Shown: positions 1-64,000 of the stretch, piece after piece
How the letters are laid out: the number at the start of each line of letters is the position of its first letter
How positions within the stretch are numbered: the stretch's first letter is position 1
NCBI RefSeq assembly: GCF_028745505.1
Contig: NZ_JAQZZL010000002.1
Location: forward strand, 2,170,001-2,234,000
Direction of reading: 5' to 3'
DNA length: 64,000 nt
Source: Lentisphaera marina
GTDB lineage: Bacteria; Verrucomicrobiota; Lentisphaeria; Lentisphaerales; Lentisphaeraceae
Position numbers and translations under genes: made by a program
Notes under the pieces: model-generated
The model's database searches: none
Told to the model about the DNA's origin: nothing
Seen by the model: only the letters and a program-made list of their open reading frames with translations

Positions 1-980
1 TCTCTTGGATGCTTTTTGCACCAGTTGAGATCTTCAAAATTAGAGAAGCCAAAACCACGAAAATTTAAGTACAAATGTCGCAGCGATTTTCTCCAAGAGG
101 ATTGTTTATTTTTATGGCACATGACATCAAAATAATGACTGTATTCATGAACGTCTTTTTTCAGTCTTATACTCTCGAAATCATAGTAAAATTGCAGAAA
201 TTTCTCGTTGAGTTCTTCGTAATAACTTTCAATATCTTTCGGTAATAAGTCGGCGTCGCCAATAAATTTAAAAGCAACTGCAGATTGGTATTCTTCGATC
301 AACCAAGAGCAGTTTTGAAAACCTCTAATTTTTTCAATTTCTGATAATTTATCTTTGTAGTAGATACCGCGGAAACCAGAAGCCATTAAAGCTGCATCTC
401 CCATGGCTAAAACAATTTTATTCAAAAACTTCTTGAATTTTAACTGGTCAGCTTGATCAATCCCACCGCTGCTCAAACTTGTAGAAATATCTAGCAAAAG
501 CTTTCCTCGGTTCAAGAGTAAACGCGTCGCTTCAGAGAGATCAACTGTAGTGTACTCTGGCATTAGGTCCAAAATCGCTTGGTCACCATAGACGACTTTG
601 TGGCCATATTTCATCTCGTAATTCATCAGACTTGCATCGGCTCGTTTGAGACTATTTTCAGTATGAAGAAAAAGATCTACTGTTATACCAATTTCATCTC
701 CCAATTCTGCCTCTAAACGATGAAAATCCTTCTGAATTTTTCGACGCTTCCATTCATTCATACTCAGACCGACAACCACTAAGTCATAATCATTAAAAGG
801 TTGTAAGCCTTGCTCACCTTGAAAAGCAGTGCCTTCACCTCTTCCGTATGACCCCATAAGAACTATGGCTTTTATATATTGGGAGTACTTTGACTTTAGA
901 CATTTGGCCACGATACGACATAAGTCTTGGTCAACTGTGAGGTCAAATTTCTCACCTGCATTAACTGTATACTTACTCAT
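1..980 (-). CDS. nucleotidyltransferase-domain protein (3' end outside window)
   Basis: Reading from an ATG at 980 towards base 1, the frame stays open for about 326 codons and runs off the window edge, so the C-terminus is missing. Residues about 41-58 read GSYGRGEG followed some 15 residues later by NDYDLVVV. This is the G-S-x(n)-D-x-D pattern of the polymerase-beta nucleotidyltransferase fold (GSYGRGE is the glycine/serine motif, DYD the metal-binding pair). The rest is helical with no other motif I recognise. The ATG overlaps the stop of the upstream glycosyltransferase gene as ATGA (980-977), so the two are probably translationally coupled. Next to a polysaccharide locus it may modify a sugar or lipid, but the substrate cannot be read from sequence. 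Confidence 0.75.
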   Translation of the reverse strand, partial: MSKYTVNAGEKFDLTVDQDLCRIVAKCLKSKYSQYIKAIVLMGSYGRGEGTAFQGEQGLQPFNDYDLVVVGLSMNEWKRRKIQKDFHRLEAELGDEIGITVDLFLHTENSLKRADASLMNYEMKYGHKVVYGDQAILDLMPEYTTVDLSEATRLLLNRGKLLLDISTSLSSGGIDQADQLKFKKFLNKIVLAMGDAALMASGFRGIYYKDKLSEIEKIRGFQNCSWLIEEYQSAVAFKFIGDADLLPKDIESYYEELNEKFLQFYYDFESIRLKKDVHEYSHYFDVMCHKNKQSSWRKSLRHLYLNFRGFGFSNFEDLNWCKKHPR

Positions 981-1831
981 AGTTTTGCCTCCTTGCGACG
1001 CGCCGCAATTTTCACCCCGCGATACAAAGCTAAATGAATAGTCACTCTGTAAAGAATATTATAGGGAATTGTTTTAAGATTTAATTTTTTAAATGATTTT
1101 ATGAGGTCACGTGCCAACTCTCTTGCACACAAGTAGAGTTGCCGAAATACAGAAGGTTTGAGCATTTGTAAGCGATAATACACAATACCATGACGGAATT
1201 TTTTTCTAAACAAACTTTTGATGCCATAGTTATGCGAGTGTTCAACCACCGCATCATGAACATATTTAAAACGAAAGCCTTCACGGTGACATTGAATAGC
1301 CCAAACTAAGTCTTCGGCATAACCATCCGCATAGAATTGAACCTTTTCCCAAACTTCTCTTTTGAAGGCACAGGCAACAGCGGAGAAACGTTTGTGATCA
1401 TCTTCACTATGATCATATTGCTTGTAAGTTCTCGAATAATCATACTTCACAATAAAATGAGCATCATCTCTAGCTAATTGGCGACTAAAAGTGGCATCGG
1501 CTCTATTTTCTAGAATAGGCTCTAAGAGCTTTCTTAACCAATCGATATCTTGAGGAATGGCATCTGCATTCAGAAAGACAACGATCTCTTCATCGCAATT
1601 CGAGATCATGTCGTTTAATACGGTTCCTGGCACATAACTGTCTGACGAAATCTTTTTTACTGACTCACTAAAGACTTGTACAACTTCTAAAGTCCCATCA
1701 GTTGAGCCTGAATCCACGTTATATAAATTGTAAGCAGAATAAGTCTGACTCAATAAGTTTTCGAGTGCTTCTCTGACATAGGGTTGCTCATTTTTAGATC
1801 TCATTATAATTGCGACTTTTTTGATATTCAT
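977..1831 (-). CDS. family 2 glycosyltransferase
   Basis: A 284-residue GT-A type glycosyltransferase. The N-terminus, KKVAIIMRSKNEQPYVREAL, is the usual GT2 nucleotide-sugar entry strand. It is followed by YNVDSGSTDGT (the DSxSxDGT motif) at about residues 38-49 and VFLNADAIPQD, where the DxD motif has become NADA. Members with this N-terminus make polysaccharide or rhamnan backbones. The start is placed at the ATG at 1831 because GGAG lies 7 bases upstream. A longer in-frame start at 1888 would add 19 residues without homology. The downstream nucleotidyltransferase gene overlaps it by 4 bases. It is transcribed away from the exosortase operon and presumably shares its polysaccharide. Confidence 0.85.
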   Translation of the reverse strand: MNIKKVAIIMRSKNEQPYVREALENLLSQTYSAYNLYNVDSGSTDGTLEVVQVFSESVKKISSDSYVPGTVLNDMISNCDEEIVVFLNADAIPQDIDWLRKLLEPILENRADATFSRQLARDDAHFIVKYDYSRTYKQYDHSEDDHKRFSAVACAFKREVWEKVQFYADGYAEDLVWAIQCHREGFRFKYVHDAVVEHSHNYGIKSLFRKKFRHGIVYYRLQMLKPSVFRQLYLCARELARDLIKSFKKLNLKTIPYNILYRVTIHLALYRGVKIAARRKEAKL

Positions 1832-2149
1832 TAGTTTTCTCCTTCTGTTTGGAGAAGCTGTTAGCAAACACCTGGAACAGTAAATCAAACAAAGTCACAA
1901 ACAATTGATTTACTTTGCTTTACAAAAAAATAAAATCTTGAAAATGCATGTTTTTATCTAAAAATAAGGAAAATATATATTCTGTTAATATTATGTAACA
2001 TTCCCTGTATCAAAATCCGCACACGGCAAACTATCACCCAGAATCACAAAAAGTTAAATTATTTATAAGCAATGACTTATGTCTTTTTAATTGAACTCTG
2101 CATTATTTTTTCTTTAAGGATCTCAACATATAAAATAAAAGGTGCCAAA
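1832..2149. other. divergent intergenic region upstream of the exosortase operon
   Basis: This AT-rich gap of 318 bases separates the divergent glycosyltransferase and PEP-CTERM genes, so it must hold both promoters. I see no convincing -24/-12 (sigma-54) pair and no hairpin with a T-tract. A TTGAAA at about 1936 has no good -10 partner. Nothing else is recognisable. Confidence 0.4.
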
Positions 2150-3028
2150 ATGAAAATTCTTATCTCACTAATGCTATTATTGCATGTATCTTTAAAAGCA
2201 GACATAATCATATCTGAATTTGATAATGTAAATAACCTTGTTAACACGTTGATTGATGAAGAAGCGTACATCAATCCTGGAGTCACTATCTCTAACATTA
2301 CTTACAACGGAGACGATCGTGCTTTAGGATATTTTGACAACGGTCTTGATGCTGGATTAGGGATGGACAGTGGTATCATTATTTCTACGGGAGATGTACA
2401 AACTATAAGTGCCATTAACTCGTCCGGACAAACTTCTACTAACTTAAATAGTTCTGGTGATAATGATTTAGATAATTTGATACCGGGTTTTAAAACTTAT
2501 GATGCAACAAGCCTAGAATTTGATTTCACCACCCAAGGTGATAGCGCTTACTTTAACTATGCATTTGCATCGGAGGAATATACTGAATGGGTTGGTAGTT
2601 CTTACAACGACACTTTTGGTTTTTTTATTAACGGAGAGAATTATGCACTTCTTCCTGGAGGAAATGATATAGTTGCAATCAATAGTATCAATCAAGATAC
2701 TAATGAAGCTTATTTCAATAATAATGACCCCCATCATGACCCAAGTAGTAATAAAGATTTTGACTTATCATTCGATGGTTTTACAAATACATTTACCGCT
2801 AAATTAACGGGGCTTATCGCTGGCGAAACATACAATTTAAAACTTGCCGTTGCTGATGCTGGTGATGCACTTTGGGATTCAGCGGTCTTTATCGAGGCAG
2901 GATCTTTTTCAAAGGTTCCCATTGCTCCTGCCGGTGCACCTGAACCCGAATTTTACATGCTACTTATAATCGCCGCCGCAATCCTATATAAAAAGTATTA
3001 TTCAAATAATGAACTGAGCTTTGGATAA
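2150..3028 (+). CDS. PEP-CTERM sorting-domain protein, choice-of-anchor-L-like
   Basis: A 292-residue secreted protein. It has a signal peptide (MKILISLMLLLHVSLKA) and a body with motifs of the choice-of-anchor L domain (GLGMDSGIIISTGDV, FNYAFASEEYTEWV, NDTFGFFING, KLAVADAGDALWDSAVFIEAGSF). The C-terminus has APEPEF, a hydrophobic stretch (MLLIIAAAIL) and then basic YKKYY. That is the tripartite exosortase sorting signal, with PEP about 27 residues from the end. The ATG at 2150 is chosen because AGGTG precedes it and it begins the signal peptide; an upstream in-frame ATG at 2072 is unlikely. It is the only PEP-CTERM substrate I see in the window and sits first in the exosortase operon, so it is probably the dedicated cargo. 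Confidence 0.85.
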   Translation: MKILISLMLLLHVSLKADIIISEFDNVNNLVNTLIDEEAYINPGVTISNITYNGDDRALGYFDNGLDAGLGMDSGIIISTGDVQTISAINSSGQTSTNLNSSGDNDLDNLIPGFKTYDATSLEFDFTTQGDSAYFNYAFASEEYTEWVGSSYNDTFGFFINGENYALLPGGNDIVAINSINQDTNEAYFNNNDPHHDPSSNKDFDLSFDGFTNTFTAKLTGLIAGETYNLKLAVADAGDALWDSAVFIEAGSFSKVPIAPAGAPEPEFYMLLIIAAAILYKKYYSNNELSFG

Positions 3029-3032
3029 GTCG

Positions 3033-5738
3033 ATGCGAATCTTTATTCTTAGTATTGCATTATTCTTCACAATAGGACTAACTAGCTTTTTTCTCATCGA
3101 GAAAAAACAAACACCTGTTAAAAGTAAGTCGAAGGATACCACAATTGATGCGATTCAATACCTAGAAAAAATTGATGCTCCAGAACTATCTTTAGATGCT
3201 ATCAAAGAAATATTTGGTGACAAATCATCAAGTCCGTTATCTGTAAATAATATGAGATCCATATACGTCTTGAAAGGCTTGGATCAAAAAACAGGTATTA
3301 GTTCAGAAGCAATAGAATATGTAAATCAATTAGCTAATCAGGATCTGCAGCAGCTTAGGCTAGGCTTAATTTATCATGATATGAAGCTTAAAAATGAAGC
3401 TCGTCTTTGCTGGAATAAAAGTTCTCTCATAGAAGCTAAAAATATGATCGCTCGTAGTTACATGAGTGAATATAAATATCGCGAAGCTTATGATTTCTTG
3501 AAAGATATAAATACACAGGAAAACCTTAGTCATAACTTTTATACTCTCAATGCCATTTACTCTCTTGAGCTTATACAAAACCTTAATAAATCCTCCGTTC
3601 TAACCGCAACACAAATCACTTCACGTTACCCAGACAACCTGGAATGGAAACTTAAACAAGCCATTATGCATTTAAGTACCAAAAATTATCAAGTAGCACA
3701 TGATCAACTTGCCGAAATCATTTTTTCACGGGAACTTGGAGTTAATAATCTAGCATGTGCCTACAATGCTCGCATGTACCTTTTTTATGCAAGATTACAA
3801 TTGCAGGGTTCCAATCTTTACATAGATGATATTCTCATGGCCGCTAACAAAGACTGCAAAGCTATTTTTGACATCTCTGGGAAGAGTCAATATTTTGAGC
3901 TTTTTATAAATCAAAAAATTATTGAAAAGGAAATTCAATTTTACTCTAATTTCAAAGCCTACCTCCATGGAGATAGAACAATAAAATTCAAATTAAATAC
4001 GGCTAATCACATCGTTGAAAACTTCTTAAATAGTCGTGTACTTATAATGTCCAACAAACTCTTTGAAGCGATGAGTTTTCTACAAACTAGTGAAGCAAAC
4101 CGTAAAATGGACCAACTGCTAGGAGTTCATTATGGCTTTATCAATTCACCTGTTTATCTATACAATAACGCTTTGGTTCTAAATCTTTCTGGACGCTATC
4201 AATCCTCGCAGAAAGTCTTAGCACAAATCCACAAAAAATCTTACTCAGAAGAATCTGTTGCTCTCTATAATAAAAATAAAATTCAGGGTGATGTAAAAAA
4301 GAATAGTGCTTATCAACAGAAAAAACTGAAGAAACCACAAGTAAAGGCTGATAATTTAATTGAAGTCATGAATCAATCTAAGGACATCAACGAAACAAAA
4401 AAACAATTGATTAAAGCTAATTTATTAGTTAAAACACAAGCATCTGAAGCCGTAGCGATTTGGACTAAACTGAATTCCCAAGGTAATGAAGATGCCGCCA
4501 CCGACCTCGCTCTTTACCTCTACTCAAAAAATAAATTAACTGACGCCACAAAAATTCTAAAACCTTACCTCAATACAAACGTTTGCTCTAGAAAAATTTT
4601 ATTGTGTAGTGCTTGGATTAAATCCCAAGAAAATGATTTTGCTGGTATGCAAAATGATTTAGCTAGACTGATTAAAATAAATGATGCAGAAGCCATACTT
4701 ATGCTCGCAACTAAAGCCTATGAATTAAAAAAATATACTGAATCTTTTCAATACGCTCAAGGACTTATTTTGGCACATGGAAACTTGAATCAAGCGCTCA
4801 TTATCAAAGCTCAATCACTTATTAAAATATATCAAAGTTTTCCCAATGTTGAAAATTATTACTTAATAGAAACAACTCTGGCTCAAATAAAGTCAATAGA
4901 AATTCAGAATGATATAAATTTCCTCAGCCTTATTTCCGAAATGCATTACTGCCTAGGCAATCATTCTAAATCATTAGATTATGCACGGAAATCTGATAAC
5001 AAAAAACTTATAAAGAAAAACATATCAAGAGTTTTAATTAAAACACCCCTTAATCAATGGGATACAATCTTAAATAATGATCGCCAACTAATAGCATTTC
5101 ATGAGTTAGAGTATTTAAAGCTTGCTAATGTCATTGAAAATAAACAGTACAAGAAAGCATTAGAAATGATTGGTGAAAAAACAGATCCAAAATCACTTCA
5201 TTTTAAATGCCTAAGTTTACATGCTTTGAGCTTACACGAGGAACGCGACGAAATCATATCTAAAACTAATAAGCCATTTAATCTATGGCAATCTCTAGCA
5301 CAATTTTCATTCAAACAAGGTGATTTTACTCAAGCTGCAAAATGTTTCCATCAAGCATTGCAATTACAAGAAAATAACACTCTCATCTCCAACAATTACC
5401 TCTCTTGTTTACTAAAAGCAAAAGATGATAAGGTACTGCAATATTTATCTCTAGCACAATTAAACTATCAAAGAGCTCCGACTCAACAAACCTTGGATAC
5501 ACTAGTTCAAATTCTTAAAATCAATGGTAACAATAAGGAACTTCAAACTCTACTTAAACAAAAAGATAATTTAAATATAGAACAAGAACTTATTTTGGCA
5601 GATACCTATAAATCAACTAATCCAAAAATATATAAGCGGATGCTCACACAATTACTCACTAATCGTGACTTAGTATGGGATGAAACAAGAAAAAATGAGG
5701 TGTTAAGATGTTTGAAAAAACACACAGAAAATCTGTAA
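3033..5738 (+). CDS. PrsT-like TPR-repeat protein of the exosortase locus
   Basis: A protein of about 900 residues with one N-terminal membrane segment (RIFILSIALFFTIGLTSFFLI) followed by many degenerate helical hairpins of the tetratricopeptide type. Size and gene position match the TPR protein PrsT of PEP-CTERM/exosortase loci, but there is no lipobox cysteine, so it would be anchored by its N-terminal helix. A TTG at 3021 is also possible; the ATG at 3033 is preferred because GGA lies 7 bases upstream. The gene begins 4 bases after the PEP-CTERM gene and ends inside the exosortase gene (31-base overlap), so it is translated as part of one operon. The PrsT name rests on context and architecture, not on strong motifs. 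Confidence 0.75.
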   Translation: MRIFILSIALFFTIGLTSFFLIEKKQTPVKSKSKDTTIDAIQYLEKIDAPELSLDAIKEIFGDKSSSPLSVNNMRSIYVLKGLDQKTGISSEAIEYVNQLANQDLQQLRLGLIYHDMKLKNEARLCWNKSSLIEAKNMIARSYMSEYKYREAYDFLKDINTQENLSHNFYTLNAIYSLELIQNLNKSSVLTATQITSRYPDNLEWKLKQAIMHLSTKNYQVAHDQLAEIIFSRELGVNNLACAYNARMYLFYARLQLQGSNLYIDDILMAANKDCKAIFDISGKSQYFELFINQKIIEKEIQFYSNFKAYLHGDRTIKFKLNTANHIVENFLNSRVLIMSNKLFEAMSFLQTSEANRKMDQLLGVHYGFINSPVYLYNNALVLNLSGRYQSSQKVLAQIHKKSYSEESVALYNKNKIQGDVKKNSAYQQKKLKKPQVKADNLIEVMNQSKDINETKKQLIKANLLVKTQASEAVAIWTKLNSQGNEDAATDLALYLYSKNKLTDATKILKPYLNTNVCSRKILLCSAWIKSQENDFAGMQNDLARLIKINDAEAILMLATKAYELKKYTESFQYAQGLILAHGNLNQALIIKAQSLIKIYQSFPNVENYYLIETTLAQIKSIEIQNDINFLSLISEMHYCLGNHSKSLDYARKSDNKKLIKKNISRVLIKTPLNQWDTILNNDRQLIAFHELEYLKLANVIENKQYKKALEMIGEKTDPKSLHFKCLSLHALSLHEERDEIISKTNKPFNLWQSLAQFSFKQGDFTQAAKCFHQALQLQENNTLISNNYLSCLLKAKDDKVLQYLSLAQLNYQRAPTQQTLDTLVQILKINGNNKELQTLLKQKDNLNIEQELILADTYKSTNPKIYKRMLTQLLTNRDLVWDETRKNEVLRCLKKHTENL

Positions 5739-7318
5739 TCTCATCATGTTTCATTATCCTTCTTTCATTTCTAGCCATCACTGAAATAATTGATATTGCT
5801 AATGATTTATGGGGGGTGCAACTTCGCCTAATATCTGCAATCTTTGCCGAAAAGGTCTTAATATTTTCAGGTTTTAGTATTGATAGAAACTTCACAATAC
5901 TTGAAGTGGCAAATATGACCTTTGATATAATACCTGCATGCAATGGCTCGAAAGCCATAAAAGTAACCATGATCAGCTCGTGTTTTATTGCCATCATTTC
6001 CAAAGACTTAAATCTTCTGGGTAAATTTCAACTCATTGTCATCAGTTTACCTTTAGCCATCCTTCTCAATGGGTTAAGGATATCATGCTTAATAGCACTA
6101 AGTGTTTGGAGTGGTGTTATCATTCATGCCGATACTTTTGTACACACCTTACTTGGTTTAGTTTTTTTCAGTATTTCAATTTATCTGTTAACGAAATTAG
6201 CTGAAAAAATTATCGCTAGACAAAAAGGAATTTATAAATTCCCACTTTTTTACGCAAATTTAATTTTGTTAACTTTATGTATGATTCCGTTTTTTTCAGC
6301 ATGTATACGCGATTGGGGAGGAACATCGTATAACCACAATGATCAAGCTTCATTCATCTTTTTCCTATGGGGGTTTGTTGCCTACATATACCACAGTAAA
6401 ATCAGCCCAAAAAATTATAGCCAATTTAAGCAAGGAATAATCTTCTGCTCAGTGACTCTGATTATAACTGCATTTATCTATTTCTATAGTCCTGGTAATT
6501 ATATCCTAGGTATATCTTTTCTATGTCTCTTATCAGCACTCAATTTGGCACAACGCGGTAGTGTGAATACTATACAAAAAATACCGCTTTTGGTGATAAT
6601 ATTTTTTGGTTTTCCAAAAACCAATGAAAAACTAATGGAATTGTTAAATATTCAATTAGTTGAAGCTCTATTTATTAAACTCATAATTTCTGTAATATTA
6701 TTTACATACCTTGTCTTTAAATTCAAAAAACAAGTATACACCTGTACGCATGCGATCCCTGTATCTGCTTACAACTTTGTATTTCTTTTTAGTAGCCTTT
6801 TGCTCGGTGTTCAACTCTTTAGTATTCGCCAAATAAACTGTGAACTACCCGAACAAAAAATTTACTATCCATACTACATTAGTAATTGGGAAGGCTTTGA
6901 TCTTCAATCCGAGGGTAATGAAGTAATTAATAGACTATACACCAAAGAAAATCAGTCCGCTGGTGTGATGGTTATTTCTTCCAAAGGAAATAGAGAGAAT
7001 ATTCATACACCAGAATATTGCCAATTTGGCATTGGATGGGATGTCATATCTAGAGAGACTATCAATATCTCTAACGCAGCCTTTTCACATAAATCTGTAT
7101 CAAAGCTAGAGTTAATGCGAGATGGTGTTCCTCGTGAATTTATTTATTGGTTTCAAAACGGTGATGATAATTGTGCCTCTTACAGCGAATTCATCACTAA
7201 AGATACCTTACTAAAACTAAGAGGTGAAAAACCACAGTGGCACCTTTTTATTGTGTGGTCCGATGATCTAGAAAACCTAGAAGATTTCGTAAGGATCATC
7301 CCTCCCATAGAAAGTTGA
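5708..7318 (+). CDS. exosortase with fused C-terminal EpsI domain
   Basis: A 536-residue polytopic membrane transpeptidase predicted to cleave and anchor PEP-CTERM proteins. The exosortase part (residues about 10-170) shows the expected catalytic residues: Cys78 in PACNGSK, Arg124 in NGLRISC and His146 in VHTLLG. Further membrane helices follow up to about residue 370. The C-terminal about 160 residues contain IHTPEYCQFGIGW, the hallmark of the EpsI domain, which is a separate protein in many loci and is fused here. The start ATG at 5708 has GAGG upstream and lies inside the end of the TPR gene. I do not assign it to a lettered exosortase subtype. The large PEP-CTERM repertoire usual elsewhere is not visible in this window. 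Confidence 0.88.
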   Translation: MFEKTHRKSVISSCFIILLSFLAITEIIDIANDLWGVQLRLISAIFAEKVLIFSGFSIDRNFTILEVANMTFDIIPACNGSKAIKVTMISSCFIAIISKDLNLLGKFQLIVISLPLAILLNGLRISCLIALSVWSGVIIHADTFVHTLLGLVFFSISIYLLTKLAEKIIARQKGIYKFPLFYANLILLTLCMIPFFSACIRDWGGTSYNHNDQASFIFFLWGFVAYIYHSKISPKNYSQFKQGIIFCSVTLIITAFIYFYSPGNYILGISFLCLLSALNLAQRGSVNTIQKIPLLVIIFFGFPKTNEKLMELLNIQLVEALFIKLIISVILFTYLVFKFKKQVYTCTHAIPVSAYNFVFLFSSLLLGVQLFSIRQINCELPEQKIYYPYYISNWEGFDLQSEGNEVINRLYTKENQSAGVMVISSKGNRENIHTPEYCQFGIGWDVISRETINISNAAFSHKSVSKLELMRDGVPREFIYWFQNGDDNCASYSEFITKDTLLKLRGEKPQWHLFIVWSDDLENLEDFVRIIPPIES

Positions 7319-7459
7319 TACATACTTAAATTTAGCTTCACCTCTAAGGCGGTTTTTCGCAAAAAACTGTAACCATATAGTGAACACACACACCATCAAA
7401 GAATTTACATAAGACATAAACCCTTTATAATTAATTAATTACAGCCAAAATTTCCGCTG

Positions 7460-7474
7460 TGGCATAGGATAAGT
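7460..7474 (+). promoter_or_regulatory. weak candidate sigma-54 promoter
   Basis: TGGCAT at 7460-7465 resembles a -24 box. At the -12 distance the bases are GT rather than GC, so the match is incomplete. It lies 31 bases upstream of the GT2 gene start. The reason to look for such a site is that a sigma-54 activator is encoded in the same locus, as in PrsK/PrsR systems. A second TGGCAT at 15754-15759, before the sugar transferase gene, has an even poorer -12 box. Confidence 0.2.
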
Positions 7475-7504
7475 ATCTTCATACCTTAAAAAAAGGAATG
7501 ATAA

Positions 7505-8617
7505 ATGAATATTCTGATAGGAATGCTGATCCACAATGAAGAAGATATTGTAGCAAAAACTCTACATACTCTCTTCAAACAAAATATATTTGAATCTAAA
7601 TTATACCGTATCGAATTAATAATCGTTGCTAATGCATGCTCAGATAATAGTGCAGCAATTTGTAGAAATGAACTTAAAAATTTTAGTTTAAATACAGAAC
7701 AATTCACTTACCAAGTCATCGAAAAAGACGAACCAGGAAAAATCCCTGCTTGGAACGACCTCATCCATCAATATTCATCTAATAATGAAAAATACATCAT
7801 TATGATGGATGGCGATATCCTGATTCAACAAGATAATAATTTTGAAACTCTTATTCAAAGTCTTGAAAATGATCAGCATGCGCTCATTTCTACCGACCTT
7901 CCCATTAAAGATATTCACTATGACCAATCCAATCACTTCCTAAAAAAATTCTCCCTCGGGTTTTCAAAGATTACCCGAAAAGGCGAGGGCCAACTTTGTG
8001 GTCAACTATATTGTGCTAGATCATCATTCCTACGCCAAGTTATTATTCCTAAAGAAATTTTAATTGATGATACCTATATAAAGTTTATGGCCTGTACCGA
8101 TGGGCTTTTAAAAGCTGTGGATAATTCAAGAATTATCAATCACCATTCAGTTACTCATGTCTTTGAAGCTTATACAGGAGCCAAAAATTACTTTAATAAT
8201 CAAGTGCGACAAACGGTCGGTTTTTCCATGTGGCGTATTTTTAAAACAATCATTAAAAATGAAAACTCCAATAAGAGTGCACTCGAGATCATACGGGAGA
8301 AATTCGAGGTAAACCCTCAGTGGTTACAAACAAAAATCAATGCGTATCTTGATGAAAGAAACTGGTATATATATGAGGGTGCTTTGAGTGTTCGATTTAA
8401 GCGTTTAAAGCGCTTAAAGACTCTTGGCAAAATCAAAATGTTCATCCCCTCTGTAGCCGCTTGGCTTATTGATCTCCCGGTCATTCTAATAAGTAATTCA
8501 AAAATAAAAAATGCTCGCTTAGAGAAGCTCTGGCAAGATACCAAAAGCACAAAGATGGCTCATCAAGCAGATTCATTAGTTCAACTCAAAACAAAAATTA
8601 ATCGTCAAAGGGTATAA
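7505..8617 (+). CDS. family 2 glycosyltransferase
   Basis: A 370-residue GT2 enzyme. NILIGMLIHNEEDIVAKTL is the N-terminal nucleotide-binding strand, and the ANACSDNS region replaces the usual DxSxDxT. IIMMDGDILIQ is the DxD motif (DGD, about residue 100). The C-terminal part, around ARLEKLW, lacks a clear membrane domain apart from a short hydrophobic segment (MFIPSVAAWLIDLPVILIS). The start is well supported by AAGGAA 6-8 bases upstream. The GT4 gene begins only 2 bases after its stop, so the two form an operon with the downstream ligase. It probably adds a sugar to the exopolysaccharide repeat unit; donor and acceptor are not predictable. Confidence 0.85.
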   Translation: MNILIGMLIHNEEDIVAKTLHTLFKQNIFESKLYRIELIIVANACSDNSAAICRNELKNFSLNTEQFTYQVIEKDEPGKIPAWNDLIHQYSSNNEKYIIMMDGDILIQQDNNFETLIQSLENDQHALISTDLPIKDIHYDQSNHFLKKFSLGFSKITRKGEGQLCGQLYCARSSFLRQVIIPKEILIDDTYIKFMACTDGLLKAVDNSRIINHHSVTHVFEAYTGAKNYFNNQVRQTVGFSMWRIFKTIIKNENSNKSALEIIREKFEVNPQWLQTKINAYLDERNWYIYEGALSVRFKRLKRLKTLGKIKMFIPSVAAWLIDLPVILISNSKIKNARLEKLWQDTKSTKMAHQADSLVQLKTKINRQRV

Positions 8618-8619
8618 AC

Positions 8620-9840
8620 ATGAAAAAACTATTACTAATTAATGAACGTTTCGGTCGTTTCTCAGGAGCGGAGCAACATATTTATGTAACGCTCCCCTAC
8701 ATAAGTAAAAAATTTGATGTTCACTTTGTGTATAATGAAGATACAAATAAAGATTCCCAAAGCTTAGAGAATTATATCGTTGATAAACACCACTATGACT
8801 TCAATGCCAAAGAACATCGCGCTTATAAAAACTGCTCGGAACTTTTGAGTCGTGAGAAGCCTGATGTGATTTACGTTCATAAATGTATGAATGTAGGGAT
8901 GCTACAGGCCTTTAGAGATTACGGTTGCCCGCTCATACGCATGCAACACGATCATGATATGTACTGTATGAGAAGCTATAAATATAATCCAATTAATCGC
9001 AAGATTTGCACAAAAAAAGCAGGTGTTTCATGCCTTATCCCCTGCATGGCCTCGCTTAAACGAGAACGATCTGACGAAGGCAGTAAGATTTCTTGGGTTA
9101 GCTATAAAAAACAAATGCAACAAATCAAGGTAAGTCAATCCTTTGATGAAGTTTTCGTTGTGAGCCAATATATGAAAGATGAATTAATCACTCAGGGTTT
9201 TGACCATGACAAAATAAAAATCTTTCCTCCAGTTCCACTTCCTAAACATCAATTGCCAATTAATACCTACAGCGACGAAAACATTATTATTTTTGCAACT
9301 CAAATCATTCGAGGCAAAGGGCTTGATTGCTTGATTAATGCTCTAGCATTAGTGAAAAATGATTTTAAGCTATACGTATTCGGCAGCGGGTCTCACAAAG
9401 AATATTGCCAAGAATTAGTCAAAAGCCTTGGACTTCAAGACAAAATTATTTTCAAGGGCTTTGTAAGCCAGGAAGAACTTTCAGAAATCTACTCATCAGC
9501 CGTAATGGGAACAGTCCCATCAGTCTGGCCAGAACCTATTGCCACCGTTGGTCTAGAGTTTCTTAGACATGGCCTTCCAGTGGTTGGCTTTGATGCTGGT
9601 GGAATTAAAGATTGGCTTATCAATGATAAAACAGGTTACCTTATCCCATGGATGGACACAGAAGAAATGGCTAATAAAATTGACCTCCTTCTAAATGATA
9701 AGGACCTCGTAAGAAAACTTGGAAAATCAGGTAGAAGTTTCGTTAATGATAAATATAACTTTGAAAACTATATCAATAAATTAGTTGCTCACCTCGAAGA
9801 AGTCGCTGAACTAAAAAATGATACACAAATTGCTATTTGA
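8620..9840 (+). CDS. family 4 glycosyltransferase (GT-B fold)
   Basis: A 406-residue glycosyltransferase of the GT4 (glycosyl transferases group 1) type. The N-terminal Rossmann half begins KKLLLINERFGRFSGAEQHI, where the GAEQ loop is typical. The C-terminal half carries IFATQIIRGKGLDCLINAL, VFGSGSHKEYCQEL, GFVSQEELSEIYSSA and the E-x7-E donor-binding region (PEPIATVGLEFLRHGLPVVG). It is cytoplasmic and uses a nucleotide-sugar donor. A cysteine-rich stretch near residue 130 (CTKKAGVSCLIPC) is unusual and could bind a metal. It lies in the same operon as the GT2 gene 2 bases upstream and the ligase gene 8 bases downstream. Confidence 0.88.
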   Translation: MKKLLLINERFGRFSGAEQHIYVTLPYISKKFDVHFVYNEDTNKDSQSLENYIVDKHHYDFNAKEHRAYKNCSELLSREKPDVIYVHKCMNVGMLQAFRDYGCPLIRMQHDHDMYCMRSYKYNPINRKICTKKAGVSCLIPCMASLKRERSDEGSKISWVSYKKQMQQIKVSQSFDEVFVVSQYMKDELITQGFDHDKIKIFPPVPLPKHQLPINTYSDENIIIFATQIIRGKGLDCLINALALVKNDFKLYVFGSGSHKEYCQELVKSLGLQDKIIFKGFVSQEELSEIYSSAVMGTVPSVWPEPIATVGLEFLRHGLPVVGFDAGGIKDWLINDKTGYLIPWMDTEEMANKIDLLLNDKDLVRKLGKSGRSFVNDKYNFENYINKLVAHLEEVAELKNDTQIAI

Positions 9841-9848
9841 GATAAGTT

Positions 9849-11264
9849 TTGTCTGAGTATAAATACATTATCTTTTTTGCTGTGCTTTTTGCCGGTGTCC
9901 CAATAGGAGTCTTGCTTTGTCAGCTTAATAAAATCTTTACTAAATTCTTTTTTATTCTGTTAATTTGGTCGAGCTGTGAGCCTGATAAGTTGGGTATCAA
10001 TTTCTTTTCAAGGGAATTTTACCGTGCCTCTACAAGGGGGTTTGAAATGAGCTTAATTGATATTTGTGCCTTAATTCTCGCAGGAGATTTATTACTAAAT
10101 TGGAGCGAACGCAAAAAAATAATTCTACCGGCTCTATGCTGCCCTTACCTCGTGTATTTAGGTATAGCCCTTCTCTCTTGGGCTCTAAATTCACAAAATA
10201 TTGTCACTCCCGATCCAGTAACTACCAATAAATATACGATTTATCCTCCTCCCTATAAATACTTTGAACTATGGCTTTACCCCTTATTTGAAATAAGTAA
10301 GATTTTGCGAGGTATTCTTCTTTTTTGGATTCTAGTTAATTACCTCCAAGACTCTGAATATATCAAAATCATCTACTGGGGTTTGGCTCTAACTGTTTTA
10401 TACTTGACTATGCTCGCACTGCGTGATCGTTATATTTTTGGTTTCCATCGAATCAAAACTAACTTGGGTCATGCCAATTCATTTTCAACATATATGGCCA
10501 TGCTCGCCACCATGTTTTTCCCTTTAATCCTATACTCAAAATCATGGATTAAGTCTGGTTTTTATTCATTTTTAGTCGCCTGCAGTGGACTCTGTGTTAT
10601 CCTAACCGTATCCCGAGGTGGTCTAGTGGCGATGGGCCTTGGAGTCTTTGTTTGCTTAGGTATACTTTTTTTCAAAACCCTACGACCTAAAAACATCATA
10701 CTCTTAAGCTTAGGCTTTGTCCTTTCTTGTGGCGTCATGTACAAATCTGCAGATACATTGATGAGTCGTTTCTTCGGTAAACAAGATGCGAGTAAAGATA
10801 TGGCATATCGTGGAAAATATAATAAAAAAGCTAAACTCATGGCGGCAGAAAATATTGTTGGAGTTGGAATTGGGAATTTTTCAGCATGGTCTTGGCTTAA
10901 ATACGCCTCTCAAGTTGATGACGATCTACCGCCAGGAACTCCGCCACATAATTTATGGTTTATAAATCTCGGAGAACTAGGCTACCCAGGCCTAATTGCC
11001 TTTATTTGTATTTGGTTGAGATTTTTTACCATTGCTGTAAAAAACATCTTAAAAACTTACAAGGACCCCTTTTTACTGACCATTAGCGCATCCTGCCTAG
11101 CTGCCTGCCTAGCACTTCATTTTCAAAGTATGTTACAACTTGGCTACAGACAGAGTCCACAATACTTCCTTATGATCATAATTAGTGCCATTGTCATAGC
11201 TATTCACCACAAAATAAAACATAAAGAACTAGAAACAAACACTTTAGAACTAAACAGCCATTAA
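9849..11264 (+). CDS. O-antigen ligase / polymerase-like membrane protein
   Basis: A 471-residue protein with about ten or more membrane helices and a large periplasmic loop in the C-terminal half. In that loop the sequence GVGIGNFSAWSWL followed by PPGTPPHNLWFINLGELGYPG matches the WaaL/Wzy (O-antigen ligase, PF04932) pattern, in which a periplasmic His (PHN) is important. It would polymerise or ligate the lipid-linked glycan on the periplasmic face. The start is a TTG at 9849, with GAG 6 bases upstream overlapping the end of the GT4 gene; no suitable ATG occurs nearby. It is a natural partner of the exosortase, whose genes lie in the same cluster. Confidence 0.82.
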   Translation: MSEYKYIIFFAVLFAGVPIGVLLCQLNKIFTKFFFILLIWSSCEPDKLGINFFSREFYRASTRGFEMSLIDICALILAGDLLLNWSERKKIILPALCCPYLVYLGIALLSWALNSQNIVTPDPVTTNKYTIYPPPYKYFELWLYPLFEISKILRGILLFWILVNYLQDSEYIKIIYWGLALTVLYLTMLALRDRYIFGFHRIKTNLGHANSFSTYMAMLATMFFPLILYSKSWIKSGFYSFLVACSGLCVILTVSRGGLVAMGLGVFVCLGILFFKTLRPKNIILLSLGFVLSCGVMYKSADTLMSRFFGKQDASKDMAYRGKYNKKAKLMAAENIVGVGIGNFSAWSWLKYASQVDDDLPPGTPPHNLWFINLGELGYPGLIAFICIWLRFFTIAVKNILKTYKDPFLLTISASCLAACLALHFQSMLQLGYRQSPQYFLMIIISAIVIAIHHKIKHKELETNTLELNSH

Positions 11265-11309
11265 TGGAATGTGATATTCTAGTTTAAAAACAAAAAAATT
11301 GGTTTAAAA

Positions 11310-12143
11310 ATGAATTTAATTCAAAATAAAATTAATTGCGCTTTCGAGACGGATCCTGATCCGAATTTCTTCTATGAAAGTTCGCAACATAGTGAAGCGA
11401 TCTCTCGCCTACTGTACATCAGTAGTGATAGGGGAGTCAACATTGGCGTCTTAACTGGAGAAATAGGGTCTGGTAAAACATTGCTATGTAAACTCTATGC
11501 ACGCTCAGTTGGCTACTCAAGTAGAATTGTTTACATACCTTCCTCCAACATACCCTACGAAGCTATTTTAGATACAATCATCTATCAGCTTAGCGGTGTG
11601 CGTAAAGCTAAAGAATGTAATATGGATCGTTATCTACTACATAATGAGTACGAAAAAATCCTCAATGACTACATAAGCTCCACTGGTAGTCACCTAATTA
11701 TTATTCTCGATGAATGTCAAATGATTTCTACTGAGTGTCTGAAAAATTTAAAATGCCTTACCAACACTCAAGGACAGAGTTCTAAGGTTTCTCTAATATT
11801 TTGTGGGCAACCAGAATTCAATCAAACTCTGAATCAATGTCCAACTGTTGCCCAAAGAGTTGGCTTAATGTATTTTCTTCCCTACCTGAAAGAAGAAGAT
11901 ATTGCTCCATACATAAGCTTACGATTAAACCAAATTGGAAAAAAATCTATAATTGACGATAATGCCATAGGCATGATATATAGATTTTCGCGCGGTTGCC
12001 CAAGAGATATCAACAAAATATGTAAAATTGCGTTTGAATATATGGATAAAGTTGAGACCCTTAATTTCTCAAGTCAATTAATAGAAATGGTGATCAACGA
12101 TATCCAACAACAAAAATTGTGTATGCCTATCCAAGCATTTTAG
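11310..12143 (+). CDS. ExeA-like AAA ATPase of the PEP-CTERM locus
   Basis: A 277-residue cytoplasmic ATPase. It has a Walker A motif (GEIGSGKT, residues about 50-57), a Walker B motif with adjacent sensor residues (LIIILDECQ, about 129-137), and a C-terminal lid with RFSRGCPRDINKICKIAFEY. The N-terminus, FETDPDPNFFYESSQHSEAI, is the signature of the ExeA/putative secretion ATPase subfamily found in exosortase/polysaccharide loci. It may couple ATP hydrolysis to polysaccharide assembly or export. Its stop codon overlaps that of the convergent histidine kinase gene (12140-12143), leaving no room for a terminator between them. Confidence 0.85.
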   Translation: MNLIQNKINCAFETDPDPNFFYESSQHSEAISRLLYISSDRGVNIGVLTGEIGSGKTLLCKLYARSVGYSSRIVYIPSSNIPYEAILDTIIYQLSGVRKAKECNMDRYLLHNEYEKILNDYISSTGSHLIIILDECQMISTECLKNLKCLTNTQGQSSKVSLIFCGQPEFNQTLNQCPTVAQRVGLMYFLPYLKEEDIAPYISLRLNQIGKKSIIDDNAIGMIYRFSRGCPRDINKICKIAFEYMDKVETLNFSSQLIEMVINDIQQQKLCMPIQAF

Positions 12144-14038
12144 TTAACAAAGGGAATCATAATTGTAAAACTACAACCGAGCCCTGGATTTGAATCAAAA
12201 CTAATACTTCCACCGTGTTTACCAACAACGAAATCGTGGGACAATGCTAAGCCTTGCCCCGTTCCAACTCCCACTTCTTTGGTAGTAAAAAATGGATCAA
12301 AAATTTTAGTTCTCACATTATCTTTAACACCAATTCCAGTATCAGATATCTTAATCACTATATTACGACGTTTCAAACTTGTCCTTAAAGTTATAAGCCC
12401 CAAGGTTTCAAAAGTTTGAGTTTTAATTTGTTCTTCAATTGCCTGTGCTGCGTTGATTATAATATTTATAAATGTCTGAGAGAGCAAGCCGGGGTAGCAT
12501 GGCGTCTCTGGAATAGTTTCATCTAAAATAAATTTCACTTCTGCAAAGTTTTTCCACTGACTTTTTGTTAAAACAGTCGCCTCTTTTAATAGTGAGTTAA
12601 TGCTATATAAAACCTTCTCTGATTTTGAAGGATGAGCCATAACTTTCATTGATTTTACAATTTCACTAACTTTATCCAAGCCCTCTAAACTTCCATCGAT
12701 TGCTTGAGGAATTTCTTCCTGTATAAAATCAAGATCAATGTCTTCGGCAATATCAATGAGCCTTTGATCATGAATACTTTTTCCTACGTTCAGATATTGT
12801 GTGATGTCCTCGAAGCTATCTTTTAAGAAGACGCAATAGTTCCTGATATACTGTGTGGGAGTATTAATTTCATGTGCGACACCCGCTGCCAAGGTTCCCA
12901 CCGATTCCATTTTTTGAGCCTGTAAAATCTGCTGTTGCATACGTTCTCGCTCACGAATATCTCGGATAACCATAGTGAAATAAACGACTTCTTCATAGCT
13001 GAAATGACTAATCGAAAGCTCAATAGAAATCTCATCACCATTCACATTTTTAAGAAACGTTTGTTCGACGCTTATAAATGTTTCCATTACATCATGACTG
13101 TAATCATCTAACTCTAAATTGGGCAGGAAACTATGACAAGTCATTTCCCCTTTATAATCTTCTGACAGAAATGTTAATCTACGGAAAGATGCATTGTATT
13201 GGATAATGTTCCCTTTAGAATCCGTACAAATAATGGCATCGGCAGCTGTTTCCATAATATTGACAATTCGAGCATTGGTATATTCACTCTGTCTAGCTTC
13301 TTGCCAAGCTTGTTCTTTGGCTTCCACTAAAGCAGTCACGTATTCGTTTATGCTTTCTGCCAAATGACATACTTCTACTGGAGGCTTATCAGATAGGTTT
13401 GCTTGATTAATACCGCCCTCTCGAGCTTGACTTGTTAACTCTTTTAAGGGTTTCACAATTGTGCGATTCGACCACTTCAACATAACTAATGAGAAAATTA
13501 TAAATAGAGTCGGACATACATACGCCGTTAAGGAAAATAATTTTTGATATTCTTTAAGATTTGTTTTCTTTAAGTCAATCTCACTAGTCAATTGTGATTG
13601 TAAGTTAATAACTGGCAGTTCTAAATTATTCGCCATTTGTTTGATTTGATCAGAGATTTTCTCTGTATCAGTATGTTGATTTAAATTTGACGAAAAATCA
13701 GCACAGCGCTCTGCAATGATCTGCATTTGCTTACTCACTTTCTGAATATTTTCATTACCTGAATATTGTTGATTCAGGTAAGTCAGCGCTTTAATTTGAT
13801 CTTCTATATTTCTCTCTAAACCAATAGATGGATTTTCTAGAAAAATCTCTAAAGTCTTTTTCCACTGATTCACTAGCAGCAAAGCTTCTTTTGTTTGTAC
13901 CATATCTTGTCGTAACAATTGCAACTCAGCCTGCTCTTTGCTGATCATATTAGCTTTATAAAAAACTATACCAACTGCTACTCCTCCTACAAGCATACAC
14001 GAAATCACCAACACGGTGGTATAAAAACTGATTCTCAT
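12140..14038 (-). CDS. membrane PAS-domain sensor histidine kinase
   Basis: A 632-residue kinase. Membrane segments at about 7-27 and 168-188 flank a helical periplasmic sensor of about 140 residues. Then follow a HAMP-like linker (190-250), a PAS domain (255-365), a dimerisation helix with the phospho-acceptor GVAHEINTP (His389), and an ATPase domain with N box (FINIIINAAQAIEEQ), G1 (ISDTGIGV), F box (FDPFFTTKEVG) and G2 (GTGQGLAL). AAGGCGGA precedes the ATG. It is divergent from a sigma-54 response regulator gene 230 bases away, which is very probably its partner, in the arrangement of PrsK/PrsR at PEP-CTERM loci. Its architecture differs from canonical PrsK, so I give no gene symbol. Confidence 0.88.
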   Translation of the reverse strand: MRISFYTTVLVISCMLVGGVAVGIVFYKANMISKEQAELQLLRQDMVQTKEALLLVNQWKKTLEIFLENPSIGLERNIEDQIKALTYLNQQYSGNENIQKVSKQMQIIAERCADFSSNLNQHTDTEKISDQIKQMANNLELPVINLQSQLTSEIDLKKTNLKEYQKLFSLTAYVCPTLFIIFSLVMLKWSNRTIVKPLKELTSQAREGGINQANLSDKPPVEVCHLAESINEYVTALVEAKEQAWQEARQSEYTNARIVNIMETAADAIICTDSKGNIIQYNASFRRLTFLSEDYKGEMTCHSFLPNLELDDYSHDVMETFISVEQTFLKNVNGDEISIELSISHFSYEEVVYFTMVIRDIRERERMQQQILQAQKMESVGTLAAGVAHEINTPTQYIRNYCVFLKDSFEDITQYLNVGKSIHDQRLIDIAEDIDLDFIQEEIPQAIDGSLEGLDKVSEIVKSMKVMAHPSKSEKVLYSINSLLKEATVLTKSQWKNFAEVKFILDETIPETPCYPGLLSQTFINIIINAAQAIEEQIKTQTFETLGLITLRTSLKRRNIVIKISDTGIGVKDNVRTKIFDPFFTTKEVGVGTGQGLALSHDFVVGKHGGSISFDSNPGLGCSFTIMIPFVN

Positions 14039-14268
14039 GAATTCCGCCTTTCTTACTTAAACTTATCTCAATGATACTTAATCATCTAAAAACTATAATT
14101 CTTAAAGTGCTTAATCGTCATTAATATTGACAAAAAATGACAAAAAGTCCTCTGAAACACATAAATTATCGACTTTAGTAATCATACTGTGTAGTTTTTC
14201 GCATAAAAAATTGTGTCAATTAAGTGAAGATCATATTTTAAGGCTAATTATTAAATAGGAGTAAGACC
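14039..14268. promoter_or_regulatory. divergent regulatory region of the two-component genes
   Basis: A gap of 230 bases between the divergent kinase and regulator genes. It contains two direct TGACAAAAA copies at exactly 10-base spacing (14128-14136 and 14138-14146), on one face of the helix, which could be an operator. No promoter boxes are convincing. Confidence 0.3.
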
Positions 14269-15642
14269 TTGAGTAAAGAAATTTATTTTGTCGATGATGA
14301 TAAGAACTTTTTACATGCCATGAAATTGATCATGAGAAAAACTTCCTTTAAAACCAAAACTTTTTCTGATCCCTTAGAGATGCTCTCAGAAATTGAAATC
14401 GGTTGGCAAGGAGTGGTTGTTACAGATATTAACATGCCCCTCATTGATGGTTTCGAAGTTCTCAGTAGACTTAAACAATTAGATGAAGGGATCCCTGTCA
14501 TTGTTTTAACTGGCAATGGTGAAGTCGAAAATGTCCTTAAAGCACTCCGTGCTGGTGCTTACGATTTCCTAGAAAAACCCCTTTCAAAAGAATACCTTAT
14601 TACATCCGCAAATAGAGCTTTAGAAAGACGTCAACTAACAATAGAAAACAAAACTTTACGCCAAAAAATCAATAAAAGTTCGGGACCTAAAGAATTCATT
14701 GGTCAATCAGCTTCCATGATTAGACTAAAAGATACTCTGAAAACTGTGGCCTTATCGGATGCGAGTGTCATGCTTATTGGAGAAACCGGTGCCGGGAAAG
14801 AAGTTATATCCAATTACATTCACCAGTGCTCTGATAGGACAAGTAAAAAGTTTACCGCAATTAATTGTGGGGCGATACCTGAAAACCTTATGGATTCAGA
14901 ATTGTTCGGCCATGAAGTTGGAGCTTTCACTGGTGCTACGTCTGCAAGAAAAGGCAAATTCGAAGAATGTAACGGAGGTACTTTATTCCTTGATGAAGTC
15001 AACTCTATGCCTATGAGTATGCAAGTTAAACTCTTGCGCTTTTTGGAAGAGCGAGTCATCGAAAAAGTCGGTAGCAATAAATTAATCCCACTAGATGTGA
15101 GAATTATTGCTGCTTCACAAGCCCCTTTAAAAGAACTTGTAGAAAAAGGGGATTTTCGTGAAGACCTCTATTATCGACTCAATGTAATCCCCGTGAAAAT
15201 CCCTGCTCTCAGAGAAAGACCAGACGATATCCCCCTACTCTTTAATCATTTCTTATTTCAATTTTGTACTCAATATAAAAGGGATCTTAGCGAGGCTTCT
15301 CCTCAAATCATTTCTAAACTTATCGCTTATAACTGGCCGGGAAATGTAAGAGAATTAAGAAATGTTGCTGAACGCTATGTTATAACTGGCACTCTTGCTG
15401 AAAATTTAAATGAGCCTAACAACCCTCAAGCAACGCAAGTTGACTCTCAATTCTCCAGTTCAGATGGTCTTCCTATCGGAGATAGAGTTGGACAGTTCGA
15501 AAAACACCTTATTGAAGAAGAGTTAAAAAAACAAAATGGCTCTGTAGTGAACACATGCGCTTCATTAGGTACACCTCGTAAAACCTTGTATGATAAAATG
15601 AAGAAGTATGACATTAAACCCGCCGATTACAAAAATGGGTGA
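14269..15642 (+). CDS. sigma-54-dependent response regulator (NtrC family)
   Basis: A 457-residue activator. The receiver domain has the acidic DDD near residue 10, phospho-acceptor Asp53 (VVVTDINMP) and Lys in FLEKPLS. The AAA+ domain has Walker A (GETGAGKE), the sigma-54-contacting loop GAFTGAT, GGTLFLDEVNSM (Walker B) and arginine-finger region RLNVIPVKIPALRERPDDI. The C-terminal Fis-type helix-turn-helix ends in NTCASLGTPRKTLYDKMKKY. The start codon is a TTG at 14269 with a strong AGGAG 8 bases upstream. It should activate sigma-54 promoters, probably in the exopolysaccharide/exosortase cluster on either side. Confidence 0.92.
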   Translation: MSKEIYFVDDDKNFLHAMKLIMRKTSFKTKTFSDPLEMLSEIEIGWQGVVVTDINMPLIDGFEVLSRLKQLDEGIPVIVLTGNGEVENVLKALRAGAYDFLEKPLSKEYLITSANRALERRQLTIENKTLRQKINKSSGPKEFIGQSASMIRLKDTLKTVALSDASVMLIGETGAGKEVISNYIHQCSDRTSKKFTAINCGAIPENLMDSELFGHEVGAFTGATSARKGKFEECNGGTLFLDEVNSMPMSMQVKLLRFLEERVIEKVGSNKLIPLDVRIIAASQAPLKELVEKGDFREDLYYRLNVIPVKIPALRERPDDIPLLFNHFLFQFCTQYKRDLSEASPQIISKLIAYNWPGNVRELRNVAERYVITGTLAENLNEPNNPQATQVDSQFSSSDGLPIGDRVGQFEKHLIEEELKKQNGSVVNTCASLGTPRKTLYDKMKKYDIKPADYKNG

Positions 15643-15806
15643 ATAACCACATTTTTGAGCGTAACTTTAATCGCACTTGGGAAGTTTAACCAAAACATTT
15701 AAAAAGTCCTAACATACTTATAATAATATATATATACATAAACAAATAACTATTGGCATGACTTATTTTAACAGTTCCTTAATAAATAATATTAAGGAAA
15801 ACAAAA

Positions 15807-16466
15807 ATGCAACTAACCAAAGTTTTATCAAATTTTAATGACAATGTTCAGCCTCAAACCGTTAACTACGTTAAGTTTAAAAGAATTTTAGATATATCAG
15901 TGTCCGCTATAGCTATAATTCTTTTAAGTCCACTGTTGATTTGTACGGCTGTAATAATCAAATTAGTCTCACCTGGACCTTTATTATTTTGGCAAAAACG
16001 CGCAGGGCTAAACGGCAAAACAATTATGTTTCCAAAATTCAGATCCATGTATGTAGATGCAGAAGAACGAAAAGCTGCTCTAATGGCCCAGAATATGCAT
16101 AAAGATTCAATTACATTTAAAATGAAAAATGACCCCAGAATCACTCCCATCGGACGTATTATTCGTAAATACAGTATCGATGAATTACCCCAACTCTTTT
16201 TAGTATTGAAAGGCGACCTCAGCTTAGTTGGCCCTAGACCTGCCACACTTGACGAAGTTGAGCAATACTCCAACTTCGAACAAAAACGTTTAAGTGTAAC
16301 ACCAGGACTTACCTGTATTTGGCAAATTAGTGGCCGTGGAGACATTCCCTTCAATGAGCAAGTGATCATGGATTATACTTATATCTGCGAAAGAAGTTTA
16401 TATACTGATATAAAAATACTCTTCCAAACCGTACCCGCAGTTCTAAACGGTAAAGGAGCCTACTAA
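15807..16466 (+). CDS. polyprenyl-phosphate sugar-1-phosphate transferase
   Basis: A 219-residue bacterial sugar transferase (PF02397, WbaP/EpsL type) that starts a polysaccharide repeat unit by moving a sugar-1-phosphate to undecaprenyl phosphate. One N-terminal membrane helix (ISVSAIAIILLSPLLICTAVII) is followed by the conserved GPLLFWQKRAGLNGK, FPKFRSMYVDAE, RKYSIDELPQLF and GDLSLVGPRPA motifs and PGLTCIWQISGRG. The short form lacks the extra N-terminal helices of WbaP. AAGGAAA precedes the ATG. It probably belongs functionally to the exosortase-linked polysaccharide made by the genes upstream. Confidence 0.92.
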   Translation: MQLTKVLSNFNDNVQPQTVNYVKFKRILDISVSAIAIILLSPLLICTAVIIKLVSPGPLLFWQKRAGLNGKTIMFPKFRSMYVDAEERKAALMAQNMHKDSITFKMKNDPRITPIGRIIRKYSIDELPQLFLVLKGDLSLVGPRPATLDEVEQYSNFEQKRLSVTPGLTCIWQISGRGDIPFNEQVIMDYTYICERSLYTDIKILFQTVPAVLNGKGAY

Positions 16467-16663
16467 TAAAATTAAATAGCCCCTATTACTTCCTGTAACA
16501 TCCACACATAAGTCACCGCTTTCATTAGCGATTAAATGACATCATCAAGATTTATTGATGATTATATTGAATTTGCGATCAGGAAATACATTTATTGAGA
16601 GACTCCTCGGGATATTTTAAAAAATGTTCAAGCGGCTCATATTTGAAATAAAGTAGTAATTAA

Positions 16664-17269
16664 ATGGATATTGCCTTAGTTATGCTAGAGTCTTGGATGC
16701 TGTGGTTTATACCACCCTTGGCATTCTGTCTCTTGATCAAAACAAAAAGTACTTACGAAAACTACATGCCAGTCATATCCACCGTGATCATGGCCTTTAC
16801 GGGGTACTTGCTAGGCAACATGATTGAGCTCGGACATTGGTGCATTCCCTGCGTACTTAGTGCAGTTCTTGCACTCAGTACGCTACTGCTCAGTCGTATC
16901 TACCCAAAAGTTGGCTCTTTTCTATTTGCTTTCTTTTTTCCTTTCCTCTTTTACCCTTTGGCTTGGACTATGCTTCCAGGCATGCCAGAACTTGAGCTTT
17001 TTGTTATCTTTAGTCTTTGGGGACTTCTTCAAGCATCCCGCGCCCTCAAGTGGAAAGATAATTACAACTCCACCTTCACTAAAGCTTTTGCCAGTGCTCT
17101 AGTTCTACAAAGCTCCATCTTAATCCTTCCGAGAATCAATTTGTTAAAAGAAGACACCTTCATTAGCTTCGAAAATACTTATCATTTCACTTGGTTTGTG
17201 CTCTTTTTCTTGCTCATCATCTTTTCTAAATTATTCGATAAAGAAAGGCCCACGAAAAAGCCCACTTAA
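16664..17269 (+). CDS. hypothetical membrane protein
   Basis: A 201-residue protein made almost entirely of hydrophobic segments; about six membrane helices can be drawn, with a short basic tail (DKERPTKKPT). I do not recognise the family. The only conspicuous residues are two cysteines in GHWCIPCVL, a CxxC at the start of the third helix, reminiscent of a redox or metal site but not proof of one. The ribosome-binding site is weak. It stands alone between the sugar transferase and a pseudopilin-like gene. Confidence 0.6.
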   Translation: MDIALVMLESWMLWFIPPLAFCLLIKTKSTYENYMPVISTVIMAFTGYLLGNMIELGHWCIPCVLSAVLALSTLLLSRIYPKVGSFLFAFFFPFLFYPLAWTMLPGMPELELFVIFSLWGLLQASRALKWKDNYNSTFTKAFASALVLQSSILILPRINLLKEDTFISFENTYHFTWFVLFFLLIIFSKLFDKERPTKKPT

Positions 17270-17358
17270 TTCACCAAACATTCGCCTGCTTTTCACAAAC
17301 TAGCCCCCGCACAAATTCTCCTCAGCTTTTATTCTTGTATAAACACAGGAGAATTTAA

Positions 17359-17838
17359 ATGAAATTTACTCGCACTGATTTATTTGCTATTCTTGCCGCC
17401 TTCGCATTCTTAGGCTTATTATGCGCCATGGTACTTCCCGCATTAGGAACTGCTTCTCGTTGTTGTAACACAAAAAGGTGTACGAATAATCTCAAACAAA
17501 TTGGCACCGCTATGATAATGTATTTCTCCGATGGCTCAGAAACAATCATGCCTAATAATGAGGGTAGTCGTCACTTAGAAATGAGTGACTCCATGGTTCA
17601 ACTCTTTGAGATAGACGCCACATTACTCAGTTGTCCTGTTAAACGCCAATGTCCACAATACGAAAGTGTTTACATCACCCAAGAAGGAATTGCAGGCAAC
17701 TCTATAGACGATTTCGAAAATCCCGACTCACGCATCGCTATGGATGGCGATGAATATGGCCAAACTCAAGTTCATGCAACAGGACTAAAAATGAATGTCT
17801 TGTTTGGTGATGGGCACGTTGAAAGTGTTGCTCCCTAA
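17359..17838 (+). CDS. pseudopilin-like protein with degenerate N-terminal motif
   Basis: A 159-residue protein related to the short type II secretion pseudopilin-like proteins that are abundant in Lentisphaerae and Planctomycetes. The N-terminus, KFTRTDLFAILAAFAFLGLL, aligns with the prepilin motif [16 protein letters not shown] but has Asp where the conserved Glu5 should be. It continues with the usual NNLKQIGTAMIMYFSD and ends with the typical FGDGHVE. A CC pair and further cysteines (CCNTKRC) follow the helix. Whether it is processed by a prepilin peptidase is doubtful. AGGAG precedes the start. Confidence 0.75.
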   Translation: MKFTRTDLFAILAAFAFLGLLCAMVLPALGTASRCCNTKRCTNNLKQIGTAMIMYFSDGSETIMPNNEGSRHLEMSDSMVQLFEIDATLLSCPVKRQCPQYESVYITQEGIAGNSIDDFENPDSRIAMDGDEYGQTQVHATGLKMNVLFGDGHVESVAP

Positions 17839-17850
17839 ATAACTGCCTTG

Positions 17851-17882
17851 ATCAAAAGAGTCCATTTCTCGACTCTTTTGAT
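17851..17882. terminator. bidirectional hairpin terminator
   Basis: A perfect 12-base inverted repeat (17851-17862 and 17871-17882) with an 8-base loop separates two convergent genes. The stem carries AAAAG/CTTTT, so each strand has a short T-run at the 3' side. This suits termination in both directions. Confidence 0.65.
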
Positions 17883-17894
17883 ACAATGCTGAAA

Positions 17895-20800
17895 TTACTT
17901 TTTAGAATCCATCGATTTTAAGTATTCAATTAAATCAGCAAATTGCTGCAGGCTTAGACCATCAACAAGATGAAGTGACATCATATTGAGTCCCGGCTCA
18001 ACTTTCTTGACCTGCGTTGCATCAAGCGTAGTTGCGATGCCCGCAATATTGTGTAAAACCACTTGTTTGGCGTCTTTTTTCACTAAAGTCCCCAAATGAC
18101 TTGTACCATCATTCATCTGAATTGTAACCCAAGACTTTGCGATGCTCGCACCCGGTTTAATGATCGATTCCGCAAGCTCAGATTTTGTCATCTTCCCAAG
18201 CTTTGTAAGGTCGGGACCTTTGACGACTTGTCCGTGTTCGATATTGTGACAACTCACACAGCCCACCGTTTTAATGATCTCTTTACCTTTTTTCTTATTG
18301 CCCTTATTCTTCGACAAGTAGATCACCACATCTTCAATAGCCGATTGACCAACTTTGGCATCACCCGCTTTCTTGGTTTTTTGATCTACTTCCACTTTTG
18401 ATTTTCCATCGAGATTGCAACGATTCTTCGCCAGTTCAGCTTCTATTGCTTGGCTCTCTTGCCCGCTATGACTTGCTAAATAAGCCTTCAAGACTCCGCC
18501 AATGCGCTTTGATTCTTGCCAATTTGTCGGCTCAAAATAAGGTCCTCTTGGGTCAGGTCGCGTACTCCACCAAGTGCTGCCATCCCAATCGACATCCTTT
18601 TGCTGAAGGCGCATAAGTACGCTATAAATCTGCTTTTTAAGTTCTTTGTCGGCTGAAGCTAAGCGTTTGATTAAAGCGTCGACCACTAACTTATCATGCA
18701 TGAATTTCATGGTATTTAGCGCGGCACTTTGTTGATTTTTATCATCGCTATTTAAAGCTTGAATCACCGCTTCATATGCCTTCATATTTACCAAAGCCTG
18801 ACGTGCCATATGTGGTAGGATAATAGCCGGATTGGGAGTTGAACACAATGTTTTGGCATCTTTTGAGCTAGTCGATTTTTGTGAAGGTTTCTTCGCCACC
18901 GGGCTCACAATAAACTTAACTGCCGACTGCTTCTGCGCACCTGAACTTAAGATCCCTTTTGCAGTAAAACTTTTGGCTCCTTTAGGAAGTTTGTATTCAA
19001 TCGTCGAATACGCATGAGTTCCAATTCCTTTAAGAACCTCGCCCTTCAAATTTTTCAGCTCTTTAGCCTGACAATCTTTATTCACTAAAGTTTTGCCCCA
19101 TCCACCTTTAGTCTGCTTCCACTTCACAGAACTTAGGTCAATTTTTTGACCATTATTAAGAATCACCGTAGGTTCAATCCAAGCTGCGTGATCTCCGCCA
19201 TTACTTCCTTGGCTATCAACAATCAGAAATAAGCTTTTATAATCACTTAAATTAGCTTTTATGTCAACCGAATTATTTTTATATGTTACTTTTGGTGATG
19301 CAAACTCTTTACCTTTTGTAAGGACTTTACTCTTTACTTTTTCTTTAACTTCAACAGGCACCATCATTTTTATTTGTGGCGGTTTTGCAACTGCTAGTAA
19401 TGATTCTGCCGCACTGAACTTGGCAATTCTTCCTAGAGCCACACTAGCCGCCACTTGCACTCGAGGATTTTCATCCTGAAGATACTTGGCGATCAATTTT
19501 ACATTGGCTTTTTGATTGTAAGTTTTCCTATCCCCCATTAGGCGAATTGCATGCTCACGCAAATCTTTATTAGCAGATAATTTTTCCAATATAGCTAAGG
19601 CTTTGACTTCACCTAATTGCGCTAAGGTATAGACCGCGGCTACACGTGCCTCAAGAGTTTTTGCGGACTTCGCTAATTGCTCTAAGTCTTGTAGGTAAGA
19701 TTGATCCTTTCGTGCTAAAATTTCTTGTTGAGCGTAAATTCTTGCCGTAAAACTCTCTGAGTCAATAAAGTTTAAAAGCTCTGATTTTGTGACTTTTGTT
19801 AAATCTGGAAAGGCTTTGTATTGCCAACCCTCTGGAACATAACGCTCCACAAAGCCCTTTTGTGAATTCCCCTTATAACCCGCGCCAGCCCATGCCGCAA
19901 CATACATCCTTCCAGAGGCATCCACATCCAAGTCTGCCACCTGAGAAACTTTGAGGAAGTTTTTTGGTGTGTCGGTAAATGAAGGGCCATCGGGCTTCAC
20001 ATCGTGAATATAAATCATTGAACGTCCCCAATCCGCCATCAGGGGCTTATTATTATATTCCTTTGGCCATCCTGGTTCTTGAAGGTAGAGAGCTCCCGTG
20101 CCAGAGCCTCCTCCATACATTCCCAAGGCTGGGATCATGTCTTCGATAAAGTTTTTGTATAAACAAGGGTAACCATATTCACCTGATTGGATGTAGTGAC
20201 TGAAGCGCACCCACCAGCCCACGCCATCATTAGTATTTTCACGTGAAAAGACATTCATAAATGGATCAATGGCGACATCGTAGACATTTCTTGTTCCATG
20301 AATAAACATTTCTAGTTCCTGGCCATTGGGGCGTACGCGAGCTACTCCGCCTCCATAACAAGTCAATTTTTTTCCATCTGTACCTTGTGCATCAACAAAA
20401 CCAAAATCACCTACCGATATATACAGCCAACCATCAACGCCTAAACGTATATTATTCGTGCAGTGATCCGCACCACGACTCTGAACAAACTTCGGATTGC
20501 CAATGCCTTTGACGAGAATTTCCCCTGGCCCATCGGCGACACCATCATTATCAGCATCCGTAAACACCGTGATGTCTTGACCATAAACCTTGCCATCCTT
20601 TTGATTACAGTGCAGAACTATCAATTTATCGCCGATGGAAACAATACCGCGAGGATTATCAATCACCACATAATCCGTAATTTGATCCGCAACTCCGTCA
20701 TTATTTGTATCGCGCAAACGTTTGATAACACCCATATTTATTTTCTTGCCGAGTGAACCCTGTTGGTCAACACCCACAAATACATCCCCATAGGGTGAGG

Positions 20801-20918
20801 CTGCAATGACTGCAGGTGAAGGTGTTTTGCTTTGATCAGCATACAGCGTTTTTTCGAACTTCTGCCCGAAAGTTGGTAGGCTAGCTACCATGAGTGAAAG
20901 TGTGAGCCATTTTTTCAT
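17895..20918 (-). CDS. PVC-type dehydrogenase with HEAT, NPCBM and cytochrome c domains
   Basis: A secreted protein of about 1007 residues with a signal peptide (KKWLTLSLMVASLPTFG). Domains in order: a beta-propeller like membrane-bound/PQQ-type sugar dehydrogenases, with calcium-like DTNNDGVAD and DADNDGVADGPG loops (about 20-370); HEAT-like repeats (about 380-510); an NPCBM/NEW2 domain (about 520-660) with DHAAWIEP and GIGTHA; more helical repeats; and a c-type haem site CVSCH at about 886. It would oxidise a sugar in the periplasm and pass electrons through the haem. The ATG at 20918 is preferred over one at 20942 because it begins the signal peptide directly. The divergent neighbours are an ECF sigma factor and a regulator carrying the same NPCBM fold. 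Confidence 0.85.
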   Translation of the reverse strand: MKKWLTLSLMVASLPTFGQKFEKTLYADQSKTPSPAVIAASPYGDVFVGVDQQGSLGKKINMGVIKRLRDTNNDGVADQITDYVVIDNPRGIVSIGDKLIVLHCNQKDGKVYGQDITVFTDADNDGVADGPGEILVKGIGNPKFVQSRGADHCTNNIRLGVDGWLYISVGDFGFVDAQGTDGKKLTCYGGGVARVRPNGQELEMFIHGTRNVYDVAIDPFMNVFSRENTNDGVGWWVRFSHYIQSGEYGYPCLYKNFIEDMIPALGMYGGGSGTGALYLQEPGWPKEYNNKPLMADWGRSMIYIHDVKPDGPSFTDTPKNFLKVSQVADLDVDASGRMYVAAWAGAGYKGNSQKGFVERYVPEGWQYKAFPDLTKVTKSELLNFIDSESFTARIYAQQEILARKDQSYLQDLEQLAKSAKTLEARVAAVYTLAQLGEVKALAILEKLSANKDLREHAIRLMGDRKTYNQKANVKLIAKYLQDENPRVQVAASVALGRIAKFSAAESLLAVAKPPQIKMMVPVEVKEKVKSKVLTKGKEFASPKVTYKNNSVDIKANLSDYKSLFLIVDSQGSNGGDHAAWIEPTVILNNGQKIDLSSVKWKQTKGGWGKTLVNKDCQAKELKNLKGEVLKGIGTHAYSTIEYKLPKGAKSFTAKGILSSGAQKQSAVKFIVSPVAKKPSQKSTSSKDAKTLCSTPNPAIILPHMARQALVNMKAYEAVIQALNSDDKNQQSAALNTMKFMHDKLVVDALIKRLASADKELKKQIYSVLMRLQQKDVDWDGSTWWSTRPDPRGPYFEPTNWQESKRIGGVLKAYLASHSGQESQAIEAELAKNRCNLDGKSKVEVDQKTKKAGDAKVGQSAIEDVVIYLSKNKGNKKKGKEIIKTVGCVSCHNIEHGQVVKGPDLTKLGKMTKSELAESIIKPGASIAKSWVTIQMNDGTSHLGTLVKKDAKQVVLHNIAGIATTLDATQVKKVEPGLNMMSLHLVDGLSLQQFADLIEYLKSMDSKK

Positions 20919-21311
20919 ATGTATTGTCAATCCTATTGGCAAAAATTAGTTAGAAAATTATCAAAAAATCGTCCTCGTGAAAGAATGTCATCTTTATGAG
21001 CACTTATCTTGTAAACATTTATATCTATTTTCTAAGTCGGCGAAGGGCCCTCTTAACAGCTCTAAGAAAAATAGTCTAAAATTCCCCAAACTACTTTCTC
21101 TTCTCCGGACTCTAGCAATTAAGTTTTCTCCTAAAAGCCAGTAAAATTAATTCATGATATGAGTCGATTATTTTCGCCATATGGACTCTTTGTACTCACA
21201 TAAAGCATGAAAGGCACTAAAATTTCTTATTAAAAACTTTTGCGATGACCGCAAGATTTGCATTCCTTCGCGAAATCTTTTATAAAGTAATAAATATTAC
21301 GGGATGCTTAC
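20919..21311. promoter_or_regulatory. divergent region between dehydrogenase and ECF sigma genes
   Basis: This gap of 393 bases must carry the promoters of both neighbours. A 7-base inverted repeat (AAGATTT ... AAATCTT, near 21255-21280) lies just upstream of the sigma gene. I see no clear ECF or sigma-70 promoter. Confidence 0.35.
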
Positions 21312-21854
21312 ATGAACGAACTCATTAATGAAATACGCCAGGGCCATACGGATAAATACCGCCTACTCGTGCGTCAACTCGCTCCTTCCTTGCGCTCTTA
21401 TTTAGCAGGGCGTCTAAGTGACTTTCACCTCGTTGAAGACCTTTCTCAAGAAATTTTTATTGCCGTCTTTCAATCCCTAGATAAATTCGACTCCAAATAC
21501 GATTTTCGCAGCTGGTTTTTTACCATCGCAAGAAACAAACTCAATTCTCATTTGAGAAAAACTTACTCCAAGAAAAACCTCAAATTTGCCTTTGAAGAAG
21601 AAATTCAAAATCTCGTTGCCGAAGTCTGCGATGAAGACCCGGATCGCGAACGCAAACTCGAACACATCCAAACTTGCATTGCCAAACTTCCTGAAGAGGC
21701 TTTAGATATTATTAAATCCCGTTACTACACAAACGAAACTGTAATCAGCTTGGCTGAACGACTCAATAGTACTGAAAATGCCATCAGTTCAAAACTCTTT
21801 AGAATTAGAAAAAATATCAAAGACTGTCTAAGCACAGAATTACGTCATGAATAA
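21312..21854 (+). CDS. ECF RNA polymerase sigma factor
   Basis: A 180-residue sigma-70 family factor. Region 2 is at about 25-90, with FHLVEDLSQEIFIAVFQSL and the -10 recognition helix region YDFRSWFFTIARNKLNSHLR. A linker follows, then region 4 (LPEEALDIIKSRYYTNETVISLAERLNSTENAISSKLFRIR), the -35-binding helix-turn-helix. No C-terminal extension is present. The ATG follows GGGA. The FecR-like gene overlaps its end by 8 bases, so the pair is co-translated and the second protein probably controls this sigma factor. Confidence 0.92.
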   Translation: MNELINEIRQGHTDKYRLLVRQLAPSLRSYLAGRLSDFHLVEDLSQEIFIAVFQSLDKFDSKYDFRSWFFTIARNKLNSHLRKTYSKKNLKFAFEEEIQNLVAEVCDEDPDRERKLEHIQTCIAKLPEEALDIIKSRYYTNETVISLAERLNSTENAISSKLFRIRKNIKDCLSTELRHE

Positions 21855-23181
21855 TCAACAAAAACTCACCATTGAAAAATACCTGGATGGTGAGCTCTCT
21901 GAACAGGAACTCATCAGTTTTCTCGAAGAACTTCGCGAAACGCCCGAACTCGTCCATGAACTCAATCTCGCCATGGAAATCAAGGGGCTCATTTTCACTT
22001 CTCAGCACCCAAATTTTGACACTTTAGAGGAAGAAGTACTCAATCACTTGGACACGGATACTTCCAGTATGGAAGATCAAATCATGGCGCAAATCCCTGA
22101 ATCAAAAACCCTCAAGTTCCCAAAGTGGTTTAAACTTGCGATCGCCGCACAAATCATCCTAATCCCTCTCCTCTTTTTCATCCTCTCTCCTATTCAATCA
22201 GCGACAACACCAGCTGTACTTATTGGGCACGTGGAAAAAGTTGGCTTCGATAGCTTTGTATTGCGCGGAAAAGAAAAAGTCAATATCCGCAAAGGCGACC
22301 CGCTCTTCAGTAAAGACCAAATCTACGTTCAAAATGAAAGCTCTTTGGGCATGAAATACCTCGATGGCTCAACGCTTAAATTCTCCAGTCAGTCCTTTGT
22401 CCGCCTAACGGATATCAAAGGTCAGAAACGCGTCGAGCTCTTCTCTGGTGTTCTAGATGCAGACATCGCAAAACAAGCACCCGGCAAAGATATGATCATC
22501 ACTACCGAACACTCGGAATGTGAAGTCATTGGCACGCAATTCACACTCTCATCCTCCAATGTATCATCTCTCTTAGACGTTAGTGAGGGTGCCGTGCGCT
22601 ACAATAAGGTGAAGAGCGACAATTCCGTGATGGTTGAAGCCGATCACTATGCCTCTGCTAGCCCAGATGAATCTCTTGAATTGAGTAAAAGTACTAAGCC
22701 TCTATATCAAAGTCCCATTGTCACCTATTTTACACCCGAGAAGAAAGTTTCCATAGAAGTCGAACTCCACGGAGCGCGTTCACTTTACCTTGTAGTTAGC
22801 AATGGTGGCAATCACAAGCTGCATGATCACTCCGCCTGGATTGATCCAAAAATTATTGGACCTGCTGGTGAAATAAGCTTAACTGAGCTCCCCATGAAAG
22901 TTGCCAAAGCCGGCTATGCTGAAGTCGAAGTGAATAGTGGTATTTATGGTGGCCCCTTACGTGTCAACGGCATGGATCACCCCATTGGCATTGCGGCTCA
23001 CGCCACATCTGTGGTCGCTTGGGATATCCCTCCAGGTTACAACACCTTTACTGCCGATGGCGTTATTTTAGATAGTGCCAATCAACGCAATAATCCAAGT
23101 CATCATGAATCAGTACAATTCGAAGTCTACACCTCGATTCCAGAGAAAAAGCTTAAGCGCCTTCTTATTCGCAAACGTTGA
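21847..23181 (+). CDS. FecR-like membrane regulator with periplasmic NPCBM domain
   Basis: A 444-residue protein. An acidic N-terminal cytoplasmic part (KYLDGELSEQELISFLEEL) resembles anti-sigma domains. One membrane helix (LAIAAQIILIPLLFFILSPI, about 98-118) follows, then a FecR-like region (VNIRKGDPLFSKDQIYVQNESS to VIGTQFTL, about 140-240), and a C-terminal NPCBM/NEW2-like domain (about 290-440) with DHSAWIDP and GIAAHA. The last domain is shared with the neighbouring dehydrogenases at 17895 and 27612, so the regulator may sense the same glycan that they bind. It overlaps the sigma gene by 8 bases. The anti-sigma role is inferred from order and topology. Confidence 0.8.
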   Translation: MNNQQKLTIEKYLDGELSEQELISFLEELRETPELVHELNLAMEIKGLIFTSQHPNFDTLEEEVLNHLDTDTSSMEDQIMAQIPESKTLKFPKWFKLAIAAQIILIPLLFFILSPIQSATTPAVLIGHVEKVGFDSFVLRGKEKVNIRKGDPLFSKDQIYVQNESSLGMKYLDGSTLKFSSQSFVRLTDIKGQKRVELFSGVLDADIAKQAPGKDMIITTEHSECEVIGTQFTLSSSNVSSLLDVSEGAVRYNKVKSDNSVMVEADHYASASPDESLELSKSTKPLYQSPIVTYFTPEKKVSIEVELHGARSLYLVVSNGGNHKLHDHSAWIDPKIIGPAGEISLTELPMKVAKAGYAEVEVNSGIYGGPLRVNGMDHPIGIAAHATSVVAWDIPPGYNTFTADGVILDSANQRNNPSHHESVQFEVYTSIPEKKLKRLLIRKR

Positions 23182-23253
23182 TTTTTTAAGATAAAGAATC
23201 GGCGTGACAAATAAAGTTCTATTTTGAAGAGGCTGTGTAAAAAACTCTCTTAT

Positions 23254-23333
23254 GTGCAGAGCACCGATAGGAAATAGCCTATGGTGCAGCCACAGCTTTG
23301 AATGAAAAATGTATCTAAGGTGCAAAGTACCGA
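23254..23333. repeat. hairpin and imperfect direct repeat
   Basis: GTGCAGAGCACCGA at 23254-23267 and GTGCAAAGTACCGA at 23320-23333 differ at two positions and lie 66 bases apart. The first overlaps a hairpin (23261-23287, stem GCACC-g-ATAGG with CCTATGGTGC). It sits between the convergent FecR-like and DUF1501 genes, so the hairpin may end transcription, though no T-run follows. Confidence 0.4.
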
Positions 23334-23367
23334 CACAAAGTATTGAATATGTGCCGGACTTACAGCC

Positions 23368-24780
23368 CTAAGACAAAATGCCTTGAACCACTTCCGCTGG
23401 ATTCACCCCAGTCAACTTAACGTCTAAGCCCTGAAATGGGAAAGTCAGTTGATTGTGATCTAAGCCAAGTTGCCAAAGCATGGTTGCATGAAGATCGCGA
23501 ACGTGCACGGGTTTATCGACGATATTGTAAGAAAAATCATCTGTTTGACCATATTCAATACCGCCTTGTATACCACCGCCTGCGAGTAAAGTAGAGAAGC
23601 AGCGAGGATGGTGATCACGACCATATTTGTCTTTCGTAATATTGCCCTGACCATAACAAGTTCGTCCAAATTCACCTACCATCACAACTAAAGTATCTTC
23701 CAGAAGTCCTCGTTGTTTTAAATCTTTGATGAGTCCCGCAGTCGGCTGATCGACATCGCGGCATTGACCATCCATATGTGTGGGCAGGTTACTATGATGA
23801 TCCCATCCACGGTGAAAGAGTTGGATGAAGCGAACATCACGCTCCGCCATTCTACGCGCCAGCAAACAGTTACGGGCATAAGAACCTTGATTCATCACCT
23901 CTGGACCATAGAGATCCAAAGTGGCTTTGGATTCCTTGCTGATATCCGTCAAATCAGGTACCGATGTCTGCATGCGATAGGCCATTTCCTGCTGTGCTAT
24001 TGTCGTTTGGATTTCAGGGTCGTGGAGCTCATTAAAGTGCTTCTTATTGAGCTTCCCAACTGTGTTAAGCATGCGTCTTCTGATGGAAGAACTCACTCCA
24101 TGGGGATTAGAGAGGAAGAGAACGGGATCACCTTTACTCTGAAAAGATGTTCCTTGATGTTTGGAAGGGAGACAACCACTGCCCCATAGACGTGAATACA
24201 AAGCTTGTACATTTGTTTTTCCACTCCAATAAGCGGAAGGCAAGACGATGAAATCTGGTAAATCCTTATTCATTGTCCCCAAACCATAACTGAGCCATGA
24301 ACCCATACTAGGATTGCCAGGAAGTTCTGTACCCGTACAAAACATTGTTTTCCCAGGGTCGTGGTTAATGGACTCTGTATAGAGTGACTTAACGAGGCAG
24401 AGGTCATCCATCACACCACCGAGATGCGATAGGCGTTCACTCATGAAAATACCGTTAGAGCCGTAACGTTTAAAATTATACTTGGAAGGGGCTACGACCT
24501 TCTTGGCATTTTTTGTCATGGCCGTAAAGCGCTGATTGCCGATCACTGATGGAGGTAATTCTTGCCCCGCCAGTTTATGCAAATTGGGTTTATAGTCAAA
24601 CAAATCCAACTGACTCTGACCACCAGCCATAAAAAGCATGATAACGCGTTTGGCTTTGGGTTTATGGTGAAGGCCTTTAGCTCCTCCTGCGGCGACTAAA
24701 TTCTGTGGTAGCATGGCACCAAGAGCACCCATGCCCATGGATCCAAAAAAGGAGCGGCGTGATAAATTAAATTCTGACAT
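23368..24780 (-). CDS. DUF1501 protein with Tat signal
   Basis: A 470-residue DUF1501 protein, a member of the alkaline phosphatase/sulfatase superfamily common in Planctomycetes and Lentisphaerae. A twin-arginine signal (LSRRSFFGSMGMGALGAML) opens it. Typical motifs are KRVIMLFMAGGQSQLDLFDYKP, NHDPGKTMFCTG and VVMVGEFGRTCYGQGN followed by GRDHHPRCFSTLLAGGG. It is exported folded to the periplasm; the substrate is unknown. It starts 3 bases after the stop of the upstream DUF1549/DUF1553 gene, whose last codons form its AGGGAG ribosome-binding site. The two are the standard paired genes of this clade and probably act together. Confidence 0.92.
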   Translation of the reverse strand: MSEFNLSRRSFFGSMGMGALGAMLPQNLVAAGGAKGLHHKPKAKRVIMLFMAGGQSQLDLFDYKPNLHKLAGQELPPSVIGNQRFTAMTKNAKKVVAPSKYNFKRYGSNGIFMSERLSHLGGVMDDLCLVKSLYTESINHDPGKTMFCTGTELPGNPSMGSWLSYGLGTMNKDLPDFIVLPSAYWSGKTNVQALYSRLWGSGCLPSKHQGTSFQSKGDPVLFLSNPHGVSSSIRRRMLNTVGKLNKKHFNELHDPEIQTTIAQQEMAYRMQTSVPDLTDISKESKATLDLYGPEVMNQGSYARNCLLARRMAERDVRFIQLFHRGWDHHSNLPTHMDGQCRDVDQPTAGLIKDLKQRGLLEDTLVVMVGEFGRTCYGQGNITKDKYGRDHHPRCFSTLLAGGGIQGGIEYGQTDDFSYNIVDKPVHVRDLHATMLWQLGLDHNQLTFPFQGLDVKLTGVNPAEVVQGILS

Positions 24781-24783
24781 GTC

Positions 24784-27168
24784 TTACTCCCTATTTTTGG
24801 TGATATCTAAGTTATAAAGTGTGTTGATCAACATGGTCCAAGAGGCCAGTTCAACATGATTTTGGTCTTGAGGAAATTTGAGGTTTTGAGCCATTTGATT
24901 ACTCAGATCCTGATCTCCTTTGTAACCCATTCTCATATCATTGAGAAGGTCTTTCAATGAATCCACTTCCTCCTGATCGGCAAGCTTACAGGTCACGCGT
25001 TCATAGGCTTCTTTTACTTTTTCCTCATCGCTCTTTTGACTATCCTTCATGAGCTTCATCGCCAAATGTGAGGCTGCCTTTAAGTATTCTGGTTCATTGA
25101 GCAAGAGCAACGCCTGCAGGGGTGTATTTGTGCGCTCTCTGCGGGCTACGCAATACTCGCGACTAGGGGCATTCATAATTGTCATTTGCGGCGGTGGCAT
25201 ACCTCTTCTCCAGTAGGTATAAACGGAACGGCGATAAATGGCATCACCGCTATCGGGCTTGAAGCGCTCATTACGCATACTAACTGCTGCCCATAGACCA
25301 TCTGGCTGAGGCGGTTTTACACTTTTCCCATACATTTGCGGCTTTAGCAAACCACTACTCACTAGGATATTATCGCGTATCACTTCGGCATCTAAGCGAT
25401 AGCGAGCGCCCCTAGCCAACAAGCGGTTTTCAGGATCATTTTTGTATTGATCCTTGGTGGCTAAAGAGGACTGCCTATAAGTTTCTGACATGACGATCAT
25501 CTTCATCAACTTTTTTATGTCCCAGTTGGATTCAATGAACTGAATTGTCAGGTAATCCAGTAATTCCAAATGGCTTGGTGGTTCACCCTGAGCGCCAAAA
25601 TCCTCGGAAGTTTTCACTAAACCCACACCAAAAATCTGCTGCCAGAAACGATTGACCGCAACGCGAGCCGTTAAAGGATTATCCTTGGCTAAGAACCAAT
25701 TCGCCAGGTCCATTCTTGTTGTTGTGCCTTGGTCTTTTTTAATTGAGCCAAAGAATTCAGGGATATCGCGCTCAACTACTTCTCCTTTTTGATCGTACTC
25801 ACCGCGATTGAGCATGTAAGATGGACGTATTTCTTTGCGCTCTTTCATCACCATGGCTGCGTTTAAGGAATGTAAATAAGAATTATATTGCTGTTGTACT
25901 TTTCTTAAGTCAGTTAGCTTGCTCTGCATTTCTTTTTTCTTCACCTCATCTTTTTCACGTCTCACGGCACGATGAAGTTTATCAATTTCCGGTTTTACTT
26001 TGTAATACGCCTTCTTCAAGTCAGCTAACTTTTGCTTCTCGTCATCAGTTCCCAAAATAATAAAGGGCTCTTGTAAGCCATTAACGGGACCAGCAATTGT
26101 CTCTGGATTGCCATCGAGGTTATTAAAGAATGCGAACATCGCATAAAAATCTTTTTGTGTGATGGGATCAAATTTATGATCGTGACATCGGGCGCACTGC
26201 ATAGTCAAACCCATAAATGCCGTACTCACTGCCGTCACACGATCAATCACATTTTTGGTGTAACTCTCCTCTGGAAGAGCTGTTCCTCTGTCAATAATTA
26301 AATGAAGACGATTAAAGCCTGAGGCAATAAGTTGGTCATCTGTAGGTTTTTCATAGAGATCGCCCGCCAGCTGATACTTGAGGAAATCACTATAGGGAAG
26401 GTTGGTGTTGAAAGCTCTAATAATCCAATCGCGATAAGAATAGATGTTTCTGTAAAAATCTTTGTGCATCCCATTAGTATCAGCAGCTCTAACGAGGTCG
26501 AGCCAGTAACGGGTCATGTGCTCGCCATAACTAGGTCGAGCTATTAAGTCATCCACTAATTTCTCGTAGGCATGTTCACTCGTATCATTTTCAAAAGCTT
26601 TGATTTGCTCTGGGGAAGGCGGTAAGCCAGTGAGATCAAAGCTTAAACGGCGGATGAGAGTTCTTTTCTCTGCCTGCTTTGAAGGTTGAAGCTTATTATC
26701 CTCTAAGCTAGCAAGGACGTGCTTGTCTATTGGCGAATTTCCCCAATCAGTTTTTGATTTCTCAGCTTCTTTTTCCTTAGGCAGTTCAAAAGCCCAGTAC
26801 TTTTCGTATTTTGCACCTTGCTCGATCCATGTTTTTATGAGTTCTTTTTCTTTGTCCGTCAAAGGCTTTTTGTGTGAATCAATGGGTGGCATGATGTCGT
26901 CTTCGTCATCAGTAATGATGCGTTCCCAAACAGTACTCTTCTCAAGGTCGCCTGGAACAATACCGAACTTGCCACGGCGTTCGCGATACGCGCCATCATC
27001 GCCTTCAGCAATATCGAGACGTAGTTTTTTCTTACGATCATGTTTATCAGGACCATGGCAGTGAAAACAGCGATCGGATAAAATGGGTCGTATATCCTTA
27101 TTAAAGTTAATCTCTTTTGCCTGCAGTGAGCTAATGATAAAAAAGCTGCTTAGTATTAATCGTTTCAT
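24784..27168 (-). CDS. PSCyt1/DUF1549/DUF1553 cytochrome c-like protein
   Basis: A 794-residue secreted protein with a signal peptide (KRLILSSFFIISSLQA) and domains in the usual Planctomycete order. An N-terminal PSCyt1 haem site CFHCH is at about residue 33. DUF1549 follows (IDKHVLASLEDNKLQPSKQAE through RLSFDLTGLPPSPEQ and a CARCHDHKFDPI motif). A charged coiled coil is at about 375-430. DUF1553 makes up the C-terminal third (NPLTARVAVNRFWQQIFG, SREYCVARRERTNTPLQAL). It is thought to work in the periplasm as an electron-transfer partner of the DUF1501 protein encoded 3 bases downstream. The biochemical role of this family is not established. Confidence 0.92.
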   Translation of the reverse strand: MKRLILSSFFIISSLQAKEINFNKDIRPILSDRCFHCHGPDKHDRKKKLRLDIAEGDDGAYRERRGKFGIVPGDLEKSTVWERIITDDEDDIMPPIDSHKKPLTDKEKELIKTWIEQGAKYEKYWAFELPKEKEAEKSKTDWGNSPIDKHVLASLEDNKLQPSKQAEKRTLIRRLSFDLTGLPPSPEQIKAFENDTSEHAYEKLVDDLIARPSYGEHMTRYWLDLVRAADTNGMHKDFYRNIYSYRDWIIRAFNTNLPYSDFLKYQLAGDLYEKPTDDQLIASGFNRLHLIIDRGTALPEESYTKNVIDRVTAVSTAFMGLTMQCARCHDHKFDPITQKDFYAMFAFFNNLDGNPETIAGPVNGLQEPFIILGTDDEKQKLADLKKAYYKVKPEIDKLHRAVRREKDEVKKKEMQSKLTDLRKVQQQYNSYLHSLNAAMVMKERKEIRPSYMLNRGEYDQKGEVVERDIPEFFGSIKKDQGTTTRMDLANWFLAKDNPLTARVAVNRFWQQIFGVGLVKTSEDFGAQGEPPSHLELLDYLTIQFIESNWDIKKLMKMIVMSETYRQSSLATKDQYKNDPENRLLARGARYRLDAEVIRDNILVSSGLLKPQMYGKSVKPPQPDGLWAAVSMRNERFKPDSGDAIYRRSVYTYWRRGMPPPQMTIMNAPSREYCVARRERTNTPLQALLLLNEPEYLKAASHLAMKLMKDSQKSDEEKVKEAYERVTCKLADQEEVDSLKDLLNDMRMGYKGDQDLSNQMAQNLKFPQDQNHVELASWTMLINTLYNLDITKNRE

Positions 27169-27611
27169 TATTCTCCTTGTAAATTGATAATTAAATCATG
27201 TTTAATGAAATTAATTGCCCCAATATTTATAATTTTGACTAAAAACCAAAATAAAATTCATTGATTGATTGATTGATTGAAATGTATCTACATTAATAGT
27301 CGCAGTCACAAACCCTATCTTGCGCCCTCCACAGAAAAAAATGAACTTTTTATAAAAAAAACTCATTATTGAATTTAATACCCCCCGATCTCAAAATCAT
27401 GCTAAGTCAATAAATAAACTCTCTGTGAATGAAATAATTATGGCTAAAAACTAGCTAAAGATTATTCTTTAGTCATAAAATTAGAGAAAAAGGAACTAAA
27501 ACCTCCTGTCCCTAGCACCAACTCATACAAAAAAATTTAATTATGATGACGCAAGATTGTATACTTATTGCGTATTAACTAAGTAGTTAACGAAATTATT
27601 AGGAGCTTTTC
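27169..27611. other. divergent intergenic region
   Basis: This AT-rich gap of 443 bases lies between the divergent DUF1549/DUF1553 and ThuA-dehydrogenase genes. It contains a tetranucleotide tract (listed separately) and no gene. No promoter is clear. Confidence 0.4.
27261..27280. repeat. tetranucleotide tandem repeat, five TTGA units
   Basis: Five perfect TTGA units follow one another about 90 bases upstream of the DUF1549/DUF1553 start and 330 bases upstream of the ThuA gene. Such tracts can change length by slippage. Being intergenic, it could alter promoter spacing rather than a reading frame. Confidence 0.8.
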
Positions 27612-30600
27612 ATGTTAAAAAAACTTATCGCCTTTACTTGCTTGGCCGCATGTTCACTCGCCGCCGACAAGGCCAAAGTTATTCTCATTGCCGGACAAGA
27701 TAGTCACGGCCCCGGAGATCACGAATTCCTCGCGGGCTGCACCATCTTAAAAAATAAACTCGATGCCGCTATGGGCGATAAAATTGAAACCATACTCGTC
27801 GAAAAAAATTGGCCTGCAGATGAAAAGGTTTTTAATGATGCAGACGCGATAGTGATTTACTCCGATGGCCTCGGTCGTCACCCAATTAAGGATAAGCAAG
27901 CCTTTATTGGCAAGCTCATGGACAAGGGCGTTGGCTTGGCAATGATGCACTTTGCCTGTGACGTCCCAAAAGGCGAACAGGGCGAAAACTTTAAGAAGTG
28001 GATTGGCGGCCACTATGAAACACGCTGGTCAACAAATCCTCATTGGACATGTGATTCCATTCTTCATAAAACTCACCCTATCTCCAAAAGCGTCAAAGAT
28101 TTTTCGGTCAATGATGAATGGTACTTTAACATGCGCTGGGCTGATGAGCCCTTTCACACCGATATCCTCAAGGGTGTGCCAGATAAGGTGGCTCGCTCAG
28201 GCAAGAGCTCTCACCCCCGCGGTCCCTACAAACACATAGTTGATGCCGAAGGTCGCGCCGAGACACTACTTTGGGCTGTTGAACGCAAAGACGGTGGCCG
28301 TGGCTTCGGTTTTACAGGTGGCCACAATCACGAAAACTGGCAAAATGATGAATACCGTAAACTCATTCTCAATGCTATTGTTTGGCTCGCTAAAGTTGAG
28401 GTCCCTAAGGGTGGCGTCCCCTCTGCGACTCCTTCAGATACAGAACTGAATCACATGACAAAAGCTGACCGCGGTGTCATCAAAAAGAAAAAAACGGCAC
28501 CCAAAAAAGCCGCTAAAGCTCAAAATAAAAAATCACCCTTCCTCTACCACAGTAAGACTCTAAAAAAAGATCAATCTGTAGAGATCTCTGTCGACCTCAA
28601 GGGACGTAAGACTTTTGCTCTCTTTAACGGCGATGGTGGCGACAACATTAATTTTGATCACGCCATATGGATCAATCCTCGTCTCGTAGGCCCTAAGGGT
28701 GAACTTCCCCTCAGTAAGCTTAAATGGACTAAGGCTAAAGCTGGATGGAAAAGTCCCCAAATTGGTAAAACCGCTGAGGGTAAAGACTACCTCATAAATG
28801 GCAAAAAAGTTGATAATGTTATCGGTACTCACGCTGCCAGTTCAATTGAATATAAAATTCCCGCAGGTTACCATACTTTTAAAGCTACTGGCCAGCCTTG
28901 CACTGGCTCAAAGAATCAAGCAACTCTAAGTTTTGGCATCACTCCTTCTTTCATTGATCCAAAATCAATTGCTCCTGCTCCCAAAGAAACGACTGTCCCT
29001 CTTGACATGTTCGATGTCTATGAAGATCTAGAAGTTACTAAATGGGCAACGAGCCCCATGTTCTACAACCCAACTAATATGGACATTGATGATAAGGGTC
29101 GCATTTGGGTCGCCGAAGGTGTGAACTACCGTAACTTCCGTAAACCGAACATCACTATAAAGCATCCCGAAGGTGACCGCATCATGGTTCTTGAGGATAG
29201 TAATAATGATGGTAAAGCAGACAAAAGCCATGTTTTTGTTCAGGACAAGGAACTCGTTGCTCCTCTCGGCGTTTCCGTCATTGGCAATAAAGTCATTGTG
29301 GCTCAGCCTCCTTCACTCATTATTTATACTGATATCAATGGCGATGCCAAATTTGATCCCAAAGTTGATAAAAAAGAGCATTTTTTAACAGGATTTAGCG
29401 GCTTGGATCACGATCATAGCTTACACTCAGTCACATTTGGTCCCGACGGCGAATACTACTTCAACCAAGGTAACGCAGGCTACTCCGAAGTTACGGATAA
29501 AGATGGTTTCACTGTTCGTGCTGGCAGCTCATATACAGGCGGTTCGCCTCACAACACCAGTAATAAGCAAGGGAAAGTAAGTGACGATGGTTTTGTTTAT
29601 GTTGGTGGTTTTGCTGCACGCATCAAACCTGATGGTACTGGTCTCTCGGTTATCGGTCACAACTTCCGCAATAGCTATGAACAAACTGTCAGTAGTTTTG
29701 GCGATGTCTTCCAAAACGACAATGATGATCCCCCCGCTTGCCGTACAACCTGGCTCATGGAGTATGCTAACATGGGTTTCTCCTCTGCTGATGGCACTCG
29801 CAAATGGAAATTAGATCAACGTCCTGGACAGGATGTACCCACCGCTGAATGGCGCCAAGAAGACCCTGGCACGGCACCAGCAGGAGATGTCTATGGTGGT
29901 GGTGCTCCAACGGGAATCACTTACTATGAAAATGGGGCTTTAGGCAAGAAATATGAAGGCATGCTACTCTCAGCCGAATCCGTTAAGCGAGTCATCTACG
30001 GCTATTTCCCAAAAGCAAGCGGAGCAGGTTTTGATCTTACGCGTTTTAACTTCTTCAATTCTAAAACGGGTGGTATAAGTGACTGGTTCCGTCCCTCTGA
30101 TGTCGCTGTTGGCTCCGATGGCGCCATCTATGTCGCTGACTGGTTTGACCCAGGTGTGGGTGGACACGCCATGCGTGACGCTTCTGGTAGCGGTACAATC
30201 TATAGAATTGCTCCCAAAGGCTTTAAACCCGTCAATCCTAAAATTGATGTCTCTACTATCGAAGGTGCGATTGCGGCTCTCAAGAGCCCTAATATCAACG
30301 TTCGTTCCATGGGTTTCATCAAACTCAAAGAAGAAGGCAGTAAATCCCTTCCTGCCCTGAAAGCAATGCTCAATGAGGAGAACAAGTATTTCCGTGCTCG
30401 CGCTGTTTGGCTTCTCTCACAAATTGGTGGTTCAGGTCTCAATGCTGTAGAAACTTTACTCAAGCATGATGATGCTCAAACTCGCATTGTTGCTTACCGT
30501 GCCCTTCGCCGTCAAAATCACAAGTTCTGGGAAATTTCTGCGGAACTCGCAAGTGATTCCTCCATGGCTGTTCGTCGTGAAGTGGCTCTAGCTATGCGTA

Positions 30601-31550
30601 ATCATAGCTTTGAAAAGACTCATAAAATCCTCTTGGAGATTGCTCGTGGTTTTGACGGTAAGGATTCGTGGTACCTAGAAGCTTTAGGAACGGGTTGCGC
30701 TAAAAAAGAAAAAGATATGTATGATTATTTTCACACCAACCTTCTCCCTGGAAGCGCCCTTTCCTGGTCGCCTGCTTTTGCTAAAATTGCTTGGCGTTTG
30801 CATCAACCCGCTGCTCTTAGCGATTTCCGCAAAAGAGCCTTTGCAACTGAACTCAGTTTTGACGAACGCAAAGAAAACTTGGTCGCCATTGCCTTTACGG
30901 ACACTAAGGAAGCCGCTCAACTCATGCTCGAAGTGGCCAATCAAGGCCCCAGCGACAGCAAAGAGCTCGCAACTTGGTGGATCAATAATAAAAACCGTTC
31001 AACTTGGAAAGATTATAACTTAACGGCTCAACTCAAAGCTAAGGAAACTAAGAAAAAGACACTGGATCTCTCTAAGCACCTTACTAAGAGCAATGGCAAG
31101 TTACCTTCCATTAAAGAACTACTCAAACTCAAGGGTGATGCTAAAAAAGGTGAAGCCATTTTCCATGGTAAAGCTATTTGCTTTAGCTGCCACAAAGTAG
31201 GTAAGCGCGGTATGGAAGTCGGTCCCAACCTTTCAGATATCGGTGGGAAATTCGGCAAGGACTATCTTCTTGATTCTCTGATCAATCCATCAAGTGCTAT
31301 TTCCTTCGGTTATGAAACGGCAAATATCACCACAAAAGCGGGCAAGGAATACAAGGGTTACTTCATTGATTCTGACTCTGATCCACTGGTGATTCGCGAT
31401 TTAGCTGGCAACCGTAGCAACTTGGCGAAAAAAGATATCGCCAAGAAGGAAATGATGAAAACATCCATCATGCCTTCAGTGAAAAATCTCAACCTCAATG
31501 CCCAGGAAATTGCCGACCTCACGGAATACCTGAGCACTCTGAAAAAGTAA
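27612..31550 (+). CDS. ThuA-NPCBM-PVC dehydrogenase-HEAT-cytochrome c fusion
   Basis: A very long (1312 residues) secreted protein. Order of parts: signal peptide; ThuA-like domain (about 20-260, with GIGxH-type GGHNHENW at its end), a glutamine amidotransferase-like fold linked to sugar metabolism; Lys-rich linker; NPCBM/NEW2 domain (about 315-455, FDHAIWINP and GTHAASS); a PVC-type dehydrogenase propeller (about 465-880, with DSNNDGKAD calcium-like loops, FGPDGEYYFNQGN and GAIYVADWFDPG); HEAT repeats (about 890-1060); and a C-terminal cytochrome c with CFSCH at about 1189. It would bind and oxidise a glycan in the periplasm. TAGGAG precedes the ATG. A strong terminator follows it. Confidence 0.9.
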   Translation: MLKKLIAFTCLAACSLAADKAKVILIAGQDSHGPGDHEFLAGCTILKNKLDAAMGDKIETILVEKNWPADEKVFNDADAIVIYSDGLGRHPIKDKQAFIGKLMDKGVGLAMMHFACDVPKGEQGENFKKWIGGHYETRWSTNPHWTCDSILHKTHPISKSVKDFSVNDEWYFNMRWADEPFHTDILKGVPDKVARSGKSSHPRGPYKHIVDAEGRAETLLWAVERKDGGRGFGFTGGHNHENWQNDEYRKLILNAIVWLAKVEVPKGGVPSATPSDTELNHMTKADRGVIKKKKTAPKKAAKAQNKKSPFLYHSKTLKKDQSVEISVDLKGRKTFALFNGDGGDNINFDHAIWINPRLVGPKGELPLSKLKWTKAKAGWKSPQIGKTAEGKDYLINGKKVDNVIGTHAASSIEYKIPAGYHTFKATGQPCTGSKNQATLSFGITPSFIDPKSIAPAPKETTVPLDMFDVYEDLEVTKWATSPMFYNPTNMDIDDKGRIWVAEGVNYRNFRKPNITIKHPEGDRIMVLEDSNNDGKADKSHVFVQDKELVAPLGVSVIGNKVIVAQPPSLIIYTDINGDAKFDPKVDKKEHFLTGFSGLDHDHSLHSVTFGPDGEYYFNQGNAGYSEVTDKDGFTVRAGSSYTGGSPHNTSNKQGKVSDDGFVYVGGFAARIKPDGTGLSVIGHNFRNSYEQTVSSFGDVFQNDNDDPPACRTTWLMEYANMGFSSADGTRKWKLDQRPGQDVPTAEWRQEDPGTAPAGDVYGGGAPTGITYYENGALGKKYEGMLLSAESVKRVIYGYFPKASGAGFDLTRFNFFNSKTGGISDWFRPSDVAVGSDGAIYVADWFDPGVGGHAMRDASGSGTIYRIAPKGFKPVNPKIDVSTIEGAIAALKSPNINVRSMGFIKLKEEGSKSLPALKAMLNEENKYFRARAVWLLSQIGGSGLNAVETLLKHDDAQTRIVAYRALRRQNHKFWEISAELASDSSMAVRREVALAMRNHSFEKTHKILLEIARGFDGKDSWYLEALGTGCAKKEKDMYDYFHTNLLPGSALSWSPAFAKIAWRLHQPAALSDFRKRAFATELSFDERKENLVAIAFTDTKEAAQLMLEVANQGPSDSKELATWWINNKNRSTWKDYNLTAQLKAKETKKKTLDLSKHLTKSNGKLPSIKELLKLKGDAKKGEAIFHGKAICFSCHKVGKRGMEVGPNLSDIGGKFGKDYLLDSLINPSSAISFGYETANITTKAGKEYKGYFIDSDSDPLVIRDLAGNRSNLAKKDIAKKEMMKTSIMPSVKNLNLNAQEIADLTEYLSTLKK

Positions 31551-31587
31551 TACTCCACTTACTTTTAAATAAAGTTTAAAATCTATG

Positions 31588-31617
31588 GGCTGTACTCTTC
31601 GGGGTACAGCCTTTTTT
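31588..31617 (+). terminator. rho-independent terminator with UUCG tetraloop
   Basis: A 10-base-pair stem (31588-31597 with 31602-31611, one G-T pair) closes on a C(TTCG)G tetraloop and is followed by six T residues (31612-31617). It lies 38 bases after the ThuA-dehydrogenase stop. Confidence 0.92.
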
Positions 31618-31666
31618 GGCTTTCACCAGTTTGATTATTTCGTCAAAAATATGACTTAAGTCTTGT

Positions 31667-32197
31667 CTAACCTAAATGATTGGCCTCAGTTCTCACTTGA
31701 TCTACGTCGTCGAGATAATCCATGTAATGAATGTGCTCACCATCAACGAGGAAGCCCCATTCGCCTTCTTTGTCTCCGGTATGAACGAGTGACCAAGTAT
31801 CTGGCTCAATTGATTTCACGCAGTGATAAGTATCGGCCGTGATCATATTGGAATCAAACGGCTTAACGGTCTTGAGACCGGCTTGAGTTTCTTCAACATA
31901 ACCACCGCTTAAAATTGTCGAGCGACCCGCCCAGGGGTGATTGTGTAAATGTTTATCATCATCCGGCTTGAGGAAGTGATGCAGCAGGAGACTATTTCTC
32001 GATGAATGCGATCCCTTCGTCCCTGGCTGAGGTTCATTAACCCAAAAACGAACCAAGTAAATTTCGTCGTTATTACGCCCTAAAATCTCTCTATACCAGC
32101 CTTTTTCTAGTGACTGATAAGCTAGGTCAATCCAGTAAGGACGATCCGCTTTAGTCGCCTCTACTTTGAGCCAAGATATATATTGTTCCAGATTCAT
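31667..32197 (-). CDS. cupin-like hypothetical protein
   Basis: A 176-residue soluble protein without a signal peptide. The core LLLHHFLKPDDDKHLHNHPWAG is followed by TILSGGYVEE and later TYHCVKSIEP. This is the pattern of a cupin barrel with histidine metal ligands (HxHxxW, later H), but no specific family is evident. It could be a dioxygenase-like or sugar-binding protein. It is transcribed alone, convergent to the ThuA-dehydrogenase gene, whose terminator lies in between. The start ATG at 32197 follows a weak AGGAC. Confidence 0.6.
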   Translation of the reverse strand: MNLEQYISWLKVEATKADRPYWIDLAYQSLEKGWYREILGRNNDEIYLVRFWVNEPQPGTKGSHSSRNSLLLHHFLKPDDDKHLHNHPWAGRSTILSGGYVEETQAGLKTVKPFDSNMITADTYHCVKSIEPDTWSLVHTGDKEGEWGFLVDGEHIHYMDYLDDVDQVRTEANHLG

Positions 32198-32420
32198 ATT
32201 TGTCCTTAAAAATTTAATGCCCGTAAAATACCACTTTTTTGAAATAAGCCAGTGGAGGCAAGGACTTAAGAACTATGTTTTTAATTTATTTTCCTCAATC
32301 ATGCAAAAGTCGAGGACTAGATAACAGAAAGCTTAGACTACTTCCACTAATTCATTACTATACTTTTTTTCATGCTCTACATAAATTATAGTTTCGCAAT
32401 ACCATTAAATTGAGAGGTCA

Positions 32421-32480
32421 TTAAAATTAAACTAGCTCTCGCCAAGTCGCCAAGGAACTAAGTTTTTTATCTGAGCTAAT
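32421..32480 (+). repeat. 60-base direct repeat, copy 1
   Basis: Identical over all 60 bases to 32717-32776. It contains CTCTCGCCAAGTCGCCAAGG, a shortened form of the element found inverted at 32603-32627. Confidence 0.95.
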
Positions 32481-32602
32481 CTTGTGACTCTGTGGATGGA
32501 TATTTTAGGGTTCAAAGACCCCATGTAATTAGGGGTTCCCAACTGAGCTTTCGCGATAGGCTATTAGTCAATAGAAAAATCCCCTTATATTTTAATCACT
32601 CA

Positions 32603-32627
32603 CTTGGCGACTTCGCGCCTTTGCGAG
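32603..32627 (-). repeat. inverted GCGCC-rich repeat element
   Basis: This 25-base element, CTTGGCGACTTCG followed by CGCCTTTGCGAG, is the reverse complement of the core of the two flanking 60-base repeats, except that they lack about nine internal bases. It could pair with either flanking copy as a large hairpin. It resembles small intergenic repeats seen dispersed in many genomes. Confidence 0.7.
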
Positions 32628-32716
32628 AAATATTAATTTACGGAATCCATTTTTCCTTCCCTCATAGCCCTAGGCTTTTAGAATACCCTCGGGATCATTC
32701 ATCTCATTAGTGACTT

Positions 32717-32776
32717 TTAAAATTAAACTAGCTCTCGCCAAGTCGCCAAGGAACTAAGTTTTTTATCTGAGCTAAT
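32717..32776 (+). repeat. 60-base direct repeat, copy 2
   Basis: The second perfect copy, 296 bases from the first. It ends two bases before the stop codon of the convergently read AraC gene. Confidence 0.95.
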
Positions 32777-32777
32777 T

Positions 32778-33512
32778 TTAAGAACTATGTTTTTTGATAT
32801 ATTTTAGTGGTGTGGTGCCCACTTGTTTTTTAAAGTGTAGGTTGAAGGCACTTTGATCATAAAAACCTAGATCTGTGGCCACTTCGATAATGGTCTTATT
32901 CTTAGACAAGAGCAGATCACAAGCCTTTAAGATCCGTAGTTTGATGATGTACTGATGTGGTGTGCTCTTAAAAATTTGCTTAAAGCGTTTTTCAAATGGG
33001 CGAACTGAAAGGCCACATTCTCTAGCGAGTAATTTGTTAGAAATTTTTTCAGTATAATGCGCTTTTATGTATTCCAAAGCTTTGGCGATTTCCCCTAATG
33101 GGCGCCCTAATTTACCGGAATTTTCATAGGTCTGCATGATACCATAGAGCCCCAGAACTTCACCTGCCTTATTAAATAAAGGAATTTTCTTGGTCACAAA
33201 CCAACTTAGGTCACCGAGGTAATTGGGAAATAATTCAACAATGCCTTCTTTAACTTCACCTGATTCCATGACTTGTAAGTCATCTTCACGATACTGCTCG
33301 GCCAACTCTACAGAATGAATATTGAAGTCATCTTGAGCTTTTAGCAATTCTTCCACACTCGAAAAGCCACAATGCTGTGCAAGTCGAGGGTTCGCCCACA
33401 GTAATTCACATTGACGATTTTTAAGAAAAAATAGCACCCCTTTTATATCATCAAAGACATGGAGGAATTCTTTCGACATCAGACAATCATCTAATAGACT
33501 TATGTGTTTCAT
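32778..33512 (-). CDS. AraC-family regulator with N-terminal PAS domain
   Basis: About 244 residues. An N-terminal PAS fold (about 15-130: VLFFLKNRQCELLWANPRLAQHCGFSS ... SWFVTKKIPLFNKAGEVLGLYGIM) is joined to a C-terminal AraC DNA-binding domain with two helix-turn-helices (KLLARECGLSVRPFEKRFK and IIEVATDLGFYDQSAFNLHFKKQVGTTPLKY). The ATG at 33512 is preferred over an upstream TTG because GGTGA lies 8 bases before it. It is divergent from the ThuA-dehydrogenase gene at 33826 and probably regulates it in response to a small molecule bound by the PAS domain. Confidence 0.88.
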   Translation of the reverse strand: MKHISLLDDCLMSKEFLHVFDDIKGVLFFLKNRQCELLWANPRLAQHCGFSSVEELLKAQDDFNIHSVELAEQYREDDLQVMESGEVKEGIVELFPNYLGDLSWFVTKKIPLFNKAGEVLGLYGIMQTYENSGKLGRPLGEIAKALEYIKAHYTEKISNKLLARECGLSVRPFEKRFKQIFKSTPHQYIIKLRILKACDLLLSKNKTIIEVATDLGFYDQSAFNLHFKKQVGTTPLKYIKKHSS

Positions 33513-33825
33513 TGTAATTTTCACCAAAAATATTCATTCTTAACGTGCCCAGACACCATACAAAAGCTAGTGAGCTTCGCCTTAAGACTACTATGATCAC
33601 AGGAACATTCAAGATCAACACTAAACGCTATTATCCTAAAAATTAGAGTGTTTCATCCAAGTTTTTACAAAAAACGAGCCCTATAATTAGTATCTATTTA
33701 AAGTATTCTTAGCAAGGGGCAAAACCTGACGCTTGCAGATAAAACCATGTCCTTTTTAGACATTTTATATACCTTAAAAAACACCTATAGTTTAACCAGT
33801 CATTATACAAGGGAATAATTTTAGC
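33513..33825. promoter_or_regulatory. divergent promoter region of AraC regulator and dehydrogenase
   Basis: A gap of 313 bases that should hold the AraC regulator binding sites and both promoters. I found no obvious paired half-sites or promoter boxes by eye. Confidence 0.35.
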
Positions 33826-36800
33826 ATGAAGCTCTTAGTTCACCTACTCATCATCAGCATCAGTTTAGCCAGCACTCTCGAAGCCAAGGTAATCAAAGCC
33901 ATTTTCATTAGCGGTGGGGGACCGACAACTGACTCTGGTCACAATGGCCGCATCAATCATCATAAATTGATTCCTCATTTTCTAAGCAATAACATAGAAC
34001 TGACTTACACTTCCGATAAGGATGACCTCAATCCCGAGACTCTAGCAAAATACGACGTAGCGATTCTCTATTTAAGTGCCCCAAATGATAAACCTGAGCG
34101 CGTCAAAGCCCTTATAGATTTCGTTGAAAAAGGTGGTGGTTTTGTAGGTGTCCACAATACTTGCGGAGCTTTCGACGGTGACCCGTCTTTTGTTTCTCTC
34201 ATTGGGGGGGAATTCAAAGGTCACGGTAGCGGATGGTTCACCGCCAATCATGTCAAAGGCATGGAAGATCACCCTGCCCTCGGTGGCATCCCAGAGTTCC
34301 TCACCTGGGACGAAACTTACGTACACAAAAATTTAAATGACGACCGAACTGACCTCCAAACTCGCGACGACAAAGGCCGAACCGAGCCCTGGACATGGAT
34401 CAGAAATCAAGGAAAAGGTCGAGTTTTTTACACCGCCCACGGTCACAACAATATTGTATGGGACAATCGTTTTTTCCAAAAAATGATTACCGCTGCGACT
34501 ATCTGGACTTCCAACAAAACTGTGTCGCCTAACAAAGACATTCCCATCCTGACTTATATCGACGACCTCAACAATGACCTCCATAATCACGAAGGCCGCA
34601 AAGACCCTCAAATGATTCAGGAACAAATCAGTCCCCAGGAATCAGCCAATTGTCTCGTGTTGGAAGATGGTTTCGAAGCTCAGCTCATTGCCCACGAACC
34701 CGACATCGTGAATCCCATCGACATCACCTGGGATGATCGCGGCCGCATGTTTGTTGCTGAAACAGTTGAGTACCCGACTATACCACAAGGAAAAGGTAAA
34801 GATCGCATTAGAATCTGTGAAGATACAGATGGCGATGGCGTCATGGATAAATTCACGACTTTTGCCGAAGGCTTTAAACTACATACAGGAATATGCTGGG
34901 TTAATGGTGGCATCATCCTCGCCCAGGCACCTCACATGTATTTCCTTAAAGATACCGACGGCGACGACAAAGCCGATGTGATTAAACAAATTAATACTGG
35001 CTGGGGGCTTGGTGATCTTCATGGTGGTCCAAACAACCTTAAATACAGCTTCGATAATTACATCTATGGCTGTATCGGTGGTGGAGGTCATGTAGATGAG
35101 AATGGCGGCAATCGTTTTTCCGCTGGAATCTGGCGCATGGATGTAGATGGCAGTAACTTTACACCCATTAGTAATCTCGGTGATAACAGCTGGGGACTTG
35201 GCTTTAGCGAAGATTTCGAGATTTTTGCGTCTTCCGCAAACAAGGGCCCAGCTAAACATATCTACGCTCCCTACCCGTATTTCGATGCCGTGGGCCTTAA
35301 GAAATCACCCGCCAACCCCATTTTTGATCACTGGACTTTTTACCCCCTTACCATAACGCGCCAGGGTGATCAATTCGGTGGTTATACTGCCGGCTCTAAC
35401 TTTGATATTTACACAGCTCGTTCTTTCCCGGAAAAATACTGGAATAAAGCCGGTTTTATCGGTGGTCCTACAGGTAAACTTCTTGGCCAATATTTCCTCG
35501 AACCCGATAATCAGGGCAGTTACCACGCTCGTAATGGTGAAAGTCTTGTCGCCAGTTTCGATGAATACACCGCTCCGATCAAAGGCATAACCGGCCCGGA
35601 TGGTCAGCTCTATATGCTTGACTGGCATAACCTCATCATGCTTCACGGTGGCGAAATGCAAAACCCACTTCGCGACAAAACTCACGGCCGAATTTACCGA
35701 ATCACTCACAAAGACGGCAAGCCCAATAAGGTTCTTGATTTAAGCAAAGCAAACACCGCCACACTCGTAGACACCTTCAACAACCAGAACCTCTTCTGGC
35801 GCATGATGGCTCAACAGAAGATTGTTCAGCAAAAGCGTATGGACGCCATTCCTCTGCTCATTGAAATGGCGAAATCCAAAGAGATAGTTGACCTCGATTC
35901 CAATCCGGCAGTGATCCACGCGCTCTGGTCACTCCACGGCCTAGGCCAATTAGACGGCTCAAATTCCGAAGCTCTCAAGGTAGCTCAAGAAGCCCTACAA
36001 CATCGCTCTGCTGCTGTACGTAAAAATGCTGTCCGCGTTCTTCCACCAACAGAAGAAAGTACAAAGCTACTCACGGCTATGCTCAATGAGCGCGATGCCA
36101 ATACACTCCGTCACATACTGCTTACTCTGAGCATAATGCCACCCTCATCTGAGACAGGCCAAGTTCTCTACAAAGAAGTCAAAGCAAAAGTTAACGGCAA
36201 GAAGCCTCTAGCTCCTCCTTTCAATCTTGCTTTTGTTCGTCATGGGGCTTCCCTCGTTGACCAATTCATTACCGATCTACCTCTGCGTGATCGCAGCAAA
36301 GAAGGCGTCCTTGAAAAAGTAGAGACGAAAATCGAAAATCTCATTAAAAACCCAAGCTTTAAAGATAAACGCAAGGACAAAATCGATAGGTGGATCCTTA
36401 AAGCCCACCGTAACAAAACCGCAGTAAGCATGAACATCGACACCAATGTTACTCGAGAAGGAAAATACTCTGTGCGCGTTGAATCTAAAACTGGTGGTGG
36501 AGCCGAAATTCTGCAAATTCCGCGACTGGAACCAGGCCAATATCTCTATTCCATGTGGGTAAAAATGAAAGACTTCAAGTCAAATGAACGTGGCGTCTAT
36601 TTACGTGCAGCAGGTCGTGATGTGGTGGAAGCCACAAGCGAAATGCTACAGGGCAACAAAGATGAATGGACCAAAATCCAGGTTAATTTCCGAGTAAAAG
36701 CGACTTCAGGAGCTCTACTCTTTGGCCTATTCGGTGGCTGGACAGATGCCACTGGTACCGTTTGGTATACCAATCCTGAGCTCATTCAATTATCCTCTGA

Positions 36801-37692
36801 AAAAGTTGTCAAAAAAGTAACCGCTATTGAAAGTTTACTCACTGCCCAGGCCGTTGAAAAAAGTGCTGATGAAGTCATTAAAATCGTCAAGTTGATTAAC
36901 ACTCGCAGAGAGAAACCAACAGAACTCTTCATTAAAGGACTCGAGAATGTTAAAGGCATGACTTTTAGTGATGAACAAATCAAAGAGCTCAAAGCACTTG
37001 CCGACGACGCTGCACCTGCAAGCAAAATGCCCCTGGCAATTTTCTCTTCCAATAACAGCATCGATATCGGCCTCAATGAACTCGCTAATAGTCTAACGGG
37101 CTTCGAAGCTGCCATCGTTGAAGGCGATGCCGAAAAAGGAAAGATATTGGCAAAAGCCTGTATTGTTTGTCACGGTGAAGACTTCTCCGGTCATGCTGCC
37201 GAACGCGCACCTTCTTTGTCACAATTATCTGACTGGTACCTACAAAGCCAGATGCAGAAATTCAAGCAGGGAATTCGCGGCGGCGATGTCAGTGACCCTG
37301 ATGGCTACGCCATGAATATCTTGATGCAGGATTACTCTACCCAGCAAATGGCAGACCTAGCGGCTTATATTCGCACGAAAACGTTTAAACAGCCTAAAAT
37401 CACTCTTGACGGCGATCCAGTAAAAGGCAAAACACTTTACAATAGTTGCTTTGCCTGTCATCAGCCCGATGGCGATGGACTCAAAGCTCTAAAAGCTCCC
37501 GCGATTGCCGGACTCCCAGATTATTATACCGTTAAGCAACTTCACAATTTCAAACATGAACTTCGTGGCAGCGGTAACGGTGACAAAGAAGGAAAAATGA
37601 TGCAGGCTTCGGCCAAGTTACTCAAAGATGAGCAAGCTATGAAGGACGTCGCCGCCTACATCAGCACACTGCAGGTCAAAGAAAAGAAATAA
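33826..37692 (+). CDS. ThuA-PVC dehydrogenase-HEAT protein with two cytochrome c domains
   Basis: A secreted protein of 1288 residues with a signal peptide (KLLVHLLIISISLASTLEA). Domains in order: ThuA-like (about 22-225); a PVC-type dehydrogenase propeller (about 270-630) with DTDGDGVMD and DTDGDDKAD loops; HEAT repeats (about 640-780); a carbohydrate-binding-like beta-sandwich (about 830-985, GQYLYSMWVKMKDF to WYTNPEL); and two cytochrome c domains with CIVCH (about 1111) and CFACH (about 1207). It is a cousin of the protein at 27612, with a different carbohydrate-binding module and an extra haem. The 3' side is bordered 27 bases later by the inverted repeat of an insertion sequence, so it is intact but only just. 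Confidence 0.9.
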   Translation: MKLLVHLLIISISLASTLEAKVIKAIFISGGGPTTDSGHNGRINHHKLIPHFLSNNIELTYTSDKDDLNPETLAKYDVAILYLSAPNDKPERVKALIDFVEKGGGFVGVHNTCGAFDGDPSFVSLIGGEFKGHGSGWFTANHVKGMEDHPALGGIPEFLTWDETYVHKNLNDDRTDLQTRDDKGRTEPWTWIRNQGKGRVFYTAHGHNNIVWDNRFFQKMITAATIWTSNKTVSPNKDIPILTYIDDLNNDLHNHEGRKDPQMIQEQISPQESANCLVLEDGFEAQLIAHEPDIVNPIDITWDDRGRMFVAETVEYPTIPQGKGKDRIRICEDTDGDGVMDKFTTFAEGFKLHTGICWVNGGIILAQAPHMYFLKDTDGDDKADVIKQINTGWGLGDLHGGPNNLKYSFDNYIYGCIGGGGHVDENGGNRFSAGIWRMDVDGSNFTPISNLGDNSWGLGFSEDFEIFASSANKGPAKHIYAPYPYFDAVGLKKSPANPIFDHWTFYPLTITRQGDQFGGYTAGSNFDIYTARSFPEKYWNKAGFIGGPTGKLLGQYFLEPDNQGSYHARNGESLVASFDEYTAPIKGITGPDGQLYMLDWHNLIMLHGGEMQNPLRDKTHGRIYRITHKDGKPNKVLDLSKANTATLVDTFNNQNLFWRMMAQQKIVQQKRMDAIPLLIEMAKSKEIVDLDSNPAVIHALWSLHGLGQLDGSNSEALKVAQEALQHRSAAVRKNAVRVLPPTEESTKLLTAMLNERDANTLRHILLTLSIMPPSSETGQVLYKEVKAKVNGKKPLAPPFNLAFVRHGASLVDQFITDLPLRDRSKEGVLEKVETKIENLIKNPSFKDKRKDKIDRWILKAHRNKTAVSMNIDTNVTREGKYSVRVESKTGGGAEILQIPRLEPGQYLYSMWVKMKDFKSNERGVYLRAAGRDVVEATSEMLQGNKDEWTKIQVNFRVKATSGALLFGLFGGWTDATGTVWYTNPELIQLSSEKVVKKVTAIESLLTAQAVEKSADEVIKIVKLINTRREKPTELFIKGLENVKGMTFSDEQIKELKALADDAAPASKMPLAIFSSNNSIDIGLNELANSLTGFEAAIVEGDAEKGKILAKACIVCHGEDFSGHAAERAPSLSQLSDWYLQSQMQKFKQGIRGGDVSDPDGYAMNILMQDYSTQQMADLAAYIRTKTFKQPKITLDGDPVKGKTLYNSCFACHQPDGDGLKALKAPAIAGLPDYYTVKQLHNFKHELRGSGNGDKEGKMMQASAKLLKDEQAMKDVAAYISTLQVKEKK

Positions 37693-37729
37693 ACTGGGTA
37701 CGCCAAGCACCTGCTTCCATGAGAAGGCA

Positions 37730-38037
37730 TTTGCAAGTTACGGTTTGCATTAAAGTTATATTTTTCTGAGAATTGAGAAAACCAGTTTTCAAATGCCATC
37801 AAATTGTCTTGCTTCCATTCGCATTCTTTTATGGACTGCCTAGTCCGATGCATGATTGTATCCTATTTGATGCTGCAATCTTGGCAACGAACTTTCAACA
37901 AGGTCTGGCAAACCTATCATTCTGCTGGTGCTCCGCAGTCATCGCATAAGACATTTGATAAACTCTTTTCTTTTTAAATTTCTTCCTTAATTGTGATTAT
38001 AAGAAATATTGGGGAGGTTGGCTGGATTGGTGGATAA
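37730..38037 (-). ncRNA. predicted bridge (seek) RNA region of the IS
   Basis: The 308 non-coding bases between the transposase stop and the inverted repeat lie on the 3' side of the transposase, where IS1111-type elements encode their target-choosing RNA. On the minus strand I see a hairpin GGACT-AGGC-AGTCC (37833-37846) and a CTGC ... GCAG stem near 37925-37940. Exact RNA ends and guide loops cannot be set by eye. Apart from this RNA the stretch contains no gene; a 65-codon frame at its edge looks accidental. Confidence 0.4.
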
Positions 38038-39117
38038 TCATGATGCTTTTTTTAAAGCCTGTTTGTGGAGTGGTTCATAATTATCGCCACTGACCCAAAG
38101 TCGATGCATTAAAACAGCTAGCTTCCTAGCTATGGCTACTTTTGCTTTTTTTCTCCCCGCGCCACCACCTCGTGAGGCAATTCGATGTCCGTACCTCTTC
38201 AAATCAGAATCCGGGGATCTATCGCTAAAAATATGTTGAGCACAAATAACCAGTAATGATCTCAAGTACCTATCTCCATGCTTTGTTATTCTTAGTTGTT
38301 TATCTTTTTCTCCCGATTGGTCCCGCTTTGGAGTTAGGCCTAAAAAAGCACCTATATCACGACTCTTATTAAAACGGCTTGGATCATCAATAGTTAAAAC
38401 AAATGCCAAGGCAGTAACTGGTCCCACTCCAGGAATCTGCCGCAGGTGCTGAGCCTCGGGACAAGACTCTTCACTAATCAGTTCAATTCGATCATCCAAC
38501 CTCTCTATTCGATCAGTCAGTTCTTGACATTCGTATAGCATCTCACCTAAAGTTGGCAATAAATCATCACTTACATATTCATACATCTTTTCACTGAAAC
38601 GATTAGCTTCGCACTTAGGGAGATCACTAACTCCTAAACTCTTTAGTATACCCCTTAATGAATTCATCGTTTGGGTTCGCATCTTCACAAAATGCTCACG
38701 AGCACGCAACACTGTAAGCATTTGCTGGGAGTCCATACTTCGGTGTTGAATGCCGTACAAAAGTGATGGATCCATTCGGGCTACCCGTGCTATCTTTTCA
38801 GCGTCTTTTTCATCGCACTTATTCGTGCTGTCCCATATCATTCGGAGCTTACGAGCATTTGCTACAATTACATTGAAGCCCATACTTTTGAGTTTACTCG
38901 ATATCCATAAAGAGCTACTTCCTACTTCTAGAGCTACTCGGATTTTATGAGGGCGTTCATAATTCGAAAAATATACACTTAACGATTCCAGATTATTTTC
39001 AATTTTTGCTTGTTCGACGATTTTACCTTCAGAATTTAAAACACAAATATCGTGTTTTTGATTTCCAAGATCCATTCCAATTGTTATTTCAGGTACAGTG
39101 ATAGTAGTTTTAGACAT
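38038..39117 (-). CDS. IS110-family DEDD transposase
   Basis: A full-length (359 residues) transposase. The N-terminal RuvC-like DEDD domain starts ITIGMDLGNQKHDICVLN, with Asp16 as the first acidic residue, VALEVGSSS with the Glu, and NKCDEKDAEKIARV with two further Asp. The C-terminal transposase-20 domain has LRQIPGVGPVTALAFVLTI and FLGLTPKRDQSGEKDKQLRITKHGDRYLR, and ends GRKKAKVAIARKLAVLMHRLW. It recombines DNA with an RNA guide in this family. The gene appears intact, so the element may still be active. Upstream of the ATG only about 80 bases separate it from the other inverted repeat. Confidence 0.95.
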   Translation of the reverse strand: MSKTTITVPEITIGMDLGNQKHDICVLNSEGKIVEQAKIENNLESLSVYFSNYERPHKIRVALEVGSSSLWISSKLKSMGFNVIVANARKLRMIWDSTNKCDEKDAEKIARVARMDPSLLYGIQHRSMDSQQMLTVLRAREHFVKMRTQTMNSLRGILKSLGVSDLPKCEANRFSEKMYEYVSDDLLPTLGEMLYECQELTDRIERLDDRIELISEESCPEAQHLRQIPGVGPVTALAFVLTIDDPSRFNKSRDIGAFLGLTPKRDQSGEKDKQLRITKHGDRYLRSLLVICAQHIFSDRSPDSDLKRYGHRIASRGGGAGRKKAKVAIARKLAVLMHRLWVSGDNYEPLHKQALKKAS

Positions 39118-39387
39118 GGCAGTTCTCCGTTAATTTTGGTCGTAACTTAATTAATGTCAGGCAAGGTCTGCTAGCAAGTGGACTTTGCCGAGGGCTGCCT
39201 TCTCATACTATCTTGGCATTTCCTCCCAAAAGCTAAAGAATGAAATTCATACCAAGCCTTTAGGGTTCCATTCACAAAAAGATACGACGCTTTTGGCCTA
39301 TTTTTTGCCAATTAAAACCAATCCTTATTGAGCAAGGCATCCTAACTTGTATGCATTATTCATAATAAATAAACTAAGGAAAGTAAT

Positions 39388-40551
39388 ATGTCATCTCAAA
39401 AACTTAATGTTGCTATTGTCGGTCTCAGTTTCGGTGCAGAATTCATCCCAATTTATCAAGCTCATGAAAACGCTAATATGTATGCAATTTGCCAACGTAA
39501 TGAAGAGAGTTTAAAGCAAATTGGCGATGCTTACAATATCGCAACACGCTACACCGATTACGAAGAATTACTCAAAGATCCTAAAATTGATATCGTTCAT
39601 ATCAACACTCCGCCTTTCATGCATGCCGATCAAACGGTAGCAGCTTTGGAAGCCGGCAAACACGCCGCATGTACCATCCCTATGGCGATGTCAGTTGAAG
39701 ATTGCCGACGCATTGTCGAAGCTCAAGAAAAGTCGGGAAAAACCTATATGATGATGGAGACCGTGGTCTACAGTCGCGAGTACCTCTACGTCAAAGAACT
39801 TTTCGATAAGGGAGAGATGGGTAAACTACAATTTTTGCGCTCTTCGCACCAACAGGACATGGCGGGCTGGCCTGGTTATTGGGAAGGTCTTCCTCCCATG
39901 TACAACGCGACTCATGCCATATCTCCAACGCTGGCCATTGGTGGAAATGAAGCTGAATCCGTTCAGTGCATTGGCTCGGGCACCATCGATAAATCCATGC
40001 ATGCTCAGTATGGCTCACCCTTCTGTATTGAATCCGCTCACATCAAATTTAAAGACTCCGATCTTTATGCCGAGGTCACTCGCTCACTCTTTGACGTTGC
40101 TCGTCAATACCGCGAAAGCTTTGATGTTCATTGCTCGAAAAAATCTTTTGAATGGAGCCTTATCGAAGATGATGGCCATATCATTCACACCGGTGAGAGT
40201 CCCGAGCGCGTGGAAGTTCCCGACTACGCTCATCGCCTGCCTGAATCTATAGCACACTTCACGACTAAAGGTGTGTACGACGATGAAAATACTCACCTCT
40301 CATTTTCTCAAGGTGGCGGTCATGGTGGATCTCATCCCCACCTCGTACACGAACTCTTAGATGCCATTGTCAACAATCGCGAAGCTTACCCCAACGCCAG
40401 ACAGGGTGCGAACATCACTTGCTCGGGTATTCTCGCTCATGAATCTGCTCTCAATGAGGGCAAAAAAATCATGCTTCCCGAATGGACTCTAGCCAATGGC
40501 CCAAAAGCCTCTGCTTATGCCCCAGAAGCTGAATTAGCTCTAGCTAAATAA
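39388..40551 (+). CDS. Gfo/Idh/MocA-family oxidoreductase
   Basis: A 387-residue cytoplasmic NAD(P)-dependent dehydrogenase. The N-terminal Rossmann domain has KLNVAIVGLSFGAEFIPIYQ, a variant of the GxGxxG dinucleotide loop, and IDIVHINTPPFMHADQTVAALEAGKHAACTIPMAMSVEDC, where the usual EKP is changed to TIPM. The C-terminal alpha/beta substrate domain includes GGHGGSHPHLVHELLDAIVNNR, with conserved histidines. It probably oxidises or epimerises a sugar or cyclitol. The ATG follows AAGGAAAG. The sugar isomerase gene starts at its stop codon (TAATG), which makes them an operon for one catabolic step each. Confidence 0.92.
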   Translation: MSSQKLNVAIVGLSFGAEFIPIYQAHENANMYAICQRNEESLKQIGDAYNIATRYTDYEELLKDPKIDIVHINTPPFMHADQTVAALEAGKHAACTIPMAMSVEDCRRIVEAQEKSGKTYMMMETVVYSREYLYVKELFDKGEMGKLQFLRSSHQQDMAGWPGYWEGLPPMYNATHAISPTLAIGGNEAESVQCIGSGTIDKSMHAQYGSPFCIESAHIKFKDSDLYAEVTRSLFDVARQYRESFDVHCSKKSFEWSLIEDDGHIIHTGESPERVEVPDYAHRLPESIAHFTTKGVYDDENTHLSFSQGGGHGGSHPHLVHELLDAIVNNREAYPNARQGANITCSGILAHESALNEGKKIMLPEWTLANGPKASAYAPEAELALAK

Positions 40552-41414
40552 TGATCAAAGCGGGCATAAACATGATGCTCTGGGCCCCCTTTGTGGAGGA
40601 GGTCCACTTTGACATCTTTGTCGATTTAAAAAATGCAGGCTATGACGGTGTCGAGATCCCCCTATTTGAAGGTGATTTTGAGCATTATAAAAAAATCAAA
40701 AATGCCTTGGATGACTGCGGTTTGGAATGCACTACTTCCACTGCGTGCCTAGAGGATCGCAACCTCATTTCCCCTGACCCCGACATCAGGAAAGCTGGAC
40801 TCGATCACCTCAAGTGGGCAGTTGATTGTTCTGCTATTCTCAGTAGCGATACGCTTTGTGGTCCATTTCATTCGGCACCTGGCGTTCTAAGTGGCAAAGC
40901 ACCGACTCAGGAAGAAATTCAATGGGCGATCGAAGGTTTAACTGAAATTGCGAAATACGCAAAATCAAAAAGTCTTCTTCTCACCATAGAATACCTCAAC
41001 CGCTTTGAGTCTCATCTCTGCAATTCACTGACTCAAACAGACCAATTGGTCGAAGCGATTGGTGCCGATAATCTAGGCATTCACTACGATACGCACCACG
41101 CGCACCTTGAGGAGTACAATATAGCAGAGGCTATTCGCACAGCGGGCAAACATATCAAGCACGTACAATATTCCGAAAGCAATCGTGGCATTCCTGGTCA
41201 AGGTCAAGTCAATTGGCATGAAACGACTCAAGCACTAAAGGATATGAACTACGATGCTTGGGTTGTGATCGAAGCTTTTACACAAAATGACCCAGGCATA
41301 GTTTTGGCCCTACATCTCTGGCGTCCCTTATTTGACACTGAGAAAGAAGTTTACGAAGCGGGAATAAAGCTAATCAAAAATCAATGGCCTAAATGTGAAA
41401 AAGTGAGGTATTAA
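40551..41414 (+). CDS. sugar phosphate isomerase/epimerase (TIM barrel)
   Basis: A 287-residue xylose-isomerase-like TIM barrel (PF01261). Metal-ligand segments are visible: LLTIEYLNRFESHL (Glu), NLGIHYDTHHAHLEE (Asp and His), IKHVQYSESNRGIPGQGQVNW (Glu/His pattern), and DAWVVIEAFT (Glu) near the C-terminus. The architecture resembles 3-keto-sugar epimerases of the IolE/DTE group. It overlaps the oxidoreductase stop by one base, so it is translationally coupled, and probably acts on its product or substrate. Confidence 0.9.
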   Translation: MIKAGINMMLWAPFVEEVHFDIFVDLKNAGYDGVEIPLFEGDFEHYKKIKNALDDCGLECTTSTACLEDRNLISPDPDIRKAGLDHLKWAVDCSAILSSDTLCGPFHSAPGVLSGKAPTQEEIQWAIEGLTEIAKYAKSKSLLLTIEYLNRFESHLCNSLTQTDQLVEAIGADNLGIHYDTHHAHLEEYNIAEAIRTAGKHIKHVQYSESNRGIPGQGQVNWHETTQALKDMNYDAWVVIEAFTQNDPGIVLALHLWRPLFDTEKEVYEAGIKLIKNQWPKCEKVRY

Positions 41415-41421
41415 AACATGA

Positions 41422-41664
41422 CTGAAAACCTACATAAATTATACCTATTGGCCGTTTCATTATAATTTAATTGACCAAATGCCTGAGTTAGTAGCTGATT
41501 TAAAGAAAAGTCTGAATGATTATTTTGAAGAAGTGGATGCCCAAGATTATTGGATTCATCGCAAGGACGGTAAACGAAATCTCATTGGCAAAGAAGGGCT
41601 AGAAGAAGAAATCAAACGTCATCAAGAAAAAGCCCTCAGCTCACAAAAGAGAAAGAGTAAGTAA
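41422..41664 (+). pseudogene. C-terminal relic of a sulfatase-like gene
   Basis: The frame is open from just after a TGA at 41419 and contains YNLIDQMPELVADLKKSL from about 41458. This looks like the last segment of arylsulfatases (a Y-N-L element, then PELV and a helix of K/L residues). Only a 61-codon stretch from the ATG at 41479 would be translated. No catalytic region is present. It could instead be a small unrelated gene. Confidence 0.4.
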
Positions 41665-41694
41665 TTATTTAATCTTCATCAATAGGACTTAACT

Positions 41695-42627
41695 ATGCGT
41701 CGCTTAACTTACATCTTATTACTAATGTCTTCAGTATTAGTTGCTCAAACCGCTCGCGAATCAGTTGAGTTTAACTGGGTTAATAAAAGTGAAAAAAGCT
41801 TTAAAGGAGCACAACACCACACTTTTTACTCCCAGGCTAATAAGGCTGAGATCGGCTTCAATGTTTATCTACCTGAGCACTATCAGAAAAACTCCAATTC
41901 TCGTTATCCAGTAATATATGTCTTGCATGGTGGCGGAGGTAATGAAAGCAGTGGCTTGACTCGTATTCGTAGTTTGGAACTAGCGATGAAAAAGAAACTC
42001 ATCCCTCCGACTATTTTAGTTATGCCCAATGGTGGCAAGGGCTCAGTTTATCTCGATTCATTCGATGGAAGCTATATGGTCAAAACGATGATCATCAAAG
42101 AACTCATTCCTCATGTTGATAAGAATTTTAGAACTATAGCGGAATCCAGGGCACGAGCAATTCAAGGCTTTTCTATGGGCGGCAGTGGTTCTACAAAGTT
42201 AGCTTTGCTTCATCCACATATATTCAGTTCATTTACCAACTTTGCTGGTAGCGGCCTCCTAAGAGTTGACTTTGATCCGAGCGACCAAAATCAAACTCGT
42301 AAAATTCGATACTTTGCACCTAAGCATCGAATGCTGGGTGATGACCCTGAGTTTTGGAAAGAAAATATTGGCTATGCTATTGTTGAAAAAAATCGAGAAA
42401 TCATAAGTGAGAAACTCGGAATTCGAATCGTCTTTGGCAAAAAAGATAAAGGCCTTCAGGGCGCGCAAGAATTCAGTACTTTTCTAAAGTCCTTGAAGAT
42501 CGATCATGAATTTGATCTTCACGAAGGCGGACATAACTGGGGAACCGAGAAAAACGCTTTGGATACCTACGCTTTCCATAATAAGCATTTTAAACTCAGC
42601 GAACAAGAACTGCAAAATCTAAAATAA
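41695..42627 (+). CDS. secreted esterase (PF00756, alpha/beta hydrolase)
   Basis: A 310-residue exported esterase with a signal peptide (MRRLTYILLLMSSVLVAQTA). The oxyanion strand is YPVIYVLHGGGGNESSG. The nucleophile elbow is GFSMGGSGS with Ser160, an acid lies in GIRIVFGKKDKGLQG, and the terminal histidine in HEGGHNWG. The family includes acetyl-xylan and feruloyl esterases that remove acyl groups from polysaccharides. Bases 42150-42430 are duplicated in degenerate form at 60171-60436, so this is the parent or sister of that relic. TAGGACTTAACT precedes the ATG. Confidence 0.88.
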   Translation: MRRLTYILLLMSSVLVAQTARESVEFNWVNKSEKSFKGAQHHTFYSQANKAEIGFNVYLPEHYQKNSNSRYPVIYVLHGGGGNESSGLTRIRSLELAMKKKLIPPTILVMPNGGKGSVYLDSFDGSYMVKTMIIKELIPHVDKNFRTIAESRARAIQGFSMGGSGSTKLALLHPHIFSSFTNFAGSGLLRVDFDPSDQNQTRKIRYFAPKHRMLGDDPEFWKENIGYAIVEKNREIISEKLGIRIVFGKKDKGLQGAQEFSTFLKSLKIDHEFDLHEGGHNWGTEKNALDTYAFHNKHFKLSEQELQNLK

Positions 42628-42670
42628 ACAGGGGATTTCGCGACAAACTCCCCCAGTTGTATATAAGAGA

Positions 42671-42722
42671 GGACTTTCAAATCACCCGTCCCTTAGGGAC
42701 TTTCAAATCACCCGTCCCTTAG
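42671..42722. repeat. 26-base tandem repeat, two perfect copies
   Basis: GGACTTTCAAATCACCCGTC plus CCTTAG occurs at 42671-42696 and again at 42697-42722, followed by a partial third copy. A further 14-base tandem (CTAATCTCCCCGCT, from 42772) lies downstream. Confidence 0.92.
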
Positions 42723-42799
42723 GACTTCCTTAGGACTTTCGGGTACGGGTCTTTCACATAATATGATGTCCCTAATCTCCCCGCTCTAATCTCCCCGAT

Positions 42800-42865
42800 T
42801 CGGAACAGTCCTCTGCTGACGAACGAGCAACATTTCCTGCCCACATCAAGCTCTTAGAAAAATAG
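42800..42865 (+). pseudogene. 3'-end relic of a second Ser/Thr kinase gene
   Basis: These 22 codons read SEQSSADERATFPAHIKLLEK then stop. They align without gaps with the last codons of the kinase gene ending at 50447 (DQFSADERAKFPKHIKLIEK then stop), at both DNA and protein level. The sequence downstream, including the promoter-like element, is also shared. So a second kinase gene once ended here. Confidence 0.88.
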
Positions 42866-42881
42866 TTTTTTTTTGAAAGAA

Positions 42882-42912
42882 GTGACCCAAACCGGAATTT
42901 CGTCTGGTATAA
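42882..42912 (+). promoter_or_regulatory. GTGACC-N15-TCTGGTATAA promoter element, copy A
   Basis: GTGACC at 42882-42887, a 15-base spacer and TCTGGTATAA at 42903-42912. It lies 17 bases after the kinase relic and 55 bases before the GH3 fragment. Near-identical elements occur at 50467 and 57695, each before catabolic genes. Layout and spacing suit an ECF-type promoter. Confidence 0.65.
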
Positions 42913-42966
42913 AGGTTATCTAATTATGAATTCAATAAGCAATTTAACTGTTGGAGTGTAGGAATT

Positions 42967-43305
42967 ATGTCAAGTCCCAAGCATTATACGGCAAATAGTC
43001 AGGAGTGGAATCGGCATAAAACTAATGCAATCATGAGCGAACGTACTTTACGTGAGGTATACCTGCCGGCCTTTGAAATGATTGTTAAAGAGGCACATCC
43101 TGCCACAATAATGGCTGCTTATAATAATATTAATGGCGTTCATAATTCGGAAAACCCTTTACTCCTTCAACAGATTTTTCGAGGTGAATGGGGATGGATC
43201 GATTTTTTTTTGACAGATTGGGCCTGCCATCACAAGGCCGATTCCTCAGCGAATGCCGGACTAAATCTTAAGATGAGCGTTAAACAGGTGGAAGATAATG
43301 GGTAA
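42967..43305 (+). pseudogene. fragment of a GH3 glycosidase
   Basis: These 112 codons match an internal stretch of glycoside hydrolase family 3: KHYTANSQEWNRHKTNAIMSERTLREVYLPAF, TIMAAYNNINGVHNSENPLL and RGEWGW followed by FLTDWACHH, where the Asp is the family nucleophile. A full GH3 catalytic domain is two to three times longer, so most of the barrel and the second domain are absent. It does have a good ribosome-binding site (AGGAA) and ends 8 bases inside the DUF1552 gene, so it may be expressed, but an active enzyme is unlikely. Confidence 0.8.
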
Positions 43306-44572
43306 TACACTAGATAGAAGAAGATTTCTCCAAGGCGTAGGGGCCTTGTTAACCTTACCGCTTTTTGAAGCTTCAGCATCGACAAAAAAGTCATCAAAAC
43401 CACCGGTGCGCATGATTAATCTCGGTTGGGCATATGGGGTTACCGGCTACGGTAAATGGTTCCCTGAAACTGGCTCTGGTTTTGATTACAAAGTACCAGA
43501 ATGTCTCGCGTCCATGGAAAAACATAAAAAAGATTTCACCTACTTCTCCAACATTTCTAACCCATTCACTGCCGGTGGACACAACACTTGTACAAATCTA
43601 TATACATGTGCAAACTTAAAAAGAACAACAGGGCGATCATTTCACAATAGTATCTCATCTGACCAACTAGCTGCGAAGCACCTTGGTGCACACACCCGCT
43701 TTGATTCCATTGTTCTCGGGAAAAGAGGTAATGGAACGGGACCGTGTCTTTCTCTGTCATGGGATGAAAGTGCAAGGCCAATACAAGGTATGAATGATCC
43801 GATTCAATTATATAATCAGATGTTTGGAGACGGTTCTGTTTCACTGGCAGAGCGAAAAGCACTACTACGAAAAAAACGAAGTGTTCTCGACACTGTTTAT
43901 CTAGATAGTAAAAACCTTAAGAAAAAAATAAGTCGGGCTGATAGTGTCAAGCTCGACGAATATTTCGAAATGGTACGCAAAATAGAGAAAGATTTTGAAA
44001 AGGAAGGAGAATGGTTGAAAATTGCCAAGCCTAAGACTGATCTAAAAAAACCAGTAAATGGACTTAGAGGTGAAAAGAACATTAAGGCAATGTACGATCT
44101 GATAATGGCCGGAATGATCGCCGACTCATCGAGGTGTTTCTCATACCTAATTCCAATCTACTCGATGCTTAAAGAAATGGGAGTTGAAGGTTCATCACAT
44201 GCAATCAGTCATCACTCAAAGAATAATATGGCACTAGTAGCGGATTCAATTAAAATTAATACAAAAAATGCTGAACTTTTGTCTAGGTTTATTGATAATT
44301 TAAAGTCCTACAAGGAATCGGATGGATCAAGCCTTTTTGATAACTGTTTAGTTACTTATTCTTCTGGTACCAGAATAGCTCACAGTGTGAGGGATTTACC
44401 TTGTATCTTAACAGGTAATGGTGGCGGAAAAATCAAGCATCAGGGTTATATAGAACTAGAGAATGGTAGTAATCGAATGAGTAATCTATTCTTAACAACT
44501 CTACAAACTGTCGGTGTTAAAACTGATTCATTCAGTGACAGTAACGGCGTGATCAAAGAGCTGCTGGTATGA
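43298..44572 (+). CDS. DUF1552 protein with twin-arginine-like signal
   Basis: A 424-residue DUF1552 protein. The N-terminus NTLDRRRFLQGVGALLTLPLFE is a Tat-type signal (RRRFLQG). Typical family segments are KPPVRMINLGWAYGVTGYGKWFP, GGHNTCTNLYTCA and DSIVLGKRGNGTGPCLSLSWDE, where the usual SDQL motif is present as SSDQLAA. It is exported, probably folded, and is always found with DUF1592-type cytochrome proteins; the reaction is unknown. Its ATG overlaps the GH3 fragment by 8 bases and its TGA overlaps the start of the next gene as ATGA. Confidence 0.92.
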   Translation: MGNTLDRRRFLQGVGALLTLPLFEASASTKKSSKPPVRMINLGWAYGVTGYGKWFPETGSGFDYKVPECLASMEKHKKDFTYFSNISNPFTAGGHNTCTNLYTCANLKRTTGRSFHNSISSDQLAAKHLGAHTRFDSIVLGKRGNGTGPCLSLSWDESARPIQGMNDPIQLYNQMFGDGSVSLAERKALLRKKRSVLDTVYLDSKNLKKKISRADSVKLDEYFEMVRKIEKDFEKEGEWLKIAKPKTDLKKPVNGLRGEKNIKAMYDLIMAGMIADSSRCFSYLIPIYSMLKEMGVEGSSHAISHHSKNNMALVADSIKINTKNAELLSRFIDNLKSYKESDGSSLFDNCLVTYSSGTRIAHSVRDLPCILTGNGGGKIKHQGYIELENGSNRMSNLFLTTLQTVGVKTDSFSDSNGVIKELLV

Positions 44573-47166
44573 TAAAACTTTTTAGCTTCTTTTTAGCTGT
44601 ATTGATTCCTGGAGCCTCAAGTGCAGCAGAAATGTCGTATTCTAATACATTAAAGCCTTTTATTAATTCTTATTGTATTAAATGTCATGGGCCTTCGAAA
44701 CAAAAGTCAAACTTAAGGCTGGATAACCTTCCCTTTACTCTTAAGGATTTAGCAAATGTTGAACACTGGCAAAGTGTGCTCGATGAACTAAATCAGGGTA
44801 ATATGCCTCCGGAAAATGCAAAACATCCGGAGGTTGAGGAGTTTTCTAGTGTTCTTGATTTTTTGATGGATAGCCTTGAAAAATCCAAGAAAAATCTATA
44901 TGGCAAAGGGAAGGGAACGCTGATGCGCCGCCTTAACAAACGTGATTACTCTAACTCTGTATTTGATTTGACAGGTGTTAAAATCCCTGAAGATTCTTTA
45001 CCACAAGATCCCAAAGGTGCGAGTTTTGACACTGATGGCTCAAATTTGTTTATGTCGAGTTACCACTTTTTTCAATATCAGTCATTAGCAAAAAAAGCTA
45101 TCAGGGATGCTATTCACTTTGAGAATAAGCCTGAAGTCAGACGGATCGTATTCCACCCCGTCGCTGGACTTGATCTAGTCCCCTTGAAGTTTAAAAATGG
45201 TGTCGCTAGTAAAACACTCCAAAATTACCAGAGTAACTTAAAAGCATTTTTAAAAAAATTTAAGATTCCTCTTAAGGATGCTTTGTCGATGAAGGACCAA
45301 AACGTTAAGAAGAAATCTGGTGCCAACACCAATGCTAAAACTGTCAAAGTACCGGAAGGTTTAATGCATAATGTTATTATATCACCGTGGGCATTTTTTA
45401 CTAAGAATAACCAGAAAGGTAATGGTATGATTGAAAGACTGCTTATGTCTCTTAATGGCATGGTGGACAAAGGAAGTCAGCTATCTACTGGGATGTATAA
45501 ATTCTCTATCACTTGCGGATATGGGAATATGGATCCTTCTGATAAAGCTTTCATCGCTATTGGTACCGGAAATGCAAGGAAAAAGAGTTTCTCAACCGTA
45601 GAAAAATACGACTTTGTCGAGCTTAAGGCAAAATCTAAAAAACCCCAAGAAATTGTTTTAGAGTATTACATCGACATGAATAACGATATAGGTTTAAAAA
45701 CTGATTCTATTTTTCACATAAAATCTCTATTCCAGAACCCCATTGAGATGACTCCCGACATGAAAAAAAATAATGGTATGAACAATTTTCCATTTATCTC
45801 AATTTCGAGAATTGAAGTCTCAGGACCGCATTATAAAGAATGGCCGCCAGCTTCGCATAAAAAGATTTTTCCAACGAGACAGGGAAATCTTAGTGAAACG
45901 ACATATATCAGAAAAATCATAACATCCTTTGCCAAAAAGGCCTTTAGAAGTTCTCCTCCGACGGATAAATACCTCAAGTCATTAATGGCTATTTATCAAG
46001 AGAGAAGAGACGAAGGAGAATCAATGGAGAAAGCCATTGAGGAGCCTCTGTCTATTATTCTGGCATCCCCCAGCTTTATCTATATTGCTGAAGAGAACAC
46101 TGATAACAAACTTGGCTATATTAGTCAGGAAGAACTGGCTATCAGGCTAGCATATTTTCTTTGGAGTTCACCTCCTGACGAAAGGCTATTAAAGTTGGCC
46201 CACAGCAATAAGTTGAAGGATCCTAAAGTTTTGAGGTCTGAAGTTAGGCGCTTGATACTCGATAAACGATCTTTTAAGTTTTCAACGGGTTTTGTGGAAC
46301 AATGGTTGGATGTTAATGAAATTGCTCAGCGCGATGTCCCAGTACCACGTAAGTTCAGTCCTGTTTTTAAAAAGGCTGTCAAAGCGAGTATGGCAAAAGA
46401 ACCTATTCACTTTTTTGATACCATCATGCGGACAAATTATAGCTTGTCAAATTTTATCGATTCAGAATTTGTCGTGGTCGACAATGTTTTAGCAAATTAT
46501 TATGGACTATCAGCACCAGGAAAAGTTGGTTTTTCAAAAGTGAAACTTCCTAGAAATTCGCCTCGTGGTGGACTTGTCGGTCAAGGTGCATTTCATCTTA
46601 TTGGAAGTGATGGGGTACATACAAAGCCCATTTTAAGAGGAGCTTTTGTGCTCAGTAAAATTATTGGAAAACCGACTCCACCACCACCTGAAAATATAGA
46701 TATGATTGATGCCGATTTAGTTGGTCGGGAAACTGCGAAAGAACTCATTGCACTGCATACATCTAAAGCACAGTGTGCATCATGTCACAGAAAAATTGAC
46801 CCACTTGGTTGGGGACTTGAGAACTTCTCTGCTATTAGTAAATGGAGGACCGTTGAACCGCTAAAAAAACTGAGTGTTCGTGATATAAGAGCTAAAGGTT
46901 CACTTGCTGTTGAAACCTCGGGCCATATGCCAAATGGCAATAAGTACAAAGGTCTTGAGGAATTCAAAAAACAATTGATGGGTTACAAGCACCAGTTTTC
47001 TGAAGCTCTTATCGAAGACTTAGTAAGTTATGCCCTCGGTAAAAGAATTGGTGTTGCGGATGAAAAGCTAGTCAAAATTCTAGTCAGCCGCGCCAAAGCA
47101 AATGACTATAAACTAGCCTCAATTATCTCAGATATTGCCTGTTCAAAAACCTTCCGAATAAAATAA
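44569..47166 (+). CDS. DUF1587/1592/1588/1585 cytochrome-like protein
   Basis: An 865-residue secreted protein. Signal peptide (KLFSFFLAVLIPGASSAAE), PSCyt-type haem site CIKCHG at about residue 35, DUF1587 (GTLMRRLNKRDYSNSVFDLTGV), a middle region with a carbohydrate-binding-like fold, DUF1592 (YISQEELAIRLAYFLWSSPPDERLLKLA), DUF1588 (SPRGGLVGQGAFHLIGSDGVHTKPILRGAFV) with CASCHRKIDPLGWGLENF at about 735, and DUF1585 at the end. It is the partner of the DUF1552 protein encoded just upstream (4-base ATGA overlap). This pair is common in Planctomycetes and Lentisphaerae; no enzyme activity is proven. Confidence 0.93.
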   Translation: MIKLFSFFLAVLIPGASSAAEMSYSNTLKPFINSYCIKCHGPSKQKSNLRLDNLPFTLKDLANVEHWQSVLDELNQGNMPPENAKHPEVEEFSSVLDFLMDSLEKSKKNLYGKGKGTLMRRLNKRDYSNSVFDLTGVKIPEDSLPQDPKGASFDTDGSNLFMSSYHFFQYQSLAKKAIRDAIHFENKPEVRRIVFHPVAGLDLVPLKFKNGVASKTLQNYQSNLKAFLKKFKIPLKDALSMKDQNVKKKSGANTNAKTVKVPEGLMHNVIISPWAFFTKNNQKGNGMIERLLMSLNGMVDKGSQLSTGMYKFSITCGYGNMDPSDKAFIAIGTGNARKKSFSTVEKYDFVELKAKSKKPQEIVLEYYIDMNNDIGLKTDSIFHIKSLFQNPIEMTPDMKKNNGMNNFPFISISRIEVSGPHYKEWPPASHKKIFPTRQGNLSETTYIRKIITSFAKKAFRSSPPTDKYLKSLMAIYQERRDEGESMEKAIEEPLSIILASPSFIYIAEENTDNKLGYISQEELAIRLAYFLWSSPPDERLLKLAHSNKLKDPKVLRSEVRRLILDKRSFKFSTGFVEQWLDVNEIAQRDVPVPRKFSPVFKKAVKASMAKEPIHFFDTIMRTNYSLSNFIDSEFVVVDNVLANYYGLSAPGKVGFSKVKLPRNSPRGGLVGQGAFHLIGSDGVHTKPILRGAFVLSKIIGKPTPPPPENIDMIDADLVGRETAKELIALHTSKAQCASCHRKIDPLGWGLENFSAISKWRTVEPLKKLSVRDIRAKGSLAVETSGHMPNGNKYKGLEEFKKQLMGYKHQFSEALIEDLVSYALGKRIGVADEKLVKILVSRAKANDYKLASIISDIACSKTFRIK

Positions 47167-47175
47167 AGAACCTTC

Positions 47176-47198
47176 CACCTACCGTGAAAAAGTAGGTG
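47176..47198. terminator. weak hairpin after the DUF1592 gene
   Basis: A 7-base inverted repeat (CACCTAC and GTAGGTG) with a 9-base loop lies 10 bases after the stop codon. No T-run follows, so termination is uncertain. Confidence 0.35.
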
Positions 47199-47302
47199 AA
47201 TTCACTCGATATTTTGGGGTCTTCTCCAGAACTTGTGGCTTAGAACAATATTTTACAGACGCTCTACGGCTGAAATAGCGCAGCTTCATCGCGAAGACAT
47301 AG

Positions 47303-47767
47303 TTGTTCAAGATGATGTACTTTGCATCAAAATTGGATGACTCCAGGACAAAATCGTGACGGGCTCATGCGTATTAATCTCTATAAGTCCAAGCCATTTG
47401 AGATGCTTGCGATCCCCGCAAAAAGCAATGGTATTGAAATCGAATTCATCAAAGCGATTAAAGAAGAAGATGCCTGGAATAAAAGTCTTTATCAAGTTAA
47501 GCAATGGACTTACAAGCCCACACATTATTTGGTGGACCAAAAATTGATCAGGAGCCTTTAAACGTACTTTCCGTCACTCCGGACAAGGAACTCAAAAAGG
47601 TTTTTATTAAAATTGCAGGCATGAAAGAAAAACAGGTCATTTACCTGCGTTTAGCTACCCTCTTTCAATCCCATAAAGGGAAAGAACTCTTCACGAGTGA
47701 TGCTTCTACACGCTCAATTGGAGGGCAAGTTCCTGCTAAGCCTGAAAGTAAACTTTACTTCTTATAG
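47303..47767 (+). pseudogene. frameshifted C-terminal relic of a PVC dehydrogenase-like gene
   Basis: Two overlapping frames, joined by a shift near 47525, together read like one protein end: MTPGQNRDGLMRINLYKSKP and WNKSLYQVKQWTYKPT in the first, then FGGPKIDQEPLNVLSVTPDK and KQVIYLRLATLFQSHKGKEL in the second. This resembles the C-terminal beta domain of large Planctomycete haem-containing dehydrogenases. The stretch stops at 47767, 11 bases before the sigma gene start. No upstream part of the gene remains, so it is a decayed relic. Confidence 0.6.
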
Positions 47768-47778
47768 AACGAGGAGTA

Positions 47779-48414
47779 ATGTTATTAAGCCAAAAACATA
47801 AGATGCGAGGTTGTGAAGTGAGTGAGGATAGATTCGTAACCAGAAAAACACTACTTCAGCGCGCGAGTTGTGGCGAAGATGGCCAGGCTTGGGATGAATT
47901 TGTCGCTTACTATGAGAAGTTTATCTTTATTCTGCTCTGGCATTTGAGCGTACCGCAACAGGAATGTGATGACATATCTCAAAAAGTATTAGTAAAACTG
48001 TGGAGAAATTTGGCAAATTATGATCCCTCCAAAGCCAAATTCCGAACCTGGATAGGCACAATAATACGCAATGCAACCGCCACGCATATGGCACAACGAT
48101 CACAACAAGGCCAACGCTTCCCGTTGTTCGATACCAATGAACGGATGCTTAGTGAACAGGGCGCGGACGAGTTTGAGCAGTTCTATCAAAAGGAGTGGGA
48201 AAGCTACATAACCTCGATTGCCATGAAAAATGTTAGCGAGTGTTTCTCCGGCAAAGCAATCGAAGTATTCAAAATGTCACTTAGCGGATGTACACCCCAA
48301 GAAATCGCCGACAAATTGGATCTGCAACTGAGCTCGGTATACAGCCTCAAAAAACGTGTCAAAGCGCGCGCTATCGAAGAGGTGAAGCGGCTGCGAAATG
48401 AACTGGAGTTGTAA
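47779..48414 (+). CDS. ECF sigma factor paired with a Ser/Thr kinase
   Basis: A 211-residue sigma-70 family factor. Region 2 contains QECDDISQKVLVKLWRNLANYDPSKAKFRTWIGTIIRNATATHM. Region 4 contains VFKMSLSGCTPQEIADKLDLQLSSVYSLKKRV. GAGGAG precedes the ATG. The kinase gene begins at its stop codon (TAATG), so the two are strictly coupled, as in the kinase-associated ECF groups known from Planctomycetes. The kinase presumably controls this sigma factor instead of a classical anti-sigma factor. Its likely target is the GTGACC-N15-TCTGGTATAA element found after the kinase gene and at two other loci. Confidence 0.92.
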   Translation: MLLSQKHKMRGCEVSEDRFVTRKTLLQRASCGEDGQAWDEFVAYYEKFIFILLWHLSVPQQECDDISQKVLVKLWRNLANYDPSKAKFRTWIGTIIRNATATHMAQRSQQGQRFPLFDTNERMLSEQGADEFEQFYQKEWESYITSIAMKNVSECFSGKAIEVFKMSLSGCTPQEIADKLDLQLSSVYSLKKRVKARAIEEVKRLRNELEL

Positions 48415-50447
48415 TGAATAGCTCTAATGATAGCCTTGATATCAAAACTGAATTCACCAATGAATTCGCGCAGTTATACAACTACTCTGATGATGAACAG
48501 AGCTTTGAAGAGTTGAATCCTATCTATGCCGAAGTAGATGCGGCAGAGGTTCGCTACACCGACTTTGAAGAGATAGGCAGTGGCGGTATGAAAACAGTCT
48601 ATCGCGTGTACGACCGCAAATCAGATAGGCATGTGGCAATGGCACAGCTCCACTCGGATGCGCCCCGGGACTGCTATGAATCATTTCTACGTGAAGCAAG
48701 ATTAACTGCCGGACTACAGCATCCCAATATCATACCTGTATATGACGTGGGAATTCTCGATAACGCACCATTTTTTACTATGGAGCTTAAAGGCGGCAAA
48801 TCGCTCTCGGAAATTATCTCATCTAAAGCGGACGGATCTGTCGGAGTTACAAGCAGCGATCTACTGAAGATTTTTCTTAAGATTTGCGATGCGATTGCTT
48901 ACGCTCATTCAAAAAATGTACTCCACCTTGATCTGAAGCCCGGAAATATTCAGATTGGTGAATACGGAGAAGTGACGGTGTGTGACTGGGGGCTGGCCAA
49001 AGTTTTAGGTTCACTTGATGACGATGATGAAAGCTTGTACTTCAATCCCGACTTACTCAACAACATGACTCTTGCCGGTGAAATCAAAGGGACTCCCGGA
49101 TATATGGCTCCCGAACAGGTAACGCCCGATGGCGATAAAAACTTTCAGACGGATATCTACGCGCTGGGCGCTATGCTCTATGTGCTGTTAACCTTGGATA
49201 ATCCCTCTGACGAAAATGTTAAGACAACCCTCGAACGCACCTGTAACGGAACTCTCTTTGATTTTTCAAAAACCTGCAACACCATCCCTGAAAGCCTTAA
49301 AGCTGTCGTGATGAAGGCAACAGCGACGGCCCCCCAAGCACGTTATCAAAACCTAACGAGTCTGGGCAATGAGGTACAGCAATACTTATCCGGTTTTGCG
49401 ACAACTGCAGAAGACGCCCATTTTCTCAAACAGCTGCTATTGCTTTTAAAACGCAATCAACGGGTATCACTCATATTATGCACTGCCTTGTCCCTAATTT
49501 TGGGCCTAACGCTATACTCAGTTAATGAGATAACCAAAAGCGAAAAAGCCACACGGGAGGCGTTAATCATATCCAAAAAACAGCGTGATTTTGCCCAAGA
49601 ATCTTTAGATCAATACAGGAATGAAAAACGTTACTCGACTAGCTTAGCCAAAAGTTATGAACAGGCAGTCTTTGGTCAATCACTACTATTCAGATCTTCA
49701 GGGGTATACTCCAATCGCACCAAAGTTAATGATTATTGGCGAGTTATTAAAGAGTTGGACAAAGTACTGGAAAAGAACCCAAGCAATAAAAAGGCAATCT
49801 ATGATAAAGGAAAGTTACTGCTCATAATGCAACGTTTTGATGAGTCGGCGAAATGCTACCGCCTGAACCCTGACCATGGAGAAGTTGCGGCCACGCTTGT
49901 TGAAGAGTTTGCAGACAAATACCCAGGGGGGAAAATAAAAAAAGCCGAAGTTATTATTGATTTTATCCGTCGAATCAAAGAGCAACACATCTTCTCACGT
50001 GCTCCTTTGGCCGAAAAAATGATGGTATACGATTCTCTAGTGAGACAGAGCTTAAAGCATCATAGTCGCATTGTACGCGAAGTGATCACAATATTTAACA
50101 GAAAATGGGATAACGCCCTCTTTGAATATGACAGCAAGGAGCGCAGTCTTATTATTGGAGGTAAATACCTTCGCAACTTTCGGCCTAATTTCTATCATGG
50201 CTCAAATTCCAATATCTTACGAACACTTCAAATAGATTCGCTCACTATTAAAAGTGCAGAGTTTCAAAAACTAGAAAATGTTTCAAAGCTTCATCTAAAC
50301 ACATTGGATATTCGTGACACTGCCGTGAGCACTGTTCCCGGACAAAAATACCTCCAACTAATATCTACAATCATCTGCCGTCCGGATCAGTTCTCTGCTG
50401 ACGAACGGGCAAAATTCCCCAAACACATCAAGCTCATAGAAAAATAA
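48414..50447 (+). CDS. membrane Ser/Thr kinase lacking the beta-3 lysine (WNK-like layout)
   Basis: A 677-residue protein. A Hanks-type kinase domain (about 50-330) has the glycine loop EIGSGGMKTVY, alpha-C Glu94, HLDLKPGN (Asp173, Asn178), DWG (Asp191) and GTPGYMAPE (229-234). The VAxK position reads VAMA, so the usual lysine is Ala77. A lysine (Lys60) occurs in the glycine loop at the place used by eukaryotic WNK kinases. One membrane helix (SLILCTALSLILGLTLYSV, about 347-366) and an extracytoplasmic part of about 310 residues with TPR-like helices follow. It is coupled to the sigma gene upstream. A promoter-like element begins 20 bases after its stop. It may be active through Lys60 or a pseudokinase. 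Confidence 0.9.
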   Translation: MNSSNDSLDIKTEFTNEFAQLYNYSDDEQSFEELNPIYAEVDAAEVRYTDFEEIGSGGMKTVYRVYDRKSDRHVAMAQLHSDAPRDCYESFLREARLTAGLQHPNIIPVYDVGILDNAPFFTMELKGGKSLSEIISSKADGSVGVTSSDLLKIFLKICDAIAYAHSKNVLHLDLKPGNIQIGEYGEVTVCDWGLAKVLGSLDDDDESLYFNPDLLNNMTLAGEIKGTPGYMAPEQVTPDGDKNFQTDIYALGAMLYVLLTLDNPSDENVKTTLERTCNGTLFDFSKTCNTIPESLKAVVMKATATAPQARYQNLTSLGNEVQQYLSGFATTAEDAHFLKQLLLLLKRNQRVSLILCTALSLILGLTLYSVNEITKSEKATREALIISKKQRDFAQESLDQYRNEKRYSTSLAKSYEQAVFGQSLLFRSSGVYSNRTKVNDYWRVIKELDKVLEKNPSNKKAIYDKGKLLLIMQRFDESAKCYRLNPDHGEVAATLVEEFADKYPGGKIKKAEVIIDFIRRIKEQHIFSRAPLAEKMMVYDSLVRQSLKHHSRIVREVITIFNRKWDNALFEYDSKERSLIIGGKYLRNFRPNFYHGSNSNILRTLQIDSLTIKSAEFQKLENVSKLHLNTLDIRDTAVSTVPGQKYLQLISTIICRPDQFSADERAKFPKHIKLIEK

Positions 50448-50466
50448 CAGATTTTTTTGGGAAGAA

Positions 50467-50498
50467 GTGACCCAATACGAAATTTCATCTGGTATAAA
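50467..50498 (+). promoter_or_regulatory. GTGACC-N15-TCTGGTATAA promoter element, copy B
   Basis: GTGACC at 50467-50472, 15-base spacer, TCTGGTATAA from 50488. It starts 20 bases after the kinase stop and lies 84 bases before the first sulfatase start, so it should drive the four-gene operon. Its spacer centre, GAAATTTC, is a perfect dyad. Confidence 0.7.
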
Positions 50499-50581
50499 AG
50501 ATATACAGCATATATCCAGTATGGTTCTGGATACTGCCGAAGGTGGCCTGTATATGGCAGGACAAAAGGAGATGAAAATTG

Positions 50582-51976
50582 ATGAAGAAATTATTTCTTG
50601 TACTTATTTTGAGTGTGATTTCTGGTACGGCATTGAGTGCCGACCAAATGAATAAACCCAATATAGTGATTATTTTTAATGATGATCAAGGGTATCAGGA
50701 TGTGGGGTGTTATGGATCTCCGGATATCAAAACACCACGTACCGATCAGTTAGCCGCTGAAGGGGTGAAATTGACAGACTTCTATGCTGCATCGCCCGTA
50801 TGCTCGCCATCTCGTGCATCACTACTTACAGGATGTTATCCTAATCGCATTGGTGTGGGAAGAGTATTTTTCCCGAACGAAGCACATGGATTGAATCCTA
50901 AATATGTCACGATCCCAGAGGTCTTGAAGACAGTCGGATATAAAACTAAGGCTGTTGGTAAATGGCACTTAGGGAGTGAGCCCAAGTTTCTGCCAACCAA
51001 TCAGGGCTTTGACTCCTATTACGGTATTCCATACAGCAATGACATGTACCCGGCCAAAACCATGAAATACGCAGATGATTGTCTGTATCGTGAAGGAGTT
51101 ACGCCGGAGTCTCTTGCCAAGGTCTTTGAAAATAAGAAGTCACTACAAAAGATGAAGAACAAAGTTCCGCTGATGCGCAATGAGGAGTGTATTGAGTTTC
51201 CTACTGATCAGACAACGATTACTCAGCGTCTGGCTACAGAAGGGATCAAATTTATTAATGAGAGTGTCAAAGAAGACAAACCGTTTTTTCTTTATCTTGC
51301 AAATCCAATGCCTCACACACCGCTTTTTGCATCACCAAATTTTTTAGGGAAAAGTGAACGTGGATTGTATGGAGATGTAGTGGAAGAGATTGACTATAAT
51401 GTGGGACGTATTCTTGACGAGATCAAGAAGCTGGGAATTGAAGAAAATACAATAGTAATTTACTCTTCAGATAATGGTCCATGGCTTATTAGAGGTGAGA
51501 ACGGAGGTTCTGCTCTTCCTCTCTTTGAAGGTAAAGCAACTTGGTTTGAAGGTGGCCAGCGCGTACCGGGGATCATCAAATGGCCGGCTAAAATACCAAC
51601 GGGATCTGTTTGCAAGGAGCTTGCGAGTACTATGGACTTATTACCGACATTTGCGCATATCACTGGGGCTGCATTACCGACACAGATGTCTCTGGATGGG
51701 AAGAATATTATTGATCTCCTCACTGGAAAAGAAGGAGCCAAAACACCTCATGAATTTTTCTTTTACAGTACTTATGCCGTGCGCAGTGGAGATTGGAAGT
51801 ATCATGCCCAAGAAAAGTTTAAGGTGAAGGCTACAAGGCGTGATACCACAGGACCGACTTTGTACAATTTGAAAGATGACATAGGCGAAAGCAAGAACGT
51901 CATCAATCAGTATCCAGAAATCGCAGCACGTTTGAAAAAAGTTCTTCTTGAGCAGAATTCAAAATTGAGGAACTAA
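50582..51976 (+). CDS. type I sulfatase
   Basis: A secreted sulfatase of 464 residues with a signal peptide (KKLFLVLILSVISGTALSA). The metal-binding start is IVIIFNDDQGYQDVGCYG. The formylglycine site is CSPSRASLLTG with Cys74, needing modification by a maturase not encoded in this window. VGKWHLG and IYSSDNGPWL supply further active-site residues (Lys, His, Asp, Asn). It removes sulfate esters from polysaccharides. The ATG at 50582 is chosen because GGAG lies 10 bases upstream; a TTG one codon earlier is less likely. It opens the operon behind promoter element B. Confidence 0.93.
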   Translation: MKKLFLVLILSVISGTALSADQMNKPNIVIIFNDDQGYQDVGCYGSPDIKTPRTDQLAAEGVKLTDFYAASPVCSPSRASLLTGCYPNRIGVGRVFFPNEAHGLNPKYVTIPEVLKTVGYKTKAVGKWHLGSEPKFLPTNQGFDSYYGIPYSNDMYPAKTMKYADDCLYREGVTPESLAKVFENKKSLQKMKNKVPLMRNEECIEFPTDQTTITQRLATEGIKFINESVKEDKPFFLYLANPMPHTPLFASPNFLGKSERGLYGDVVEEIDYNVGRILDEIKKLGIEENTIVIYSSDNGPWLIRGENGGSALPLFEGKATWFEGGQRVPGIIKWPAKIPTGSVCKELASTMDLLPTFAHITGAALPTQMSLDGKNIIDLLTGKEGAKTPHEFFFYSTYAVRSGDWKYHAQEKFKVKATRRDTTGPTLYNLKDDIGESKNVINQYPEIAARLKKVLLEQNSKLRN

Positions 51977-51979
51977 TAT

Positions 51980-53866
51980 ATGAATAAATCTTTGATTATT
52001 ATAGCGGCCGCATTACTACTGGGAAGCCTGGCCTCTCTTGCGGCTAACCCGGTGACAGGCCAACCGAATATTCTCTGGATCACGAGTGAGGATAATGGAG
52101 TAAAATGGTTAGGATGTTATGGAGGAGAGAATGCTCTGACGCCGAACTTGGACCAGTTAGCAAAAGAGGGTTTCCGTTATACTAACTGTTATGACAATGC
52201 CGCAGTCTGCGCTCCGACTCGTTCGACCTGGATCACCGGAATGCACGCAATTTCGACTGGAACTCAAGCGATGCGTAGTTCATCCGCTGTACCGGAACAG
52301 GTGACATTCTATAACCAGCAGTTGCAGAAGGCTGGATACTATACCAGCAACTGTACAAAGACCGACTACAATCTACGTGGACTGAAACCAGGTAAGTATT
52401 GGAATCATTCTAAGAGCGATTATACGCAAAGCTGGAAAAACCGTAAAAAGGGACAACCGTTTTTTACCGTTTTAAATCTAGGGGATAGTCACGAATCCAG
52501 GGCTTTTGGCAATCTGAAAGAAGGGTCAAAGGACCCGGGAAAAATGAAGCTTCGCTCCTACCACCCGGATATTCCAGAGATGCGCGAAACCTACGCGGTG
52601 TATTCTAGTTCGGTTGAGAAGATGGATGAGAAGGTCGGAAAGGCAATTGCCGCTCTTAAAGAGGACGGCCTCTACGAAGATACTATTATTATCTACAACT
52701 CCGATCACGGTGGCGTGCTGCCTCGCAGTAAACGTTTTCTTTATTCGAGTGGTATTCATTGTCCGCTTATCATTCGCATTCCGGAGAAGTGGAAAAAATG
52801 GTGGCCAGCAGAGAAGCCGGGTATGACAGTCGACCGTATGGTTAGTTTTATCGATATGCCGAAAACCTGGGTTAGTTTGGCTCAAGGTGAGGTTCCGGAC
52901 GTATTCCAGGGGACAATCTTTCTGGGAGACAAGCTTGAACCGGAGCCCGCCTATCATTTTGCATGGCGCGGGAGGGCCGATCAGCGGCAAGACTGTGCAC
53001 GGCTTACACGCGATAAACGTTATGCATATCACAAAAACTATGCACCATTTGCGCCAAATGGCCAATTCCTTCCGTACATGCACAAGATGAAGGCAACAGG
53101 CGCCTGGGAAAAATATCATAAAGATGGTAAGACCAATGCTGTCACAGGTCGCTTCTTTAAGCCGCGTGTTTCTGAAGAATTTTACGATAATGAAAAAGAT
53201 TTCGACAACGTAATCAACCTGATAAATGTCCCAGAACACCAAGCTAAAATTGCTGCGCTCAAGGCTGAAATGCGTCGTCAGCAACTGGCATGCTATGACT
53301 CGGGACTGCTGCCTGAGAGCTTAAGGAATAATCGAGCCAAAGCAAACAACATGACCACGTATGAGATGATTCGCGATCCGAAACTTTATCCACTTGAGAA
53401 ATATCTTGATATAGCAGATCTGGCTCTGGCGCGTGACCCTGCCAATTTGGCGACATTTAAAGAATGTTTATCCGATCCTGATGAAGGCATGCAGTATTGG
53501 GGCCTTATCGGCCTGCTTTTATTAGAGGATAAAGCTGTTCCTGCTCTTGGTAATCTTAAGTTGCTTTTCGATCAATCTATGAGTAAACAGACTCCTTATG
53601 TTCCTTATTTTGCGGCGTGGATTATCTATAGAAATGGCGATAAATCACTTGGCGAAAAACTGTTCACACAATTGGCAAATTCTAAAATGAAAGGCCACAC
53701 TCTGGCAAATATTTTTGATTGGATGGGAGACGATGCCAAGCCATTGTTGAACAAAATCTATAAAGGAAAGAATCTCGAAAAGGGATTTCTGAGTGCAGTT
53801 ATCACACGAGCAGGAGTGGATTTCACTATTGCCACTAAGAAGAAGAATAAAAATAACGATCGATAA
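51980..53866 (+). CDS. sulfatase with C-terminal helical-repeat domain
   Basis: A 628-residue exported sulfatase with a signal peptide (KSLIIIAAALLLGSLASLAA). ILWITSEDNGVKWLGCYGG replaces the usual DD pair with ED, a known variant. The formylglycine site is CAPTRSTWITG (Cys77). NSDHGGVLPRSKRFLYSSGIHCPLIIR contains the C-terminal active-site residues. The last about 180 residues (from ALARDPANLATFKECLSDPD) form HEAT-like helices instead of ending after the sulfatase fold. It starts 3 bases after the previous stop and so is translated with it. The substrate is a sulfated glycan, identity unknown. Confidence 0.92.
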   Translation: MNKSLIIIAAALLLGSLASLAANPVTGQPNILWITSEDNGVKWLGCYGGENALTPNLDQLAKEGFRYTNCYDNAAVCAPTRSTWITGMHAISTGTQAMRSSSAVPEQVTFYNQQLQKAGYYTSNCTKTDYNLRGLKPGKYWNHSKSDYTQSWKNRKKGQPFFTVLNLGDSHESRAFGNLKEGSKDPGKMKLRSYHPDIPEMRETYAVYSSSVEKMDEKVGKAIAALKEDGLYEDTIIIYNSDHGGVLPRSKRFLYSSGIHCPLIIRIPEKWKKWWPAEKPGMTVDRMVSFIDMPKTWVSLAQGEVPDVFQGTIFLGDKLEPEPAYHFAWRGRADQRQDCARLTRDKRYAYHKNYAPFAPNGQFLPYMHKMKATGAWEKYHKDGKTNAVTGRFFKPRVSEEFYDNEKDFDNVINLINVPEHQAKIAALKAEMRRQQLACYDSGLLPESLRNNRAKANNMTTYEMIRDPKLYPLEKYLDIADLALARDPANLATFKECLSDPDEGMQYWGLIGLLLLEDKAVPALGNLKLLFDQSMSKQTPYVPYFAAWIIYRNGDKSLGEKLFTQLANSKMKGHTLANIFDWMGDDAKPLLNKIYKGKNLEKGFLSAVITRAGVDFTIATKKKNKNNDR

Positions 53867-53881
53867 AGAGGAGATATACTC

Positions 53882-55375
53882 ATGTTGAAGTTACAACATT
53901 TACTACTAAAGGCATTCAGACCAGCCCTGTCAATTACCGCACTTGGAATGTCATTAATTGCCAATGCCGCAGAAAAGCCGCAAAAACCGAATGTACTGTT
54001 TTTAATGTCTGATGACCTTAATACTGCGTTAAGTGGATTTGGACACAAGCAGTGTAAAACTCCTAACCTTGACCGTCTGGCACAGCGCGGAGTAAAGTTT
54101 GAAAGCATGCACTGTCAGTATCCTGTTTGCGGCGCATCACGTGCATCAATTATGACTGGACTTTACCCCTATAGCAATGGTATGATGGGCAATAGCGGGA
54201 AGCTGAGAGAAAATTTACCAAACGTCGTTACGATGTCGCAGGTTTTCCGCGACCAGGATTATTATGCAGGGCGTGTGAGCAAGATCTACCATATGGGAAT
54301 TCCTCCCGAAATAATTAAGGGAACTGCAGTACATGATGATGCCAATTCGTGGGAGGAAGCAATTAATATCACGGCTCTGGAGGCGAAGGTCCCCGGCGAA
54401 CGCAAAAACTGGTCTCCTAAGAACCATACTTCACAGAATTTTAAGGGCGTAATCGCTTCAACGGGTGACTCAGAACACGCTGATGGTATGGCAGCTGACC
54501 GAGCGATTGAGATACTTGATAGAGTCAAAGATAAACCCTTCTTTCTGGCGGTGGGATTTGTGCGCCCACATGTGCCCTTGGTCGCCCCAAAGAAGTATTT
54601 TGATATGTATAATCGGGATGATATGGAAGTCCCTTATGTCCCTGAGAATGATTTGGATGATGTGCCTGAAATTATCCGCGAGTATAAACTGAACAGCAGA
54701 TTTTACGGTGTTACTCCAGAGTATCATAAAGGGCTTCTGCATGCCTATTACGCTAGTGTGACCTATATGGATGCTCAGGTCGGACGTGTTTTAGCGGCAC
54801 TTGAAGAGAAAGGATTGAAGGATAATACAATCGTGGTATTCACCAGCGATCACGGCTATCTACTGGGGCACCACAACAAATTTCAGAAGCAACACCTGTT
54901 TGAAGAATCGACACGAGTGCCGTTCATTGTGAGTGTACCGTGGATGCAATCACAGCATGGTAAAGGAACGAAACAGCTGACAGAGTTGATTGACCTCTAC
55001 CCGACACTTGCAGATCTGGCGGGAGTTCCTGCTCCTGAAATACTACAAGGAACAAGTTTGAAGCCACTACTTGAGAATATTAATTCTTCTGCATGGACAA
55101 AAAATGATGTGTTTACCGTTAGTCGTAATGGTGGAGAGTCAATCCGCACCAAAGACTGGCGCTTTACCCAATGGGGATTTGGGGAGAGCGGAACTGAACT
55201 CTACGATCTGAACAAAGATCCAGGCGAATTTACCAATCAGGCGAATAATCCAGAATATGCTTCTGTGGTTAAAAAACTTCAGCAACAATTGCTTACCAAG
55301 CGTGATGAAGCTGGTTACCAAGAATTCATGGCCAGGAAAATGGACAATCAAAAGAAAAAAGGTAAGAAAAAGTAA
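53882..55375 (+). CDS. iduronate-2-sulfatase-like sulfatase
   Basis: A 497-residue exported sulfatase of the iduronate-2-sulfatase-like group. A basic N-terminus and hydrophobic segment ending in LIANAA form the signal peptide. VLFLMSDDLNTALSGFGH is the group's metal-binding start. The formylglycine site is CGASRASIMTG (Cys83, C-x-A-x-R form). PFFLAVGFVRPHVPLVAPKKY and FTSDHGYLLGHHNKFQKQHLFE are characteristic. The C-terminus is lysine-rich. GAGG lies upstream of the ATG, 15 bases after the previous gene. It probably completes a three-sulfatase set acting on different positions of one sulfated polysaccharide. Confidence 0.93.
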   Translation: MLKLQHLLLKAFRPALSITALGMSLIANAAEKPQKPNVLFLMSDDLNTALSGFGHKQCKTPNLDRLAQRGVKFESMHCQYPVCGASRASIMTGLYPYSNGMMGNSGKLRENLPNVVTMSQVFRDQDYYAGRVSKIYHMGIPPEIIKGTAVHDDANSWEEAINITALEAKVPGERKNWSPKNHTSQNFKGVIASTGDSEHADGMAADRAIEILDRVKDKPFFLAVGFVRPHVPLVAPKKYFDMYNRDDMEVPYVPENDLDDVPEIIREYKLNSRFYGVTPEYHKGLLHAYYASVTYMDAQVGRVLAALEEKGLKDNTIVVFTSDHGYLLGHHNKFQKQHLFEESTRVPFIVSVPWMQSQHGKGTKQLTELIDLYPTLADLAGVPAPEILQGTSLKPLLENINSSAWTKNDVFTVSRNGGESIRTKDWRFTQWGFGESGTELYDLNKDPGEFTNQANNPEYASVVKKLQQQLLTKRDEAGYQEFMARKMDNQKKKGKKK

Positions 55376-55427
55376 TCTCATCATTTTTTGAGGTGAGTTT
55401 GTTATGTATAAAAACGACAGGAGTAAT

Positions 55428-57218
55428 ATGGATATATCAAAAAGACAATTAGTTGTGGCGCTTGTGATGCTATTGGCTTTTAGCTTTGTCACGCTGCAGG
55501 CAAAAAATGATCCGGATTGGAAAGAAAATCCGGATGTGCACAAAACTCCGCGAGGAATCGATTCCAAAGATAATCCTAATGCTCCTAAGAAAGAACATTT
55601 TAAAGTAGAGGTGCTTGCCCTCGATTTACAGGAGCCCATGGAGTTTTGTATGCTGCCAAAGGGGAAAATTCTCATTTGCGAACGCAAAGGAGGATTGCGC
55701 GAATATGACTTACTCACTCAAAAAACCAGATTGGTCACTACTCTGAATGTCGTACAAAATCCAAATAAGAGTTATTCCACTGAAGGTGGCTTTATCGGCC
55801 TAGCAGCAGATCCAAATTTTATCCAGAACAACTGGCTTTATTTCTACTACTCCGTTCCAAGTAAACATGATCCAGAAAAATTAAAGATAAAGAAAATGTC
55901 TTGGCTTAAAACGGACAAACAAGCTAATGCTGCCAAAGAATTTAATCATGTGAATCGCTTATCCCGCTTTACTTACAAGAATGGCAAGATAGATCATAGT
56001 TCGGAAGTGAAAATTATCGACGTAGCTACCGATCGTTACCATCGCACCTGTCACGAAGGTGGCTCTATCGCTTTTGGCCCTGATGGCTTATTGTACTTGT
56101 CGGTTGGCGATAACACTAATCCACATGGCAAAGATGCTGCTCCAATGGCCCAAAAAAAAGAATATGACTCGAGGCGCAGTGCTGGCAACAGCAATGACTT
56201 ACGTGGATCGGTGTTGCGCTTGAAACTTAAACCCGAAGGCGGCTATACAATTCCTGAAGGAAATTTATATAAGCCTGGCACAGCAAATACAAGACCTGAA
56301 ATTTACACTAAAGGTGTTCGAAATCCATACCGTATTACAGTGAACCAAAAAACCGGCACACTTTACTGGGGAGAAATTAGCCCAGATAAGCAACCCACTG
56401 GAGAAGAAGTAAACCAAGCTAAAAAAGCCGGATTTTATGGTTGGCCATTTGTTATCGGCCCGGATCTGCGCTTTTTCTACCCTGACAAAACCCTAGTGGA
56501 TCCGGATAATATTATAAATGATTCCCCACATAATACCGGACTTAAAAATTTACCTAAACCCATAAGTCCCTTCTTCTTTTATACCCGAAGCTGTTCAATA
56601 ATTGGCGAAGTCTTCCATCATGATAAGGGCCAGTCAGAAGTGGGACTTCCTGAGCATTACGACAACTGTCTATTCATTGCCGACTGGAACAAAGGATGGA
56701 TAAAATTAATCCGCATGGATGAAAATGAAAATAACCTCGGCGTTGAAAACTTTAATCTGAATTACAAATTTAAAAATAAACCTATCGATTTCTTTTTCCA
56801 CAATGGAGAACTCTACGTATTGGAATTTGGCAAGGGCTGGTTTGGTGCTAAAGGTGGTCGAATGAGCAAGATTACATACTCAAAATCCTTTAATACAATA
56901 GCTAGCTTGGAGGCGGATATGCGAATAAATGGCATGAATACCAAAATGATGGGCACTAAACTAATGCTAAACAGTACATGCCTATCCTGCCACCACGGAC
57001 AGAATAAGCTTATCGGGCCCTCTTTTGCAATGGTTGCAGACAAATATAAAAATAACAAATCTGCCCTTAACTCATTAATAGGAAAAATTAAAAATGGTGG
57101 AGCTGGTGCTTGGGGCGAAATTCCCATGCCAGCGCACCCAACAATTTCAGATGAAAACCTCAAAAGCATGGTTCAGTCCATCTTGAAAACGAAAAATTTG
57201 GCCTCAGGCCATCAATAA
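55428..57218 (+). CDS. PQQ-dependent-type sugar dehydrogenase with cytochrome c tail
   Basis: A secreted protein of about 596 residues. Signal peptide (QLVVALVMLLAFSFVTLQA), then a six-bladed propeller of the soluble glucose/aldose dehydrogenase type (about 40-470: EGGFIGLAADPNF, CHEGGSIAFGPDGLLYLSVGDN, GVRNPYRITVN, LYWGEISPDKQ), and a short C-terminal cytochrome c with CLSCHH at about 517. It would oxidise a sugar released by the sulfatases and pass electrons to a haem. The ATG at 55428 has AGGAG 5 bases upstream; an in-frame ATG at 55404, which also has GAGGTG, would add 8 residues. It is the last gene of the operon. Confidence 0.9.
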   Translation: MDISKRQLVVALVMLLAFSFVTLQAKNDPDWKENPDVHKTPRGIDSKDNPNAPKKEHFKVEVLALDLQEPMEFCMLPKGKILICERKGGLREYDLLTQKTRLVTTLNVVQNPNKSYSTEGGFIGLAADPNFIQNNWLYFYYSVPSKHDPEKLKIKKMSWLKTDKQANAAKEFNHVNRLSRFTYKNGKIDHSSEVKIIDVATDRYHRTCHEGGSIAFGPDGLLYLSVGDNTNPHGKDAAPMAQKKEYDSRRSAGNSNDLRGSVLRLKLKPEGGYTIPEGNLYKPGTANTRPEIYTKGVRNPYRITVNQKTGTLYWGEISPDKQPTGEEVNQAKKAGFYGWPFVIGPDLRFFYPDKTLVDPDNIINDSPHNTGLKNLPKPISPFFFYTRSCSIIGEVFHHDKGQSEVGLPEHYDNCLFIADWNKGWIKLIRMDENENNLGVENFNLNYKFKNKPIDFFFHNGELYVLEFGKGWFGAKGGRMSKITYSKSFNTIASLEADMRINGMNTKMMGTKLMLNSTCLSCHHGQNKLIGPSFAMVADKYKNNKSALNSLIGKIKNGGAGAWGEIPMPAHPTISDENLKSMVQSILKTKNLASGHQ

Positions 57219-57280
57219 ATTTCCTTAAAAACTATTACTATATTCAACCTTTTTTTTATTTCCCAATTATGGAGAATACC

Positions 57281-57554
57281 ATGAAATTATTCTTTTCTTT
57301 ATTTATGCTAATTTTAGCTTTCTTGGCTAGAAAATGACCGTGATGAAGAAAAACCGTTTATGCTTATGGTTCATTATTAGGCTCCCCACCGAAACTGGCA
57401 ACCAACAACACGCTGGAAGGAGAAATTCAGCACTATGACTTTCCCAGAACCTGAATCACTTTTTGATGATTATTCGGGGCGTGGAACTGCGGCAAATAAG
57501 CAGGCTATGTCTATATCAAAGACTATGAGTATGAAAAATGTTTTGAAATTATGA
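57281..57554 (+). pseudogene. sulfatase gene relic with internal deletion and stop codon
   Basis: A good ribosome-binding site (GGAG) and a signal-peptide-like start (KLFFSLFMLILAFLA) run into a TGA at 57335. The sequence then continues in another frame as DRDEEKPFMLMVHY, TAG (57378-57380), APHRNWQPTTRWKEKF and FPEPESLFDDYSGRGTAANK before a final stop. PFMLMVHYKAPHRNWQP-like and FPEPE-LFDDYSGR segments are typical of type I sulfatases. The part with the formylglycine site is deleted, and a lysine codon has become TAG. It is clearly dead. Confidence 0.85.
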
Positions 57555-57694
57555 CAAGTTAGCGCGGATAAAGTTATGTAGAAAATAAGGCCAGTTCAAT
57601 TATTGGCTTTGGGCTTAATGAATATTGAATAGGCTTCTCTTTTCTATTTCTTTTTTTTCTCGTCAGTTGAAAAATAACTTTTTTTTTTGAAAAA

Positions 57695-57725
57695 GTGACC
57701 AAAAACGGAATTCCGTCTGGTATAA
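57695..57725 (+). promoter_or_regulatory. GTGACC-N15-TCTGGTATAA promoter element, copy C
   Basis: GTGACC at 57695-57700, 15-base spacer, TCTGGTATAA from 57716. The spacer ends in a perfect CGGAATTCCG palindrome. The start codon of the pseudopilin gene follows after 74 bases. The upstream T-tract, and a match to the kinase gene tail (GAAAAATAAC), are shared with copies A and B. Confidence 0.68.
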
Positions 57726-57798
57726 CGTTTAACTGACTTATGTTTTTATTTTCATCATCAGGTAGTTATTTTAATAAACTTTATGAAAGGAGCTCTTA

Positions 57799-58491
57799 AT
57801 GAAAAATAAACGTTTTACCTTGATCGAACTTTTAATGGTAATCGCCATAATCGCTATATTAGCTTCCATGCTACTTCCGCTTTTGAGTAGAGCTCGAGAA
57901 AGGGCGAGAAGAGCCGTTTGTCTTAGTAATCAGAAGCAGATTTACATAGGTCATATGAATTACTCTAGCGATAATAATAACTACTTTGCACCATCGGGGG
58001 GGATCTATCAATTGGACGCGAAGGTGGTCGATGGCATGGGTCTCTATAGTGGTCCTCTAGTATTTAAATGCCCCAATTATCAGAAAGAGAGTCAAGATAA
58101 TATCTGGCAAAGAAGCAATGAGCAATTAGCTACGGACCTGGTGAATGATAGGAAGTTGAAAACTGGCTATCACCTTCTGAGCGGTTCAAAAACTTGGTCA
58201 GGTTCCTTAGGCTTCTCCAAGTGGGAGAAAATCACCGATGTTGGTTCCGGTATTCCCATTATTGCCGATAGAACTGAAAGTCCCAATCACGGTACCTATG
58301 GAACGAAAATTTCTCATACCTCGCGAGGTGGGGTCAAGTTGATTGTAAACTCCGTTGAGTATATAAGTCAATATGACTGTGAAGGACAGAATGAAACGTC
58401 TGCTAGTGGAGGAGGGAAGTGGGTTCCAGTCAGTAAGATGAAGAGATATAAAGCCAGTTCGTCTTATGCCTTTTGGAGCAATGATTATTAA
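57799..58491 (+). CDS. pseudopilin-like type II secretion protein
   Basis: A 230-residue protein with a canonical prepilin N-terminus, [20 protein letters not shown], including the Glu5 position, a following amphipathic part ([19 protein letters not shown]) and a variable body with glycine-rich loops. Lentisphaerae and Planctomycetes encode many such proteins next to sulfatase genes, and their role is unknown. It would be cleaved by a prepilin peptidase and inserted in the inner membrane. GGAG precedes the ATG. It is the first gene behind promoter element C, followed 85 bases later by a sulfatase. Confidence 0.9.
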
Positions 58492-58576
58492 ATAGTCATT
58501 CTCTTAATTATTTAAATTTTAATAGCCAATTGAAACACTAAACGAAATAAGAAATTAAAGGATTACAAACACAGTT

Positions 58577-59908
58577 ATGAAAACTATAATCAGCTCTTTT
58601 GCTTTAGTAATATTTTTATCGATAAGTACTGTAATCGCTGCTTCGAAACCTAATGTAATCCTCATAATGACCGATGATATGGGTGCTGAGGGCTTGGGGT
58701 CGTATGGTAGCACAATATATACAACGCCGCATCTGGATCGAATGGCGGAAGAGGGTGTACGCTTTAACAACGCCTACGCGACACCTCTCTGTACGCCGAC
58801 CAGAGTTATGATCATGAGTGGTCTCTACCCAAACAGAACCGGATTTCGTAATTTGATCTACAAGGGTAAAGGCGCCCGCATGCATGCTAATATCAAGACA
58901 TTCGGTAACTACTTTCGAGACGCAGGCTATGAGACTGCTATTGCAGGCAAGTGGCAGCTTGGGCAGTTCAACGATTATCCTAATCAGCCAGTTGAACATG
59001 GCTTTGACGAATACAGCTTGTGGACCTGGGTTTATAATAAAGAGAAATCGAGCCGGTTCTACTCACCTCAAATATACACAAACGGCGAGATCTTCAACGG
59101 TACTGAGAAAGATTATGGTCCAGATTTCTATAGTAAGTTCGTGCTAGATTCCATTGACAAGAACAAGGACAAGCCATTCTTCATCTACTTCCCAATGGCT
59201 CTGGTTCATTACCCCTTCGTTCACCCTCCAAAGCTGGAGGAACTTGCAAGAACCAAGTTTACCGATGATATGGAAGAGAGTGAGGTCGCTTTCGGCCATA
59301 TGATCACCTACATGGATGATATTGTCGGGAAGATTATGAAGCGCCTTAAGGACCACGGGATCGACAACAACACATTGCTTATTTTTACCGGCGATAACGG
59401 AACCCTCAAATCAATAAAAAGCAAGCTGCCCGGCATGGATCTCATGGGTGGCAAGGGCTCCTTGAGTGAAGCTGGATGCCGTGTCCCTTTCCTAGCCTGG
59501 TGGCCGGGAAGAATTAAACCGGCAGTGCAGGACGAGCTTTTCTCTCTGGTTGATGTTCTACCAACAATTACTTCGCTAGCAGGAATAGAGCTGACAGCTA
59601 AAGTTGACGGCATGGATCTTTCTCACAATCTATTCGGGGAAGAAGGTAAAAACAGAGAGTATATCAAGATGAACTACAAGAAGGGCTTCTTCGTGAGAGA
59701 TAAGCGCTTCCGCCTTCACGAAGACGGCAAGTTTTATGATATCCCGGTGACCTCTGACAAAGAACGATACAGTGAGAAATTGAGTGATAATCCCGAGCAC
59801 GAGTCGCGCCGCAAACAACTCCAGACAGTTCTGGATGAATTTATGGCAATAGAACAGGAATACGGCAGTAAGGCGAAAAAAAACAAAGCGAAACAGAGCA
59901 AAGAATAA
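58577..59908 (+). CDS. type I sulfatase
   Basis: A 443-residue exported sulfatase with a signal peptide (KTIISSFALVIFLSISTVIA). VILIMTDDMGAEGLGSYG is the metal-binding start. The formylglycine site is CTPTRVMIMSG (Cys72), with Thr in place of the more common Ser. GKWQLG and FTGDNGTLKSIK follow, where GKWHLG would be usual, so a histidine near the active site is replaced by Gln. The C-terminus is lysine-rich. It is cotranscribed with the pseudopilin-like gene 85 bases upstream, under promoter element C. Confidence 0.92.
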   Translation: MKTIISSFALVIFLSISTVIAASKPNVILIMTDDMGAEGLGSYGSTIYTTPHLDRMAEEGVRFNNAYATPLCTPTRVMIMSGLYPNRTGFRNLIYKGKGARMHANIKTFGNYFRDAGYETAIAGKWQLGQFNDYPNQPVEHGFDEYSLWTWVYNKEKSSRFYSPQIYTNGEIFNGTEKDYGPDFYSKFVLDSIDKNKDKPFFIYFPMALVHYPFVHPPKLEELARTKFTDDMEESEVAFGHMITYMDDIVGKIMKRLKDHGIDNNTLLIFTGDNGTLKSIKSKLPGMDLMGGKGSLSEAGCRVPFLAWWPGRIKPAVQDELFSLVDVLPTITSLAGIELTAKVDGMDLSHNLFGEEGKNREYIKMNYKKGFFVRDKRFRLHEDGKFYDIPVTSDKERYSEKLSDNPEHESRRKQLQTVLDEFMAIEQEYGSKAKKNKAKQSKE

Positions 59909-60671
59909 AGGTTCATCGACGTTTACTGTAAAGTGGCTATAATTCTTTAGTTAAAAAAAAATTATACGAAATAGGTAAACTATAGGCACCAGCCCACCAC
60001 TAAGCCGTTTTCTATAAAAAATTCCAGCTCGAGAAGAGCAATTGACCCGGGATTCGTGTGTACCTGTGTGTAGAGCATGTTAAAAAATTGGACGAAGTGG
60101 TGCCAGCTAAACTACAGCTGCCGAATGTTGCGGCATAGGTATTCAGAACTCATTACGCCCTGTGTTATGCCCGAGCAAACCCAGGGCTTTTCTATAGGCG
60201 CTAGTGGTTCTACAAAGCTAGCTTTTCTTCATCCACATATATTCAGCTCATTTACCAACTTTGCTGGCAGCGGCCTCCTCCTAAGAGTTGACTTTGATCC
60301 AAGCGACAAAAATCAAACTCGTAAAATTCGATACTTTGCTAAGTATCGAATGCTGGGTGATGACCCTGAGTTTCAGAAAGAGAATATTGCTTATGCCAAT
60401 GTTGAAAAACTGAGAAATTATAAGTGAGAATCTGGGTGACCTCCGTGGTCCCGCCTTAAAATAAATCTCAGACCTTGAAGCGTGAAAGAGCTACTCTTGG
60501 CCGTGGTGTTCACACTTTTGTTTGTTGTTCTCTGCCTAGAAGAAGATGAATAGGCATTCTTTTTGAGTAAAAAGCTGTTAGAAAGGGGTTTTTCTTGCGA
60601 TTCATATAACATAATTTAAACCATATGATAAAAGGTTTCTTCTGCTCCCGACAAAATCATAGAGAGTAATC
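59909..60671. other. long gap with one esterase relic
   Basis: 763 bases without a working gene. The only recognisable content is the esterase relic at 60171-60436. The first 260 and last 230 bases show no gene, repeat or terminator I can support. Confidence 0.6.
60171..60436 (+). pseudogene. degenerate partial copy of the esterase gene
   Basis: About 265 bases align closely with 42150-42430 of the esterase gene, which lies 18 kb away. The shared segment covers GFSIGASGSTKLAFLHPHIFSSFTNFAGSG to the region around RMLGDDPEFQKENIAYANVEK. The nucleophile elbow has changed GFSMGGSG to GFSIGASG, with the serine kept. Three bases are inserted (LLRV against LRV) and three lost (FAKYR against FAPKHR), and a stop follows after LRNYK. 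No start or C-terminal part remains, so it is a relic of a duplication. Confidence 0.92.
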
Positions 60672-63578
60672 ATGAGTATTATAAAACACATAGGATTGTT
60701 AGCTGCTTCCTTACTGACTGCCCCAATCGCATTTGCAGTTCCCTCGGTCGAGGATTATATGCAAGCTCTATCAGCAGTGCCAAAAGGACATGCTAAGCTA
60801 CAGAGCGATGCCCGAAGCGAAGCTTATCAAAAAATATTTTTTCAAGTCAGTATCGACTTTCCGATCCTCAGCGATTGGGTGCTACAAGACGGTGGTAAAG
60901 ATGCTTGGAAAATCGTACTTCCAGAGCAACGAGACGAAGTGCTTAGACGCTTGTTTAAGGCCCATGGTGTTAGCGAAGCATCGTCACTCAATGACTATGT
61001 GAAACTCTGTAATAAACGTCGGACTGAGCGACTTTCTTCAGTGGTGAAAGAATGGGCACCTTTTGTATTTACCGAGGGGGAAACGATTCGCAATAGCTTC
61101 TTTGGATACACCGAAGGATTATCTGATGCTCGTGCTGAGCGCTTTTTTGATCCGGGTGCACGACTCACCACTTTGAGTTTTGAACCTGGTTCGAGCTATG
61201 GATCCAGCCAAGTATTATTAGAGGACCCACACGGCATGATGCGCGATGTCGACCTTTCATTTGATCATAAAAAACTGGCTTTCGCGTGGAAGAAATCAGA
61301 CCGACTGGATGACTACCATATTTATGAGTATGACCTCGCAAAGGCCGAAACTAAACAACTCACTTTTGGCCTAGGTCGCGCGGATTATGAGCCAGTATAC
61401 TTACCTGATGGTGACTTAGTATTCGTGTCCACGCGTCCAGAGCAGAGCGTGCCTTGTTGGAAATCTGAAATCAGTAATCTCTACCGCATGGATGGAGAAG
61501 GACGTTACGTGCGCCGTCTAGCGATCGATCAAGTGCATACGGTTTACCCGCAACTACTGACCAATGGTCGTTTATCTTACACGCGTTGGGATTACAGTGA
61601 CCGCGCACAACTTTTCCCCCATCCTGTTTTCACAATGAATCCCGATGGGCAAGCTCAACGAGCATTTTACGGCGGTAATTCATGGTTTCCAACTTCATTG
61701 CTCCACATGCGCCCAATCCCTGGCTCACACAAAACCATGGCTATTGCCGCCGGACACCATACTGGGCAAAACGGCAAGCTGACGATCATTGATGTCAAGG
61801 AAGGTCGCGATGAGGGCAAAGGTTTACACCTGATTGCTCCCAAACGTGAACATGGATACGACCCAGACCTCGGTAGAAAATCTCCAGTCGTAAAAGATCG
61901 CTGGGGACAAGAAGGCGATCAGTTTCGCTACCCATACCCGCTCAGTGAGGACGAATTTCTGATTAGCTACCTGCCGGACTACGGCTTTGATCCGCATTGG
62001 CACTATACGCGATACAAAGGCTACATTTCTTCCAATCATTATGGTTTGTATTGGATGAATGCCGATGGCGACCGAGAACTACTGCATCGTGCCGCTGATT
62101 TGGGAGTGTATCGAATGGTGTCGATGAAGCAAAAAGCTCAGACTAAACTCATCCCAGACACAGTAGATTATACCAAAGATAGTGGTAGCTACTATGTGCA
62201 TGATGTCTACAAGGGAGTTGGCCTCGAAGGCATTCCCCGTGGTGAAGCTAAAAAACTACGTGTCGTCGAGATCGATTACCGTGCTGCCCCGATGGGTGCG
62301 AAGAGTAATGGGGGTGAGGGTGGAGGCTCGATGAATAGCACACCTATGAGTATCGGTAATGCAACTTGGGATGTGAAACGCATTCTAGGCGATGCGGATA
62401 TTCATGAAGACGGATCGGTATTGGTCGAAGTGCCGGCTATGGTCTCGCAATACCATCAAATTCTCAATGCAAAAGGACAAGTGATTCAGACTACCCGCAC
62501 TTGGGATACACTGCGACCTGGTGAACAGAAGTCCTGTGTCGGTTGCCATGATAAAACAAATCAAAATTTTTATCCCTATGAACATGAAGATACGCTGGCA
62601 TGGAAACACGGCATTCAGACTCTCCAGCCCTTTTATGGTAAGCCCCGCGGATTTAGTTTTATCAAAGAAATTCAGCCTATCTTGGATCGAAATTGTGTCG
62701 AATGCCATGATGGTAGCGACGAGCAGCGCATGGATTTGCGTGGGATCGCGACTGATGGTAAGAACAAGAATAAACGAAAGTGGACACGCTCGTATTTAAA
62801 TCTCACAGGGGCTTCGCAAGACTCCCGGGGAAGCTATCTCTCCAAGACTCCAGAAAAGGGAATCGTTTCATGGATAAGCCAGATGTCGCGCCCGACTGAA
62901 CTGCCACCCTATTTTGCAGGATCGGCCAAGAGCCCCTTGGTAAAAATGCTCGAAGATGGGCATCACGACGTTCAGTTGACAAAAGAAGATTTTCATAAGC
63001 TCTACGCATGGATTGATCTATTGGTACCGTTTTCGGGAGACTACCGAGAAGGGCACGCATGGAGTGACGATGAAATGGCCTTCTATGATTATTACGAAAA
63101 TAAGCGTAAGGCTCAGCATGCGGAAGAAATGCATAACATTGCCAATTATCTCAAGCAATCTGGGGAACACCCCCTGGAGGGCAATAGCTTGGAACCCTTC
63201 ACACGTAGCTACTATAGGAGCATGTTTACTGACATAAGCTTGAGTCCAAATGATCAGCGCCGTTACAGCTTTGAAGGAGAGCCTGCGATTATCGAGACCT
63301 TGACTTTGCGCAGTGATTCCAGTGAGAGTGTGCAAGTTCAAGTTCGTAATATAAAGAGCAATAAAACTCATAAAAATATCTGGATTGAGCCGGGTGAAAC
63401 GGTGACCATGCGCTTTGGGCTAGCCATTCACAGCGGAAATAGCTACCTTGAAAGCAGTGTCGATGGCGTGAACTTAACGATCGTGGAGGCCTTGGGTGTG
63501 CGCTTCGATGAACTGCCTTCCAATGGAGCTTATCGAAGACACCGCTACGAGCTTGGTACTGCTCAAAAAAAGCATTAG
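60672..63578 (+). CDS. HzsA-related protein with two c-type haem motifs
   Basis: A 968-residue secreted protein with a signal peptide (KHIGLLAASLLTAPIAFA). A helical N-terminal part is followed by a beta-propeller region (about 170-480) with WD40-like blades such as ADYEPVYLPDGDLVFVSTRP and NLYRMDGEGR. This arrangement is that of HzsA-related proteins, named after the hydrazine synthase alpha subunit. Haem sites CVGCH (about 620) and CVECH (about 674) are present. A beta-sandwich end follows. Such proteins are common in Lentisphaerae and Planctomycetes that do not make hydrazine, so a different redox role is likely here. The next gene follows after 44 bases. Confidence 0.85.
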   Translation: MSIIKHIGLLAASLLTAPIAFAVPSVEDYMQALSAVPKGHAKLQSDARSEAYQKIFFQVSIDFPILSDWVLQDGGKDAWKIVLPEQRDEVLRRLFKAHGVSEASSLNDYVKLCNKRRTERLSSVVKEWAPFVFTEGETIRNSFFGYTEGLSDARAERFFDPGARLTTLSFEPGSSYGSSQVLLEDPHGMMRDVDLSFDHKKLAFAWKKSDRLDDYHIYEYDLAKAETKQLTFGLGRADYEPVYLPDGDLVFVSTRPEQSVPCWKSEISNLYRMDGEGRYVRRLAIDQVHTVYPQLLTNGRLSYTRWDYSDRAQLFPHPVFTMNPDGQAQRAFYGGNSWFPTSLLHMRPIPGSHKTMAIAAGHHTGQNGKLTIIDVKEGRDEGKGLHLIAPKREHGYDPDLGRKSPVVKDRWGQEGDQFRYPYPLSEDEFLISYLPDYGFDPHWHYTRYKGYISSNHYGLYWMNADGDRELLHRAADLGVYRMVSMKQKAQTKLIPDTVDYTKDSGSYYVHDVYKGVGLEGIPRGEAKKLRVVEIDYRAAPMGAKSNGGEGGGSMNSTPMSIGNATWDVKRILGDADIHEDGSVLVEVPAMVSQYHQILNAKGQVIQTTRTWDTLRPGEQKSCVGCHDKTNQNFYPYEHEDTLAWKHGIQTLQPFYGKPRGFSFIKEIQPILDRNCVECHDGSDEQRMDLRGIATDGKNKNKRKWTRSYLNLTGASQDSRGSYLSKTPEKGIVSWISQMSRPTELPPYFAGSAKSPLVKMLEDGHHDVQLTKEDFHKLYAWIDLLVPFSGDYREGHAWSDDEMAFYDYYENKRKAQHAEEMHNIANYLKQSGEHPLEGNSLEPFTRSYYRSMFTDISLSPNDQRRYSFEGEPAIIETLTLRSDSSESVQVQVRNIKSNKTHKNIWIEPGETVTMRFGLAIHSGNSYLESSVDGVNLTIVEALGVRFDELPSNGAYRRHRYELGTAQKKH

Positions 63579-63622
63579 GTCCCGGCTAAATAAACATCAT
63601 ATAAAATATAAATAGGCTTAGC

Positions 63623-64000
63623 ATGAAAAATTTCATCTTAATTTCAATCGGATTGTTATTACTCACAAATAGCTACGCGAGTGACTCAACTTACCGCAAC
63701 GTGGCGCTTAATCCTAAGGCAGGAGATGGGTCGTATCCACAAGCAACAAGTAACAGTCAATATAATGACACGACCTTTGCGGCTAATAATGCCATTAATG
63801 GACAGACTTCCAACATAGGGTACGGAAAGAAAATGCCTTCATGGGGACCACACAAACGTAATGATCTGTGGTTTAAGATTGATTTCGGCAAAGAAGTCGA
63901 AATCGATAAAGCTCTTATTTGGGTTCGTGCTAAGTTTAAACCATTCGCAAAGATAGATCATGACAGCTACTTCAAATCAGGTGTCATGGAGTTCTCAGAT
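63623..64000 (+). CDS. secreted protein with F5/8 type C-like carbohydrate-binding domain (5' part)
   Basis: The frame opens at an ATG and runs for 126 codons to the window edge. A signal peptide (KNFILISIGLLLLTNSYA) is followed by a galactose-binding-like fold: NNAINGQTSN, WGPHKRNDLWFKIDFGKEVE and IDKALIWVRAKFKP match the discoidin/F5-8 type C pattern. The rest of the protein is outside the window, so any enzyme domain is unknown. It lies close behind the HzsA-related gene and is probably in the same operon. Confidence 0.8.
   Translation, partial: MKNFILISIGLLLLTNSYASDSTYRNVALNPKAGDGSYPQATSNSQYNDTTFAANNAINGQTSNIGYGKKMPSWGPHKRNDLWFKIDFGKEVEIDKALIWVRAKFKPFAKIDHDSYFKSGVMEFSD

Follow-up and report, generated by a model that had tools for sequence, protein, structure and literature searches.

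The window, that is, the whole stretch of 64,000 nucleotides from Lentisphaera marina that was analysed, carries on its forward strand a gene for an ECF-type sigma factor followed by a gene for a transmembrane Ser/Thr kinase: the stop codon of the former and the start codon of the latter share one base (TAATG). The features of the pair are reported below, with their coordinates in the window, the strand and the evidence for each.

47779..48414, + strand: ECF-type sigma factor of 211 aa, presumed partner of the kinase (Sigma70_r2, 47 bits; TIGR02937 sigma70-ECF, over cut-off)
48414..50447, + strand: transmembrane Ser/Thr kinase of 677 aa (ORF reading and Pfam)
48555..49346, + strand: kinase domain, residues 48-311 (Pfam PF00069, Pkinase, 133 bits)
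48576..48602, + strand: glycine loop GSGGMKTVY, residues 55-63 (direct reading; gapless on WNK1 GRGSFKTVY)
48591..48593, + strand: Lys60 (AAA), the relocated lysine (53/53 family paralogues against 0/35 other kinases)
48642..48644, + strand: Ala77 (GCA), where an ordinary kinase has its beta-3 lysine (52 Ala and 1 Val in 53 paralogues; Lys in 33/35 others)
48693..48695, + strand: Glu94 of helix C, which presumably pairs with Lys60 (no exception among the 54 sequences of alignment A1)
48924..48947, + strand: catalytic loop HLDLKPGN, residues 171-178 (Asp173, Lys175 and Asn178 in 53/53)
48984..48992, + strand: metal-binding DWG, residues 191-193 (53/53 paralogues)
49464..49523, + strand: predicted membrane span, about residues 351-370 (hydropathy)

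The pair is flanked by a large planctomycete-type cytochrome c/DUF1592-DUF1588-DUF1587 protein (44569-47166) and by a sulfatase (50579-51976). A sulfatase is present in 71% of the 19-kb windows drawn round kinases with a relocated lysine, against 15% of those round ordinary kinases. No enrichment over background is claimed, 50% of 12 arbitrary windows being positive, with a similar mean density: sulfatases are dense genome-wide, and their neighbourhood alone therefore says little.

The catalytic residues of the kinase can be read directly in the ORF, in the motifs EIGSGGMK60TVYRVYDRKSDRHVAMA77QL, LRE94AR, HLD173LKPGN178, CD191WG and APE. An earlier, sequence-only reading of this DNA had placed a lysine in the glycine loop and an alanine where the beta-3 lysine is expected, with the other catalytic motifs (HLDLKPGN, DWG, APE) intact: the two residues proved exact, and the remaining motifs are all there. 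The extent then given to the gene, 48414-49400, is correct at its start, not at its end: the kinase domain finishes near position 49400, and the ORF runs to 50447. In an AlphaFold2 model of residues 35-335 (pLDDT 90.1, pTM 0.89) Lys60 opens strand beta-2, and Ala77 falls inside beta-3.

The same genome (5.3 Mb, 3 contigs) contains 98 kinase-domain matches, 88 of which, featuring a readable N-lobe, were tabulated. Lysine is found at position 60 in 53 of the 88, all of them intact; in none of these 53 is it found at position 77, which is occupied by alanine (n = 52) or valine (n = 1). The remaining 35 carry Gly, Ser or Ala at 60 and, at 77, either lysine (n = 33) or, in divergent members, arginine (n = 2). 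The mutual exclusion of the two lysines, 53/53 against 0/35, corresponds to a Fisher p of 3.5e-22, a value which counts related paralogues as independent and partly reflects inheritance; the genome-wide patterns and the tree, described below, are better evidence for the swap. The WNK-like relocation first noticed in the window kinase is supported, and had been understated, since it marks a family of 53 intact members within one genome, rather than a single odd gene. The relatives were also checked for a variable Lys60 accompanied by an ordinary VAxK lysine, and the opposite was found: both positions swap as a pair.

Other traits accompany the relocated lysine. The HRD motif is turned into HLD (Leu172) in 49 of the 53 kinases, and the usual RD-type activation, which depends on the lost Arg, therefore cannot apply to them. 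Ala, Asp or Asn frequently stands in for the loop's first glycine. Both traits count against the reading of an active kinase given below. Isoleucine occupies position 62 in 46 of the 53 paralogues, so that the TVY of the window kinase is atypical of its own family. In all 53, hydropathy predicts a membrane span just after the kinase domain.

The distribution of the lysine arrangements was evaluated by scanning whole genomes with DNA patterns of fixed spacing, one for each arrangement. A loop lysine combined with a beta-3 alanine is found in at most 109 of the 388 genomes of the phylum, a count which includes some false matches in carA; the reversed control pattern gave no match in the same scan. 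Within the genus, 47 to 55 such sites are present per genome. The ordinary arrangement was found in 49 of 65 genomes (136 sites), while the pattern with lysine at neither place was absent from all 65, and the pattern with both lysines from all of 195 genomes. Both the Gly-to-Lys and the Lys-to-Ala replacement need two base changes, and intermediates must therefore have existed; none survives in the genomes sampled by DNA pattern. Matches reading GAMKCVISTED were set aside: they belong to carA, coding for the small subunit of carbamoyl-phosphate synthase, and account for the single-copy GAMKC sites of some families.

When one genome per species was scanned, at least 110 stretches were listed, and a kinase ORF lies at the motif in 107 of them. 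Among the matches listed with a named phylum, all kinases come from the PVC group: Lentisphaerota, Kiritimatiellota (Pontiella), Verrucomicrobiota (Roseibacillus, Rubritalea and others) and Planctomycetota (Rhodopirellula, CA13), with the qualification that some of the genomes were binned from metagenomes and may be misnamed. The only alphaproteobacterial match listed (L195, Rhodopila) lacks a kinase ORF and was discarded as due to chance. In another family of the same class, f5, most genomes carry one relocated-lysine kinase, against about 50 in the genus of the window. The f5 loci that were read (L098, L099, L100, L102) feature ORFs of 377-418 aa with the pattern GGMKxVLLVxDxDTxREVAxA, and no sigma factor gene was found beside the kinase in any of them; this single-copy form is perhaps the ancestral one. 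No description of such a bacterial family was found in the open-access literature, to which the search was limited.

The relation to the eukaryotic WNK kinases was evaluated by profile alignment and by a tree. In the alignment Lys60 falls on the column of the WNK1 loop lysine and Ala77 on that of the WNK1 cysteine, with no gap in between, in agreement with the loop position originally claimed; these WNK1 residues are numbered Lys233 and Cys250 (PMC1821047). The WNK1 sequence was checked against PDB 6cn9. PknB is the best match of the relocated-lysine family, whether single sequences, profiles or folds are compared; with PknB PASTA kinases (NF033483) the window kinase scores 190.5 bits, well below the cut-off of 450. 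In the tree, built with the trait columns removed and with a single, long-branched WNK sequence, WNK1 lies outside the family on a branch of 3.9 changes per column, and bacterial kinases with the ordinary lysine come in between. Since the family falls with PknB by sequence, fold and tree, its resemblance to WNK is convergent, as had been proposed: judged from the sequences, the family is WNK-like in the placement of its lysine, yet stands outside the WNKs. On the tree the lysine must have changed place three times, but a single clade of relocated-lysine kinases is not rejected (AU p = 0.425), and the sequences thus allow one to three moves. An ordinary-lysine kinase, GGMGMIYRAYDSHTERYVAYK (L035:1665-2576; C1:422772-423551 of the genome of the window), which all three genomes of the genus retain, groups in a quick tree with a relocated-lysine paralogue, a possible reversal of the swap.

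These data bear on three other ways of reading the family. A dead kinase tends to lose several of its motifs. In the 53 relocated-lysine kinases, Asp173, Lys175, Asn178, Asp191, Trp192, Gly193 and Glu234 (of APE) are all kept without exception; such conservation, as far as it can be judged from the residues themselves, is unlike the pattern that drift would leave in an inactive enzyme. The absence of the beta-3 lysine is, on the other hand, a common criterion for a pseudokinase (PMC12599244), and the family might consist of pseudokinases, in which Lys60 has a structural or nucleotide-sensing role only and the domain is a scaffold for the sigma factor. Among the residues whose loss without replacement defines a pseudokinase (beta-3 Lys, HRD Asp and/or DFG Asp), only the beta-3 lysine is gone, and it is always offset by a lysine at the WNK position, no case lacking both in the 65 genomes scanned for that pattern; a family of pseudokinases is, accordingly, improbable. 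It is harder still to believe that a lysine other than Lys60 has taken over, such as the one found at residue 76 in a minority of paralogues (the VAKA form): the window kinase has Met there, most of the family has Met or other residues, and Lys60 is present in 53/53. Adjacent residues of a beta-strand, moreover, point to opposite sides. Equally remote is the derivation of the family from WNK itself, as a bacterial branch either inherited vertically or acquired from a eukaryotic donor. It would explain the identical position of the lysine and the likeness of GSGGMKTVY, in the window, to GRGSFKTVY, but not the closeness to PknB by sequence, profile and fold, nor the ordinary-lysine bacterial kinases which separate the family from the distant WNK1 in the tree; the family motifs are DWG and HLD, against DLG and HRD in WNK1, and the TVY which suggests the likeness is, as seen above, exceptional among the paralogues. 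Taken on its sequence, the window kinase is very probably an active, PknB-related transmembrane Ser/Thr kinase, coupled to a sigma factor, whose ATP lysine moved from beta-3 to Lys60 independently of WNK.

The coupling to a sigma factor, also put forward in the sequence-only reading, finds support in gene neighbourhood and in co-divergence. In the genome of the window, a sigma factor gene of the ECF type is found within 3.5 kb of 44 of the 53 family kinases, and a family kinase near 44 of the 55 sigma factors of the same type; sigma neighbours are found for 2 of the 35 ordinary kinases, and for 3.8 of 53 random positions. Nine family kinases have no sigma factor gene within 3.5 kb. One of the two "ordinary" entries adjacent to a sigma factor gene (L087:1250-3449; C1, about 2277850-2280050) is a broken relocated-lysine kinase, AGQGGIKKVW...IIAYA, with a frame change and an internal stop. 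The order of the two genes varies, the pairs being operonic, convergent or divergent. For 40 pairs, kinase and sigma factor distances correlate (r = 0.63, with a permutation maximum of 0.25): this co-divergence fits a stable partnership, and also plain co-duplication.

Kinase-switched sigma factors of this type are known. In ECF43, phosphorylation supplies the missing charge of sigma region 2.2 (PMC13147305; PMC8103513); for PknS/EcfK, PMC13147305 describes an ECF sigma factor adjoining such a kinase as its direct substrate. In the partner sigma factors of the present family, region 2.2 is acidic, with Asp/Glu at position 65 in 122 of 122 aligned sequences and Asp or Glu at 62 in 86% of them. 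The phospho-threonine switch of ECF43 was therefore set aside for these proteins, which do not lack the acidic residues. A near-invariant stretch, TRxTLL, is found close to the N-terminus of the partner sigma factors (window 47839-47856, sigma residues 21-26): Thr21 is present in 116 of 116, and position 24 is Thr or Ser in all. TRxTLL is a candidate phosphorylation target, but sigma factors related to these may have it in general.

It is worth considering that the sigma factor adjoins the kinase without being its substrate, the kinase acting on an anti-sigma factor or on another protein, or the sigma factor controlling the kinase gene. Region 2.2, acidic here and not in the kinase-switched ECF43 sigma factors, is in line with this, as are the pairs which are convergent or divergent, about a dozen, and not co-transcribed; co-divergence, too, may come from co-duplication alone. 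The near one-to-one pairing of the two genes, maintained in several gene orders, and the PknS/EcfK precedent weigh in the other direction, and make a sigma factor that is not the substrate rather unlikely, though a possibility of some substance.

Phosphorylation of the sigma factor by its kinase would be part of the likeliest chain of events. A signal beyond the membrane would activate the receptor kinase, in which Lys60, probably paired with Glu94, would hold ATP in place of the missing beta-3 lysine; the kinase would modify its own partner sigma factor, and the altered sigma activity would turn on a regulon. That WNK-like regulation was also acquired convergently, the space left at beta-3 binding an inhibitory ion or responding to osmotic conditions, is a speculation to which we give little credit; if true, dozens of kinases would share such regulation and serve these bacteria as an array of sigma switches tuned by ions or osmolarity.

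A convergent, WNK-like relocation of the lysine is, in conclusion, fixed in a large kinase family of PVC bacteria, coupled to ECF-type sigma factors. The presence of both lysine states among close paralogues amounts to a natural experiment on whether the key lysine can move, how often, and to what benefit. Classification schemes that take a missing beta-3 lysine as the sign of a dead kinase misassign a large, probably active bacterial group, and the PVC bacteria gain a sizeable, unstudied sigma-kinase signalling system.

Several known systems share part of these features. In the ECF43 (PknT/EcfP, PknS/EcfK), ECF59 and ECF60 pairs, as here, a transmembrane kinase gene adjoins an ECF sigma factor gene; the ECF43 sigma factors lack the acidic residues of region 2.2, which the present ones keep, and a relocated lysine is not reported for the kinases of the three groups in the available parts of the sources. 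As for the lysine, WNKs were described in 2007 as the only functional ePK family without the beta-3 residue (PMC1821047), and moved lysines have been described as supporting catalysis in WNK1 and POMK (PMC10211241). POMK and the CAK-chloro subfamily resemble the bacterial family in the shift of the positive charge from beta-3 to the glycine loop/beta-2 (PMC10211241, PMC1821047). Both are distant from it: POMK phosphorylates O-mannose and has further motifs moved, while CAK-chloro uses Arg in place of Lys. The likeness is closest with the WNK kinases (WNK1, PDB 6cn9), where the beta-3 lysine is gone, its substitute occupies the same glycine-loop/beta-2 column and the other catalytic residues are intact. 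WNK1, however, features HRD and DLG, with the leucine of the chloride site, where the bacterial family has HLD (49/53) and DWG (53/53); the beta-3 place is taken by Cys in the former and by Ala in the latter, which is distant in the tree and combines a bacterial receptor architecture with a sigma factor neighbour. PknB and the other bacterial Hanks-type kinases are the closest relatives, sharing the succession of a kinase domain and one membrane span: PknB keeps the usual beta-3 lysine together with HRD, and the relocated-lysine family is, by its Ala77, a variant of this type.
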